From Gigantopelta aegis (Eukaryota; Mollusca; Gastropoda; Neomphalida; Peltospiridae), in assembly GCF_016097555.1 (NCBI RefSeq), contig NC_054699.1, forward strand, positions 2,089,293 through 2,153,292: a stretch of 64,000 nt of DNA. The letters run 5' to 3'. Shown here piece after piece: positions 1-64,000 of the stretch. The position numbers and the translations under genes are program-made. Below the pieces are notes generated by a model that searched no databases, was not told the origin of the DNA, and worked only from the letters and a program-made list of their open reading frames with translations. The first letter of the stretch is position 1. Each line of letters opens with the position of its first letter.

Positions 1-3000
1 ATGGATTTTCTGGATCCGCCACTGATCGTTCTGGATTTCAGACAGATGTTACCCTAGTTGTCACTGGATGGGACTTTGGCATCATGGCAGTTTACATACA
101 GATATCTGGTTTACACAGATGCCAGTATGGACAGTGCCGACAACCTACTGTACACACAGACTGTTTTGATCTTACAGCATCAGAGCTGCATTTAACGTGG
201 GACAGAGACTCCCAGAAAAGACAAAAAAAAGTGTACTGTTTAATTTTAAAATGCATTTTTTGTTTTTATATACTAGTGTGTATGTATGTATGTATGTATG
301 TATGTATATTACCTTGTTTGACGTGTTCAGGGTTGAATCCATTTCTCCAGCACTTTGGCGCACCCCATTCTGAGCTCAGCATGACATTGTGCCCTGGCTG
401 GTACCAGTAGTCATAACCAAACTCCACAGCGGATTTCTCCCAGTTCCCTATTACATCAAACGTCTCCCCGTCCAAAAGAAAGAATCCTCCTAAATTCAAA
501 GTAAATCTTTTAAATTCTGAGGCATTTTTTGTCAAAATATATTTGTTTAAAATTAATTAAAATATGCATCAATGACATACTTTATGCATAAAATCCTATT
601 CTGGAACACAAATCAGTATATATATATAGTTTTACATATGATACAGATGTGGCTGTTGTCTACTATTTGTTATCCTTATAGTTAAAGTTACATTCTCTGG
701 TTACCATATTATAACATCATGTACAAATGTGAAATACAAGCTCAAATGCACTTTTAAAAAAGTTGTGTGTGTTCGCTATGAACGGATATCATCAAACGTA
801 TACGCTTGATTCGTCGCCTGTGACGTGCGTTTGCCGATTTCAAATTGTAGGGTTCGTCTCAAAAAATTAAGAGAGAAATCTTGCGCTGTATGAAGAACGT
901 TCGGTTGAGGATACGGTACTAGAGTCTTTAGTTAATACCGGTTTGATCTTGACAACGTATTATCGACAGTCGTACCTTCCTATTTCAGAATTGATATTTT
1001 ATAAAGTGTTAGTAGAACTTTCAAAGTTTAGTTTGTATACTAGTAACACATTAATCATGTACATATGTTTAAACTAAAATATACTAAAGTAGACAATGAA
1101 CATTTTCACTTCTTAATTTTACGTGTTAAAATCGACAAATTCAAATAAATATTTCATTTGGTAAGGGTAAAGTTGGGGGGAGGGGGGGGTGTTTAACGAC
1201 ATCAAAGATAAAGCATATTGATTTAATAATCATCCGACGCCATACAACCGTAAATAAAATGTGTTGAGTGCGTCGTTAAATAAAACATATCCTATTCTTC
1301 CTTCCATCTGCTGTTGGATGTCTAATATTTGGTAATTTTGACATATAATCTTAGAGAGGAATCGGGTATATGTGCAGGGGGAGGGTATTGGAGGTCAAAT
1401 TTAAACCCTTACTTGCCCAAGCTTAAAAAAAATTAAAATGTATTTTTGGGGGGAGCATGGCCCCATATAAACTTCGCTTAACACAGTCTATAACCCCAAC
1501 CCCGCTGAAATCCCTGCACACGCGCCTTGGAAACCCGCTACATTTTTTTTAGCAAGGGATTGTTTAAATGTACCATCCCACAGACAGGATATCACATACC
1601 ATGGTCTTTTTGTATACCCGCCGATGGGGATCGATCCTAGACTGACCGCGCATTTCCATAAAACACCTTTTTAGGTCTAAGTAATGAATAAAAATAACAT
1701 AGTCTTGAAAAATGTTACGTAAATCGAACACAGTACCCTCTTCGTCTACCCCTAGTGCGTTACGTAATTAGTAACACCCCCTTACATGTAACGCGTATGC
1801 CAACAGCTGGCCACTGTCAAAATTTCATGGCAAATCCCCCACTCACCGACCCCTGGAAAGGCGTTGTACCATATGTACATCTATGGATATAAATATGTTT
1901 TGGAGATATGAGACGACCCTTCAATCAAGACAGTTAAATTTGTTCAAAAATTGCGAAATCTCACGTGATCTCTTGTTGGGGAATTCTATACTTGTGATAA
2001 GCCAATGAAAACCGAGATCGGTACGAGCCCGTCAAAAGTGTTTCATTTTCAAAATCATGGCTTTGTTTTTGACCTGGATAAGCCAGCGTAGTGAAACCAA
2101 TGCGGAGTGCGGCGTCATATATGCACCAAACGTAATTGGATTTTCTGTTCTATATACTTAAATAATAAAAATATTCCAGGGAATGTAGTTTTAACTTATA
2201 CGTCATAGGTAGAAATCTTATCACTATTACAATACTATCACAATAGTGTTTTAACTATCACAATACTATTGTAATAGTAAAACTGGCCGCAATAGTCACC
2301 TCTAGATATAGGCAGAAATCCATATCTGATCGGTAGTGTTATTTCAGTAAACGGTATAGCTTTGACATCTTGGTCATCACCATGGGACAACCAATCAGAT
2401 TGTTTTGTAATGTGCTGACATTAAAGGGCCTGGATCACCTGGATTTCCTTAATTGTAAAACTGAGTTGAAAGGCAGTAAATGTTTTAACATGGGCATGGG
2501 TCATCTTAAACTCGTTCCAGCCAGTGCACCACGATTGGCATATCAAGGGTTGTGATATGTGCTATCATGTCTGTGGGATGGTGCATATAAACGATCCCTT
2601 GCTACTAATGGAAAAAAGTAGCGGATTTCCTCTCTGACTGTGTCAGAATGACCATATGTTTGACATCTAATAGCCGATGATTAATAAATCAATGTGCTCT
2701 AGTGGTGTTGTTAAACAAAACGAAACATAATATTGATTATCTTAATCATTCAATGTTTGTTTGTTATCACTTGTTACTAAGTTTGGTGTGCAAATTGGTG
2801 ATACCAGATTGGGGGGGGGGGGGGGGGGGGGGGACACGACAACTTGTTATCAGTCATTATCTGTGTGGTTGTAAACCATATATCCAACGCCATGTAACCG
2901 TAGTAAAAACATGTCGAGTGTGTTGTAAAATGAAACATTTCTTTCTTTCTTTCTTATCGGTCACGTTTTATGGAGGCGACTTTTTTTTTTTTACATTGTG

Positions 3001-3126
3001 CATTTCACTAACTCTTTTGTTTATTTTGTGTAAATTGACCAAAATGCAACTATACTGATATTTAATAGAAACTATACCAAAAATCACCATTGAGAGACTA
3101 TTGCAGAAAATCAAAATATGTTGCTT

Positions 3127-3198
<72 letters not shown>

Positions 3199-3929
3199 TG
3201 AGTATGGTCTTTTTGACATGTTGTGAACAAAATTTCATTCCATAAAAGCATAACCATATTTAACCACCATTTTATTTCCTAAAAATTCCTTTATCCAAAT
3301 TACTCGTACAAAGGAATTTAAATTTAAAAAATTGGTATAGTTTCTTTTTGACGTCAGTATATTACATTAGTGCTTATTTTAGGTTGTAGTTTAGTTGCAA
3401 ATTGCTTTGGTGGATTGACACAAATTTTGTGAACAGTCGTAAAAGTGCAGAAATACGGTAATGTCTGTTATGGAGAGTTTGCTCTAGCAGCATTTGTAAT
3501 AAATGTATAAGTGTGATGTTCACCGAATCTGTTGCCAGTGTTCCCATCTCTTTTATTCTTTGATATATTTTTTTCTATATGTTTATAATACATTTATGGG
3601 GTCTAAAATCAACATTTTAGGAGATATAGGGCCTCAAAGTTGGTTTTGGTGGCCATATTGGATTTATGCTAATTAGCACCTTTTCCGGTGTCAGATTTTG
3701 GCGGATTTTGGATATAGTGTTCAGTGGGGTCATTTAAACAACATAAAACCAAAAGAATCTTCTGTTGCAATTTGTTCTAGCCTCAATCATATTTTTACTG
3801 GACTACTAGTTGCACTCTCGAAAACAAATATTGTACTGGCCAAGTATGAATTGTAGTAAGATACGGAGAGTTCTAATGTAAGTCCACCTATTACGGCCTG
3901 TTCTGGGCCATTACTTTTTTCTTTTCTTT

Positions 3930-3980
<51 letters not shown>

Positions 3981-6900
3981 TTATTGTCCCCAGACACAAG
4001 TATGACAGTGTCAGGGTTGGGGGCCCTGATTTCACTACGTTACATCCATGTTATAAGTACATATGAACATTATTTATATATATAATATAGTGTAATTAGA
4101 ATCACTATAATAATATTAATAAGCATGAATACATGAAAACATGGAGTTCACTAATATGTGGGGTTAACAGTGAAGATAGAGGTAGAGGAAAGATTTGAAG
4201 GAAATGGTAAAGGGAGAAAAGAGAAGGTAAGGAAGGAAGAAGGAAAGAAAGAGTGAATTAAATACTTTAATTTCGAAAGAGAAAACATATTTGTATTGAA
4301 ATACCTCTAGAACATTGTATTGCCATGTCTTGTTTCTAGGTATCTGGACCAAGGTGCCCAATATTCCTCAAATTCTTAAAATTTACAATTTTTGAGAAGT
4401 ATATATTTTTCAATTTCTATTTTATCTTTTAAAATATTTAAAAAAGCATATATGTTAGGTCCATGTTTCTGCATTTTAGATCTATATATATATAGTATTT
4501 AACATTGATAATGAGCCAATTAATAAATACCATCTTGCTTTTTTCCCTCTTTATGATTCCAAACAAGACTGTCTGTTTATCGAGTTGTGTATGTTCGCCT
4601 TTGTCCTGAATCCATTGTTCAATTTCCTTCCATAAAAGAAAGACTTTAGAGCAGTCATAGAACAAATGCTCCAATGTTTCTGCTTTTCTATGACAAAAAT
4701 CGCAAACATTTGATTCTATGTATTTTATTTTATATAAGAACGTGTTTGTCGTGATTATTCGATGTAGAATTCTATATTGAAACCACTGTAAAGTTGTATC
4801 TTTTAAACATATAAATGGTAAATTATACACTTTTTCCCACTCCTGTAATGATAGTATGAAACCTAAATTGTAATATTTTCTTTGGGAAGTTGGCACTATT
4901 GTTGATTTGTTTAAAATATTATACATTTCTTTGCACCCTTTTGTAGTTTTAAAAAATATAGGATTTAAGGTGTTAACCTGTTGGTTGTTGATACTTGACA
5001 ATGTGCAATGCATAAAGGTTTTAACTGCTTTGATTAAAGATGCATGTTCTAAGAAGTTTGAATGTATGTGAAATTTAAATCTAAATGTTTCATAGGTTAA
5101 AAATCTACCATGTTCATCCATTAAATCTTGAATAAATATAACTCCATTTTTAATATAGTTTTCATAATATATAGGTTTTTGGTCAATAGTTATTTTACTA
5201 TTAAACCAAATATTAATTCTAATTATTTCATTTTTACATTCGGGAATTAGTTTTTGTTGAATTAGCCACCAACTATGTAAAACATTTTCCAAGAAAGAGT
5301 TACTTATTTATTTATTTTTTGTATTTTGATAAAATAATCCCCACACGTAATAAGTTTTTGCACAGATAATTTTGTAGTAACTTCAAAATATGTTTTCCAT
5401 TTTGCGTTAGTTGAAAATAGTCTGCTAATCCAGGTGGATTTTAAAGCTATTATAAAATTCAAGATATTTAGCATTTTTAGGCCACCATTTGAGTAACTTT
5501 GAGTTAAAACTTCGCGTTTTATTCTGTCTGGTTTATTTTGCCAGATAAAGTTAAAAAACATTTTATCTATTTGTTTTATCATTTTGTCTGGTGGGTTAGG
5601 CAGTGAAATTAGTAAGTGTGTTAATTTGGGAATAATTAAGGATTTTAAAACAACTATTCTACCGAACACAGTCAGTTTTCTTGTTGTCCAAAGTTTTATT
5701 AAATTTTTTATTTCATTAATTTTTATTTCATAATTAATTGTAGTAATTTGTTTCAGGTCAACTGAAAATTTTATTCCTAACAATTCAAAATGTTCTCCAC
5801 CCCATTCTAATTTCCATCTTACTTGATGATAAACCTCTTTTTAGAACTTTTTACTGCCTATCCAAATGACTTTCGATTTCGAATAGTTTATCTTCAAACC
5901 AGAAGCATTAGCATACACATCTCGGATTTTTAAGGTATTCTCAAGGGATTTGGGAGATCTATCTAGAATAAAGTTTGTGTCATCTGCATATTGAGATAAG
6001 AGGAATTCCTCTCCACTAATTTTTAAACCATTTATATTTTTAGAATTTCTGATTAATATTGCGAGGATTTCTGCACATATAATAAAAATATATGGTGAGA
6101 GAGGGTCATCTTGTCTACATCCACGTTCTAAGTTGAAGCTTTCTGATAAAAATCCATTTTGAAGTACTCTTGAAGTTGAATTGTTATAGAGGGTTTTTAT
6201 CCAGTTTTTAATAGATATTTTAAATTTAAACAATTCCAACGCTTTTTCGATAAATTTCCAAGAAAGAGAGTCAAATGCCTTTTCAAAATCTATTAATAAT
6301 AACATACCAGGTGTATTTTGTTCTTCTGTGTACTGCAATATATCGTATATTAATCTTATATTTTCCCCAATATATCTACCTTTTATGAAACCAGTTTGAT
6401 CACTTGCAATAAGTTTGTCTAATACATTTTTTATTCGATTTGCTATGCATCCTGATACAATCTTATATGTACAATTCAACAGAGTAATTGGCCTCCAATT
6501 CTTGAGAAATTGTTTTGGTTTATTTGGCTTTGGGATACAAGTGATCACGCCTAGTTTTTGAGTATTTGACATTTCAGAGTTTGACTCTTCATTGTGCAAA
6601 ACAGTGATTCCATGAATATCTGTCTAGTGTCTTGTCTAAAAGAGGACAGCCACTCCGAAGGAGATCCTCGACAGTTCATCCCTCTTACATCGTCACAAAG
6701 AGGACCGCCAGTCCCAGACTAGTTTACTAAATCAAATCTAGCACAGGACAGAGCTAATTAGATAAGTATAAGAATAATGATTATAAACATTTATAATCTA
6801 GACTCGGGTCTCCAATGCTGTCACAAGCGTGCAATATGTACATGGTGTCGCAATGACGTTCAAGTCTAAGACTCCAGTCTTGAGTCTAGAATGTAGACTC

Positions 6901-7777
6901 TTTAAGGACCGAATTTACGAAGCCTCTTTTTTTTTAAATACAGGTGTTTAAGCACTGTAAACGTATGTAGTTACATGCGTGTAAACAGACTTTGTAAACG
7001 TATGTAGTTACACGCGTGTAAACAGACTTTGTAAACGTATGTAGTTACACGCGTGTAAACAGAATTTGTAAATTCTGGCCAAAACGTTTAGCAAGTACTG
7101 GACCATGGACCCCGTTCGACGAAGCGATCTTAGCGCTTATATCTCCTTAAGTGCATAAGACACGGGACTTAGGACTATACTGGAGTCAGGTCAGGTCAGG
7201 TCAGGTCAGGTCATAGGGTTTAGGGTTTAACGTGCAGATCCAGAGCAAGCTGTTGTAGCGCACGCCTGTCATGGGCGCAAGTGTTGGCCTAAGCCGGCTC
7301 CTTCGTCCGGGACAGGAAAAGGTGGGAGGAGGGACTGCCTAAACTGGCAGGTGCAAAAGAGCACCAGCAGCCCGACCAAGCATTTGTGGTGTTATTGAAT
7401 TTTGAATGTCCCGTAGGATTAAATCAAAAATGAAAGGAATGCATGAGGTAATTTGGAGCAGTTCACTGAAAGAGTAAAAGGTTTAAGGTTCTAATATGAG
7501 CTACTATTCGGCAAACAAAATCAAAATTACTCGATAGCTCCTTTTACTCACATTGGAACCGTATACTGGAGTGGACTGGACCTACCTTTGTTGTTTCCTT
7601 CTGGGTCTCCCATGCAGCTGATCATCACCTGTCCGGAACCGAGACAGTGGCTGGTGTGTGGCGCCCCCAGTCCTGTCTTTGAATGCACTTCAGACGATTC
7701 CACAACCTACGGCAGTATATACTCAATATTTTGGTTGGATGTAGCAGAAGATCCAGTGGGAGGTCAAGAGAGTCTAT

Positions 7778-7826
<49 letters not shown>

Positions 7827-10800
7827 TGCTCACGATGAAGGAAGGAAATGTTTTACTTAACGACACACTTGAACACATTTTAATTATTGTTATATGGCGT
7901 CGGACCACACAGATATTGAGACACGAAACCCACTGCTGCCACTTCATGGACTACTCTTTTCGATTAGCAGCAAGGGATCTTTAATATGCACCATCCCACA
8001 GACAGGATAGCACATACCACGGCCTTTGATGGCCAGTCATGGTGAACGGGCTGGAGCATGAATTAGCCCAATGGGCTCACTAATGGAGATTGATCCCAGA
8101 CCGACCGTGCACCTGGCGAGCGCTTTACCACTGGGCTACGTCCCACCCCTTGCTAACGATGAATTTTGATTCCACTTATTTTAGTGTATTCTCCGCTAAT
8201 TATTATTAAAGGGACATTCCCGAGTTTGCGGCATTGTAAGATGTTTCCGACTAATAAAATATTTCTATGATTAAACTTACATATCAAATATATTTTCTTG
8301 TTTAGAATATCAGTGTCTGTATATCCAATGTGTTTCTGGTCGTCTTAATATTTGTAAAAAGCCCAAACTGGATTCTGTCTTCAAATAATTTAGGAAATAA
8401 AATTGAATTTAACCTAGTACAAATATTAGAACAATCAGAAACACGTTTAATATACAGCCAGTAATATTTTATGCAGAAAAATATATTTGATCAGTAATTA
8501 CAATCGTTAAAGTGTCTCTGATAGTCGATAACATGTTAAAAATTGCAGCAAACTCAGGAATATCCCTTTAAAGGTTAAATGAGAATACTGTTTAAACTGA
8601 TGTTTTTTTGTCTAAAATATTTTTTAGGAAATAAAATGAAATTTAACCTAGTACAAATATTAGAACGATCAGAAACACGTTTAATATACAGCCACTAATA
8701 TTTTATGCAGAAAAATATATTTGATATGTAATTACAGTCGTCAAAAAGTCTTTGTTAGTCGATAACATCTTAAAAATTGCAGAAAACTCAGGAATGTCCC
8801 TTTAATACTAGTATATAACTTGTGCGAAATGGCTGCATATAGACCAACCCCGCCTCCTCCCCCACCCCCAATTACAAATTCTGGATCCGCGCCCAGAAAG
8901 GGAAAATATATGCGTCTTGTTTTGTTTATAAGCGCGGTATCTAGCTCAGTCGGTAGAACGCTCGCCTGAGGTACGATGGGTAGCAGGATCGATTTCCCTC
9001 TCTCTCCAGTCCTAACCAGTACTTCACTGATAAAAAGCCGAGATGATTCGATGTGTGTGAGAGTCCAACTGAACTAATAGGGAATTTAGGTACATGAAAG
9101 GAAAGGAAAGAAACACTTATTGTCAAGCAGTGTTTGTGAGTGCCCCCCCCCCCCAAAAAAAAAATGTAAACAACCGAAAAATTTATTTTTAAAAAAAAGA
9201 GGAAAACCGTTTGACCCCCCCATAAAATAATATCCACTCCTCTCCCCAACTCCACCCCCCCCCCCCCCCCCCCCCCCCAAAAAATTAAAATAATAATAAT
9301 ACAACTACATTGTGTACGGTACTTGGTCACATGGAATTTCTCAAAACGGAGAGTGAAATGAAAATATAATGTCACTAAAGTCAAATCTAACTGACTTCTC
9401 TGATTTCACGTTTTCATCGATAGATCTAACAAGAGTCAACGTTATCTGGAGTCTTGACTAATCAAAACACCACTGATATAAACCTGACTGTAGTCATAAC
9501 ACAAAATGACAGAGACAAAATATATAGCGTTGGCTAATGTCAGATTATTGGAGATAAAGGCCGGGGTGTACTCTCGGTAGACTTAATAAAATATTATTTT
9601 GAGAGAGTGAGAGAGTGAGAGAGAGAGAGAGAGAGAGGGAGCAAATAAGAGGCGGTACGTAGATTGAATGACTGACTGGCAGATTGACAAGCGCACGGAC
9701 GAATGAGCAGATGGATGGAAGATATTATAAATTGACAGATTGACAAACTGATTGACAGACAGATAGATAGAATTAGAACAAAACAAAAAGAAAGACCCAG
9801 ACAAATACCTTATGTATAGTTGGCGCCCGTGGGTTTGTTCCAGTGTCTATGATGTACACTCGGTCACTGTTTAGACACGGCAGAACCATCCTGTTGCGAC
9901 ATTTCGATGGGTCGTCATAGCAACTGGAGCAGGCGTTCCATCCTGTGTGGTGAAGTTCGTCTGCTACATATGGCATGAACAGACGACTGACAACCTGTTG
10001 GCCAATCAGACGACGAGTAAAAGGCGGGAATGTTTTAAAACTTGGTTTGTGAATGTGGTGTTTAATCACAACAGAGGTCAGACGATCAGTGAAAACGCGG
10101 GACTGTTTTAAAATTAGTTTTGTCAGTGTTATGTTTAACCCAAAGAGAAACGAAACCGTTTTATCACATAACGTTTTGAAAACGATGACTCGGTTTTATT
10201 CATAAAGTAAAATTCAACTAGTCATGACCATTTTGTTAGTTAACATTTCTTTCTAAAATTTAGTAGGCCTATTTATTATATTTAAAAAATCAACAAAAAA
10301 TTGTATTTATACCGAGGGACAAATGAAATGTTACACCAGTAAATTAGTGAACTATTTTTATCATTTTAAATAAAAAAAAGAGAGAGATTTATTACTTTTT
10401 CCAATGTGTATGTCTTATCTGCATGAAATAGTCATGACAACCTCGATTCGCAATCAATTGAGGTAGCGCTATCTTATCTAGGAAAGATGCGCACGTGAGT
10501 TTCGTGACATTCATTGTGTACACGTGCATCCGATTTTGATCGCCATTTTGGTAGAAATGCTTGTTAAGATACCTTCAAACAAAAATCCCATCAAATTCCT
10601 TTTCGAAGAAACCGTACAACAATGCCTCGTCTTGACAACAGTACCAGGGAACGAACAATTGATATGTTGCAGGCTGGTACAACGCAGGTAGACGTTGCCC
10701 GGCGACATCACGTGGCGAGGATCACCATTTTCCTGGCTATGACAGCAATATTTGATTACCAACACTACTGCTGACCGACCAAGATCAGGTAGACCTAGGA

Positions 10801-13800
10801 TAACCACGCCGAGACATCACAGATTCACCCAGTCATGTCATCTGCGTAATCGTTTGGAAACGACTTCACATACTACATCTGTGATCACTGGTCTTCGCAG
10901 GATTTCTCCTAGAACTGTACGTCGTCGTTTGGCTGAAGCAGGCCTACGCGCAAGAAGACCCTACTGAGAACCTATGCCGACTTAACGTCACCGCCAACAA
11001 CGTCTGGAGTGGTGGTGACGTCACTTGCGATGGAGGATTCGTGACTGGCAGTATGTCTTGTTTACAGACGAGTCTCAGTTTACTCTACGTCATGCTAAGG
11101 CCACGTCCGAGTGTATCGCAGAAGTGGTGAGAGGTATTCGGAACCTTGTGTCACGATCGTTTTGGGGATGGAAGAGTTATGGTGTGGGGCGGGATTACAA
11201 GAAACGGCCACACAGAACTCGTTTCATCAATGGAACACTAAACGCTCAGCGCTATCGAGAACAAATCCTTATTCCACACGTGTTACCGTTTATGGCCGCC
11301 AACGGAGGCACATTTCAGCAGAACAACGTTCGCGCCTACGTCGTAAACATCATCATCGACTTCGTCCGTCAACAGAAAGTGGATGTGTTACCGTAGCCGG
11401 CTCTCTCATCCGATCTCTCCCCGATTGAGTTCTGTGGGACCAGTTAGGCAGACATGTGAGAAGACTACGTCAGCAACCAGAAACATTGGCAGAACTTACT
11501 AACGTTTTGCGGCAGGTGTGGTAGCGTATCCCCATTGAACAGATCAACCGCCTGATAGCGTCTATGCGTCGCCGATGCCAGGCTGTAATCAACAAAAGGG
11601 GATCATTCGCCCGTTATTGACTTTGTGAGGGGGTAGTTTTGACAAAAGAACTGTGGTAACGCCGCTTCGAGCTCACGTGACAGCGACTAACTTGTCTTGT
11701 CTTTCCAGATTGACTCAACAATATTTCTTGCCGCATCAATTTATTTTATAATACAATTTTTTATTAATGAATTGAAATATATCGATTCTATATTATAATA
11801 TACACATGTAACGTTTCTTCTGTCCCTCACTGTATATATTGATAAATCTACGGCAATGAAAAGTGAGAAAAGGGGAAAGCATTACGTAATGTTTAAGGGG
11901 AATGGACTTAACGGGAATGACGTTACACGGGGAACGGGAATGACGTTACACGGGGGACGGAAATGACGTTACACGGGGAACGGGATGTGAAAATGCTAGG
12001 TTTCATGTTGATGATGATGATAACTAGTTTAACGTGCCCATATACCACTAGGGTTTCGAACACGCCCATCCCGAGTCCGACCTCCGATAAGAGCGGTGGC
12101 CTGACTCGGGATGGAGGGGGGGGGGGGGGGGGGGGTGAAATTGGGCAGAATTTTGAAAATAGCAATTAGTAAAAAAGTTAATAGAATAAATAAAAAAAAT
12201 AAAAAGGTTACAAGCCAAAAAAAAAAAGAATTGACTGCTCGGCCGAATATTTACATAATTTGGAGCATTTTAGAAGGACAGTCCAAAACTAAATAAGAGA
12301 AAGAAGAGAGGATCGGACTATTTAATAATATTTTTTAAAAAAAGAAGTAATTTCGACATAAAATTTTGAACGCAGATCTAAAAGTTTAAAGTCCGATCGA
12401 TATGTCCACGCGAGTGGCCTCGTTAAGGCCGTTTGGGTGCACAGCTTAAAGGGACGAGATGGGTTGCATCCCGTCAAGAAAACCCCTAGATTGACAGTCG
12501 ATAGACGTTGAAGGTTTAGTGCTGTGCTGAAATACAGATCTTGAGAAGCCGGATCCGTCTGAACGAGAGAGAGTATCAGACTAGGGTATAGTCCAGTCGT
12601 CATGGGTTGGTATAGTGGTGCGGACGGGACTGACTCCGAATGATACGAGATGGTATCACTATAAAGCAAGGTAAAGTCTAGAAGAAGAGTAGTAGGGGCC
12701 GACCCCGCTTCCTATTTCTTCTTAGAGTGGGGCGGTCAATCTTCCAGTGCTGCTAGGACAGGCTCGGACATGTAGAGACTAAACGCGAACAACCGTGGCG
12801 TTCTGCAGAATGGCCGTCATACAAGTCACGAAAAAAACCAAGTCGACAGTCAGACGGAGAAATGACGTGGAGGCAAGGAATCTCGCTAAAAAAGAATCCA
12901 TCCAGGTGGTGCAGACTGTCGAAACGAGAAACGTTCCAGCGTTCAATCAGTTCCAATGGCCGCATACATCCCAGTAGTAAACTTCATTTCGCTGACAAAA
13001 ACAACGAAATGAATGACCCCCAAGTCGAGCACACGAAAGCACGTGCAGTGTGCACAAGCGAAACAAACACGTCTTACCTCATGTAATAGAGTTCTTTCAC
13101 ATTCCAAGCCCGTAGCCAGGATTTTTGAAGGGGGCTTCTTTTTGGTATTAAAAGTGCACTTGCGAGCGTAGCGAGCAACACTTGGCTGGGGGCTGGCTGG
13201 GGGCTGCCTGGGGGGGGGGGGGGGGGGGCTCTAGCCTAGTTTGAAAGGGCACTTCAGAAAAAGGGGGGTTCGTTCGAACCCTACGAACCCCCCTGGCTAC
13301 GGGCTTGCATTCCCATTGCGCATGTGCACGAATACTACCGTCCCTTGCCGAAATGGACGGTATCGAGGCTATATACAAATTGGGGGGGGGGGGGGGGGGG
13401 GGCATGATCGACAGTTGTCATGAGCGTCGTGAGTAGCTTCGTAGGAGCTGTGAATCTCTAGCGACTAACGTACATATTTCGTATAAGATGTTAAAATGGC
13501 TGCGAAAAACGGTCTACTAAAGTTTACATCGGAATGGTTTAAGAACAAAAGCAGTGAAACATTCAGTGAAACATTAACTTAGACGAAGTCTCTGGAGCCG
13601 CCTGTCAAGGGTATTTTAATAGCGCAAAATTAAAATATTCATACAATAAAATTAACTTTAGTGGAATGTGTTTGCTACTTTTAACAATTAGAATTATAGT
13701 TAAATATTCACGCGATTTACCAGTGATGTTTAATTCTCCACATGTATCAGTATTTAAAATTTAATAAAATATGCCTCCCCTTCCCCCTAAAAAACTAAAC

Positions 13801-14551
13801 AAACCTAACTCACATAGACCCTTATCACAGCTTCATTTTCCCTTTATCGTTTCATTTAAAAAAAGACAGTCGTACAACTACTAATCAATGTTGCATGTCC
13901 ATCCACAAATTATTTATTTATTTATGTATTTATTCACTTATTTATTTATCTTATTTTATTTATTATTTTATTTTATTTTATTTTTACTATCATTTATATC
14001 AGATGCATACAACTTCACACGCGAAAACCTACAACTTAGCATGACTCAGAAACCCGAGTAAACGCGGAAGTTTGCGTTGTTTGTTTTGAAGAATTTAGAA
14101 GATGACATCTTCTTCTTTACATGAAGATCAGTTTGCAGTAAACATATATATATCTGTATGTACAATAGTATTTGGTTACTAATTTGTATTTTGTACCTGT
14201 CAACATTGGTCGAGATCGTTAGCTATACCATCAGTACTTTGATACACATTTACAAGCATAGGGAGAAGGTCCTATATATCGATATGGTATGCAAGTATCA
14301 CACGTTTTAATAACGTACATGATTATACATAACATAAAGTTCAGCAACTTTTCCAAAGTGGTAGACCCATGCAACCCGATACGATCCTAATTTGATGTTT
14401 TGTCTAACTTATGAATATTGTATATAACTTCAGGCCCGTAGCCAGCATGATTAGCGGGGTGGGGGGGATCGAAATTGTATGTAAACGGAACTCATCAAAC
14501 GCGAGCGCCAAAGGCGCGGAGCCGTAGACGGGGGAAAGGGGGTTTCCCCAG

Positions 14552-14627
<76 letters not shown>

Positions 14628-16949
14628 AATCCCTTGCCAAACAATGAGATGACGCCGGTTACATTCGAGAATAATACACGAAATTTTGTTGCGAAATATA
14701 CGTTAACAAGTTACATTAAGTTGTGGTATGCATGTAAAATGGCCTGGTCACAGAGCCACGACAAGAAACCGTTTGTTTTCAGTCGCACCAATGTATTTAT
14801 AATAAATGATACTTCTTACATTCCACAAACAGGATAGCATACACGACGTCTTTTGGTGGATCATTGGTTGGGACGGGAAATAATCAAACCGACCCACTGA
14901 GGAGGATTGAACCTTCAGCAAATGGAACTTCAGACAGACGTTCTTGCTACGTTATCCCGGTTATTTGGGGACAAGGACTTTTATATGTAAAATCCGATTT
15001 TTTTTTCATTTGAGCGGAACTCTCAATCCTGTATGGGGAGATTGTCCGATATCCCGACCCCCCTCCGGCTACGGGCATGACATGGTACTTAATATGTTTA
15101 CTTCAAACGAAGTATCTTATGACTGGTACCTTATGACTGCGCATAATAAACCCCCATGAGTTTATAATAAAGAGACATTACTGAGTTATATTATACCTAT
15201 ATTATCAAACTGTCGGCTAGTCTTATATGAGGCTAAATAAAACTTACATCTTTCTTAGGTTAAATAATCTCGCTTCGAATTTAAATAGCTGTATATGCAA
15301 TACAGTTACATTTCTGACCATTCTTAGGTCGGTAGCAACCGAGACGTCGGAGGGGGGACTATAGCCCCACTTTTATAAACCCGGTTTAAAATATGGCTTT
15401 TGCCCCCCCCACCCCCACCAACTAGACATGTGTTCCCCCACTACAAATTGTGCCTCCTCCCCTCCCCCAACTCCAGATATCGTTCCTACGGGCCTGATTC
15501 TAATGTTTTATATACCATAGCTCAAATTTCATATGTATCATTTAATTTTATTCCAAATACCGAACAAAATTTTAAATAACTTGGTGAAAAGAAATCCCGA
15601 CAAGAATCCTGAATGTATTTATCTGTATAATGCTTTATAAATATTTAAATAATGTTAAATACAATAAATATCTGCATACATACACGCGCGAACACATTAA
15701 TATTATTTCAGCCTATATCCGATATTTATTGCGTACGAATCCGAACCGATGGTTTGTCGAGCGTTAACAACCAAATCTTTTTTTATTTTGTGATAAGCAA
15801 TAATTCACAAATGTCTCCAATAAGTCTTGTTAATTGTCGGCAGAATTTTCGGGTTCCCTACCGATAGAATAATTAATCATGGAGATATTCACATTCCTTT
15901 TGCGTGGCTTCCTATTGTCTATGCCCCCCAACTTGTCCACAGGTCTATTTTTGTGAGATCTCGCGTGAGTTCGCGGTTTGCGTCCTCAAATTACCCCGCA
16001 AATTGAAAATAGCTGACGGAGTGATCTCGTTTTTATTTTTATCTTTTAAATATTTCTCTACAAAATTAGACTTCTTTATATTGATGTTGGCAAATATACA
16101 CGTGCTACTTTATTTTTTTATTTCACCTAACAACAACAACAAAGAATGGAACAAAGAAAGAAGCGTAAAAAAGCTTAACATAATATTTACATCCTCATTA
16201 AGCGTACGAGCCGGGGAGGGGGCCAGGGGATTCTACCCTCAATATCAGGGACGTAGCTAGCAGGGGGGCGGCAATTGCCTGAATATTAGTTATAATCCAT
16301 GTAAAAATGCGTAGTGATTCGTTTGCAACCCTATATAGCTGTTTGGTAGTAATGCTAATATGAATAAATGTTGTTATCCAGATTCGGGCAGTTTCGTTTA
16401 ATTTTGCCAAAAGCCAGCCTGCTCCCCTACAAAGATGGGAGCCCGTACGCCTATGATTGCGACATTTTCCTGACAATAAAAGTGTCAGTTTATGGTTTGA
16501 AAGTGGCCCTTTTGTCTGTCCGGAGAAAACCCTAAACTATTTGTGCTCTGGTTCTTTTCCTCTTTTTCTTTCTTTTTTTAATAGTCTAAATACGGACCTG
16601 TTATTGTTGGCTATGAAATCGTCCGGGCATAAAATTTTCCACTGACGTATAGCCTAATTTCATTGCAGCATAAACACTGGGTCACGGTGATTTCTTCAAC
16701 TGGAACATTAGGGCCAGCGTTAGGTTGGAGTTTGTGTTAGTTTTACACTTAGTATAAACATTCCGGAGTAACATGAAGCGCAGTTGCAATATAGCCTACA
16801 TATATTATGACCAGGCTGACTCAAAATACTTTGACATTTTTTTTCCATATGGGATGTAGGGTCTCCACGAGGACTCGAGTACTCGGGTACGGGCCAAGAC
16901 TAGCAATACTCGCGTAGCCGTGCAAGGAAGAGCACTATCATTTAATAAT

Positions 16950-16981
<32 letters not shown>

Positions 16982-19162
16982 CACACGTCAGTTTTCCACA
17001 TTCGTGCCGCCGGTTACATTATAGGGCTATAAGACATGTAGTGGAAACAAAAGTCGAATGTGTGGATGCAATACAATGGCATGATTTGGCATCCATGTTC
17101 AGCACTGGAATTAAGATGCATAGTGCTATTTTACTTTATTCCTTTATTCATTTTTATTTTGTGTAAGTGTCGGGTACTCGGGTCCAGGGCCAATATTTTG
17201 GACTCGGTGGAGGCCCTGATGGGATGCCGTGTACTACATACTTGGCAGAACGTGGGCGACTGCGGGTCCACGTCGATGGTGGCCAGGTAGTCGGGGCGGT
17301 CTTTCTCGGGTACAATACAGGGGATGTACAGCAGTTTTTCTCGCGGTCCTTTCATCGCTTCCAGAGGGGTGGCGTAGCCGGGTCCAGCGCAACATTCTGT
17401 GGGAAAACAAGTTTAGCAGTTTATTTCTATTCATTCTATTAACACCCTAGGTTGCTTGTTTGCTTACACTTATTTTTTAGTTCGAGTTACCTCCAGCCCT
17501 CCCCTTATTGATATCGATATGTCACCTCCAGCCCTCACCTTGTTGATATCGATATGTCACCTCCAGCCCTCACCTTGTTGATATCGATATGTCACCTCCA
17601 GCCCTCCCCTTGTTGATATCGATATGTCACCTCCAGCCCTCACCTTGTTGATATCGATATGTCACCTCCAGCCCTCACCTTGTTGATATCGATATGTCAC
17701 CTCCAGCCCTCACCTTGTTGATATCGATATGTCACCTCCAGCCCTCACCTTGTTGATATCGATATGTCACCTCCAGCCCTCACCTTATTGATATCGATAT
17801 GTCACCTCCAGCCCTCACCTTGTTGATATCGATATGTCACCTCCAGCCCTCACCCTCACCTGTTGATATCGATATGTCACCTCCAGCCCTCACCTTGTTG
17901 ATATCGATATGTCACCTCCAGCCCTCACCTTGTTGATATCGATATGTCACCTCCAGCCCTCACCTATCGAGTCCCTCCAGCCCTCCCCTGTTGATATCGA
18001 TATGTCACCTCCAGCCCTCCCCTTGTTGATATCGATATGTCACCTCCAGCCCTCACCTTGTTGATATCGATATGTCACCTCCAGCCCTCCCCTTGTTGAT
18101 ATCGATATGTCACCTCCAGCCCTCCCCTTGTTGATATCGATATGTCACCTCCAGCCCTCACCTTATTGATATCGATATGTCACCTCCAGCCCTCACCTTA
18201 TTGATATCGATATGTAGGTTATACATATCAATATCAATAAGGGGAGGGCTCGAGGTGACATATCAATATCAATTAATTCTGAATAAAAAATATTGGTAGT
18301 AAATCTTAAGGCAGAGACGAATTTTACTTGTAGAATGCAGGAAATTGTATTTCAGGACATCTAGTTTTCAACATTTTATGGGGGAGCATACCCCGAAACC
18401 CCTATAAACTTTGCTTTGCGCCCTCGATCTCAGTCAGTCCACCCACCTCACCCCCATGTCTACTTTCTTCCGCCAATGCCTGTGTTAAGTGACAAAGTTG
18501 GCGGCCTCCATTTTGCTTGTATTTATGGAATTCATCTTTGTAAGCACTATTTAGAACTATGTGTTTACCGTTGTCGACGGGACCTGAATGCAAAAAGGTC
18601 CTTGCAAAATGCGACATTGAAGGCTGTCGGCGGTGCAGATGAAAAGTGGAGAAACGATCAGGAACGATCGAAAACCGTTAAAAAGGCCTTCCTTATTATA
18701 TTATAGAATTGATAGAAACGATTAATAAACATCAACTTTACCCAGTACCAATGATGGTTGCAGTGGCGTAGGCAGGATTTTGTATTGGGGGGGGGGGGGG
18801 GGGGGGGCATCTGGCAGCCAAGTAAACATGATATCGAGTACGCCACTGATCACACCTAAATTTCCCGGGATTGGGGGTGGGCATGGCCATGGCCTCCTGC
18901 CCCCCCCCCCCCCCCCCCCCCCCCGGCTACGCCACTTGGTGGTGATGATGATGGTGGTGGTGGTGGTGTGTGTGTGCGTGTGTGCGCGTGCGTCCGTGCG
19001 TGCGTGCGTGCGTGTAATTGTGTGTGGTAATAATAATTTCTGATTCACAGGACGTAAAAAGAAAAGCAAACCGTTAAACTTTTGGATATAAAAACAAATT
19101 TATGAGCAATTTGTAAAATTATTGATCAAGATATAAATCAGACAGCAATACTCACCATCCAT
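1..19162 (-). CDS. SELENBP1: Selenium-binding protein 1 / methanethiol oxidase ortholog, 5' part (exons 1-5), runs off the left edge
   Basis: Five minus-strand exons (19162-19156, 17396-17242, 9994-9809, 7706-7586, 489-313) join in phase into 216 residues that read like the N-terminal half of vertebrate SELENBP1, whose full length is about 470 residues. Seen landmarks: [17 protein letters not shown] near the N-terminus, [10 protein letters not shown], the FCQV cysteine at residue 53 (equivalent to human Cys57, the reported selenium-binding residue), [28 protein letters not shown], and LLDGETF then [13 protein letters not shown]. The family is cytosolic; SELENBP1 is known as a methanethiol oxidase giving H2S, H2O2 and formaldehyde. 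All donors are GT and acceptors AG. Remaining exons must lie left of position 1. Introns are 1.8, 7.2, 2.1 and 7.1 kb and are full of transposons and tandem repeats. No break is visible in any exon, so the gene looks functional. Any 5' UTR exon or promoter is not identified. Confidence 0.95.
279..307. repeat. (TATG)n microsatellite
   Basis: Seven GTAT units directly next to the SELENBP1 exon 5 donor. Confidence 0.9.
313..489 (-). CDS. SELENBP1: SELENBP1 exon 5
   Basis: 177 nt, phase 1 at both ends; acceptor TTGAATTTAG, donor GTAATA. It encodes [19 protein letters not shown], then [20 protein letters not shown], then [17 protein letters not shown], matching the human DGETFEVKGTW, GYDFWYQPRHNVM and DGFNPADVEAG blocks. 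The donor is followed almost at once by a (GTAT)n microsatellite at 279-307. Exon 6 is not in this window. Confidence 0.95.
490..1187. other. SELENBP1 intron 4, no element seen
   Basis: AT-rich intronic sequence next to exon 5; nothing recognised. Confidence 0.6.
1188..1690 (-). mobile_element. Mosaic of molluscan-type tRNA SINEs
   Basis: Minus-strand SINE body and head (1310-1690, including CACCATCCCACAGACAGGAT-like text and GGGATCGATCC) with its tail start at 1190-1225. Between them a plus-strand tail of the second subfamily (CGTAAATAAAATGTGTTGAG) is inserted at about 1226-1300. Confidence 0.6.
2505..2728 (+). mobile_element. SINE, 5'-truncated, tail type 1
   Basis: Starts in the body (CCAGCCAGTGCACCACGATT), passes GGGATGGTGCATATAAACGA and ends GTGTTGTTAAACAAAACGAA. 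No tRNA-like head remains. SELENBP1 intron 4. Confidence 0.8.
3047..3362. mobile_element. Candidate MITE around an A/TA microsatellite
   Basis: Inverted ends TACTGATATTTAATAGAAAC then TATACCAA at left, and TTGGTATAGTTTCTTTTTGA then CGTCAGTATA at right. The interior is a poly(A) then (TA)n tract at 3129-3195. Boundaries approximate. Confidence 0.45.
3129..3195. repeat. Poly(A) then (TA)n
   Basis: About 34 A then about 17 TA units, within the candidate MITE at 3047-3362. Confidence 0.95.
3363..3909. other. SELENBP1 intron 4, unassigned
   Basis: No ORF or clear terminal repeats. AT-rich unique or old repeat sequence. Confidence 0.5.
3910..3975. repeat. Poly(T) then poly(G), LINE 3' tail
   Basis: On the LINE strand this is C about 37 then A-rich. 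It marks the 3' end of the LINE at 3977. Confidence 0.85.
4438..5292 (-). pseudogene. LINE C-terminal domain with zinc-knuckle-like motif
   Basis: 284 residues in a frame shifted relative to the thumb. It contains the zf-RVT-type signature [18 protein letters not shown] followed by [10 protein letters not shown], and ends near 4438. The preceding [20 protein letters not shown] block is the usual approach to this motif in L1-like elements. Confidence 0.85.
5304..5783 (-). pseudogene. LINE thumb region
   Basis: 159 residues continuing the RT frame: [20 protein letters not shown], then [20 protein letters not shown], then [20 protein letters not shown]. The [16 protein letters not shown] and FIWxNKPxRIKR blocks are typical of the L1/Tx1 thumb. 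It is separated from the preceding block by one in-frame stop only. Confidence 0.85.
5841..6599 (-). pseudogene. LINE reverse transcriptase domain (fingers/palm)
   Basis: 252 residues of L1-type reverse transcriptase. Visible motifs: [14 protein letters not shown] (block 1), [15 protein letters not shown] (block 2), [15 protein letters not shown] (motif A with catalytic Asp), [13 protein letters not shown] (motif B, with Asp where the family normally has Gly), [10 protein letters not shown] (motif C catalytic YADD) and [10 protein letters not shown] (block 6). It ends at a TAA at 5843-5841, after which the same frame resumes with [20 protein letters not shown]. Confidence 0.9.
6955..7075. repeat. 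38-bp tandem repeat, 3 copies
   Basis: TGTAAACGTATGTAGTTACA then CGCGTGTAAACAGACTT repeated three times, in SELENBP1 intron 4. Confidence 0.9.
7184..7385 (+). mobile_element. Microsatellite-headed repeat (GGTCA)n + TTTAACGTGC
   Basis: (CAGGT)n, then TAGGGTTTAGGGTTTAACGTGC, then a GC-richer stretch to about 7385. The junction 'microsatellite, then GTTTAACGTGC' is the same as at the head of the 1.06-kb repeats, though the following sequence differs. Lies in SELENBP1 intron 4. Probably a related non-autonomous element. Confidence 0.4.
7586..7706 (-). CDS. SELENBP1: SELENBP1 exon 4
   Basis: 121 nt, phase 0 in and phase 1 out; acceptor CTGCCGTAG, donor GTAGGT. It encodes [20 protein letters not shown] and [20 protein letters not shown], the region matching human HTSHCLASGEVMISSLGD. 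A homopolymer of about 35 nt (C on the plus strand, so G in the pre-mRNA) lies only about 60-95 nt upstream of the acceptor, at 7769-7804. Confidence 0.95.
7769..7804. repeat. Poly(C) of about 36 nt
   Basis: A pure C run; poly(G) in the SELENBP1 pre-mRNA shortly before exon 4. Confidence 0.95.
7838..8152 (-). mobile_element. Full-length SINE, tail type 2
   Basis: Minus strand: tRNA-like head GGGACGTAGCCCAGTGGTAA with B-box-like GGGATCAATCTC, body, and tail ending CGTTAAGTAAAACATTTCC. In SELENBP1 intron 4 beyond exon 4's acceptor side. Confidence 0.85.
8216..8571. mobile_element. MITE with TTAA target site and 22-bp inverted repeats
   Basis: Left end TTAAAGGGACATTCCCGAGTTTGC, given here in two parts: TTAA then AGGGACATTCCCGAGTTTGC. 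The right end reads back as AGGGATATTCCTGAGTTTGC then TTAA. Three mismatches in 22. The TTAA at both ends suggests a piggyBac-like (or other TTAA-targeting) parent. 356 bp, no coding capacity. Confidence 0.75.
8622..8806. mobile_element. Partial second copy of the TTAA MITE (right half)
   Basis: From ATTTTTTAGGAAATAAAATG to GGAATGTCCCTTTAA it repeats 8385-8571 with scattered changes. The 50 bp between the two copies (8573-8611) is the sequence shared with the 97-bp satellite. Confidence 0.7.
8931..9100 (+). mobile_element. SINE with a different tRNA-like head
   Basis: GCGGTATCTAGCTCAGTCGG TAGAACG carries an A-box-like TAGCTCAGTCGG, followed by GGATCGATTTC (B-box-like). It departs from the standard body soon after. 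Short copy. Not a tRNA gene: the acceptor and anticodon stems do not close. Confidence 0.6.
9809..9994 (-). CDS. SELENBP1: SELENBP1 exon 3
   Basis: 186 nt, exactly 62 codons, phase 0 at both ends; acceptor TTGGCCAACAG, donor GTATTT. It encodes [20 protein letters not shown] followed by [20 protein letters not shown] and then [17 protein letters not shown]. The CSSC motif and the DELHHTGWN block are near-invariant in the family. The acceptor has a weak pyrimidine tract, but the protein match fixes the boundary. Confidence 0.95.
10309..11838 (+). mobile_element. Tc1-type DNA transposon, decayed
   Basis: Imperfect terminal inverted repeats (about 26 bp, GAGGGACAnAnGAAAnGTTAC) at 10314-10337 and 11813-11836, both next to TA, the Tc1/mariner target. 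About 1.5 kb. It encodes one transposase on the plus strand. Start and stop positions of the coding remnant agree with a canonical element of one exon. Confidence 0.88.
10622..11618 (+). pseudogene. Tc1 transposase remnant
   Basis: [20 protein letters not shown] starts the paired-like helix-turn-helix at 10622. A frameshift near 10740 leads to [14 protein letters not shown] (the GRPR AT-hook) and [21 protein letters not shown] further shift leads to [20 protein letters not shown] (first catalytic Asp), then [10 protein letters not shown] where the second catalytic Asp is Asn, then SPIEFCG (the Glu), ending [19 protein letters not shown]34E family. At least three breaks and a lost catalytic residue make it inactive. 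Confidence 0.88.
11905..11985. repeat. 23-24-bp tandem repeat, 3-4 copies
   Basis: GGGAATGACGTTACACGGGG units; the TGACGT core is a CRE-like palindrome, probably by chance. Confidence 0.85.
12021..13078 (+). mobile_element. 1.06-kb unclassified dispersed repeat, copy 1
   Basis: Collinear with 34878-35912 over its whole length. It begins after a (GAT)n tract with AACTAGTTTAACGTGCCCAT and ends at AAACAAACACGTCTTACC. It contains a poly(G) run (12117-12134). No transposase or RT is visible. A 55-codon frame starting at ATG 12810 ([19 protein letters not shown]) has a shared start codon in copy 2. Family unknown; a non-autonomous element or a terminal piece of a longer one. It lies in SELENBP1 intron 2, opposite strand. 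Confidence 0.7.
13105..13307. mobile_element. Poly(G)-bearing MITE with perfect 16-bp TIRs and 5-bp target duplication
   Basis: Ends CAAGCCCGTAGCCAGG ... CCTGGCTACGGGCTTG, perfectly inverted over 16 bp, flanked on both sides by CATTC (13100-13104, 13308-13312). Interior has a G19 run. 203 bp, no coding. Superfamily not certain. Confidence 0.85.
13905..13985. repeat. ATTT-rich low-complexity tract
   Basis: Repeating TTATTTAT and TTTTATTTTA units. Confidence 0.85.
14554..14623. repeat. (AT)n microsatellite
   Basis: About 35 AT units; the open frame across it is an artefact. Confidence 0.95.
16246..16455. mobile_element. Related GTAGC-type MITE
   Basis: Left CAGGGACGTAGCTAGCAGG and right GCCCGTACGCCTATG. 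The interior (ATCCATGTAAAAATGCGTA, GCAACCCT, TAGTAATGCTAATATGAATA) recurs at 37338-37617. In SELENBP1 intron 2. Confidence 0.6.
17242..17396 (-). CDS. SELENBP1: SELENBP1 exon 2
   Basis: 155 nt; acceptor TTCCCACAG, donor GTATGT. With exon 1 it encodes 54 residues: [35 protein letters not shown] and [12 protein letters not shown]. It ends in phase 0 directly after Cys53-Gln54, the conserved cysteine linked to selenium binding in the human protein. It is noticeably more GC-rich than the surrounding intron. Confidence 0.95.
17489..18214. repeat. 35-bp minisatellite, about 20 copies
   Basis: Unit CACCTCCAGCCCTCACCTTG then TTGATATCGATATGT; variants differ by CCC/CAC and TTATT/TTGTT, and two internal units are disrupted (17845-17865, 17960-17990). 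Each unit carries the 10-bp palindrome ATATCGATAT. It lies in SELENBP1 intron 1. No spacers differ, so it is not a CRISPR. Confidence 0.95.
18215..18276. repeat. Inverted unit at the end of the 35-bp minisatellite
   Basis: Read on the minus strand this gives TTGATATTGATATGTCACCT then CGAGCCCTCCCCTTATTGAT, i.e. one and a half minisatellite units in opposite orientation, with ATATTGATAT in place of ATATCGATAT. It could pair with the last direct units as a hairpin. Confidence 0.75.
18761..18848. mobile_element. Short poly(G) MITE, 10-bp TIRs
   Basis: CAGTGGCGTA ... TACGCCACTG with a G-run of about 20 just inside the left end. A further C-run and inverted end (GGCTACGCCACTTGG) follow at 18899-18940, so a second degenerate copy may be attached. 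Confidence 0.55.
18940..19016. repeat. GGT/GATGAT then (TG)n/(CG)TG tract
   Basis: GATGATGATGGTGGTGGTGG followed by alternating TG and CGTG. Confidence 0.9.
19156..19162 (-). CDS. SELENBP1: SELENBP1 coding exon 1 (7 nt: start codon)
   Basis: The coding part of exon 1 is only ATGGATG, followed by the donor GTGAGT. The last G joins exon 2 to give Met-Asp-Glu-Cys-Cys-Ala-Gly-Pro-Gly, which matches the family N-terminus (Met..Cys..Cys-Gly-Pro-Gly-Tyr). The start was chosen because it is the only nearby ATG that supplies phase 1 into exon 2. Such a tiny first coding exon is missed by ORF-length methods. Confidence 0.8.
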
Positions 19163-20513
19163 TGTGAAGAATGAAATTTGAAATAAGATTTTCCTGTTTT
19201 AGTTTATTCCACTGATTAGAGAGCCCTTGTGTACATATAGATATGTTAAATAACAATTTTGAACAGAATGTCGTCTGTTCATGGAAGAAGTTTAAAATTA
19301 TATTTTCTCTTTTTTATCCTACAAAACGAGTCTCCATCTAATAGAGACAGATTAAGAAAATACACAGTTTAAAATGGAGGCTAGTACGGGTTATAACAGG
19401 ATATTATAATATAGTGAAAAAAACAGGTTTAAAACTGGGTCCATTAACCCGCACACGGGCGTTCAGTGAGGTGTGACCGGTGACCGTCATATAGAATCCT
19501 ATTTATTATTACTTATTGGTGGAAATGTTCAAAAGCTGCATATAGGTGTAGCTGGTGGTGCGTTTCTAATTAATTCCACTCCACCACTGTCCAGTAAACC
19601 GGACATTACCCTCAGGATAGCATATTGAGAAAAGAAAAACAACTCCATGTTGGCCATCTCATTGAAATCTGGACTGAGTTCAATAGCTAATGTCGAACAT
19701 AAAAGCGCTACTTTTAAACTTTTTTATTGTTGTTTTTGTATTATTTGTGTTTGTTGTTGTTGTTGTTGTTGTTTTTTGCACTTCACGTCAAACCAAATAA
19801 CCACATCGGGAACCAATCGAATCGTTGCAAAGAGCGTTAACTGCCCGCTGTTGATGAACGTATACCTACGCTGCGTTCAATACACATAACGCGTTTGGTC
19901 GCGACCTCCCGGCCTTTCTTTTATAACCAAACGGGGAAGGATGGCTGCCCCTCTTCCTAAAAAATCAAGTTCCTTTTTAAACACAATTCTAAAAATGAAA
20001 ACAATTTATTTAATCATATATATATGCCTAATATTATGAACAATGTTAATTAATAGTGTAGTCTTCAGTATCAATAAATAAGAGTTATGAAGTGCCTATT
20101 TTAGGAGTTTGTTTATACATGCGCCCCTTTTCTTTTTCTTTTTTTTTTCCCTTTGGTGTCCCATCTCAGCTCCTCGCAGACGACTGACCGGGACGAACCC
20201 GGCCGACCCGTGGGGATGTGCCCGTCTGTAGCGGACAAATCTCCTGGTCAAAGGCAAAGTCTCAATAGATCGCAGTGAGGTGGCTGCTCTACTAAGTACG
20301 ACACCCCGACCGAGAACTAAGTCGTCTGCGAATGATTTCTCCCCCCCCCCCCCCCCCCCCCACCTTATAAGCAATATCCAGTTATAACGGTTTAGATCTA
20401 CACTTTAATCTTTAAATGTTTGCATGCTTAGACATGTAAGCAATGACCTGTTATTGTCCAGTTATAACGGTTTAGTAATCGTAACAAGTGGGTTAATACG
20501 AGATATTAAAGAA
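19163..20513. other. Upstream flank of SELENBP1
   Basis: Would hold the promoter and any 5' UTR exon. A (TTG)n tract at 19748-19771, a C-run at 20341-20360 and a direct repeat CCAGTTATAACGGTTTA (20379, 20459) are visible. No convincing TATA box or initiator. Confidence 0.5.
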
Positions 20514-23500
20514 GTACACGCTTACAGAATGTGTAAGTTGAATGTCCCTTTAAAGTCTGTTAAATGAGAATACTGTTTAAACTGATGTTTTTTGTTTATT
20601 GATTTCCGTGTACACGCTTACAGAATGTGTAAGTTGAATGTCCCTTTAAAGTCTGTTAAATGAGAATACTGTTTAAACTGATGTTTTTTTGTTTATTGAT
20701 TTCCGTGTACACGCTTACAGAATGTGTAAGTTGAATGTCCCTTTAAAGTCTGTTAAATGAGAATACTGTTTAAATGAGTTTATTGATTTCCGTGTACACG
20801 CTTACAGAATGTTAAAATGAATACTGTTTAAACTGATGTTTTTTTTGTTTATTGATTTCCGTGTACACGCTTACAGAATGTGTAAGTTGAATGTCCCTTT
20901 AAAGTCTGTTAAATGAGAATACTGTTTAAACTGATGTTTTTTTGTTTATTGATTTCCGTGTACACGCTTACAGAATGTGTAAGTTGAATGTCCCTTTAAA
21001 GTCTGTTAAATGAGAATACTGTTTAAACTGATGTTTTTTTGTTTATTGATTTCCGTGTACACGCTTACAGAATGTGTAAGTTGAATGTCAGTCTGTTAAA
21101 TGAGAATACTGTTTAAACTGATGTTTTTTTGTTTATTGATTTCCGTGTACACGCTTACAGAATGTGTAAGTTGAATGTCCCTTTAAAGTCTGTTAAATGA
21201 GAATACTGTTTAAACTGAAACGGATGTTTTTTTGTTTATTGATTTCCGTGTACACGCTTACAGAATGTGTAAGTTGAATGTCCCTTTAAAGTCTGTTAAA
21301 TGAGAATACTGTTTAAACTGATGTTTTTTTGTTTATTGATTTCCGTGTACACGCTTACAGAATGTGTAAGTTGAATGTCCCTTTAAAGTCTGTTAAATGA
21401 GAATACTGTTTAAACTGATGTTTTTTTGTTTATTGATTTCCGTGTACACGCTTACAGAATGTGTAAGTTGAATGTCCCTTTAAAGTCTGTTAAATGAGAA
21501 TACTGTTTAAACTGATGTTTTTTTGTTTATTGATTTCCGTGTACACGCTTACAGAATGTGTAAGTTGAATGTCCCTTTAAAGTCTGTTAAATGAGAATAC
21601 TGTTTAAACTGATGTTTTTTTGTTTATTGATTTCCGTGTACACGCTTACAGAATGTGTAAGTTGAATGTCCCTTTAAAGTCTGTTAAATGAGAATACTGT
21701 TTAAACTGGTGTTTTTTTGTTTATTGATTTCCGTGTACACGCTTACAGAATGTGTAAGTTGAATGTCCCTTTAAAGTCTGTTAAATGAGAATACTGTTTA
21801 AACTGATGTTTTTTTGTTTATTGATTTCCGTGTACACGCTTACAGAATGTGTAAGTTGAATGTCCCTTTAAAGTCTGTTAAATGAGAATACTGTTTAAAC
21901 TGATGTTTTTTTGTTTATTGATTTCCGTGTACACGCTTACAGAATGTGTAAGTTGAATGTCCCTTTAAAGTCTGTTAAATGAGAATACTGTTTAAACTGA
22001 TGTTTTTTTGTTTATTGATTTCCGTGTACACGCTTACAGAATGTGTAAGTTGAATGTCCCTTTAAAGTCTGTTAAATGAGAATACTGTTTAAACTGATGT
22101 TTTTTTGTTTATTGATTTCCGTGTACACGCTTACAGAATGTGTAAGTTGAATGTCCCTTTAAAGTCTGTTAAATGAGAATACTGTTTAAACTGATGTTTT
22201 TTTGTTTATTGATTTCCGTGTACACGCTTACAGAATGTGTAAGTTGAATGTCCCTTTAAAGTCTGTTAAATGAGAATACTGTTTAAACTGATGTTTTTTT
22301 GTTTATTGATTTCCGTGTACACGCTTACAGAATGTGTAAGTTGAATGTCCCTTTAAAGTCTGTTAAATGAGAATACTGTTTAAACTGATGTTTTTTTGTT
22401 TATTGATTTCCGTGTACACGCTTACAGAATGTGTAAGTTGAATGTCCCTTTAAAGTCTGTTAAATGAGAATACTGTTTAAACTGATGTTTTTTTGTTTAT
22501 TGATTTCCGTGTACACGCTTACAGAATGTGTAAGTTGAATGTCCCTTTAAAGTCTGTTAAATGAGAATACTGTTTAAACTGATGTTTTTTTGTTTATTGA
22601 TTTCCGTGTACACGCTTACAGAATGTGTAAGTTGAATGTCCCTTTAAAGTCTGTTAAATGAGAATACTGTTTAAACTGATGTTTTTTTGTTTATTGATTT
22701 CCGTGTACACGCTTACAGAATGTGTAAGTTGAATGTCCCTTTAAAGTCTGTTAAATGAGAATACTGTTTAAACTGATGTTTTTTTGTTTATTGATTTCCG
22801 TGTACACGCTTACAGAATGTGTAAGTTGAATGTCCCTTTAAAGTCTGTTAAATGAGAATACTGTTTAAACTGATGTTTTTTTGTTTATTGATTTCCGTGT
22901 ACACGCTTACAGAATGTGTAAGTTGAATGTCCCTTTAAAGTCTGTTAAATGAGAATACTGTTTAAACTGATGTTTTTTTGTTTATTGATTTCCGTGTACA
23001 CGCTTACAGAATGTGTAAGTTGAATGTCCCTTTAAAGTCTGTTAAATGAGAATACTGTTTAAACTGATGTTTTTTTGTTTATTGATTTCCGTGTACACGC
23101 TTACAGAATGTGTAAGTTGAATGTCCCTTTAAAGTCTGTTAAATGAGAATACTGTTTAAACTGATGTTTTTTTGTTTATTGATTTCCGTGTACACGCTTA
23201 CAGAATGTGTAAGTTGAATGTCCCTTTAAAGTCTGTTAAATGAGAATACTGTTTAAACTGATGTTTTTTTGTTTATTGATTTCCGTGTACACGCTTACAG
23301 AATGTGTAAAAGTTGAATGTCCCTTTAAAGTCTGTTAAATGAGAATACTGTTTAAACTGATGTGTTTTTTGTTTATTGATTTCCGTGTACACGCTTACAG
23401 AATGTGTAAGTTGAATGTCCCTTTAAAGTCTGTTAAATGAGAATACTGTTTAAACTGATGTTTTTTTGTTTATTGATTTCCGTGTACACGCTTACAGAAT

Positions 23501-25705
23501 GTGTAAGTTGAATGTCCCTTTAAAGTCTGTTAAATGAGATTTCCGTGTACACGCTTACAGAATGTGTAAGTTGAATGTCCCTTTAAAGTCTGTTAAATGA
23601 GAATACTGTTTAAACTGATGTTTTTTTGTTTTATTGATTTCCGTGTACACGCTTACAGAATGTGTACACGCTGTACAGAGAATACTGTTTAAACTGATGT
23701 TTTTTTGTTTATTGATTTCCGTGTACACGCTTACAGAATGTGTAAGTTGAATGTCAGTTTGTTAAATGAGAATACTGTTTAAACTGATGTTTTTTTGTTT
23801 ATTGATTTCCGTGTACACGCTTACAGAATGTGTAAGTTGAATGTCCCTTTAAAGTCTGTTAAATGAGAATACTGTTTAAACTGATGTTTTTTTGTTTATT
23901 GATTTCCGTGTACACGCTTACAGAATGTGTAAGTTGAATGTCCCTTTAAAGTCTGTTAAATGAGAATACTGTTTAAACTGATGTTTTTTTGTTTATTGAT
24001 TTCCGTGTACACGCTTACAGAATGTGTAAGTTGAATGTCCCTTTAAAGTCTGTTAAATGAGAATACTGTTTAAACTGGTGTTTTTTTGTTTATTGATTTC
24101 CGTGTACACGCTTACAGAATGTGTAAGTTGAATGTCCCTTTAAAGTCTGTTAAATGAGAATACTGTTTAAACTGATTTTTTTTGTTTATTGATTTCCGTG
24201 TACACGCTTACAGAATGTGTAAGTTGAATGTCCCTTTAAAGTCTGTTAAATGAGAATACTGTTTAAACTGATGTTTTTTTGTTTATTGATTTCCGTGTAC
24301 ACGCTTACAGAATGTGTAAGTTGAATGTCCCTTTAAAGTCTGTTAAATGAGAATACTGTTTAAACTGATGTTTTTTTGTTTATTGATTTCCGTGTACACG
24401 CTTACAGAATGTGTAAGTTGAATGTCCCTTTAAAGTCTGTTAAATGAGAATACTGTTTAAACTGATGTTTTTTTGTTTATTGATTTCCGTGTACACGCTT
24501 ACAGAATGTGTAAGTTGAATGTCCCTTTAAAGTCTGTTAAATGAGAATACTGTTTAAACTGATGTTTTTTTGTTTATTGATTTCCGTGTACACGCTTACA
24601 GAATGTGTAAGTTGAATGTCCCTTTAAAGTCTGTTAAATGAGAATACTGTTTAAACTGATGTTTTTTTGTTTATTGATTTCCGTGTACACGCTTACAGAA
24701 TGTGTAAGTTGAATGTCCCTTTAAAGTCTGTTAAATGAGAATACTGTTTAAACTGATGTTTTTTTGTTTATTGATTTCCGTGTACACGCTTACAGAATGT
24801 GTAAGTTGAATGTCCCTTTAAAGTCTGTTAAATGAGAATACTGTTTAAACTGATGTTTTTTTGTTTATTGATTTCCGTGTACACGCTTACAGAATGTGTA
24901 AGTTGAATGTCCCTTTAAAGTCTGTTAAATGAGAATACTGTTTAAACTGATGTTTTTTTGTTTATTGATTTCCGTGTACACGCTTACAGAATGTGTAAGT
25001 TGAATGTCCCTTTAAAGTCTGTTAAATGAGATTGATACTGAATGTTAAAATGTCCCTTTAAAGTCTGTTAAATGAGAATACTGTTTAAACTGATGTTTTT
25101 TGTTTATTGATTTCCGTGTACACGCTTACAGAATGTGTAAGTTGAATGTCCCTTTAAAGTCTGTTAAATGAGAATACTGTTTAAACTGATGTTTTTTTGT
25201 TTATTGATTTCCGTGTACACGCTTACAGAATGTGTAAGTTGAATGTCCCTTTAAAGTCTGTTAAATGAGAATACTGTTTAAACTGATGTTTTTTTGTTTA
25301 TTGATTTCCGTGTACACGCTTACAGAATGTGTAAGTTGAATGTCCCTTTAAAGTCTGTTAAATGAGAATACTGTTTAAACTGATGTTTTTTTGTTTATTG
25401 ATTTCCGTGTACACGCTTACAGAATGTGTAAGTTGAATGTCCCTTTAAAGTCTGTTAAATGAGAATACTGTTTAAACTGATGTTTTTTTGTTTATTGATT
25501 TCCGTGTACACGCTTACAGAATGTGTAAGTTGAATGTCCCTTTAAAGTCTGTTAAATGAGAATACTGTTTAAACTGATGTTTTTTTGTTTATTGATTTCC
25601 GTGTACACGCTTACAGAATGTGTAAGTTGAATGTCAGTCTGTTAAATGAGAATACTGTTTAAACTGATGTTTTTTTGTTTATTGATTTCCGTGTACACGC
25701 TTACA
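20514..25705. repeat. 97-bp satellite array, about 53 units
   Basis: A head-to-tail array of a 97-bp unit (spacing measured between TCCGTGTACA occurrences at 22021 and 22118). Most inner units look identical. Short or shuffled units sit near both edges (20780-20830, 21080-21100, 23520-23700, 25030-25070, 25630). The unit holds four short palindromes: CGTGTACACG, CTTACA-gaatg-TGTAAG, CTTTAAAG and GTTTAAAC. It starts about 1.35 kb upstream of the SELENBP1 start codon. No ORF. Confidence 0.98.
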
Positions 25706-26389
25706 CATTGCTTCTTTGTACTTCAAACTGACATTACGAAACTAACAGTTTCTACAATTTGCTCTATAATAGCAAGTGTTATTACACACCAGTGTAAGAT
25801 TATGCTCATGTCATAACAATCACTCAATATCTAACTAGTGTAATATTGGCGAGGCCTGATCCGTATAGGGGAATGTCCTCGTAACTCTCCATTCCTGAAA
25901 AATAATGGAGACGAACCCCGCTAGATCCGAGTCCTATTATTTTTCAGGAATGGAGTTACGAGGATATTCCCCTACTTAAAATACACCACTAAATAATGAT
26001 TTTATGTCTGTCTATATATATCTATATTTTATCTATATTACTCTTAGTAATGAAGAGTTGTGGAATCATCACTCCATTACTGAAAAATAATGGAGCGTTG
26101 AGACAATACAGTGACTGTAACAGGTGTATTTTAATTATAATATAAAATCCTTCTTATGTTCGTATAATAATTCTAACTCATTGTGTAATCGATAGTTGAT
26201 CGATTGGTGCAAGCCGATTTTAACCGATGATCGATGATGAAATTCAAACCGATTCCCATCACTACGTTCGAGTCATATTCACAGATGTCGTAAGATGCCA
26301 CCCACTGAAGGGGCTAGTTAATTAAACAATATAATATCAATCAACGGCCACTGGATGGCAAACATTCAATAATTTTCACTTACAGTCTC
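25706..26389. other. Flank of the satellite, foldback region
   Basis: Contains the 25866-25974 foldback and its partial copy at 26072. Otherwise nothing recognised. Confidence 0.5.
25866..25974. repeat. Foldback, about 40-bp arms
   Basis: Left arm TAGGGGAATGTCCTCGTAAC then TCTCCATTCCTGAAAAATAA pairs with the right arm (25936-25974) apart from one substitution and a 2-nt gap; loop about 29 nt. A partial third copy (CCATTACTGAAAAATAATGG) is at 26072. Just outside the satellite array. Confidence 0.8.
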
Positions 26390-26582
26390 GCTACATTGTT
26401 TCATTCTCAGCAAAGGATCTTTTATTTACACTTTTCTAACACACAGAGCAGCACATACCACGGCCTTCGATATACCAGTCATGGGTCCACCGAGAGAATC
26501 AGAGATTGGGTCCCCCGAGAGGGTTCGATCCTACGACCAAAGAACCTCAAGCGAGCACTCTACCGACTGAGCCAGGTCCCGA
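26390..26582 (-). mobile_element. SINE with Lys-tRNA-like head, minus strand
   Basis: Minus strand: GGGACCTGGCTCAGTCGGTA, GGATCGAACCC, then the standard body TGGTATATCGAAGGCCGTGG. Head-to-head with the next SINE. Confidence 0.75.
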
Positions 26583-26594
26583 CCATGTAATACA

Positions 26595-26908
26595 ATGGGG
26601 CGGGATATAGTCCAGTGGTAGAACGCTCGCTTGATGCGCTGCCAGTCTGGGGTCGATCCCCATCGGTGGGCACATTGGCCCATTTCTCTTTCCAACCAGT
26701 GCACCACGACTGGTATAACACAGGCCGTGGTATGTGCTATCCTGTCTGTGGGATGGTGCATATAAAAGATCCCTTGCTATTAATGGTAACATGTTGCGGG
26801 TTTCCTGTCTAAGATTGTGTCAGAATTACCAAATGTTTGACATCCAATAGCCGATGAATCAATGTGGTCAATGTGATCAAGTGGTGTCGTTAAACAAAAC
26901 AAACTTTA
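26595..26908 (+). mobile_element. Full-length SINE, tail type 1
   Basis: GGGGCGGGATATAGTCCAGT (A box), GGGTCGATCCCC (B box), body, tail GGTGTCGTTAAACAAAACAA. Confidence 0.88.
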
Positions 26909-27009
26909 TTAGAACCTGGTTGACTGTTCTGATAATGTTATCACCGTTCTTACATTACAGATAAGGCTATAGTACACTCCAGAGCCCCCCCCCCCCCCCC
27001 CCCCCAATG

Positions 27010-27335
27010 CTTTGGGGGCGAGACGTAGCCCAGTGGTAAAGCGCTCGCTTGATGCGCGGTCGGTTTGGGATCGATGCCCGTCAGTGGGCCCATTAGGCTA
27101 TTTCTCGCTCCAACCAGTGCACCACGACTGGTACATCAAAGGCCGTGATATGTCTATGGGATGGTGCATATAAAAGATCCCTTGCTGCTAATCGAAAAGA
27201 GTAGCCCATGAAGTGGCGACAGCGGGTTTCCTCTCTCAATATCTGTGTGGTCCAAACCATATGTCTGACGCCATGTAACCGTAAATAAAATGAGCTGAGT
27301 GCGTCGTTAAATAAAACATTTCCTTCGTTCCTCCC
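27010..27335 (+). mobile_element. Full-length SINE, tail type 2
   Basis: GCGAGACGTAGCCCAGTGGT, GGGATCGATGCCC, body, then AAATAAAATGAGCTGAGTGC and GTCGTTAAATAAAACATTTC. Directly preceded by a C-run at 26985-27005. Confidence 0.88.
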
Positions 27336-29050
27336 CATGCTCTGAGACCAGCTGCTGGCCATGCCAGAGACCGGACAGGATAGGAATTCCTCGATCGTCA
27401 GTGGATATCGGCCTGATAAACAGGTTTGACCTCACCTGACCGGACTCCAGAGACGTAGCTAGAGTAGGGGCAGTTACACTACCAGAACAATGCGAAAAAG
27501 TGCCGGCTTTTGATACTAGGAGAAAACCATATATTGGCTTGCCCCGATCCTTTTTGTACCGACACCCCCTCCCTTTACACTGACATAGCCACCCCCACCC
27601 CCTTAATCACGCATTTTCCCTTCCACCTTTTAGGCTATACCTGCCTCACACCTAATAAAACGATTCATAGTGTGCGTGCTACTCTCTGTTTTTGTGCCCC
27701 ACCCCCGCAATCCCCTCAATATAAAATGCTGGATAGCCAACGTTATCTATTTTAGGTCACACACACACACACACACACTGTATATACATGTATAATCAAC
27801 ATTAAACCAGCTACTGAGCCAAACTAACAAAAAAAAACGAAAAAAAAAACTATGGTATATTATTAATATTATTGTACCCATCAAGGGGCGTGTTACTGAC
27901 CCCAACTCTTAAGGGCAGTTCCATAATTTATAACATGGGGTGTGTGGGGGAGGCATCGTACGTAAGGCCAAAAAAAAAAAAATCGTTTGTTTCCGGTCAC
28001 CCGACCGACCTTAAATTTTGCCACCGACCCTGAACTTTTTTTTTTCTGCTGGGGTGGGGTGGGGGGGGGGGAAGCGCACAAAGAAGTTGTGGTCGCGGAT
28101 CGACAAAGCAGACGACAGAAGTACTCAAGTAGGATAACTCTTACACGTCAGTGTGTGTGTTAAATGGAGGTTGAGGGGTGTGTGTGCGTGGGGGGGGGGG
28201 GGGGCAGCAGCGATGGTTTTTATACACCCCCACCCCACTTTTCGGCACTTTCTTACGCCGTGCCTTGGACCCAATCACTGGCGTTGTTAGAGACTGGACC
28301 CAGACTAGACATGCCTGGACGTTGAATGGATATGAGCATAACTAATTTGTTTGAAATTGGAATCATTAACACGTGCTCTTATTAGGTACCACGGTAATTG
28401 GTGACACACGAGATCGCATGACAGTACGGTAACGTATGTGGCGATTAAACGGCTTTTATTACAAACTGCTAAATACTGTAGGCCTATAGAGGAAAATATA
28501 TCGTATTATCGTAACGCCAGTCATCTCATACATTGTAGGTTTATTTTCCCAAAACAACAACGTGCGATCTCAACAAAACAATCAAGGATTTCTCGATACC
28601 ACATGCACAGACTACAAGTCATCGCGTTTTTTTTCCGCATGCAAAGGTGAAGGTCATTTGAAGAAGACTTGGTACAATTTTCGTTGTTGGCTACTGCTTA
28701 GGCCTAGTACCCAGAATTTGTTAATATACACGGGTGTAGCCTGTAGGAAGATACCAAAAAGTGGGTTGGGTTGGCACACACACGTATAAAATTAATATAT
28801 AAACCATCGATGCTGCTACAAAGTACCCCCTTCCTCGCTTCCTACGCCAGTGATGTAGATAGGCCTATCAACTGCTGAGCATGGGTAATAATTAAATAAA
28901 CGGAATATTCAAGAATAACCACAAACATTAAACAGTTCACATTTATTTCAGTGTTTCAGTTAATTGGGAATAAGTTAATTTGGGTGATTTTAGCATGGGT
29001 CCGTTCAATAGGCTAATAAACATTAAAACTATAAGTCCGTCCCACAGGGA
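27336..29050. other. Unassigned, with poly(G) tracts
   Basis: (CA)n at 27757-27777, G-runs at 28064 and 28190, and GTAGC-type MITE remnants at 27450. No gene seen. Confidence 0.5.
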
Positions 29051-29179
29051 ACGCCTTAGCCAGAGTACTCTGACTGTAAGAGAGCTAGATGGACATTTGA
29101 ACATAAACACGCTCTCATTATTTATGTCCAAATGTCCGTCTAGCTCTCTTACAGTCAGAGTACTCGGGCTAAGAACGCC
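29051..29179. repeat. Long hairpin, 57-bp arms, 13-nt loop
   Basis: Left arm 29051-29107 and right arm 29121-29179 pair almost throughout (central 20 bp ACTCTGACTGTAAGAGAGCT identical). Length and shape resemble a foldback MITE or a small-RNA hairpin precursor. No coding. Confidence 0.8.
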
Positions 29180-29274
29180 TTTTTTATTACTATGAAATTT
29201 ACTACAAGTTATTCATTTCTAAGCCGATTGATTTGTAAATTGCACACAAAATTAGTATTGTTTTGTTATTTCCA

Positions 29275-29440
29275 ATACAAGTTGGACAAATCTGTGAAGT
29301 TTTTGTTCAGTCATCTACTGACTGGATAAATCTGTGAACTTTTTGTGCAAACATCTATTGACCAACTTGGACAAATTTGTCCAGTCATCCTCTGACAAAA
29401 GTGGACAAAGCTGTGAAGTTTCTGCGCAGTCATCTACTGA
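29275..29440. repeat. Degenerate tandem repeat of about 55 bp
   Basis: Three imperfect units built on TGGACAAATCTGTGAAGTTT and CAGTCATCTACTGAC. Confidence 0.7.
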
Positions 29441-30614
29441 CTTTTATTGGTGAAAGGAATAGTTTTAAACTTTTTTTGTTTTCCTGTCTTTTGAAAATGG
29501 CATGTGAAACTTAAAACTGACATTGACAGTGAGATTGTTTTTATTTCTCCCTGGCTGCAAAAGAGTAAACTAAGATTTTTCAGACAGCTTGCCTTCATGT
29601 CTTTCATCTTGAGACTGAGTTTTTCTCTGGCAAACACATTTAAGGTAGGGTAACCTTTCTTTGAACTAAAAAAAAAAAAAAAAAAAAATCCTACCTACCT
29701 ACCCTACTTTTTTTGGCTGAAACAAACAACTTCTTTTTTTGGCCTAATCAATAGTTTATGTCTGGTGGGTTTGTTATCAATCGTTTTCTATACGTAATTG
29801 ATTTAAATAAACTTTTATGTTGAGGACGGTATGTATACACAATTAGAATCGTAAGAAGAATATCTTAAGTGTGGATGGGGTGGGGCACAATATCAAGTGT
29901 ATGGGACATGGTATCTAGTAGGAGATGTGGCACAAGCCATTTACATTGTATCTTTATAGTGTATTTATATAAAGTAGGACAAAATAAACAAACCCCATTA
30001 CATTTTCGTCCTCAAGTAATTGTGTGTATGGGGTATGTGTGTGTATACTGGCCTCAAACAAGGTTAATCCTATAACTTTATACAATCTGCGTTCGTCGAA
30101 CAGGATACTGGGATAGAGAACGCTCGTGTTGCATATAATTATAATATGTTACGCCATTATAACCCGGCATGACAATTGCACGTGATACGCTGTACACAGA
30201 TATGGCAATACGTTAGTACTAAACAGAACTTTAAACGCTATGGATGATTCACGCGCCTGCATATATACCATACTATTATACCATGACATTTACCTGGTTT
30301 TGACGATGTCGCATCTGTCGCACCTGACGAGATAACTGAATGAATCTGCTGGAGACGTCTCTCGGAACTCTCAGTTTGTACGTCCATTCCGCCGTTGACT
30401 GTTGACTAAGTAAACGAAGCCACGCTATAGAACGCAGCACTGCAGAAATGTACGTTTCTCGAAGGGCCGTACTTAGCAGGATTTGCAGGGGTAGGAGTTG
30501 GGGGGGGGGGGGGAGGCATCCAGGGGCGGATCCAGAAAAAAATTGGGGAGGGGAGGAACTAAGGGAAAAAAAGGAGCACATGAATCAATTCCTGAAAAGG
30601 GCAACCCAGTGAAG

Positions 30615-31042
30615 TTAAAGTTTGTATTGTTTAACGACACCACTAGAGTACATTGATAACATTTGATAATTATGACTCGTAGACATCAGAGAAAACCCAT
30701 TACATTTTTTCCATCAGCAGCAAGGGATCTTTTATATGCACTTTCCCACAGACAGGAAAACACATACCACGGCTTTATGCTTTATGTGGTTGGAACAAGA
30801 AAAATAACAATCAGTTGAATGGATCTTCTAGAGCACATTGATAACATTTGATAATTATGACTCGTAGTCATCAGAAGAAACCCACTACAATGTTCCATTA
30901 GCAGCAAGGGATCTTTTATATAAACTTTACCACAGACAGGAAAGCACATACCACGGCTTTTGTGGTTGGAACGAGAAAAATATCAATCAGTTGAATGGAT
31001 CCACCGTTGTGGTTCGATCCTGCGACGAAAGCACTTCAAGAC
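30615..31042 (-). mobile_element. SINE with internally duplicated body
   Basis: The stretch from CTAGAG(T/C)ACATTGATAAC to CAGTTGAATGGATC occurs twice (30645-30828, 30831-31005), the second continuing into a GGTTCGATCCTGCGAC head. Tail type 1. Confidence 0.75.
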
Positions 31043-31290
31043 CACACAGATATTGAAGGAGGAAACCCGCTGTCGCCACTTCATGGGCTACTCTTTTTCG
31101 ATTAGCAGCAAGGGATCTTTTATATGCACCATCCCATAGACAGGATAGCACATACCACGGCCTTTGATGTACCAGTCGTGATGCACTGGCTGGAGCGAGA
31201 AATAGCCCAATGAGCCCACTGACGGGGATCGATCCCAAACCGACCGCGCATCAAGCGAGCGCTTTACCACTGGGCTACGTCTCGCCCCTG
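31043..31290 (-). mobile_element. SINE, tail type 2, tail-truncated
   Basis: Minus strand: GGGGCGAGACGTAGCCCAGT ... GGGATCGATCCC ... body up to TCAATATCTGTGTGGTC, where the neighbouring SINE begins. Confidence 0.85.
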
Positions 31291-31342
31291 GCACTATAAA
31301 TAAACAATACAATTTTAAACACAGCAAAATTAAATGTGAACC

Positions 31343-31525
31343 CAGGGCCGTAGCTACGATTTTTTGTTGGGGTGGAGTGGGGTGGGGGGGGGGGGGGGGG
31401 GGGGGGGGCAACTGAGTAGTTAATATTCTAAAACTCCTTAAACGGTTAAGAAGAGAATTTTCTTTAAGTTTCTATAAATGTTTTCCGGATTTTGCCCCCT
31501 CCCCGCAGCGCTAGCTACGGCCCTG
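31343..31525. mobile_element. Poly(G)-bearing MITE, 14-bp TIRs, 5-bp target duplication
   Basis: Ends CAGGGCCGTAGCTA ... TAGCTACGGCCCTG, flanked by GAACC on both sides (31338-31342, 31526-31530). A G-run of about 25 follows the left end. 183 bp. Same family as 13105-13307 by termini and layout. Confidence 0.85.
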
Positions 31526-31792
31526 GAACCATTGTTTACTTACTATTTATAATGGATTCAAACACAACAGTGGTCAAAAGCGTACGAGACGGGGGGAGGG
31601 GGGGGTGGAGTTGGGGAGGGGAGTTGCCCCCACTCAATGCTGGAGAAAATCGTCAAATTCGGGCAAAAACGATGAGAAATTCTGGAAAAAATAGCTGGCC
31701 TGAAACTCATTCACCATGTATTTCCATCATTCTACCCATAATATTAGTTGTAATCCAGGCCTAAAGCCAGCATTTCGAGTGGGAGGGTTCAG

Positions 31793-32822
31793 CTAAAAAA
31801 AGTACTGTCGGAAATAGAATAAAAATGATTTTCGTCGATTATTTCTTTTATATTAAACTGACAAGTAAATATTTTGTAAATACCCATTCAATAATACTTT
31901 ACCTAATTTAGCATTTACTTGTTTGGGCTCTCATTGATGTACAAGGTAATGTTTACTCTTGAAATTAAACTAAATATCAGTAAACAGGTGATTTGTAACC
32001 TTTATTGGATCAGACTATAACACATTTTGATCGATGTGTGTCAATTTCATTTACCCTTAAACAAACTTTTAATTTAAAACTGCAAGTTAACTGATTATTT
32101 TGAATTGCAGCATAAATTATTAATTATGACAAGCATATTTATTACATTATTAATTATGACAAACATATTTATTACATTAGAAATTTACACAATCTTGCAA
32201 CAATTTAAAGGTGCTATATAATACAAGCTGTGATAAAGATTCTCCAATAAAAAAGTATTTTCTACCAGTAGATAAAATTATTTCCTATAATCATTTATGG
32301 GCATATTGTTAAAGGTGTCTTCTTTAAATGTTAAATCAAAATGTTATAAAAAAAAAAAGAATTAAAAAAAAGAAGAAGATTATTTGCAATAGCTGTCAAT
32401 GGGCAACATTGAGATAGCACCTTTAACACCGCTGGATCACTCATAATGGTTCTTGACAGTTTTGCTCAAAAGTTACTTACAAATGACTACAAATATTTTG
32501 TTTTGGAGAAGGATAGGGGCAAACCATCATCAGAAACAGTCCCTCACATATTGTAACAGCAATGAAATTGACACGTTGACCAAAATGTGTTATAGTCTGT
32601 TCCAATAAAGTGCACATAGCACCTGTTTACTGACATTTTTCGTTAAATTTCAAGAGTAAACACCACCTTGAACATCAATGAACGCCAAAATAAGTAAATG
32701 TTAAATTAGGTAGACTATCATTAAATAGATATTTACAAAATATTTACTTGTCAGTTTAATATGTAAGAAATAATTGACGAAAATCATTTTTATTCTATTT
32801 CCGATAGTACTTTTTTTTTAAT
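31793..32822. mobile_element. DNA element with about 250-bp terminal inverted repeats
   Basis: The first 255 bp (AGTACTGTCGGAAATAGAAT ... CACATTTTGATCGATGTGTG) return inverted in the last 255 bp (from 32568, GACACGTTGACCAAAATGTG ... CTATTTCCGATAGTACT) with scattered mismatches and small gaps. About 1.03 kb, A-runs at both tips, no ORF. Long TIRs suggest a Mutator-like or similar non-autonomous element. Target duplication not resolved. Confidence 0.8.
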
Positions 32823-33617
32823 AGGTATTTGCCGGGTCCTTCTGATATGAAGTTGATTGAAAAAAAAAATTGTATGGGGTTCCAGGGGCATGCCTCCCCG
32901 GAAATTTTGAAATCTCCGAAAGCCTAAAACGCTTTTTCCTGGCATCTTGAACTTAAAAAATTATATTTTAAAACAACTATTTTCGACTATTTTGTAGACT
33001 GTATTTTTGTTATTATTATTATTATTTTAAGATAATGAAATTCTAGCAAACAACAGGAGTTAAAGGTATTGACCCGAGGTATATGTTAAAAAGTATGTGT
33101 ACCTCAGAACTATGATCAATTATTTTAATAATAAACATATTTATGAAAAACGAAACACATTACATTCATAACAATTGTACCATCACCAATCACCCTCTTA
33201 AGAGTACAGGTGTAGTTCTCAAACGTTTTCAGCAAAACGTATTGCATCCCGTTTAATTTTTGTCACTGATGCGTCATATTATCATCAAAATGACATCTAT
33301 ATGTTGACCATAAAACATTTTGGAATATTTGGAAATTACATTTAAGAAAATATACATTTTCTAATTGGCCGGGACATTGGCAAATTCAATAGCACCGAAA
33401 ACCAACCCTCGCCCGCTACCGACCTTCGTTGGGCTGCTTGTGCTCCATTGCACATATGCCAGTGCGGACGACCCCCTCTCCCACCCTATCCAAACCTGTT
33501 CCTGTCCTGGACTGAGCAGCCGGCAAATGTCGACACCTGCGCCAATGACAGGTGTGTGCTACAACAGCGTGTTCTGAATGTTCACGTTAAAACATATAAC
33601 GATCTGACCGTACAGGA
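32823..33617. other. Unassigned before the second LINE
   Basis: A GC-richer stretch at 33370-33570 is open in two plus frames but has no recognisable domain; probably part of another repeat. Confidence 0.4.
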
Positions 33618-33941
33618 TTACTTTCTGTTGTTAACTTTTAAGATTGGAAACACTATTTTAGAAAATGTTAAAGAATAGAAATATTTAGGAATTACGTTTA
33701 GTAAATTAACTTCCGAACTTCCGAACTATACCAAGAGCAGACTAAGTCAACAGGCTACAAAGGCTATGCACTTTGTGCTAGCGAAATCAAAGAAATACCA
33801 TCGATCAACTGAATGAACTTAAAATGTTCGACTCGATGGTTCTTCCTATCTTATTATATGGCTGCGAAATTTGGGGGCACGAGAAAAATTATATATTTAA
33901 GTCTGTACAAATCAACTTTTTTAAAGACATATTTCACCTGA

Positions 33942-34547
33942 TAAGCCCCGGTTACACTGTCAAGGATCAGGACGTCAGGTTAGCCACGGATACGATCCAG
34001 CATCATTTGTGACAATCCATTGTGGTCCGTAGAGGTCCGTAGCTGTCCGTATTAAATCCCTGATCAATCGTAGTAGTACTTGTATGTCCGTGAAAATTTT
34101 GAACACGTCCAAACATTTATCACGGCACGAACAACCGTAGGACATCCTTAATGATCCGTAAAAGAATGTAATAATCCATTCTAATCCGTAATAAACCGTA
34201 CTTAAATCGTACTTATCCGTATTTCATCGTAGTAATCCCGGCCTCAAGCCCCGGTCACACTGTCAAGGATCAGGACGCCGGGTTAGCCACGGATACGATC
34301 CGGCATCATTCGTAACAATCCCTTGTGGTCCATACTAAACTGTACCGATCCTTAGCGATCCGTAGCGCTCCCTGTTGTCAACTAACCCCTATCCTTAATA
34401 ATCCTTGGTTTATCCGTCGAAAACCATAGTTCAACCGTGGTGCATCCGTAGGGGACCGCGGATAGACCACTATCCGGGGTAATCCGTGAGGTTTCCATCC
34501 GTCGTGGATCCGGCCAGACGATTCTTGACAGTGTGACCGGGGCTTTA
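33942..34547. mobile_element. TIR element inserted in the LINE, with an internal tandem head
   Basis: Ends AAGCCCCGGTTACACTGTCA and, inverted, AAGCCCCGGTCACACTGTCA. A third copy of the left end in direct orientation at 34253 (AAGCCCCGGTCACACTGTCA then AGGATCAGGACG) shows an internal duplication. The interior is rich in ATCCGTA/CCGTAG motifs. It separates LINE residues ..FFKDIFHL from ..YGELGQMP. No coding. Confidence 0.75.
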
Positions 34548-34867
34548 AGGAATCAACACTATTTTTATGTTATAAATACGGAGAGCTAGGACAAATGCCA
34601 GTTGAATTACTTATACATTGAAGAATGATATACTATTGGGCACGGCTTTTATTAGGAAAAGAATCAAAAGTATCTTTCTTATTATACAAAACTATGTTAA
34701 ATGATCATTTTACGAACGGAATCAACTATAATTGGATCACCGCTATCAAAAACATTTTGGATAACTTAGGAATGAGCAATGTATGGATATCTCAATCGTT
34801 CATATCAGTAAACTGTCTCTCGCAACAAATCAAACAAAGACAATACAATCAATATTTACAGATATGG

Positions 34868-35928
34868 TGCGAGTGCGAATAATTTTTACATGCTCATATA
34901 CCACTAGAGTTTCGAGCATGTCCGTCCCGGGGCCTGTCTCTGGATAGCCAGGGGCTTGTTGAGAATGGGCAGAATTTTGAAAATAGCAATTAGTAAAAAA
35001 GTTAATAAAATTTTTAAAAAAGAAAGAAAAAAGTTACAAGCCAAAAATAAAAAGAATTGACTGCTCGGTCGAATATTTATATAATTTGGAGCATTTTAGA
35101 AGGACAGTCCAAAAATAAATAAGAGAAAGAAGAGAGGATCGGACTATTTAATAATATTAAAAAAAGAAAGTAATTTCGACATAAACTTTTGAACGAAGGT
35201 CTCAAAGTTTAAAGTCCGATCTCCGATCTATATGTCCACGTGAGTGGCCTCGTTAAGGCCTTTAGGGTGCACAGCTTGTAGGGACGTGATGGGTTGCATC
35301 CCGTCAAAAAAAACCCTATATTGACAGTCAATAGACGTTGAAGGTGTAGTGCTGTGCTGAAATACAGATCTTGAGAAGCCGGATCCGTCTTAACGAGAGA
35401 GAGAGAGAATCAGACTAGGGTATAGTCCAGTCGTCATGGGTTGGTATAGTGGTGCGGACGGGCCCGACTCTGGAGGATACGAGATGGTATCACAATAAAA
35501 CAAAGTAAAGTATAGAAAAGAGTAGTGGGGGCCGACCCCGCTTCCTATTTCTTCTTAGAGTGGGGCGGTCAATCTTCCAGTGCTGCTAGGTCAGGCTCGG
35601 ACATGTAGAGACTAAACGCGAACAACCGTGGCGTTCTGCAGAATGGCCGTCATACGAGTCACGAAAAAAACAAGTCAACATAGTCAGACGGAGAAATGAC
35701 GTGGAGGCAAGGAATCTCGCTAAAAAAAGAATCCAACCTGGTGGTGCAGACTGTCGAAACGAGAAGCGTTCCAGCGTTCAATCAGTTCCAATGGCCGCAT
35801 ACATCCCAGTAGAAAAATTCACTTCGCTGACAAAAACAACGAAAAGAAGGACCCCATGTCGAGCACACGAAAGCGCGTGCAGTGTGAACAAGCGAAACAA
35901 ACACGTCTTACCGCGTGGAGCTCCAGAC
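34868..35928 (+). mobile_element. 1.06-kb unclassified dispersed repeat, copy 2, inserted in a LINE
   Basis: Same order and orientation as copy 1 (12021-13078). It splits the LINE coding region and is flanked by an 11-bp direct repeat TACAGATATGG at 34857-34867 and 35929-35939, a likely target-site duplication. The homology proper runs 34878-35912; the extra 10 and 16 bp at the ends are unlike copy 1, so the exact boundaries are uncertain. Confidence 0.7.
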
Positions 35929-36634
35929 TACAGATATGGAGAAATAACTTATTACAATTGCCGAGAAGGAAAGGTTATGAGCTATATAAAGAAAAATTAC
36001 TTCTTGAAAATTATTTTAGTATACTTCCTGAAAAGCTGTTGTCAGTTATCATAAAATTTAGAACGTCTAACCATTATTTACCTGTTGAAACTGGTCGTTG
36101 GAATAACATACCTGTAGATGAGAGACTTTGTGCACTATGCGACGTAAATGATATTGGCGATGAGTTTCATTATCTTTTTGTTTGTAATTTTTTTCATGAC
36201 TTAAGGGTCCAGTATATATACATTCATATTACTATAAACGACCAAGTACTTATAAATTTTAAGAATTAATGAACAGTAAGCGAATCGGAATATTAAAGAA
36301 ATTAGCATACTAGTATTTTTATAAATGTAATTATTAGTAACTTTAAACGTTTCTAACCAAACAAAAGAAAAATATATAATTATTATTACGATGACTTATT
36401 TGCTTTACCCCTGCGCGTGCTGTTACCTCACCGTGGGTCGGGGGTGTAACATTCTGTTTGAGAATGGCCAATACAGCACAAATCCACTTGTTTTCTTCGA
36501 GATACAATTAAAATTTTGAATAAAAGTCAGTATCTATCTGTGATATTTGTATTTTTGCACAGTTCTTTACACTGTTTTTATTTAAATCTTGAATTTTTGT
36601 ATTGATGTTGATCATCACTTTATTTGTTTACATT

Positions 36635-36720
36635 ACCATAGTTTGACACCCAATAGACGATGTATTGTTCGTGCTGGGGTGTCGTTAAACATTCATTCAT
36701 TCATTCATTCATTCATTCAG
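36635..36720 (+). mobile_element. SINE tail fragment with (ATTC)n
   Basis: TTTGACACCCAATAGACGAT then GTGCTGGGGTGTCGTTAAAC and (ATTC)n. A third tail variant, in the LINE 3' UTR. Confidence 0.65.
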
Positions 36721-37002
36721 TATTTGCTTATAAGTATTTGGCCACACATGATGTATATCTAGATTATATCTATATTTATATGAACACCAACATGTGGTAT
36801 GTGTATAACGATGTTCTTAAATATGTACATGTATCTAATATATTTAGAGTTTTTGTTATACATCTTGTTCTTATAGAATTTTATTTATTGGTCTTTGTAT
36901 ATGTTTATTATCAACCATCTTGTCACATAAATGTTATAAATTGTATATGTATATATTCATCCTATGCCATTGTGCAACGGCCCGAGTGTAAATAAATTAT
37001 TG

Positions 37003-37042
37003 TCTTGTCTTGTCTTGTCTTGTCTTGTCTTGTCATGTCATG
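37003..37042. repeat. (TTGTC)n LINE tail
   Basis: Seven TTGTC units, then TCATG variants, directly after ATAAATTA of the LINE 3' UTR. Confidence 0.85.
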
Positions 37043-37284
37043 TCATTGCCATGTAATTACCGAATGCTGCGAGATCAATTAAACGTTTTTGCTGCATGTA
37101 GGTGTTTTGGTGTGGGGTTTTTTTGGGCCAAATTAATAAAAAAAAATTCTGAATCGTGTATACACTGCAGCTTTGGTAAGGGGATTGCGAAATGATAAAG
37201 ACAAGCAAACATTGTTTTATGGAAAAGTTGCAAAAGTTACAGTCAGGTATTTGTGCAATATTACAACAACAAAAACGTGGACCT

Positions 37285-37620
37285 CAGCTTTTGCGGGAGG
37301 GTTCGGACGAACCCCCCGAACCCCATCTAAATACAGGCCTGTAATCCATGTAAAAATGCGTAATAATTCGTTAGCAACCCTCTTTAGCTGTTGGGCAGTA
37401 ATGCTAATATGAATACCCCCTGTTTTGGACACACCCATCGATTAATCTCGGAGAATATGCCCAAGACAGTCGTGCTTGACCCTTCAGTGGATGTAAGTAC
37501 GAGTCAAATGGTTGATTGGTTGATAATATGAATAAATGTTGAATTCCATATTCAGGCATTTTTGTTTAATTCGGGCAGAAATCAGCCCCCTACAAAAATG
37601 CTAGCCCGTATGCCTATGAC
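37285..37620. mobile_element. Second copy of the 16246 MITE, interrupted by a SINE fragment
   Basis: Shares ATCCATGTAAAAATGCGTAA, the TGCTAATATGAATA block and the right end GCCCGTATGCCTATG with 16246-16455. Split by 37416-37523. The left part (37285-37340) resembles the right end of 13105-13307. Confidence 0.6.
37416..37523 (+). mobile_element. 5'-truncated SINE (type C) with 11-bp target duplication
   Basis: Flanked by TAATATGAATA on both sides (37405-37415, 37524-37534). The insert (GGAGAATATGCCCAAGACAG, TCGTGCTTGACCCTTCAGTG) matches the 3' part of the SINE at 43511-43790. Confidence 0.8.
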
Positions 37621-37623
37621 AGT

Positions 37624-37921
37624 GGTGTAATGATCAGTATTAACTGAAATATATTTGATTTATTATTATGTCACCACTGAAATGCTTTATTTCTGAGTTA
37701 GCAGTGCTGGAAAGATTTACCGGTAAGTATTATTTAATAAAATTATGACAGTTTATTACAGGAAAATACATGAATTTGCACTATAGCCTAGCTAGTGTCG
37801 ACAACAACCATAATTTTCGATCCGTACACAATAAATATTACATATCTTACTGCATCAATATCGTTTCTTTAAATTCGTATTTGGGAAATATAAAACCATA
37901 CCGTATTTAATTATTTACTTT

Positions 37922-37992
<71 letters not shown>

Positions 37993-38662
37993 TGGATGAT
38001 ATATTTTAAATCTTTAATATATTAAAACGATTCTGGAAACTGCAATTTTAAACACCAGCGAAAATAATTATAATAATCATAGTTTTTAGTACGAATTACT
38101 TCCCTTGATGAAACTTCATTTTTATAGAAGAGCAGAAAAATTAACCTGGTTTCCAGTCTGTTGAGGCGCAAAATATGAAATATTGAAAAGTTATTTTAAA
38201 CATTAAAGGGTTTGTAGTTTACCGACTTTTCCACAGCCATCGTTGACGATGATCTATGTAAATTAAGTTACTACGTATTGAGGGAACAAGTCCGCTCGGC
38301 ACTTACCCACCCCAATTAATCCGTCCCATCCTTCAAAAATGTTTGTAAATAATTTCAGTTTGGTTTGAGTCGTTGACGTCGTAAGAAGAAAAGTAAAGTA
38401 TTTTGTAAATAATAATTAAAACAAATCTATGTTTTAGAATACAATCGGCTGAAAAATAAATAGTAAATTCCATAGTTACTATATACTATATGTAGTAACA
38501 TCATAGTTTTAAATGATTAATAACAACATAAATTTTTCGAGTCAAATAAGTCTGAAGCCAATGAAGGGACATATTCACGTAAAAAGTGTGGTTCGTTCTA
38601 TGTCCGAATATTGTTACATACCCTATATGGGTCCGGATCATTTGCCCCCCACCTGACATTTG

Positions 38663-38693
<31 letters not shown>

Positions 38694-39339
38694 CATTTTC
38701 CCCTTTTAATATGAAACAACAGTAATACATATTCCATATTTTATTACAATATTATTATTTTATTGTAACAATAATGCATATTCCATATTACATAAAGCAA
38801 TATTTAAAATACCGGCTTTTGATCAAAGCCATGGTTTTGGAGGCCATCACTATCAAGTAGATTAAATGATTTAATTAACATCAGTGGTAATAAAGAAAAC
38901 AGATATTTGATGTTATTATAAACAAAGCTCACTAGCAATATGTGTGTGTGAAATATTTCTCATAATTTGTTAACTTCTTCCAGAATAAATAAAAGGAAGC
39001 CAGATATTCATGGCTTCATGTATCTCAATTGCAGTAATTAAGAAAAATATTATATGATTTACACATGCATACATGTTTTTAAAAACAAATTAAAAAATAC
39101 TGAGATGGGGGCAAATGATCGGATTCTCAGTAAGCAAAATTGCAAATGTCCGGGGGTGGGGGCAAATGACCGCAAGCCACCCTATATATAGCTGGTATTC
39201 AAAACTTGTGGCACTATATTTAAACAAAATAGTGTGCAACAAATGGACACATAAACCAAAAATGTATAACCAATTGTACTCACTAAATCCCGACTGAAGT
39301 ACCGGTACTTGCATCATTATTAACAAAATAAACCAGGGC
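37624..39339. other. Unassigned AT-rich
   Basis: Contains the (GA)n tract and a C-run at 38666-38690 followed at 39105-39180 by GGGGGCAAATGACCG-like text that echoes 38640-38700 in inverse (GGTCATTTGCCCC), so 38630-39180 may be a low-copy TIR element. No gene seen. Confidence 0.4.
37925..37990. repeat. (GA)n microsatellite
   Basis: About 33 pure GA units. Confidence 0.98.
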
Positions 39340-39492
39340 TTCTAGATTATGGGACAGGCCTTGGTGGAGGTCTAGCGTTGTCTTGCTGAAGCGTGATGTG
39401 ACGTTGCTGTCCTTGCACAAATGGGATGACGTGAGCCTGGATAATGTCAGGTAGCGTACAGCGTTCAAATTGCCATCGATGACCACAACCGG
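39340..39492 (-). pseudogene. Fragment of a second Tc1 transposase
   Basis: Minus strand reads VVVIDGNLNAVRYLT, then after small shifts QQDNARPPPRPVP. These are the DGNLNAxRY and QQDNARP landmarks of Tc1 transposases, the latter holding the second catalytic Asp. Only about 150 bp survives, abutting a SINE at 39491. Confidence 0.6.
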
Positions 39493-39875
39493 CCTTGGTG
39501 GCGTTGTGGTAGGCCATCGGTCTACAGGCTGGTAGGTACTGGGTTCGGATCCCAGTCGAGGCATGGTATTTTTAATCCAGATACCGACTCCAAACCCTGA
39601 GTAAGTGCTCCGCAAGGCTCAGTGGGTAGGTGTAAACCACTTGCACCGACCAGTGATCCATAACTGGTTCAACAAAGGCCATGGTTTGTGCTATCCTGCC
39701 TGTGGGAAGCGCAAATAAAAGATCCATTGCTGCTAATCGGAAAGAGTAGCCCATGTAATGGCGACAGTGGGTTTCCTCTCAAAATCTGTGTGGTCCTTAA
39801 CCATATGTCTGACGCCATATAACCGGAAATAAAATGTATTAAGTGTGTCGTTAAATAAAACATTTCTTTTTCTAG
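39491..39875 (+). mobile_element. Full-length SINE type B head on tail type 2
   Basis: Head GGCCTTGGTGGCGTTGTGGT with B-box-like GGGTTCGGATCCC, then an insert (CAGATACCGACTCC ... TAGGTGTAAACCAC) not in type A, then the shared body (CCATGGTTTGTGCTATCCTG) and tail (AACCGGAAATAAAATGTATT). Confidence 0.85.
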
Positions 39876-40481
39876 ATTATGGTAGCCACACTCCCATGGC
39901 TAGTGATATTCAATGTTGGGCTAGTAAATAACTATTATTGCCATGCCCGATGGCTAGTGAAAAGAAAGAGGTCAAATGTTGCAGTTAAATCTATTTTGTA
40001 AATATGAATATCCTGACCCCACCCCAACCCCCAATGTTAGTGTTTTTAAGCTCTATTTCCCTCTTTAGGTGACATATCTGATTATTACTATTATTCACTA
40101 AAATTGTATTAACTTAAAGTAACGTAGGGCTAGTGAATTTTAAATTGTGGCTAGTAAATTTTAAAAATAACTGATCCCATGGCTAGTGGATTTGATAAAA
40201 ATTCTGCAAGTCCTGTAAACATTCCAACAACAACAAAACATTTCCCTGTCATTTTAAATTTGCTAAATAAGAGGGAAGCAACTCACCCTGCACATTAAGA
40301 AAAGTATTGACTTAATGTGCATCCTGCATTAGGGTCAAATGGGTCTTTAATAGCTGATATTTTCCATTTGTTTTCCCTCTGTAACAATATAATTAAAATA
40401 CAATATAACAATATTTTAGATATTATGCATATATAAATCTCAGGACAAACAATACATAATATTCCATCATTTAAATTATAG

Positions 40482-40574
40482 TATTTAACATGACATAAAA
40501 TTAATTATTCCATAATTTACACAATATCATATTGTGTAAATTATGGAATAATTAATTTTATGTCATGTTAAATA
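40482..40574. repeat. Perfect 93-bp palindrome
   Basis: 46-bp arms, TATTTAACATGACATAAAAT then TAATTATTCCATAATTTACA then CAATAT, mirror each other exactly about the single C at 40528. AT-rich. I found no mismatch in either arm. Confidence 0.9.
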
Positions 40575-40716
40575 TCTTATGATTATAACAGACATAATTA
40601 TAATACATACATACACAATATACATTATCACTCATATGTCCAAATAAATGATTTAACATATGAAACATCAATATGAATCACAATGCACAAGCTATTCTGT
40701 CTGTCTGTGTGTGTTT

Positions 40717-40719
<3 letters not shown>

Positions 40720-40805
<86 letters not shown>

Positions 40806-40830
40806 TCCCTCTCCCTCTCCATCTCCCTCT
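40720..40830. repeat. (CT)n then (CTCCCT)n
   Basis: About 39 CT units followed by CTCCCT variants. Confidence 0.98.
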
Positions 40831-41549
40831 CCTATCAAAACCTGCAAAAAGTGAGTTACTAGGTTTTACCATTGGATGATGCCCGTTGGTGTTCTTTTTG
40901 TTTTTCTTAATTTGTCTTCATTACTTTTCAGTTCAAGCAAGATTCTGGTCAACGCAGATGGGATAAGAGAAAGAAATTACCTGCTTTTATAAATTAATTA
41001 GTTGCAATTGGCACTGGACGTACATGTTATACATGTGTAGAGTGCATGTATTAATGTATAGTATTTGATTTCAAATACTCACATCACTAGCTTCTTGAAA
41101 AATGAGTCTTTGTGAAGTACGTACATGGACTATTCATATTTGTGTACTGTAGTGTCTGGATGTTTCTTATTAACCAGTAATTCAACACATCAGCATGGTA
41201 CAGATCTGAAGAAGATGTATGAAAGTGTACATGTTATTGTTGCTTAATACATTTAAACAGAGTGTGATGGTTTTACATGGACTGCATTTGCTGTTATCAT
41301 CTTCATCTTGCAAATTTAGTACTACAGTGTACATTTTATGATGCTAACAGGCTGCTACTAGAAAGTATTATAAAACCATTGGCTGTAGCAACTGTTGATG
41401 ATAAATTAAAAACCGGTATAGAACATGTTGCAACCAAATGACTAATTGTATTGTAACACAATGTTTTTAATACACATGCTGAATCGAAGGAACATTGTTT
41501 GAATACATGGATTATTCTATAAAAACATGCTTGTGCTAATCAAGCATTT

Positions 41550-43167
41550 ATGAGGAAGTGTGTTAACCCAGCAGTCATGCTTTGTCAAGGGTCTACCGCA
41601 CAAGTTGATGACTCTGTGGAGAAAGGTTGCGAGAATAATACAAATCTGATGGATTTGCAGGATGACTTTCAAAATGCTGCATTAGCAGCCTATTTTGATT
41701 ATCTCTACTTGCTGACAACAAAACCAGCAGTAGAGAAAATACTGAGCCTAAAAAATCTCCGCAAGAAGCAAACACATCGCAGAAGAGGATCACAAGGAAA
41801 CACAAATCTCAATTTGGTGTCTGGACCATCAGAAATAATTACTTCTGACCGTGGTCAACAAAAAGCAAAAAATGGTTCCTTTTGTGAAATTTCACAATTG
41901 TTTGTTACTGGTGTGCAAATGGAAAGGTTTGTAGATAATGTGCATACTAGTGTTTATACATCAGAAGCAGTTGCTCTTGTTAATGCTTCAGAAGCAGGTG
42001 CTTGTGTTAATACTTCAAAACCAGATGCTCGTGTTAATACTTCAGAAGCAGTTGTTGCTGATGCTGATTTAGTTGGAACATCGGATGCAAACAACCAGAC
42101 TGTTACATCTTCAAAGTCTGACAAGATTTCAGCTTCGCACAATTCTGTGTCTGCTGATGCTTGTGAAGTAGCTAACAACAGAAACCTGACCATCAGGGAT
42201 GTGACCATGTCTCCGAGGACCAAAAACCACAATGAGAAATTACTTTCAAGAATCTTCAACAGACTCTACGATAGCTTGAGTGACCTGGAACCTGGTGAAC
42301 ACGTTGATGACAGTTTTGACCACATCTGTGATCAGTCTTGTAACGGAAGCAGTGTCACACTCAGGCTGAAGAAACCAAGAAGGAAACTTAGAAAACTCAG
42401 CGACTGTTTATCGGATTCATTCAGTGCGTGTTCGTATGGCTTGTCCGGCTGTGCTAGTTATGAAAGAGGTTCTGTAGATGCGTCTGCCTGTGGTAAGAAA
42501 GGGTTGTGGTCAGACTCATCAGCTATTTGTTGTAAGGACAACTTTGAGTGTAACAAAGAAACGACACAGTTTTCTTCAAGAGAAGATGAAGCATCACTCA
42601 GCAGTGTAGGTAAACCCAAATGGCAGAGTTCAAGGAAGCGACAGTGTGACAAAGATACTGTGGAACATTCTCCAGAAAAGATGTCGAATAAGGCTTCAGT
42701 CTGTGTAGAATGTGAGCAGGCACATGTAAACAAAGCCGAGCAGGCACATGTAAACAAAGCCAAGCAGGCACCGGTAGATGGAGACCAGCCATTAACTCGC
42801 CAGGCCATCAAGAATCTAAATGCCTGTAATGACCAAAATAACAAAGTCTGTTCAGAATGTAAGAAACATATAGAAGATGGCTCAGTCTTGTTAGGTAATT
42901 TGAATAAAGAAACTTCTGCTCAAGAGTTTATTTTATCACAGGGATGTACATCACATGTTTTATCTTCTGGGGACAAGAGACAACCTGGTTATTCTACTGT
43001 TATGCTAGACCAAGGAGATGATACCAAGGGAGACAATTCAATGGTTTCAGATTCCAAGGGAGAGGATTCTGTGTTTCCATATTCCAAAAGAGAAAATTCT
43101 GTATTTCCAGACTTCAAGGGAGATAATTCCATGTTTCCAGATTCCAAAGAAGAAAATGAAAGAAAAG
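41550..43167 (+). CDS. Gene 2 exon 1 (long, repeat-bearing)
   Basis: 1618 nt of open frame ending at donor AAAAG/GTACAG in phase 1. The frame stays open past the donor to 43247, but that extension (GTVSSIGLKVVN...) is read-through into intron sequence. Codon use and the coherent acidic/serine-rich composition support coding. Minus-strand open frames across this exon (41593-41805, 41954-42259, 42458-42844) are mirror images of it and are not genes. Confidence 0.9.
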
Positions 43168-46100
43168 GTACAGTGTCATCCATAGGGTTGAAAGTTGTGA
43201 ATATTTACACTGTTTTGGTGCATGTAGTTTGCAGTGGTGGGCAATAATTTCGGCACTTGCAGGCTGCATGTTTCCATTCAATTGTTTTAATTAAATTAAT
43301 CACTGTATAAGACACTTTGTAATATTGGCATAACATGGTAATTACACACAATAATAATAATAAACTCAATGCACATTTATTTAAAGTTTATTTTACAAAG
43401 CATTTTTTCCCTATACTGCAAAACTAGCCATATTGTTACACTAACCATAGAGGTACAGATAGTTATCATGTAAGTATTTGCTCCCACTAGGGTTTTAATG
43501 AAAAAATAACTAGCCGCGGTGGTGTCGTGGTTAAGCCATTGAACATACGGCTGGTAGGTACAGGGTTCGCAGCTCGGTACCGGCTCCCACCCAGAGCTGG
43601 TTTTAACAACTCAGTGGGTAGGTGTAAGGCAACTACACTCTCTTATCTCTCACTAACCACTAACAATTAACATCTAACCCACTGTCCTGGACAGACAGCC
43701 CTGATAGCTGAGGAGTCTGCCCACGACAGCGTGCTTGAACCTTAAGTGGGTATAAGCATGATAATAAGTTGAAATGAAAAATAAAATGACAAAATTTTTC
43801 CATGTTATCGGTGTTCACAGAATTTAGGTTTTGTGCCAAATGTTTTAGTCAGGAGTGACAAGCCTGCACATTTGCTCTTGTCCCTGTTCTTTGATGAGCT
43901 GAGTGCTTGCTCTAGGTGCTTGCATCGCAGGATCAAACTACCTCTGTGGATCCATTCAGCTGATATTTTTTTTCTCTCATTCGAACCAGTGCACCACAAC
44001 TGGTCAAAGGCCTGGGTATGTGCTTTCCTGTATGTATGTGGGAAGGTGCATATAAAAAAACCCATTGCTGCATTAGGAAATATATTTGTTTTGTTTAACA
44101 ACACTACTAGAGCACATTGATTTGTTGATCATCTGCTATTGGATGTCAAACATTAGGTAATTTTAACATATAGTCTTAGAGGAAACCTGCTACATTTTTC
44201 AATTAGTAGCAAGGGATCTTTTATATACACCATCCCACAGACAGGATAGTACATACCATGGCCTTTGATATATGTATCAGTTGTGGTGCACTGGCTGGAA
44301 CAAGAAATAACCTAATGGGTCCACCGACAGGGATCGATCCTAGACCATTAATCGCATTAAGCGAACGCTTTGCCACTGAGCTACATCCCGCCCTCTCGAC
44401 TGATTGATGTTTGTTTATTGTTATGTTACAGCAGTCCGTGATGCTCAGATGGATGATGATGCTGACAGTACTTTGCCACTGAGCTACATCCCGCCCTCTC
44501 GACTCTGATGTTTGTTTATTGTTATGTTACAGCAGTCTGTGATGCTCAGATGGATGATGATGCTGACAGTACTTTGCCACTGAGCTACATCCCGCCCTCT
44601 CGACTCTGATGTTTGTTTATTGTTATGTTACAGCAGTCTGTGATGCTCAGATGGATGATGATGCTGACAGTACTTTGCCACTGAGCTACATCACGCCCTC
44701 TCGACTCTGATGTTTGTTTATTGTTATGTTACAGCAGTCTGTGATGCTCAGATGGATGATGATGCTGACAGTACTTTGCCACTGAGCTACATCACGCCCT
44801 CTCGACTGATTGATGTTTGTTTATTGTTATGTTACAGCAATCCGTGATGCTCAGATGGATGATGATGCTGACAGTACTTTGCCACTGAGCTACATCCTGC
44901 CCTCTCAACTCATTGATGTTTGTTTATTGTTATGTTACAGCAGTCCGTGATGCTCAGATGGATGATGATGCTGACAGTACTTGTAGTGGCGTGGCAGGCA
45001 GCTCAGATACTGGTTAGTGCTAATTTTAATATATACTCTTCAAAAAAAGTAGGGGAACTCCAATAAGAATTTACAATTGCCCAAATTGTAAGGTATATTA
45101 GCTGTGGGGAATGGTTATATGATAACAGTGAATTAATTGGGCAAACATTACAACTGGTAGTTCAGTATTACAGTAGTTTTTATGACCACCAAAGATCTTA
45201 AAGGACGACTGGGGTCAGAAGTGAAATTTGAAAGTTGACTGGGTTTTTTCAGTAAATCGCAAATTAAAACAATAAAAATTACTCAAAACAAAACAATAAC
45301 ATCGTTGCTATATGATCAACAGAATAAAAAAGATGACAGAAATAATGTTCCAGTGATTAATGGACCTTCCTGGAAATTGTCAAAATCGAGAATGACACCC
45401 CACACACGTGTACGGGGCAACTGTGTGATGCATGTGAAAACTATGGAATGTGTTTCGGTGTGTTGATAAACAGACCTGAACGTTCTTTACTAGGATGTCT
45501 GTGGTCAAAATGTATGATTGGTCAACTAGTTGATATTAACATTAATATTTTAGGTTCCCCTACTTTTTTTGAAGAGTGTTTTTTTTGGGGTGGGTGGGTT
45601 GGGGGCATGGCAAGTATTTCCTTCAGTTCATTAATAAAAATAAGGGCAACAAGTTACATTTTTCCTTCAAAAGAGGGGCACGAAGTCTGCTTACTTTCTA
45701 TCAGTTTTGTTTTTAGACGAAAGTTATTTCACCTTGGTGTTGGGGCTCTAATCAAGATAATGAAAACAAAATGTTTGCGTGAAGATTAACTGTAATATAT
45801 TAATGTGGTTTTTGGGTGGGTTTTTTTACCTTTTCAGAAAAGTTGTATGATGTGACCAGTCATCTTGCCCGTGGAATACGGCTCAGATCGGGTACAAAGG
45901 TTTTGCCAGTGATCAACCCCAAATATCAGCAGTATTATAGACTGATCACCGAGTTTTCCAAACAAAGGTTTGTGTCCATAGCAACATAAAATTATATGAT
46001 CTGGCTAAAATTAAAATAATCTTACTGTTCACACTATGACATATTCAAAGTCAATCTGAGTTTATCCAATGTTATCGTCTGTCCAGATTTCCCTCAAGAC

Positions 46101-47981
46101 TGTAGGAATTGAGGTGGGGGTGGGGGTTGGGGTTAAAACAGATGAAAATTGTCTCCATATTCTATGTTTGAAGCAGCAGTGTTTGAAGCCACACCACACA
46201 CACACGCACACAAAAAGAGTCTCCTCGGGGGGGTCAGATGTAGTCCGTTGGTAAAGCGCCCACTTGGTGCATGGTCAGTCTGGGATTGATCCCCGTCGGT
46301 GGGTCTATTGGGCTATTTCTCGTTCCAGCAATACAAAGAAAGAAAAGTTTTATTTAACTCATGCACTCAACACATTTTATTTACGGTTATATGGCGTCAG
46401 GACATATGGTTAAGGACCACACAGATTTTGAGAGGAAACCCACTGTCGCCACTACATAGGCTACTCTTCCGATTAGCAGCAAGGGATCTTTTATTTGCGC
46501 TTGTGGTTTACACCTACCCATTGAGTCTTGCGGAGCACTCACTCATAGTCGGTATCTGGATTAAAAATCCCATGCCTCGACTGGGATCTGAACCCAGTAC
46601 CTACCAGCCTGTAGACCGATGGCCTACCACGACGCCACCGAGGCCGGTCCAGCTATACAGTGCACCACCATTGGTATATCAAAGGCTGTAGTATGTGCTA
46701 TCCTTTCTGTGGGATGTGCATATAAAAAATCCCTTGCTATTAATGGGAAAATGTAGCGGGTTTCCTCTCTAGGACTATATATCAAAATTACCAAATGTTT
46801 GATGTCCAATAGCCGATGATTAATAAATCAATGTGCTCTGGTGGTGTCGTTAAACAAAACAAATTTTAATTTTAACCATCTTTATTTTGAGGGGTGAGAT
46901 GTAGTTCCGTGGTAGAGTGCTTGCCTGAGGAGTGCGATGGGTTACTGGATCGATCATCCTCGGTGGATTCAGGATTTTTTACCATCCCAACCAATGCCCC
47001 ACAGCTGTGGCCATTGTATGTAGTCCTGTCTGTGGTCAAAGGCTGTGGTATGTACTATCCTGTCTGTGGGAAAGTGCATATAAAAGATCCCTTGCTGCTT
47101 TATCAGTAGAAGTAACTCATACAGTGTCAATGGTTTCCTCTCTCTACATGTCTCTTTCTCTCTGCACGTCTCTTTCTCTCACTGTCTCTGTCTGTCTGTC
47201 TCTCTCTGTGCCTGTCTCTCGACCTCAACCTCGACCAAATAATGTCTAAATAACCAAGTTAGACACCAACTAGATGTGTGTTAAAATGTGCTGAGGTGTC
47301 ATTAAAGAGATATTGTTTTCCTTTGATATTTTCTTTTTAATCTTCAGTGAGAAAAACACCAGGGTAAAAAAAGACGAGGAGAGAAAAGTACAGAAGTGTC
47401 TTCGGTTTAAGAGAAAACGTCATCTCGACTGGTTTGACAGGAAAGCATCTAAACGTCGACGTCATTTGCAAGTGAATCATGGAGAAAATAGAGATACATC
47501 ATTTTCCAAAGTTAAATCTCGTAAAAAGGTTTTAATTACAAATTCGTTAATGTCTGGTTCCAAGAGGGGTGATAACTGGAGAAAAACCAAACAGAAAATC
47601 TTAAATAGACAGAAGAATTTTGAATACATTACGAAAAGGAATTTTAAAAACATTTCAAAAAGTCACAAAAGGAAAGTGAAAGTAGCTTCTTCGAAGAGGA
47701 CCAGTCCAAAATGGCCAAAACGGACGGAAAAGATTTGTGAGGAACGGTCCATTTTGAAATGTCACGAGGCAGTGAGAACCAGTCCAATACCTTCAGACCC
47801 GTTTTCCCACCTGTGTCAGTTAGAACGTAAAGCGGTGGATATCGGGGTGGGTGACATGGAAAAACTCTTGTCGAGCAAGCCACAGAATGGTCAGGATTCG
47901 ACAGTTTTGTTTTCCGTTCAACATAAACTTGTACAGTGGCACCCAGGAGGAATTTGGCAAACTATAGTCACAGACAAATGA
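41550..47981 (+). CDS. Unrecognised four-exon gene, 817-residue Ser-rich/basic protein
   Basis: Exons 41550-43167, 44941-45012, 45838-45967 and 47348-47981 join with GT/AG boundaries and matching phases (1, 1, 2) into 2454 nt, an exact multiple of three ending at TGA 47979. The ATG at 41550 is the first after an in-frame TAA at 41520. The N-terminal 540 residues are Ser/Asn/Asp-rich and low in structure, with an early hydrophobic-acidic patch (LQDDFQNAALAAYFDYLYLL) near residue 36. Three short internal repeat sets follow: V-NTSEA units, AHVNKA units, and D/SKGDNSMFPDSKEEN-type acidic units just before the first intron. The short middle exon adds DAQMDDDADSTC. Exon 3 encodes a compact segment, YDVTSHLARGIRLRSGTKV then INPKYQQYYRLITEFSKQ. 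The last 211 residues are very Lys/Arg-rich (RFKRKRHLDWFDRKASKRRR), suggesting a nuclear or nucleic-acid-associated protein. I do not recognise the family; upstream non-coding exons are possible. Confidence 0.85.
43511..43792 (+). mobile_element. Full-length SINE type C
   Basis: Head TAGCCGCGGTGGTGTCGTGG with GGGTTCGCAGCTC, then a body unlike types A/B (CACTGTCCTGGACAGACAGC ... CGTGCTTGAACCTTAAGTGG). In gene 2 intron 1. Confidence 0.8.
43900..44084 (+). mobile_element. SINE, head partly lost
   Basis: GCATCGCAGGATCAAAC (B-box-like) then CGAACCAGTGCACCACAACT and GGAAGGTGCATATAAAAAAA. Ends where the next, opposite SINE starts. Gene 2 intron 1. Confidence 0.65.
44085..44400 (-). mobile_element. 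Full-length SINE, tail type 1, feeding the exon-2 tandem array
   Basis: Plus strand: TTTGTTTAACAACACTACTA ... GGGATCGATCC ... TTTGCCACTGAGCTACATCC CGCCC. Its last 30 bp is the first part of the 101-103-bp unit amplified at 44371-44980. Confidence 0.85.
44371..44980 (+). repeat. Six tandem copies of a SINE-end/intron-end/exon-start unit (101-103 bp)
   Basis: Units begin at about 44371, 44474, 44575, 44676, 44777 and 44880. Each has the rim of a SINE head (TGCCACTGAGCTACATCCCG), the polypyrimidine and acceptor TTATTGTTATGTTACAG, and the first 40 nt of gene 2 exon 2 (GTGATGCTCAGATGGATGAT...). The last copy continues into the rest of exon 2. Unit lengths are not multiples of three. Confidence 0.95.
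44941..45012 (+). CDS. Gene 2 exon 2 (72 nt, symmetric phase 1)
   Basis: 72 nt between acceptor TTATGTTACAG and donor GTTAGT. With the carried G it encodes AVRDAQMDDDADSTCSGVAG then SSDT. Being 24 codons and phase 1-1, it can be skipped or included without changing frame. Its first 40 nt, together with the preceding intron end, occur five more times in tandem upstream (44371-44879), so several acceptors compete here. Which copy is used cannot be told from sequence; this last copy is the only one joined to the rest of the exon and a donor. Confidence 0.85.
45036..45576. mobile_element. Tc1/mariner-type MITE in gene 2 intron 2
   Basis: TIRs CTCTTCAAAAAAAGTAGGGG ... and the inverted copy CCCCTACTTTTTTTGAAGAG, about 24 bp including the adjoining GAAC. 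541 bp, no transposase. TA is present at the left flank only. Confidence 0.75.
45838..45967 (+). CDS. Gene 2 exon 3
   Basis: 130 nt; acceptor ACCTTTTCAG, donor AAAG/GTTTGT; phase 1 in, phase 2 out. It encodes EKLYDVTSHLARGIRLRSGT followed by KVLPVINPKYQQYYRLITEF and SKQ. This is the most fold-like part of the protein and the best query for a homology search. Confidence 0.88.
46225..46872 (+). mobile_element. SINE tail type 1, split by another SINE
   Basis: Left part 46225-46335 (GGTCAGATGTAGTCCGTTGG, GGGATTGATCCCC), right part 46649-46872 (GTGCACCACCATTGGTATAT ... GTGTCGTTAAACAAAACAAA). Gene 2 intron 3. Confidence 0.85.
46336..46648 (-). mobile_element. SINE type B nested inside a SINE, with 11-bp target duplication
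   Basis: Minus strand: type B head GGCCTCGGTGGCGTCGTGGT ... tail type 2. Flanking repeats CCAGCAATACA (46325-46335) and CCAGCTATACA (46649-46659) differ at one base. Confidence 0.88.
46891..47145 (+). mobile_element. SINE with D-type head on shared body
   Basis: GGGGTGAGATGTAGTTCCGT, GGATCGATCATCC, then TGGTATGTACTATCCTGTCT and GTGCATATAAAAGATCCCTT. CT-rich tract follows. Gene 2 intron 3, 200 bp before exon 4. Confidence 0.7.
47348..47981 (+). CDS. Gene 2 exon 4 (terminal, Lys/Arg-rich)
   Basis: 634 nt; acceptor TTAATCTTCAG; phase 2 in. Codons SEKNTRVKKDEERKVQK lead into strongly basic stretches with several bipartite nuclear-localisation-like clusters, then a neutral tail (DPFSHLCQLERKAVDIGVG ... 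HPGGIWQTIVTDK) ending at TGA 47979. The open frame upstream of 47348 (from 47313) is intron read-through. A decayed copy of 47579-47705 lies at 48552-48662. No AATAAA is seen in the first 300 nt after the stop. Confidence 0.9.
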
Positions 47982-48436
47982 TACGGGACACTTGCCTTTT
48001 TATCATATCTTCTATTTAATCAATTATATTCAAGTTGCAGGCTTTCTGCCAGAGGGTAAAACGGGTATGGCGCTATACCCAAAGATTTTTGCAGTTTTTT
48101 TTAAGTTAACCTTTTGACAAAATTAATAACTCTTTATCATTACTGTATGATTTTCTTAACCCTAACCCATACCCATTGTCTTTCTGTGGAGGCCCCCATA
48201 CCCCCTGTCGACTGTGGTTGCATTTAGCACACACATTGTAAATATTCAATTCCATAGCGCCATACCCAAAAACTTTCTTTCTGGCAGATACACTGTGAAC
48301 TGTGAGTAAAATATGTGGCGAAGCAAGTAGCTGAATTAGAACAATTCAGCCATTTTGTAAGAGCAGGATGTTGCTTAGCGGTAGAGAGCTTGCGTTTGGT
48401 GTGCTGATTAACATATATGATTATAGAATCAATCGC

Positions 48437-48800
48437 CCTCGGAGGGAGAGGGACGTAGCCCAGTGGTAAAGCGTTCGCCCCATATGCCGTTGATGAAGCA
48501 CCGGTCTGTGCCGAAGGGCGCATTAGGCTATTTCTTGTTCTAGTTACAATTGAAGAAAAACTTAAACATAAAATCTTAAATAGAAGAAGTTTGAATACAC
48601 TTTTAAAACATTTCAAAAAGTGACAAAGCAAAAGTGAAACTTGTTCTTTGAAGAGGACCAGTGTAACAGAGGCCGTGATGTGTTCTATCCTGTCTGTGAG
48701 GTGCTGTCACCATCTGTGTGGTCATTAACCATATCTCAAATACCATATAACCACAATTAAAATGTGTCGAGTGTAATTAACTAAAACATTTCTTCCTTCG
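48437..48800 (+). mobile_element. SINE tail type 2 carrying an exon fragment
   Basis: Head GGGACGTAGCCCAGTGGTAA to TTTCTTGTTCTAG (48551), then the exon-4 copy, then the body from TAACAGAGGCCGTGATGTG to ACTAAAACATTTCTTCC. Confidence 0.7.
48552..48662 (+). pseudogene. Decayed partial copy of gene 2 exon 4
   Basis: Matches 47579-47705: both read AAAATCTTAAATAG, then AAGAA-TTTGAATACA, AAACATTTCAAAAAGT and GAAGAGGACCAGT, with short deletions and an in-frame stop. It sits inside a SINE (48437-48800), replacing the SINE's middle. Non-functional. Confidence 0.8.
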
Positions 48801-48956
48801 ATCACCATTGAAATACTCACACATTGCTCATGAATTATACTACGGCTGTGCTATATACGGTTGTCCTAATGACAGAAAAGTGCACACAAACAGATTTCTT
48901 GCTGCTTGTTTGCTAGAGTTGGTTTTGCAAGCAGGTTTTCTTGGTCTCTCGAACCA

Positions 48957-49282
48957 AATGGGGGCGGGACGTAGCCCAGTAGTAAAGCGTTCGCTTGACA
49001 TGCGGTTGGTCTAGGATCAATCCCTGTCGGTGGACCCATTGAGCTATTTCTCGTTCGAGCCAGTGCTCCACAACTGGTGTAACATAGGCCGTGGTATGTA
49101 CTATCCTGTCAGTGGGATAGTGCATATAAAAGATCCCTTGCTGCTAATCAAAAAAGAGTAGTTCATGAAGTGGCGACCGCGGGTTTCCTCTCTCAATATC
49201 CGTGTGGTCCATAACCATATGTCTGATGCCATATAACCGTAAATAAAAGGTGTTGAGCGAGTCGTCAAATAAACATTTCCTT
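48957..49282 (+). mobile_element. Full-length SINE, tail type 2
   Basis: GGCGGGACGTAGCCCAGTAG, GGATCAATCCC, body, tail GTAAATAAAAGGTGTTGAGC. Confidence 0.88.
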
Positions 49283-49714
49283 GTTATCGACCAAATGTTA
49301 AGACCATATGTTAGCCATAAAAATGTGTTATGGCGTCTTTAAACAAATGTGGCTTTCATATGTTTTGTATTTTATCTGACATAAGACTGGTAAAGAAGGC
49401 CTCAGATTTCAAGTAACTGATCGTTTCTGGTTGCATGTTGGTAGCATGTGTCGGCAAGAAAATCCCGTGATCACAAGACCAAGAACAGAATTTAAAAAAA
49501 AAACCTGATGGCCTATAGACTCATAGAGTGGCGTCGAGGAATATTTATGAACTACTGATAAAAAGTTTAAAATTAAGAGATACTACTTTTTTGTTATGCA
49601 CATCGTTTAATAAATTATATCAACATGCGCTTGAATACCAAATATTAGTAACCATATTTGTTGTTACTTTGTATGCCATAGTGTGTATTAAGTTAACTGT
49701 ATAGATTTGCGTGG

Positions 49715-49905
49715 TGGGGGGGGGGGAGGGGAGGGCATAGCCATGGTAAAGTGCTCGCCTGATGCATAATGATCCCAATTGGTCTATTTCTCATTCCAGC
49801 TAGTGCTCCATAACTGGTACATCAAAGGCTGTGGTGTGTACTATTCTGTCAGTGGGATGGTACTTGTAAAAAAATTCTTTGCTGCTAATAAAAAAAATTG
49901 AAGAA
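49715..49905 (+). mobile_element. Diverged SINE after a G-run
   Basis: GGCATAGCCATGGTAAAGTG, then CATTCCAGCTAGTGCTCCAT and TCTGTCAGTGGGATGGTACT. No tail. Confidence 0.65.
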
Positions 49906-49944
49906 AAAGTATCCCATTTCTTCTTTTCTTTTGACGAGAAGTTT

Positions 49945-50100
49945 GGCTTGGGATACCAGCTCAGTGGTATAGTGTTGTCTGAGGTATGATGGGTCTCTGA
50001 TCAGTGGCATGATCAATAAATCAAAGGCAATGACATGACCCGTCTGTGGGAAAGTGCATATAAAAGATCCTTTATTGCCATTTGGATAGAGTAACCCGTT
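49945..50100 (+). mobile_element. SINE with D-type head, truncated
   Basis: GGGATACCAGCTCAGTGGTA ... GTCTGTGGGAAAGTGCATAT. Confidence 0.65.
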
Positions 50101-50319
50101 TGGCAGAATAATACAGATTTACTTCCACTCCATGACATCCTACCCTACCCATGCTTTTTTTATTTTTGGTTTGCTGACACCAGTTTGTTTGGTATTATGC
50201 AATGAATTGAATTGCATTGCTCAGAACATCTCTTCTTCAATCTCCCTTCCCCAGCCTCACCTGCACCACGTTGTTAAGAATGGGGTGGAAAGAATGGCCG
50301 TAAAGATCAAGTTGGGGAT

Positions 50320-50605
50320 TTGAGAGGCCACCCACTCAACCCTACATCTTCAATCCCACACCCTACTTCCAGTTCCCATTCCAACCCTACTCCTACCCCT
50401 TCAAGCCTCCATTCTTTCCACTTAATACCCCACCCTACACCTGTCTCTTCAATCCCCCCCACTCCACCCTTTCCTCCACTCTACCGTACTCCTACCCCTT
50501 CAATACCCCACCCTACACCTGCCTCTTCAATCGCCCACTCCACCCTTTCCTCCACTCTACCATACTCCTACCCCTTCAATACCCCACCCTACCTCCATTC
50601 ACTGA
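50320..50605. repeat. C-rich minisatellite, about 75-bp unit
   Basis: Units of ACTCCTACCCCTTCAATACC, CCACCCTACACCTGCCTCTTC and CACTCCACCCTTTCCTCC arranged about three times, more degenerate on the left. The proline-rich open frame across it is a by-product. Confidence 0.8.
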
Positions 50606-50640
50606 AAATGACAACTGGAGTATGTGTATATACAAACTTG

Positions 50641-50646
50641 TTTATT
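50641..50646 (-). promoter_or_regulatory. Candidate polyadenylation signal, minus strand
   Basis: AATAAA on the minus strand. Weak evidence on its own; AT-rich DNA yields such hexamers often. Listed because a minus-strand coding exon ends at 62550 and no other transcript end is obvious. Confidence 0.2.
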
Positions 50647-51339
50647 GAGACTAGCATGGTATGTTGACATGGTTAAATAGTGACTCTATACAAAGAGACA
50701 GACAGCTGTACAGAGCAAAGTACAGTAAAAAAACAAAAAAAAACAACATTTGTACAAAATATTATGCTACAGGCATGAAATGTATAGTGTACTATATAAT
50801 GGATTTATCACAATGGCAAATGGTTCTAAAATTTAAATAAATTTGCAGAAATAATTTTAAAAATTAAATACATGTAGTTTTCTATTTTTTTTCCTTTACG
50901 AAACTCTTTGGAATACCTAGTGATCACAATGTCGTATGAAAACAAATTCAGCAGTGTGTGTAGTTAATGCTAAATGTCTTTCAAAACGAGACAAATGGTT
51001 GAACTTTTAAGAAGTAAAACAAAACTATAGCCTGTCCTATGTTCAGTGAGAGCAAGTGAAGCTACCTTTTTGTGAACTATTTGGTTGGTTCCCAGTGTAG
51101 TTGTTTGAGTTTTTCCACTCACTCTGGCCGAACACAGGCCAGGTCTTCAAGTATTATATTATTACTTGGGCTACTTCAATATGAGGGTGGACAAAAAACC
51201 CTCAAAATACTTGGGTGTTTAAAATGTTTGTATTATTGATTTTTTTATCAAAGAATACAGAGGGAAACAGTTTTTAGATGATCCAAAACCCAGGTTTTCA
51301 TCTGTATATCACCCAGAAAAAAGAATGAATAAATGACTT

Positions 51340-51396
51340 CAACAATACCACAGCACGAAAAATACCTCGGCTATTGGATGTCCAACAAAGGTAAGT
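51340..51396 (-). mobile_element. SINE tail fragment
   Basis: CAGCACGAAAAATACCTCGG then CTATTGGATGTCCAACA matches the third tail variant seen at 36635, inverted. Confidence 0.5.
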
Positions 51397-51967
51397 ATAT
51401 CAAGTGAACCTAGATAAAGGTATAAAAAATCCAGCTTTATTTCTGGATTCCAAATTAAAGGATTTTGTTTTTTTAAAGATTAGTTGGGTGTGACACCTTG
51501 TAGTTGGCTATATAAATAAATAATCGCAATGATTTTAAAATTAATCCATCGAGAGGGTCCCCAGTTTCAGGAGGTGATGAATGTTGACAGATTAATAGTC
51601 TAATTTGTAACGTTAAGCTAGCCATCCATTCATACAGAGTCTGTGTGTGCGTGATTGAAACACGTTAAAACATTTTTTTTTTCTCCCTGGATTAAAAACG
51701 AAACCAATGTTTCACTGTCATTGATGTCATCAAGGTCATGCCAAGTTTGAAAATAAGGCATCTGTGTTGGTGAAAAGCCGCTCACAGAGCGATTCCTCAC
51801 AGATCAGTGGATGCTTCATGTCTATCTAATGAAGCGATTTCTCACGGACACGGATCATGTATGAATGGATGGTTAGCTTTACTTTCAGTTAGCCGTCTGT
51901 GCCCCTTAAGAAAATCGAAAAATAAGAGACAATGACTACTATTAATAAGTTCAGTATCTTACAACTG

Positions 51968-52052
51968 AAAAGCATACTGCTTACAATAATGGCATACTGC
52001 TTACAATAATAGCATACTGCTTACAATAATAGCATACTGCTTACAATAATGG
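51968..52052. repeat. 20-bp tandem repeat, 4 copies
   Basis: GCATACTGCTTACAATAATA repeated four times with A/G changes. Confidence 0.9.
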
Positions 52053-52151
52053 CAATTAAAATGGTAACAAAAAGGGTCGGTACAAGTAATTCGAGTGATA
52101 AATTGTGAAACTTTCTCCTGTGTGGTTCAACTTGTTTCATATATAAGCTAC

Positions 52152-52956
52152 TTAAAGGGACACACCCTAGTTACGGCTATTTGTTAACCATTACGGCGTT
52201 ATTTTTTTCGCTATTAAACCCCATTTTTCACAAATAAAATTGCACTTTACTTACATTTTATTATTTAGAATACACATTTCCATTCACCTGAAGTGCTTTT
52301 TGGTAATCCTGATGTTTGTAAAACCACGAAATGCATTTTTTCACAAGACGTTCTGTCGAGAAAAAAACGTTAAGTAAGCGAGGTCCAATCTATTTTTAGA
52401 GGGGATATTTCCATTTCAATGTCACAGATGTTGGTATATCACGTGACCGTTATCATTTGGGTTCGGTTTGTTTTCTCGTGCACGGTTTGCGCAATCAACA
52501 TCTGATTTGTTGTTGTTCATTTGTGAGATTTTTCTTCACAGTTCGTGAACATTTTCAGTAACAATAAAGTTCAAACAAGTAAGTGTCTCAATACAAAACA
52601 TTACAAACCCTTAAAACCAATAATTTTGCTATGTCTTACGATATCTGGAGAGGGGATACAACCAGGACAGAACAGTTGGAACATGTCCAGGAGAGGTGAA
52701 ACGAACGCACCCCAAGTCTGTGAAATTTGTCGTGATGTAGGCATTGTTGTGCTTCGAGCGACATCTACTGGTGACATCAGAATACTAACTTTCAAAATGA
52801 TTTCAAGGGACATGGGGATTCCCATGGTATTTATCGATATAAAACCTGCTTTTTCACTCCATTTGATAAAAACGTGATCTAAGTGTGTTACAGGTTTGTA
52901 GATTAACCAAATTATAATTTATTTTCGCTGGATGGAACTAGAGTGTGCGGCTTTAA
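52152..52956. mobile_element. 0.8-kb element with TTAA ends
   Basis: Left TTAA then AGGGACACACCCTAGTT; right AACTAGAGTGTGCGGCT then TTAA; inverted with a few mismatches. The TTAA termini and AGGGAC start recall the 8216 MITE. The open frame at 52545-52877 inside it has no recognisable motif and is treated as chance. Confidence 0.65.
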
Positions 52957-54004
52957 TGCCAGTATAAAACAGTCATAAGACCATCTGAAGTAAATTGGCA
53001 TTTAACCAATCTTGATTGGCATTGCAAAAATGTAGTTCCAGACTTCATTAAAAGATGGCAACAAATGGTTCAGACTTCATTAAAAGATAGCAACAAATGG
53101 TTCAAACAAACAAACATTTGGTTTGGTAAAGTAACAAGGTATTTTAATGTGAAACTGGTTCATGTGAATACCATCAATGTCTTCTAAATGTACGTACTTA
53201 TGATTACCTTGTTAAATATAACACAGCATTATTTCCAAGACCCCACCCAAAATGCCTTTTTTTGTATTACTAAACCCCACCTCCATTACTTTAGAGCAGA
53301 TACAACCTTGACCTCTTTTTTAAAATATATAATTTTACAGAACTCCTGGGAGCAAGTTCATAAACAAAATGGTTAATATTACTAAATGATTATATTTAAA
53401 AAAAAAAAACTTAGTAGACATGAAAACTGTGATGATGACTAGTAGAAATGTTTTTAGGATACTTCGGGCAACAGAGATGCTGGGCTAATTAGATATTTAA
53501 ATTCAATAAAGAAGAATGTGTGGGTTTTTTTAATACTTTGTTTTTACAAAATTGGGTATTCTGAATTACAAAATGTACGAAATTCGACAATAGGTCATGC
53601 TTTCTCCCATGTCCATTGTTGCCCTTAGTGACCTGAATAAATTAAGAAATGACTATACAGCAGTAAATGAGATGAACAGATAAAAGCAATGACTGAGTTT
53701 TTGTTGTTTTCCTTGCTCCTCTTCTCGTATCAATATTTTTAAAACCATGGCTGTGATGCAAATGTCCATGTTAAGAGGTGAGCAAAACGGGTGGTTGGTT
53801 AAGCAAAGAAAGAATCTACTTTTTTTTATGATTCACTTGGCAAGGGTGTAAAACCTACAAATATCCTTTAAAAAAACATAATTATTTATAAAGTCTAATA
53901 TGGTCATAGACATAAATTACATGATAGTTTTATTTTCACAAATAAATTATACAAATACATTAAAATATTGAATTTTAATTAAACTAAAATACTATATTTT
54001 CCTC
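52957..54004. other. Unassigned AT-rich
   Basis: A small direct repeat of CAGACTTCATTAAAAGAT at 53038 and 53071. Nothing else recognised. Confidence 0.5.
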
Positions 54005-54215
54005 TACAATGCTAATGTAATAACAATTTGCAATTTGTCAAACATTTGCAGGGTTGGTAATACAAATTGCAATTTGTCATGCAGTTTGTGATACAATGTG
54101 CACTCTTTTTGCATTACTGTTTGCACAGCATGTGATGCAATTTGCAGTGTTTGTGATACAATGTGCACTCTTTTTGCATTACTATTTGCACAGAATGTGA
54201 TGCAATTTGCAGTAT
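54005..54215. repeat. ATTTGCA-rich tandem duplication
   Basis: A unit of about 65 bp (GTGATACAATGTGCACTCTT, TTTGCATTACT, TTTGCACAG, GTGATGCAATTTGCAGT) occurs twice at 54085-54215, preceded by looser CAATTTGCAATTTG motifs. Confidence 0.75.
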
Positions 54216-54915
54216 TACATAATTTACAGTTTTTTAACATTCAGCAATACAGGAGAACAAAGTAAATCAGATACAATTTGCATAGATTGTAATCAACTGT
54301 CTAAACATTACTAGTAATGACAAGAATCAATTTCTAATATATTAATCAATTAAAATGTATAGAAAACATTGCTGCAAAACTGTTCAGAATTCATACAAAA
54401 CCAAAATCAGAGTAGGCCCTACTTCTAATAATATCTTCTTTATTTATTTATTCTTTTATTAATGCAAAACTATAGGAGACTGGCATTCTGTGAGTGGCTC
54501 AGGTTCTCCCCATATCCTCCAATGGTATTCAGATTTTAAAACACTTTAATGACCCAACAATTATTTTTGAAAATGGATACTTTTGACATCCAAAAAGATA
54601 GCATTGCATGCCATTTAAGGTTTCAGTTTCCAGCTCCTGCACATAATTAAAAATAAATTAGACCTCAATCCATTTACAAATTCATAATTCAATAACAAAA
54701 TGTCTTAATCCAACAATAAACACTGTTTTGGGGTCAACACTGAAATATACCGCCAATGAATATTTTTTAACTTGGGAGGATTATTTTCAATTTTCTCTAT
54801 TTAGTACTGAAATGGAGAAAATGACTGTGTTAACTAGAAAGTTTACTGTTATGGAAAGGACACCATTTGTCCAGACAATGATCTGTATGAACTCTGAATC
54901 ATGTCATTTACAGTA

Positions 54916-55136
54916 GCTACAGTACACAAACCAACAATAAAATCAACTAGACACGGGTGGTCACCTAGGTGGTTTCCAGTCTGTTTCACAGACTATATAC
55001 ATACAGTACACAAACCAACGATAAAATCAACTAGACACAGGTGATCACCTAGGTGGTTTCCAGTCTGTATACAGTACACAAACCAATGATAAAATCAACA
55101 AGACATGGATGATCACCTAGGTGGTTTCCAGTCTGT
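54916..55136. repeat. Three-copy direct repeat of about 65-90 bp
   Basis: ACAGTACACAAACCAACAAT, AAAATCAACTAGACAC and CACCTAGGTGGTTTCCAGTC recur three times; the copies differ in spacer length. CACCTAGGTG is a palindrome. Confidence 0.85.
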
Positions 55137-55637
55137 TCTAACCACCCGTATTGATGGTGTAACAAATGAAGAGTAAAAATGTAGTTCCAAAAGCAGGCAT
55201 CAATATAAATAGTGTGTGAAGTAACCCATGTACAGGTCATCAGGGACTTGTTCCACTAAGATATTTTTAAGTGCATACAGTAGTAATTATACACTTACGG
55301 TGATCTCAGCACTAAGATCGTTTCGTGGAACATGGCCCAGGGTCTTAATTCACAAAGCTCTCTCAAACAATATTTCATCCTCCTCACAAGTGTAAGCACT
55401 GCACAGCAGGATCTCAAAGGTGACCAAGTTTAGTGAATGCGCCTCTCGTAACCTACATGCTGCAAAACATCAGCTTTACAATTCCTCTTATTACTATTAT
55501 AAAACCCTTTTTTTTTCTTTTTTTATATCTGAATAAAATATCTGTTTAAAATTTAGGTGATGAAACTTCTGATTAATAAGACTGTTTGGAGAACAAAGTA
55601 CCATTCTCAACTTTCCTGACATCTAATCTAGTAACCT

Positions 55638-56170
55638 GAACGACCATTCTTGACTTACATCAACGACCATTCTTGACTTATATCAACGACCGTTCTCAAC
55701 TTGTATCAACGACCGTTCTCGACTTACATCAACGACCGTTCTCGACTTACATCAACGACCGTTCTCGACTTACACCGACGACCATTCTCGACTTACACCG
55801 ACGACCATTCTCGACTTATATCAACGACCGTTCTCAACTTGTATCAACGACCGTTCTCGACTTACATCAACGACCGTTCTCGACTTACATCAACGACCAT
55901 TCTTGACTTATATCAACGACCGTTCTCAACTTGTATCAATGACCGTTCTCGACTTACATCAACGACCGTTCTCGACTTACATCAACGACCGTTCTCGACT
56001 TACACCGACGACCATTCTCGACTTACACCGACGACCATTCTCGACTTGCATCAACATCAACGACCATTCTCGACTTACATCAACGACCGTTCTCGACTTA
56101 TATCAATGACCATTCTCGACTTAATCAACGACCATTCTCTACTTGTATCAATGACCATTCCCGACTTATA
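55638..56170. repeat. 23-bp minisatellite, about 23 copies, open in all three plus frames
   Basis: Unit TTCTCGACTTACATCAACGA then CCG, with ACCGACG and TATATCAACG variants. Because 23 is not divisible by three, each frame cycles through the same 23-residue repeat (e.g. TYINDRSRLTSTTVLDLHQR), giving overlapping long open frames that are repeat artefacts. Confidence 0.9.
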
Positions 56171-56937
56171 TCAATGCCTGATAAACCTACAATTAAGGGT
56201 TCAAGGAGCTTCTGGGCAATTATTACTTCAAAAACCCACCTGTGTTGCTGGTTGATTTTAATGTTGTGGTGTGTACTGTATAAGCCAAAGCAAAAAAAAA
56301 CCTGCAATGACACACAACACTCAATGACTTGGCTTGCACAAAACATCAACTTGGAAGCACTTGATTGTGGATGTGGTAATATAAATCGCACACAAGTTCA
56401 GGGGAGATAACTGGCTGCTAGGTGAGCACTTTGTCGATTGCCTGTTTGAACGTTTCATCCTCCTTAAAGCAAATCCTTGCTCCAAGTAATATTTTTGGTT
56501 CTTCTTTCCTTAATGACAGTGGTTTAACAGCAATTGTTTTGTTTCTAATTCTTTAAAATTATTTTTGGTTTCGCAAATCCCAATTTTACAAACATGCTTT
56601 TTGATGACCATGTATTCTTAATAATAATAATAATAATACAATGACCCATGGAGTTATTTTATTGATTATGTCCTATCAGCATCGAGATAACGAAGATTGA
56701 CTGTACATGAATGGACATGTGTGCTCTTGTATTTTTGATAAAATTGGGATTTGCAATGAAAATGTTCACTATAATTATCTGTTAGTTTGGTGACATAATC
56801 ACCTATTTTAAGACACCACCTTTTTATTATTCAATATCATCCAGTTAAGTACACTGATTTAAAGAAATAAGGGATGGCACCAACACTAACAGGAAAGAGT
56901 GACTGCAGTACCATCCATAGTATCAGAAAGAATGAAT
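56171..56937. other. Unassigned AT-rich
   Basis: No gene or terminal repeats seen. Confidence 0.5.
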
Positions 56938-57122
56938 GTTTAACAACACCCCAGCACGAAAAATACATCGGTTATTGGGTGTGAAACTACATGTATGGTA
57001 AAGTAGTATCAGAAAGTTAACCGTGTTTCATATTCTCGACATTCAATCCTACATCTGACACCATTTATCGCAGATAAAAATGTGTCGAGTGTTTTGTTAA
57101 ATAAAATATTTCCTTTTCTTTC
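56938..57122. mobile_element. Two SINE tail fragments
   Basis: 56938-56992 is an inverted type-3 tail (CACCCCAGCACGAAAAATAC); 57045-57122 is a forward type-2 tail (GTGTCGAGTGTTTTGTTAAA). Confidence 0.55.
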
Positions 57123-57765
57123 AATTCCACGTTACACCTTTGTACTTTACATTATGACGCTGATGCCGACTGAAAGTTGGTGTACAATACAAAGTGGTCC
57201 CTTATTTCTTTATCTCAGTGTGTAATTAAGAGTGTGAAGCCAGGTGTTGTAATTAACAGACACTTGGTATTTCAGTTTCAGACCACTACTTGTACTTCAT
57301 GCAGGAACCATATCTCTCAAGTGTGTGTGTAGGTGTATAATCTCTACTGAGGAGGGCACAATCTGTGGTGGACAGATTTTAATCTCTACTGTTATAGAGA
57401 AGGACAATAAAACCATACATTTTTTGTCCTCATGTGGGGGTAACAGACCCCTCCTCCCACTCCCCCCTCCTTCAGTTCCTAGGGGCCTGGGTCTGACCTT
57501 CTGTAAATGCATACCGACAATATAAACCACTCTGCCTCAGGCTTGCGACTATAAATAATCATTTTAATGTATTATGTTACAGGACACAAACTAATATGGG
57601 AACATACTGTTAATCTACAGCAATCTCGAGTCTGGGTTTTAAAAGGAAGGAATGTCTGTTTCAACTACACCTCAGCACATTTTAAACAATGGTTATCTGA
57701 TGTCTGAAATATGCTCTACTATTGAGATTCCTGTCCCAAGTCAAGCTACGAATTTTATCGGAGGT

Positions 57766-57905
57766 CGGACTCTGGATGGGCGTGTTCGAAACCCTAGTGG
57801 TATATGAGCACGTTAAACTAGTTATCTATCTATATTAACTTGGAGGTCGGACTCTGGATGGGCGTGTTCGAAACCCCAGTGGTATATGAGCACGTTAAAC
57901 TAGTT
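57766..57905 (-). repeat. Tandem pair of the terminal segment of the 1.06-kb repeat with GATA microsatellite
   Basis: Two minus-strand copies of about 67 bp reading AACTAGTTTAACGTGCTCAT and then ATACCACTAGGGTTTCGAAC, each joined to a (GATA)n tract, which continues to about 57945. They match the first 70 bp of the 1.06-kb repeats. So this end occurs on its own and is associated with a microsatellite. Confidence 0.7.
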
Positions 57906-57984
57906 ATCTATCTATCTATCTAGTTATCTATCTATCTATCTACTATTGAGCTACATCCCACCCCTAGTCAAAATAATTAAGTTA

Positions 57985-58258
57985 AGGTTTGTCTAATGTT
58001 TAACGACACCAGTAGAGCACACTGATTTATTAATCATTGGCTGTTGGATGTCAAATATTAATTCTGATGCATAGTCTTCTGAGGAAACGTGCTAATTTTT
58101 CCATTAGCATCAAGGGATTGTTTTGTATGGACATACTACTGTCTTTGACATACTAGTAGTGGTGCACTGGTTGGATTGGGAGAACACCCAATAGGTCCAC
58201 TAAAGAGGTTTGGTCCTGTAACACAAGCACCTCAGGTGAGCATGCTATCATTCATTCA
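57985..58258 (-). mobile_element. SINE, tail type 1
   Basis: GTTTAACGACACCAGTAGAG, TGGCTGTTGGATGTCAAATA, ... GTGGTGCACTGGTTGGA, then a degenerate head. Confidence 0.75.
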
Positions 58259-58387
58259 ACTGGTTTGTTGTGCTTGTATCCAATTATGGTTCATGTGTGC
58301 TATCCTGGACACACATATCTCTGCTATCTGGGCTGTATGTCCAGGACAGAGGGTTAGTGAGAGAGAGTGGCCGTACACCTACTGACT

Positions 58388-58492
58388 GAGCTGTTAAAAC
58401 TCACTCTGGGTGGGAGCCGGTACCGGGCTGCGAACCCAGTACCTACCAGCCTTAAATCTGATGGCTTAAAGACGACACCATCAAGGCCGGTA
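58388..58492 (-). mobile_element. SINE type C head fragment
   Basis: Minus strand: GGTGTCGTCTTTAAGCCATC, GGCTGGTAGGTACTGGGTTC GCAGC, CCACCCAGAGTGAGTTT. Confidence 0.75.
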
Positions 58493-59984
58493 CTCTATCA
58501 ACTAAGCAAACACCAGATATGAAGTTCCTATTAGCTTGTGTCCATTGTCATAAACTGAGCAAAACTAAATGATTGTCCAAGAGAACTGTAGACGGTCATT
58601 GTCCACTGAGTAAGTAACCTGATGAGCTTTTCCTGACAACACTTAACAGCAGTGTTATTCCGTTGAGCTAACTGAGATTCATTCAAAAACAAAAGAAGGT
58701 AAACAGAATACATTTTAAGGAACTTAAAAAAAAAAAAAAAAATTAACTTTTACTGATAATATATTTAAGATGATACAAGCGGTTTAAAATCTATTTCTAG
58801 TATAAAACCATAATATTTATATCATAACTAATAAATATAAACAATTAATGCCATAAAGAAATCTTTGTTTTTGTTGCCTGACGAGTATTAGCAAGGTGAA
58901 ACAAGATGGTATGTTTAATGACACGTACTTGAAAATATATTCTGTTATATTACTTTTCATTAATTAATTCAAATTCAAATGATCAAGTAGGTGATCTTTA
59001 ATGTTTGATTTGTAGGTGCATAATTTTAATGTATTAGTTAATCTAATAATTCCTATTAGTATTACGGAAGTTACACAGTAAAACACAAAGAGAACTCAGG
59101 TTCCTGCAAATCTTTAATTTTATTGGGTGAATGAAAAAGGTTTAATTAAAAATTAAAAATTCAGTTACATTTCTTAATTGTTAATTTGAAAATGTGCTTA
59201 TTACATATGACAGTTATAAATAATGTGCATTGGTATGTATATATATATTTAAAGTGTTTTCTTTTTTCTTCTCTTTGTGAAGTAAATCCTTGTGTCATTG
59301 CACAGCAATGATCTTTAAACTTCGATATAAAATTTAAAATAATTTAAAATGAAAAATGGCAGTCGTACTAAAACATGAGTAAAAGAAAAAAAGTAGAAAC
59401 AGGTTTACCCTGCAACATAAATGTAATCTATTAAAACGTTTTTCTGAAGAAATTTTTTTTTTTTTTTTTCTTCCAAACTGAGATAGGTTAATAAAAATAA
59501 CCAAAACTGAATGAAATGTGGAGTACAAACAATAAACGATAATCTGAGCTTGTCGGCAAAGTGGTTCGTAAAATATTGCCACTATTTCTGGTTAAATGTT
59601 TTCACTTGTTTTAAATATATTATTTTTATTTTTATTAACTCGTAATATATTGCACTTTTTTTTGCGTAATACCATTGAACAATTTCTGTACATACAATAC
59701 AGCTGAGTTTATTCTGCATGACAGCCTCTAACATTGGTTGAGAAAATGATATTAACAAAAAAACAACAACATTAAAATATGCCAACTATTTGCTATGGTG
59801 TAATAAATGTACAATTTTGATTTACATAAAAATAACTTACATGTACAATGGTGTAAAAACAATGACATAAAACAATGACACATGTACCCTATTGATGCAG
59901 GGATGAGAGGAATGCATGTTAATATCCGTAAAGGGACTATATCTTGAGTTTGTAGTCACTAATATACTATAGACACTGGTTAAA
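58493..59984. other. Unassigned AT-rich
   Basis: Homopolymer runs only (A at 58727, T at 59452). No gene seen. Confidence 0.5.
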
Positions 59985-60182
59985 GTCTGTTTTGTTTAAA
60001 AGACACCATTAAAGCACACTGATGAATTAAATCATTGCCTACTGGATGTCAAACATTTGGTAATTCTCACATATATGGTATTTTAGAGGAAGCCCGCTAC
60101 ATTTTTCCTTTAGCAGCAAGGGATCTTTTATATGCACCATCCCAAAGACAGAACAGCAAATACTGCTTTTAATATAAAACAC
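59985..60182 (-). mobile_element. SINE, tail type 1, head lost
   Basis: GTTTTGTTTAAAAGACACCA, ACTGGATGTCAAACATTTGG, CAAGGGATCTTTTATATGCA. Confidence 0.8.
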
Positions 60183-60592
60183 ACCCCTAAACACTCATAA
60201 GTTCAATCTAAAGGGTGCAAAACACCCCACCCCAATTTTAACCAATTGCATGTCCCCTCTAACATTGATACTACGAGTGCAATGTTTTCTGGGTTTTTCA
60301 AAGATCGATGTCCATGTGAACAGATTCTAATTTTAATAAATTAGAAAGGCTGTGTTGTCTGAAAACTAGTTACCGTGACTACAAATTCAAGACACTCCCG
60401 TTAAATCAACTAATGAATGTATCTGTGCCGGCAGTTGATGAGCATTATGGATGGTTGCAAGATGTTGGTTAACAATGCTAGAAGTGACCACTGAACACTG
60501 ACCACTGTCCCATGCATGCATGACGAGGCTAAGCCCACAGTTGGCCATCAGTCTCAGTCCAGTCTCAAATCTCTAATCATCATGTCACACAC

Positions 60593-60690
60593 ATAATTTG
60601 TATGGCATTGCCATGGAGTTACGGGTAGACTAAAACTTGTATAATTTGTATGGCATTGCCATGGAGTTACGGGTAGACTAAAACTTGTAT
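60593..60690. repeat. 48-bp duplication
   Basis: ATAATTTGTATGGCATTGCC then ATGGAGTTACGGGTAGACTA occurs twice, identical. Confidence 0.9.
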
Positions 60691-60937
60691 AAGCATGGGG
60701 CCAAGTAAAAAACTGAGACATGGCGGATTCGATACTAAAGATGTGCATTTCATATTTGGAGAGACAAGGACTGGGATGTGGTATTGGACAATCAGGTTGA
60801 GAAGAACAGACATTTTATGATTGTGCATGAATGTGTGTATGTGTGGATCCTTTTAGTTTGGAAAAATCAGACAGACTCAAAAGGGCTGAAGCAAGAAGGA
60901 GAAACCATGTGGAGATGGGTGAATGGTGTGTGGGTGT

Positions 60938-60970
<33 letters not shown>

Positions 60971-60985
60971 TGTATGTGCGTGTGT
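60938..60985. repeat. (TG)n microsatellite
   Basis: About 15 TG units with short interruptions. Confidence 0.9.
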
Positions 60986-62549
60986 GGAAGGTGAAAATAA
61001 AAAGACATTAATGAAACCTCACCTCAGGAAAACAGAACTGGTCATTATTTTGAAGCCGATAATCATCTAAAGTACCGTACTAATTACATTTCTTGTAATT
61101 GTCATTTGATGAGCGTAATTAGCTCTGACTAGTCTTACAACTAAGAACAATAAGAGGAAATCACACTGAATCCCATATTATGACTGAATCATGAGATCAC
61201 ATACATCATACAATGTTCACAGTACTAGTTAGATCATGTTGCCGTGGAAACAATATTATCTGTGTTCAGTTTAAGTGACAAATACATTTTGAGATCCGAT
61301 TAGAGCATAATATTATTGAGGGTTTGTTAAGTACTAATAAAATCAAAAACATGACTGTTTTTAATGAATATATTTGTGAATAATTTAAAATTGAAGAAAC
61401 AACAAAGAAGCTATTTTATACATGTCAAGTTAATAACTTGAATGTAGTTTACAGTCTTTACATTTATTTAGGTCTACAGTCTATTTGCTATTCCACTTCA
61501 TTTATGAAAGGAATAAAGACTTTTAAAATTTAATAAATAACTTTAATTTTGAAGTTTTTACAAATACAACAGCAATTGGTTTTTTTTTTTTTTGTATTAC
61601 TCTCTTTGATAACTGTTTATCATTTGATTCTAAATTTTAAAACGTTTTCTTTTTTAAATTTCAAACAATATTAGTTTTCAAGTTTTGAAAACAATAAATG
61701 TTTTTCTTTTCTGACTCTTATCATGAGCACATGTAAATGTGTACTCATGCTACTGAACAGTAATGCCATGTTTAATTCAAACTGAATGGCATTGCCATGA
61801 CGTTAAAGAGTCTTGACTCCATATTTGAGTATTGAGATGGAGAAGGTAAATGACATATGTATTATGTAAGTATAGGGCCATTTTATACACATACATGTAC
61901 ACACACAAACAAATGAAAAACTGACAAGTGCTATATACAAAATGAAAGCAAAATGATCAATTTCTCAACCAATGTTTTACAAACATGCCCAAGTGATGAT
62001 ATTAAATTTGTGAAATTCCGCTTTCTAACATGAATCATGGCATTTTTAACAACATCAGCATCGCACAAAACATAAATTAAAATCTAAAACAAAGATGGGT
62101 TGATTTTATTTGGTATGTTCTGTTCCAGGAATGCATAAAAATTAAATATTGAATTGAAAAAAAAAACCTCACAAATAAACCCATACATGTAATGTTGGTA
62201 TTTACAACTTCATGATTATTCAACAATACTGAGATACAGTATGTCTCGTCGGCTAGTTCCGTAACATGACCTTGACGTTTGATGTATACAGGCCAAAATA
62301 AGGTGTTGTTCACTAAATATAAAGTGGAATTTGGCAAAAAGTTTTTCATAATTGCCACAAAAATATTATCAGTATGAGAAACATCACATTTCATGAATGT
62401 TTATTTTGTCCAACTTTAAAAAAGAGAGGTGAAATTAAGTACAAAATGTTGACATCTTTTGTTAAAAAAACTTAATAAAAAAACTTAATAAAAAAAATAA
62501 AAAAAAGTCTTATCTACATGATGCTGAGTTTAGTTTATGGTTGCCATAG

Positions 62550-62768
62550 TTACATGTAGGGATAGACGGGAATTCCCATTTGTTCGGAGGCTGTGAGCAG
62601 AAGAACCAGCACAATAAAGAGACAGGCAACGCCCCCTAGCAGCTCCCCTAACCGTCAAACAGCCGACTGTTTCGGGTTGGTGCCGATAGCGACGAGGGCA
62701 GCGACCGTGATGGCCACTCGACAGATCCCGCGCTCGTCCAGTAAGTCGTGTGCCGAACACACCTGCTC
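62550..62768 (-). CDS. 3'-terminal coding exon of an unidentified membrane protein, with in-frame TGA
   Basis: Acceptor TTTATGTTTGCAG, then 37 codons (EQVCSAHDLLDERGICRVAI, TVAALVAIGTNPKQSAV), a TGA at 62657-62655, and in the same frame 34 further codons (RLGELLGGVACLFIVLVLLL then TASEQMGIPVYPYM) to a TAA at 62552-62550. Both halves hold a hydrophobic helix-like segment, and the raised GC content runs across the TGA to the TAA. Either translation stops at TGA with a 37-residue tail, or the TGA is decoded (selenocysteine or read-through), or the TGA is a mutation or assembly error. Earlier exons lie beyond 62769; a possible donor (AACAG/GTAAGT) is near 63620 but no exon could be closed there. 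Family not recognised. Confidence 0.5.
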
Positions 62769-63041
62769 CTGCAAACATAAACAAGATTATAACATTATTA
62801 ATGAGTGAAAACAAAAAGTAAAAAGTTAGTAACATTATTGTTCAGAGTATAGTAAAGCTGCTTCTACCTGAACACGGGAAAACCTCAGACTATGGATAGC
62901 AATGGTGATTTTATTGCGCACTCATCAATAAAAATCAACCAGATTTGATTTCAATATTTTGCACAAAATGTTTCCTTTAAGTGAATAGGCACACATACAC
63001 AGAATACCGATACCCTACCCTAGAAAAAATTAAATAAATAA

Positions 63042-63318
63042 AAGTTTGTTTTGTTTAACGACACCACTAGAGCACATTGATTTATTAATCATCGGCTACT
63101 GCATATCAAACATTTGGAAACACACTACATTAGTAGCAAGGGATCTTTTATATGCACCATCCTACAGACATGATAGCACATACCACGGCCTTTGATATAC
63201 CAGTCGTGGTGCACTGGTTGGAATGACAAAGAGTCCAATGGGCCCACTGACAGGGATCAATCCCAAACCGACCGAGCATCTTACGAGCGCTTTACCACTG
63301 GGCTACATCTCCCCTCCA
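63042..63318 (-). mobile_element. Nearly full-length SINE, tail type 1
   Basis: GTTTGTTTTGTTTAACGACA ... CCAGTCGTGGTGCACTGGTT ... TTTACCACTGGGCTACATCT. The body has a deletion around 63117. Confidence 0.85.
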
Positions 63319-63461
63319 CCCATTCTACAAGTATTAAATCATATTTAAAACATAAAATCATAATATGATTCTAAAAAGGAAACAAAACAACTGGCAGCAA
63401 TTGACTTTTCACCATAAATGTTGCCAGATTCTGCCGTGTGGCATCCGGCAATGTAATATAC

Positions 63462-63462
<1 letters not shown>

Positions 63463-63494
<32 letters not shown>
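63463..63494. repeat. (TA)n microsatellite
   Basis: About 15 TA units. Confidence 0.95.
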
Positions 63495-63497
<3 letters not shown>

Positions 63498-63877
63498 TTT
63501 CAACTGAAAATGACAAACACAAATTCAACAATAAACATTCAAACACTGACAATGACATTGTTTAAGAACAAAGACCAGTAAACTATATAAATAAAATTAA
63601 TGTCATGTGATCTTTTACTTACCTGTTGCTTTTTCTGTTCAAATTAATTCAAATTAAGTGGCTGGTAGCTAGATGGACTTTTGATTCAATAATTAAACTA
63701 TTACATACTGTGAACTGTATTTGTATCGAGTATTTTATTATTATTTTTTTTTTAATAACGTCCTTTTATTTTAATTAAAGGCTAATCATAGTGAATGGTT
63801 TATCAGCGGTGATCAACAGGCCAAGCGCAGCACTATACAATTTTGCACATATAACCATATCTACTTTTACATGTGAC

Positions 63878-63985
63878 GGACAGTATACATTTTTGCACAT
63901 CACCCTATTTGACAGTATACATTTTTGCACATTTCCCTATCGGACAGTATACATTTTTGCACATCACTCTATCCACTGTTGCACA
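63878..63985. repeat. Tandem repeat of about 32 bp, 3-4 copies
   Basis: GACAGTATACATTTTTGCAC followed by ATCACCCTATTT-like spacers, at the right end of the window; it may continue beyond it. Confidence 0.85.
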
Positions 63986-64000
63986 GAATAGCATACAAGT

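What the first reader, a model, noticed from the sequence alone, without database searches (positions are those of the whole stretch)
44371..45012. An intron/exon boundary amplified six times in tandem
Seen: a 101-103-bp unit repeated six times carries the rim of an inverted SINE, a full polypyrimidine tract and acceptor, and the first 40 nt of gene 2 exon 2. Only the last copy continues into the whole exon and its donor. Five extra 3' splice sites are therefore lined up in front of a 72-nt phase 1-1 exon. Unit lengths are not multiples of three, so use of an upstream acceptor would shift the frame. Inference: a recent slippage or unequal-exchange event seeded at the SINE edge has made a splice-site cluster that could give noisy or regulated splicing.
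Basis: partly seen in the sequence, partly recalled or inferred. Interest (0 to 1): 0.75.

Follow-up and report, generated by a model that had tools for sequence, protein, structure and literature searches.

The report
Exon front edge repeated six times
In this animal genome, which is full of short tandem repeats, one such repeat has copied the start of a small exon, with its splice signal, five extra times in front of the intact exon; this is most likely a repeat-expansion accident whose extra copies act as unproductive decoys.

Summary
Six head-to-tail units (103, 101, 101, 101, 103, 103 bp; 44368-44979) each carry 26 nt of an antisense SINE, the same polypyrimidine tract and CAG acceptor, and the first 42 nt of a 72-nt exon; only the last copy reaches the donor. 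The four-exon model reads 826 codons.

The internal junctions share a 3-bp microhomology (CTT), as expected from one founding tandem duplication followed by unequal exchange; copies 2 and 3 are identical. Reading on from any upstream acceptor meets a stop after 71-110 nt, so its use would be unproductive.

The setting makes the event unremarkable: tandem arrays of period >=20 cover 14% of the window and 8.7-35% of groups of sampled stretches; two other arrays carry a SINE 5' edge; array units in general are not enriched for acceptor-like sites. A potato gene has the same geometry with two copies, where it made a new intron (PMC4974935). No RNA data were available, so acceptor choice is inferred. 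New member of a known kind.

The parts
41523..43167 (+). Exon 1 of gene 2 (open part; true 5' end not determined), donor AAG|GTACAG
   Evidence: open frame 41523-43247, 548 full codons up to the donor; joins in frame to exons 2-4; donor score 4.73
44082..44393 (-). tRNA-type SINE (kind recalled from its look), antisense to the gene, in intron 1, ends approximate; its first 26 nt are in every unit
   Evidence: blastn matches to other copies in the window; unit match positions 1-26
44368..44470 (+). Unit copy 1 (103 bp), acceptor AG ends 44431
44471..44571 (+). Unit copy 2 (101 bp), acceptor AG ends 44532
44572..44672 (+). Unit copy 3 (101 bp, identical to copy 2), acceptor AG ends 44633
44673..44773 (+). 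Unit copy 4 (101 bp), acceptor AG ends 44734
44774..44876 (+). Unit copy 5 (103 bp), acceptor AG ends 44837; NAGNAG lost (CAGCAA)
44877..44979 (+). Unit copy 6 (103 bp), acceptor AG ends 44940; runs on into the whole exon
44941..45012 (+). Exon 2 (72 nt, phase 1-1), donor CTG|GTTAGT
   Evidence: in-frame join; codon log-odds +9.7 in gene frame against -3.3 and -21.6 in the other two, reached by 1 of 424 intron stretches
45838..45967 (+). Exon 3 (130 nt)
   Evidence: in-frame join; codon log-odds -1.57, best of three frames but negative
47348..47982 (+). Exon 4 with the stop codon
   Evidence: in-frame join; one match in the genome at protein level

Best explanation
A short tandem duplication with a 3-bp microhomology (CTT) joined exon 2 nucleotide 42 back to nucleotide 26 of an antisense SINE that ends 38 nt before the acceptor. 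The resulting ~103-bp repeat then grew to six copies by unequal exchange or slippage, during which a 2-bp-shorter variant spread to copies 2-4. Because the duplicated stretch ends inside the exon, the last copy kept the whole exon with its donor, so the gene stayed readable. The five upstream copies now lie in intron 1 as decoy 3' splice sites without a good donor. Shown: anatomy, matching junctions, copy variants, stops. Inferred: order of events, and that most transcripts use acceptor 44940 (exon defined across 72 nt) while upstream use gives a nonproductive transcript.
For: Junction CTT is shared by the left flank (ACG-CTT-TGCC), the five internal junctions (GTA-CTT-TGCC, 5 of 5) and the exon (GTA-CTT-GTAG). 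Copies 2 and 3 are identical; copies 2-4 share a 2-bp deletion and a C-to-T change; an A at column 21 is shared by copies 4 and 5 across the two types, as unequal exchange would leave. The genome is rich in such arrays: 14.4% of the window in 23 arrays of period >=20 (from the table); 26-35% in three groups of non-random places (200 kb together) and 8.7% of 50 kb at 5 random places. Units at L026:1-207 and L029:1834-5007 also carry a SINE 5' edge plus flank. Each of 5 upstream acceptors leads to an in-frame stop 71-110 nt into the exon. The three arrays inside coding exon 1 have periods 27, 24 and 30, all multiples of three, whereas this one (101/103) does not, as expected if only copy 6 is translated. 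Flanking introns are long (1264 nt from the exon-1 donor to the first acceptor, 825 nt after exon 2; from the coordinates), the setting in which human genes are reported to favour splice sites closest across the exon (PMC9225289, abstract and section 9).
Against: No RNA reads or second individual could be examined. In the same human data the upstream 3' splice site is preferred overall, and exon definition is said to reduce that preference significantly, so sizeable upstream use is possible. All six acceptors score alike, and predicted accessibility is lowest for copy 6 (0.44 against 0.47-0.63). Gene 2 has no recognised relative, so exon 2 rests on frame, splice signals and codon use; skipping it also keeps the frame. 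The history is a parsimony reading of 8 variable columns, and three bases of microhomology are weak evidence. At random internal places arrays are fewer (8.7%) than in the outer sample, which rests on 5 stretches.
Confidence: 0.72

Rival explanations
1. Copy-number rheostat: upstream acceptors are used at a meaningful rate and each such transcript carries a premature stop, so array length tunes output of gene 2 (a length-dependent poison-acceptor cluster).
For: Six acceptors of equal local strength; stop after 71-110 nt from each of the five upstream ones, 62 nt or more before the exon 2/3 junction (lengths). A human intronic VNTR is correlated with splicing by its length (ABCA7, PMC5954066, abstract).
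Against: No expression data; constraint and conservation could not be tested; array units in general are not enriched for acceptor-like sites (5 of 63 against 133 of 1252 control stretches).
Confidence: 0.13
2. Nascent intron gain: a weak donor (ACA|GTACTT) at exon nucleotide 36 of each copy is used, giving up to five extra 36-nt in-frame mini-exons separated by 65-67-nt introns.
For: The frame stays open through all five (886 codons). The same geometry with two copies made a new intron in a potato gene (PMC4974935).
Against: The donor scores -0.51 (56th percentile of GTs in the window), against 4.73-6.49 for the gene's donors; the potato donor is GTAAG. In copies 1-4 two of three GTs, and in copy 5 two of two, would be in frame, so the frame fit is weak evidence.
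Confidence: 0.04
3. Assembly expansion: fewer copies exist in the animal.
For: Copies 2 and 3 are identical; reads could not be seen.
Against: 8 variable columns in a non-random order across copies; the array is about 615 bp, short against usual long reads (sequencing method of this assembly not known); one match, on a 47-Mb contig.
Confidence: 0.07
4. Exon 2 is not an exon of the gene (exon 1 joins exon 3), so the array is an intronic minisatellite only.
For: Skipping exon 2 keeps the frame open, 802 codons; no relatives to confirm the exon.
Against: Acceptor 8.42 and donor 6.49; codon log-odds +9.7 in the gene frame, reached by 1 of 424 intron stretches.
Confidence: 0.1

Closest known systems
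Intron gain by tandem duplication across the intron 1/exon 2 boundary, potato RdRp gene (PMC4974935; abstract and Results section read)
   Same: The duplicated stretch holds the 3' end of an intron (branch site, polypyrimidine tract, CAG) and the 5' part of the next exon.
   Different: Two copies there, six here. There a cryptic GTAAG donor makes a new spliced intron, shown by RNA reads; here the only donors inside the copied exon part are weak and no RNA was seen.
Intronic VNTR correlated with splicing (human ABCA7, PMC5954066; abstract read)
   Same: A tandem array in a gene, with possible effect on splicing by length.
   Different: The ABCA7 array is intronic; here each unit holds a whole 3' splice site and part of the exon. 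No effect has been shown here.
Human introns from tandem arrays (Zhuo et al. 2007; title seen only in a reference list; content recalled; not held)
   Same: Tandem arrays supply splice signals (recalled).
   Different: Here the array copies an existing acceptor and does not clearly make a new intron.
SINE-derived satellite PcH-sat in limpets (PMC11121367; passages read)
   Same: A tandem array whose unit includes part of a SINE, in a mollusc.
   Different: Pericentromeric satellite, not at an exon.

Membership tests
Minisatellite / short tandem duplication array | Head-to-tail near-identical units | tested here: met
   6 units, 96% matches, 8 variable columns of 103
Minisatellite / short tandem duplication array | Copy number varies among individuals | not testable with these tools
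   One assembly only; no second haplotype of the locus appeared in the searches
Microhomology-mediated tandem duplication | Short identity shared by the two breakpoints | tested here: met
   CTT, 3 bp; three bases are weak evidence by themselves
Intron gain by tandem duplication (potato RdRp type) | Duplicate spans intron 3' end and exon 5' part | tested here: met
Intron gain by tandem duplication (potato RdRp type) | Usable donor in the upstream exonic copy | tested here: not met
   Best GTs within the exonic segment score -0.24 (TCT|GTGATG) and -0.51 (ACA|GTACTT) against 4.73-6.49 for the gene's donors (matrix from recalled human-like frequencies)
Intron gain by tandem duplication (potato RdRp type) | RNA evidence that the new intron is removed | not testable with these tools
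   No RNA data
Tandem whole-exon duplication (mutually exclusive exons) | Each copy is a complete exon with acceptor and donor | tested here: not met
   Only copy 6 reaches the donor at 45012
Poison-exon or nonsense-mediated-decay switch | Alternative acceptor use brings a premature stop | tested here: met
   5 of 5 upstream acceptors
Poison-exon or nonsense-mediated-decay switch | The alternative form is made and regulated | not testable with these tools
   No RNA data

The most novel reading that the evidence does not exclude
The array is a live experiment in gene-structure evolution: a length-variable cluster of six equal 3' splice sites that lowers gene output in proportion to copy number and, through a weak donor in each copy, already yields occasional 36-nt in-frame mini-exons (12 residues each), that is, up to five new introns from one repeat.
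Probability: 0.06. Interest if true: 0.7.

Novelty: new member of a known kind. Interest (0 to 1): 0.3.

Why it matters
It is a natural competition between six locally identical 3' splice sites in front of one exon; junction counts here would test intron-centric against exon-centric proximity rules in an invertebrate. It also shows a mutation type (tandem growth that ends inside an exon) that leaves the gene readable and could feed intron gain. As an event it is ordinary in a genome so rich in tandem arrays.

Tried and rejected
Tried: paralogues or a second haplotype of the gene in its own genome: none seen at DNA level for the array or at protein level for exons 3-4. Relatives: a 25-base exact pattern in viral contigs (0 matches) and the exon 3-4 protein in prokaryote genomes (26 pattern matches, none confirmed). 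Gene identity: Pfam (0 families), solved structures (best E 0.78; best E 0.11): not identified. Rfam at gathering scores on 41500-48500: 0 matches. 'Mollusc' rests on recalled likeness of the SINE.

Considered and rejected: that arrays in this genome prefer splice acceptors. Two arrays in L036 looked like intron/exon edges, but I saw no convincing coding frame there in the sequence or the ORF list, and acceptor-like sites were no commoner in array units than in random stretches of the same length and source (5 of 63, this array being one of the 63, against 133 of 1252; donor-like 10 of 63 against 242 of 1252). Re-splicing through a regenerated donor: by eye, no GT arises at the exon 1/copy join; the first GTs within each copy score -1.46 to -0.24. 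A target-site duplication of the SINE: only a 7-nt T-rich shared word, not convincing. A survey of arrays at exon edges of a large gene family (PF00069) did not complete.

Splice-site matrices were typed from recalled human-like frequencies, so scores are relative only. My first exon joins were wrong by one base: exons 1 and 3, exon 3; corrected. The stops for the upstream acceptors fall inside exon 2 and use the right exon 1, so they stand; one search's stops, and one search's lines for copy 6 and for exon skipping, are wrong and not used.

Full report
Observation. The sequence shows six head-to-tail units at 44368-44979. Unit lengths are 103, 101, 101, 101, 103, 103 bp. Each holds the first 26 nt of an antisense SINE, a stretch with branch-point-like words (for example CTGAT or TTGAT, seen; consensus recalled, no tool applied), the same T-rich tract and acceptor (last 19 intron nt identical in 6 of 6), and the first 42 nt of exon 2, the last three of them the CTT shared at the junction. 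Eight of 103 columns vary; copies 2 and 3 are identical; the most distant pair (4 and 6) differs at 7 columns. TRF score 1106 leaves no question of chance. A search of the 1.149-Gb genome gives one match, the window itself.

Gene model. An exon open for 548 codons (41523-43167), exon 2 (44941-45012), exon 3 (45838-45967) and exon 4 (47348-47982) join into 826 codons and one stop. Exon 2 is 72 nt, phase 1-1; skipping it keeps the frame (802 codons), so the frame alone does not prove it. Its codon log-odds, trained on exons 1 and 4 against introns of the same gene, is +9.7 in the gene's frame and negative in the other two; 1 of 424 stretches of those introns reaches it. Exon 3 by the same measure is -1.57, best of its three frames but not positive. 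The protein matches no Pfam family at E up to 1, and searches of solved structures with exon 1 and with exons 3-4 gave nothing better than E 0.11. The protein search of exons 3-4 in the genome gives the window's own two exons only.

How it arose. Left flank, internal junctions and exon share CTT exactly at the breakpoints: a duplication with 3-bp microhomology. The five internal junctions match, so one founding event and later growth is the simplest history. Copies 2-4 share a 2-bp deletion and a C-to-T change; copies 4 and 5 share an A although they belong to different types; this block pattern is what unequal exchange out of register leaves (parsimony reading, not a formal test).

Setting. 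The window holds 23 arrays of period >=20 covering 14.4% (from the table; a second run gives 24 arrays, 9,215 bp). The other 22 arrays cover 13.5%; if placed at random, the chance that they touch at least one of the six splice sites of this gene would be 0.58, or 0.28 leaving out the 97-bp satellite. In 200 kb from 20 non-random places (13 of them 100 kb from contig starts) arrays of period >=20 cover 26-35% by group, 32.7% overall; in 50 kb from 5 random places, 8.7%. The window itself lies at 2.09-2.15 Mb of a 47-Mb contig, so the dense outer sample may be the better comparison. Of 133 array units from the window and the 20 non-random places, nine match the SINE, three of them (this one, L026:1-207, L029:1834-5007) at its 5' edge, L026 weakly (E 0.003). 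Array units of period 40-200 from the window and all 25 places do not carry acceptor-like sites more often than random stretches of the same length and source (5 of 63 against 133 of 1252), nor donor-like sites (10 of 63 against 242 of 1252). Nothing I measured therefore marks this array as other than one of many.

What it does. Read on from any of the five upstream acceptors, translation meets a stop 71-110 nt into the extended exon. That holds for copy 2 as well, whose extended exon (480 nt) is a multiple of three. The stops lie at least 62 nt before the exon 2/3 junction (from the lengths), which by the recalled 50-nt rule would expose such transcripts to nonsense-mediated decay. Local acceptor strength is equal in all six (8.42), and these six are the best-scoring of 96 AGs at 43190-44999. 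Choice must then depend on context. In human genes with long flanking introns the sites closest across the exon are said to be favoured, but for 3' sites the text reports a significantly reduced upstream preference and gives no reversal that I could read (PMC9225289, abstract, passages and section 9). I infer that 44940 dominates, since only there does a 72-nt exon with a donor arise and since the gene's frame is intact, but meaningful upstream leakage is possible; predicted accessibility does not favour copy 6 (0.44, lowest of six).

Mini-exons. Each copy has a weak donor-like ACA|GTACTT at exon nt 36. Its use would give 36-nt in-frame mini-exons and 65-67-nt introns; with all five the frame is open for 886 codons. 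The score (-0.51, 56th percentile) makes this unlikely now. It is nonetheless the kind of route by which the potato RdRp duplication, of the same geometry with two copies, became a new intron, there with a GTAAG donor and 106 supporting RNA reads (PMC4974935, Results). Related passages read: in one Drosophila study all 18 sequences of introns attributed to tandem duplication hold a premature stop (PMC2891723), and new Drosophila introns have weaker sites, with decay of misspliced RNA proposed as a backup (PMC2809761).

Judgement. Observation confirmed; interpretation partly supported; kind known. Papers were searched with the terms; in the rows listed (not every paper counted was listed) I saw no report of six or more tandem 3' splice sites from one repeat, which is not proof that none exists.

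Noticed in passing
17489-18215 (minus strand): A 35-bp array of about 21 copies in an intron of gene 1 (selenium-binding protein SBP56, Pfam PF05694), about 90 nt before an exon; AGGTGAGG, a strong donor-like motif, occurs 15 times on the gene's strand: an array of possible decoy 5' splice sites in the neighbouring gene.
   Followed up: partly
20514-25705: A 97-bp satellite of about 50 copies; its consensus unit holds an acceptor-like CTTACAG followed 5 nt later by GTAAGT on the plus strand, opposite to gene 1.
   Followed up: no
41950-42054, 42714-42771, 43020-43157: Three tandem arrays inside coding exon 1 of gene 2, periods 27, 24 and 30 bp, all in frame; the last ends 10 nt before the exon's end.
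   Followed up: partly
45028-45584: A roughly 557-bp element with 31-nt inverted ends (90% complementary) in intron 2, starting 16 nt after exon 2; 39 other near-full matches at 91-93% were listed in the genome, a capped list.
   Followed up: no
43929-44393: Two SINEs face each other in intron 1; the RNA of 43910-44440 folds into a long hairpin (-179 kcal/mol, z -8.0) just before the array.
   Followed up: partly
L029:1834-5007 and L026:1-207: Other minisatellites in the same genome whose unit includes the 5' edge of the SINE family plus flanking DNA.
   Followed up: partly
L034:4-1705: A 32-bp array of about 53 copies whose consensus reads like an acceptor and a donor seven bases apart (TCTTGTAGTGTGGAGGTAAGT).
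   Followed up: no
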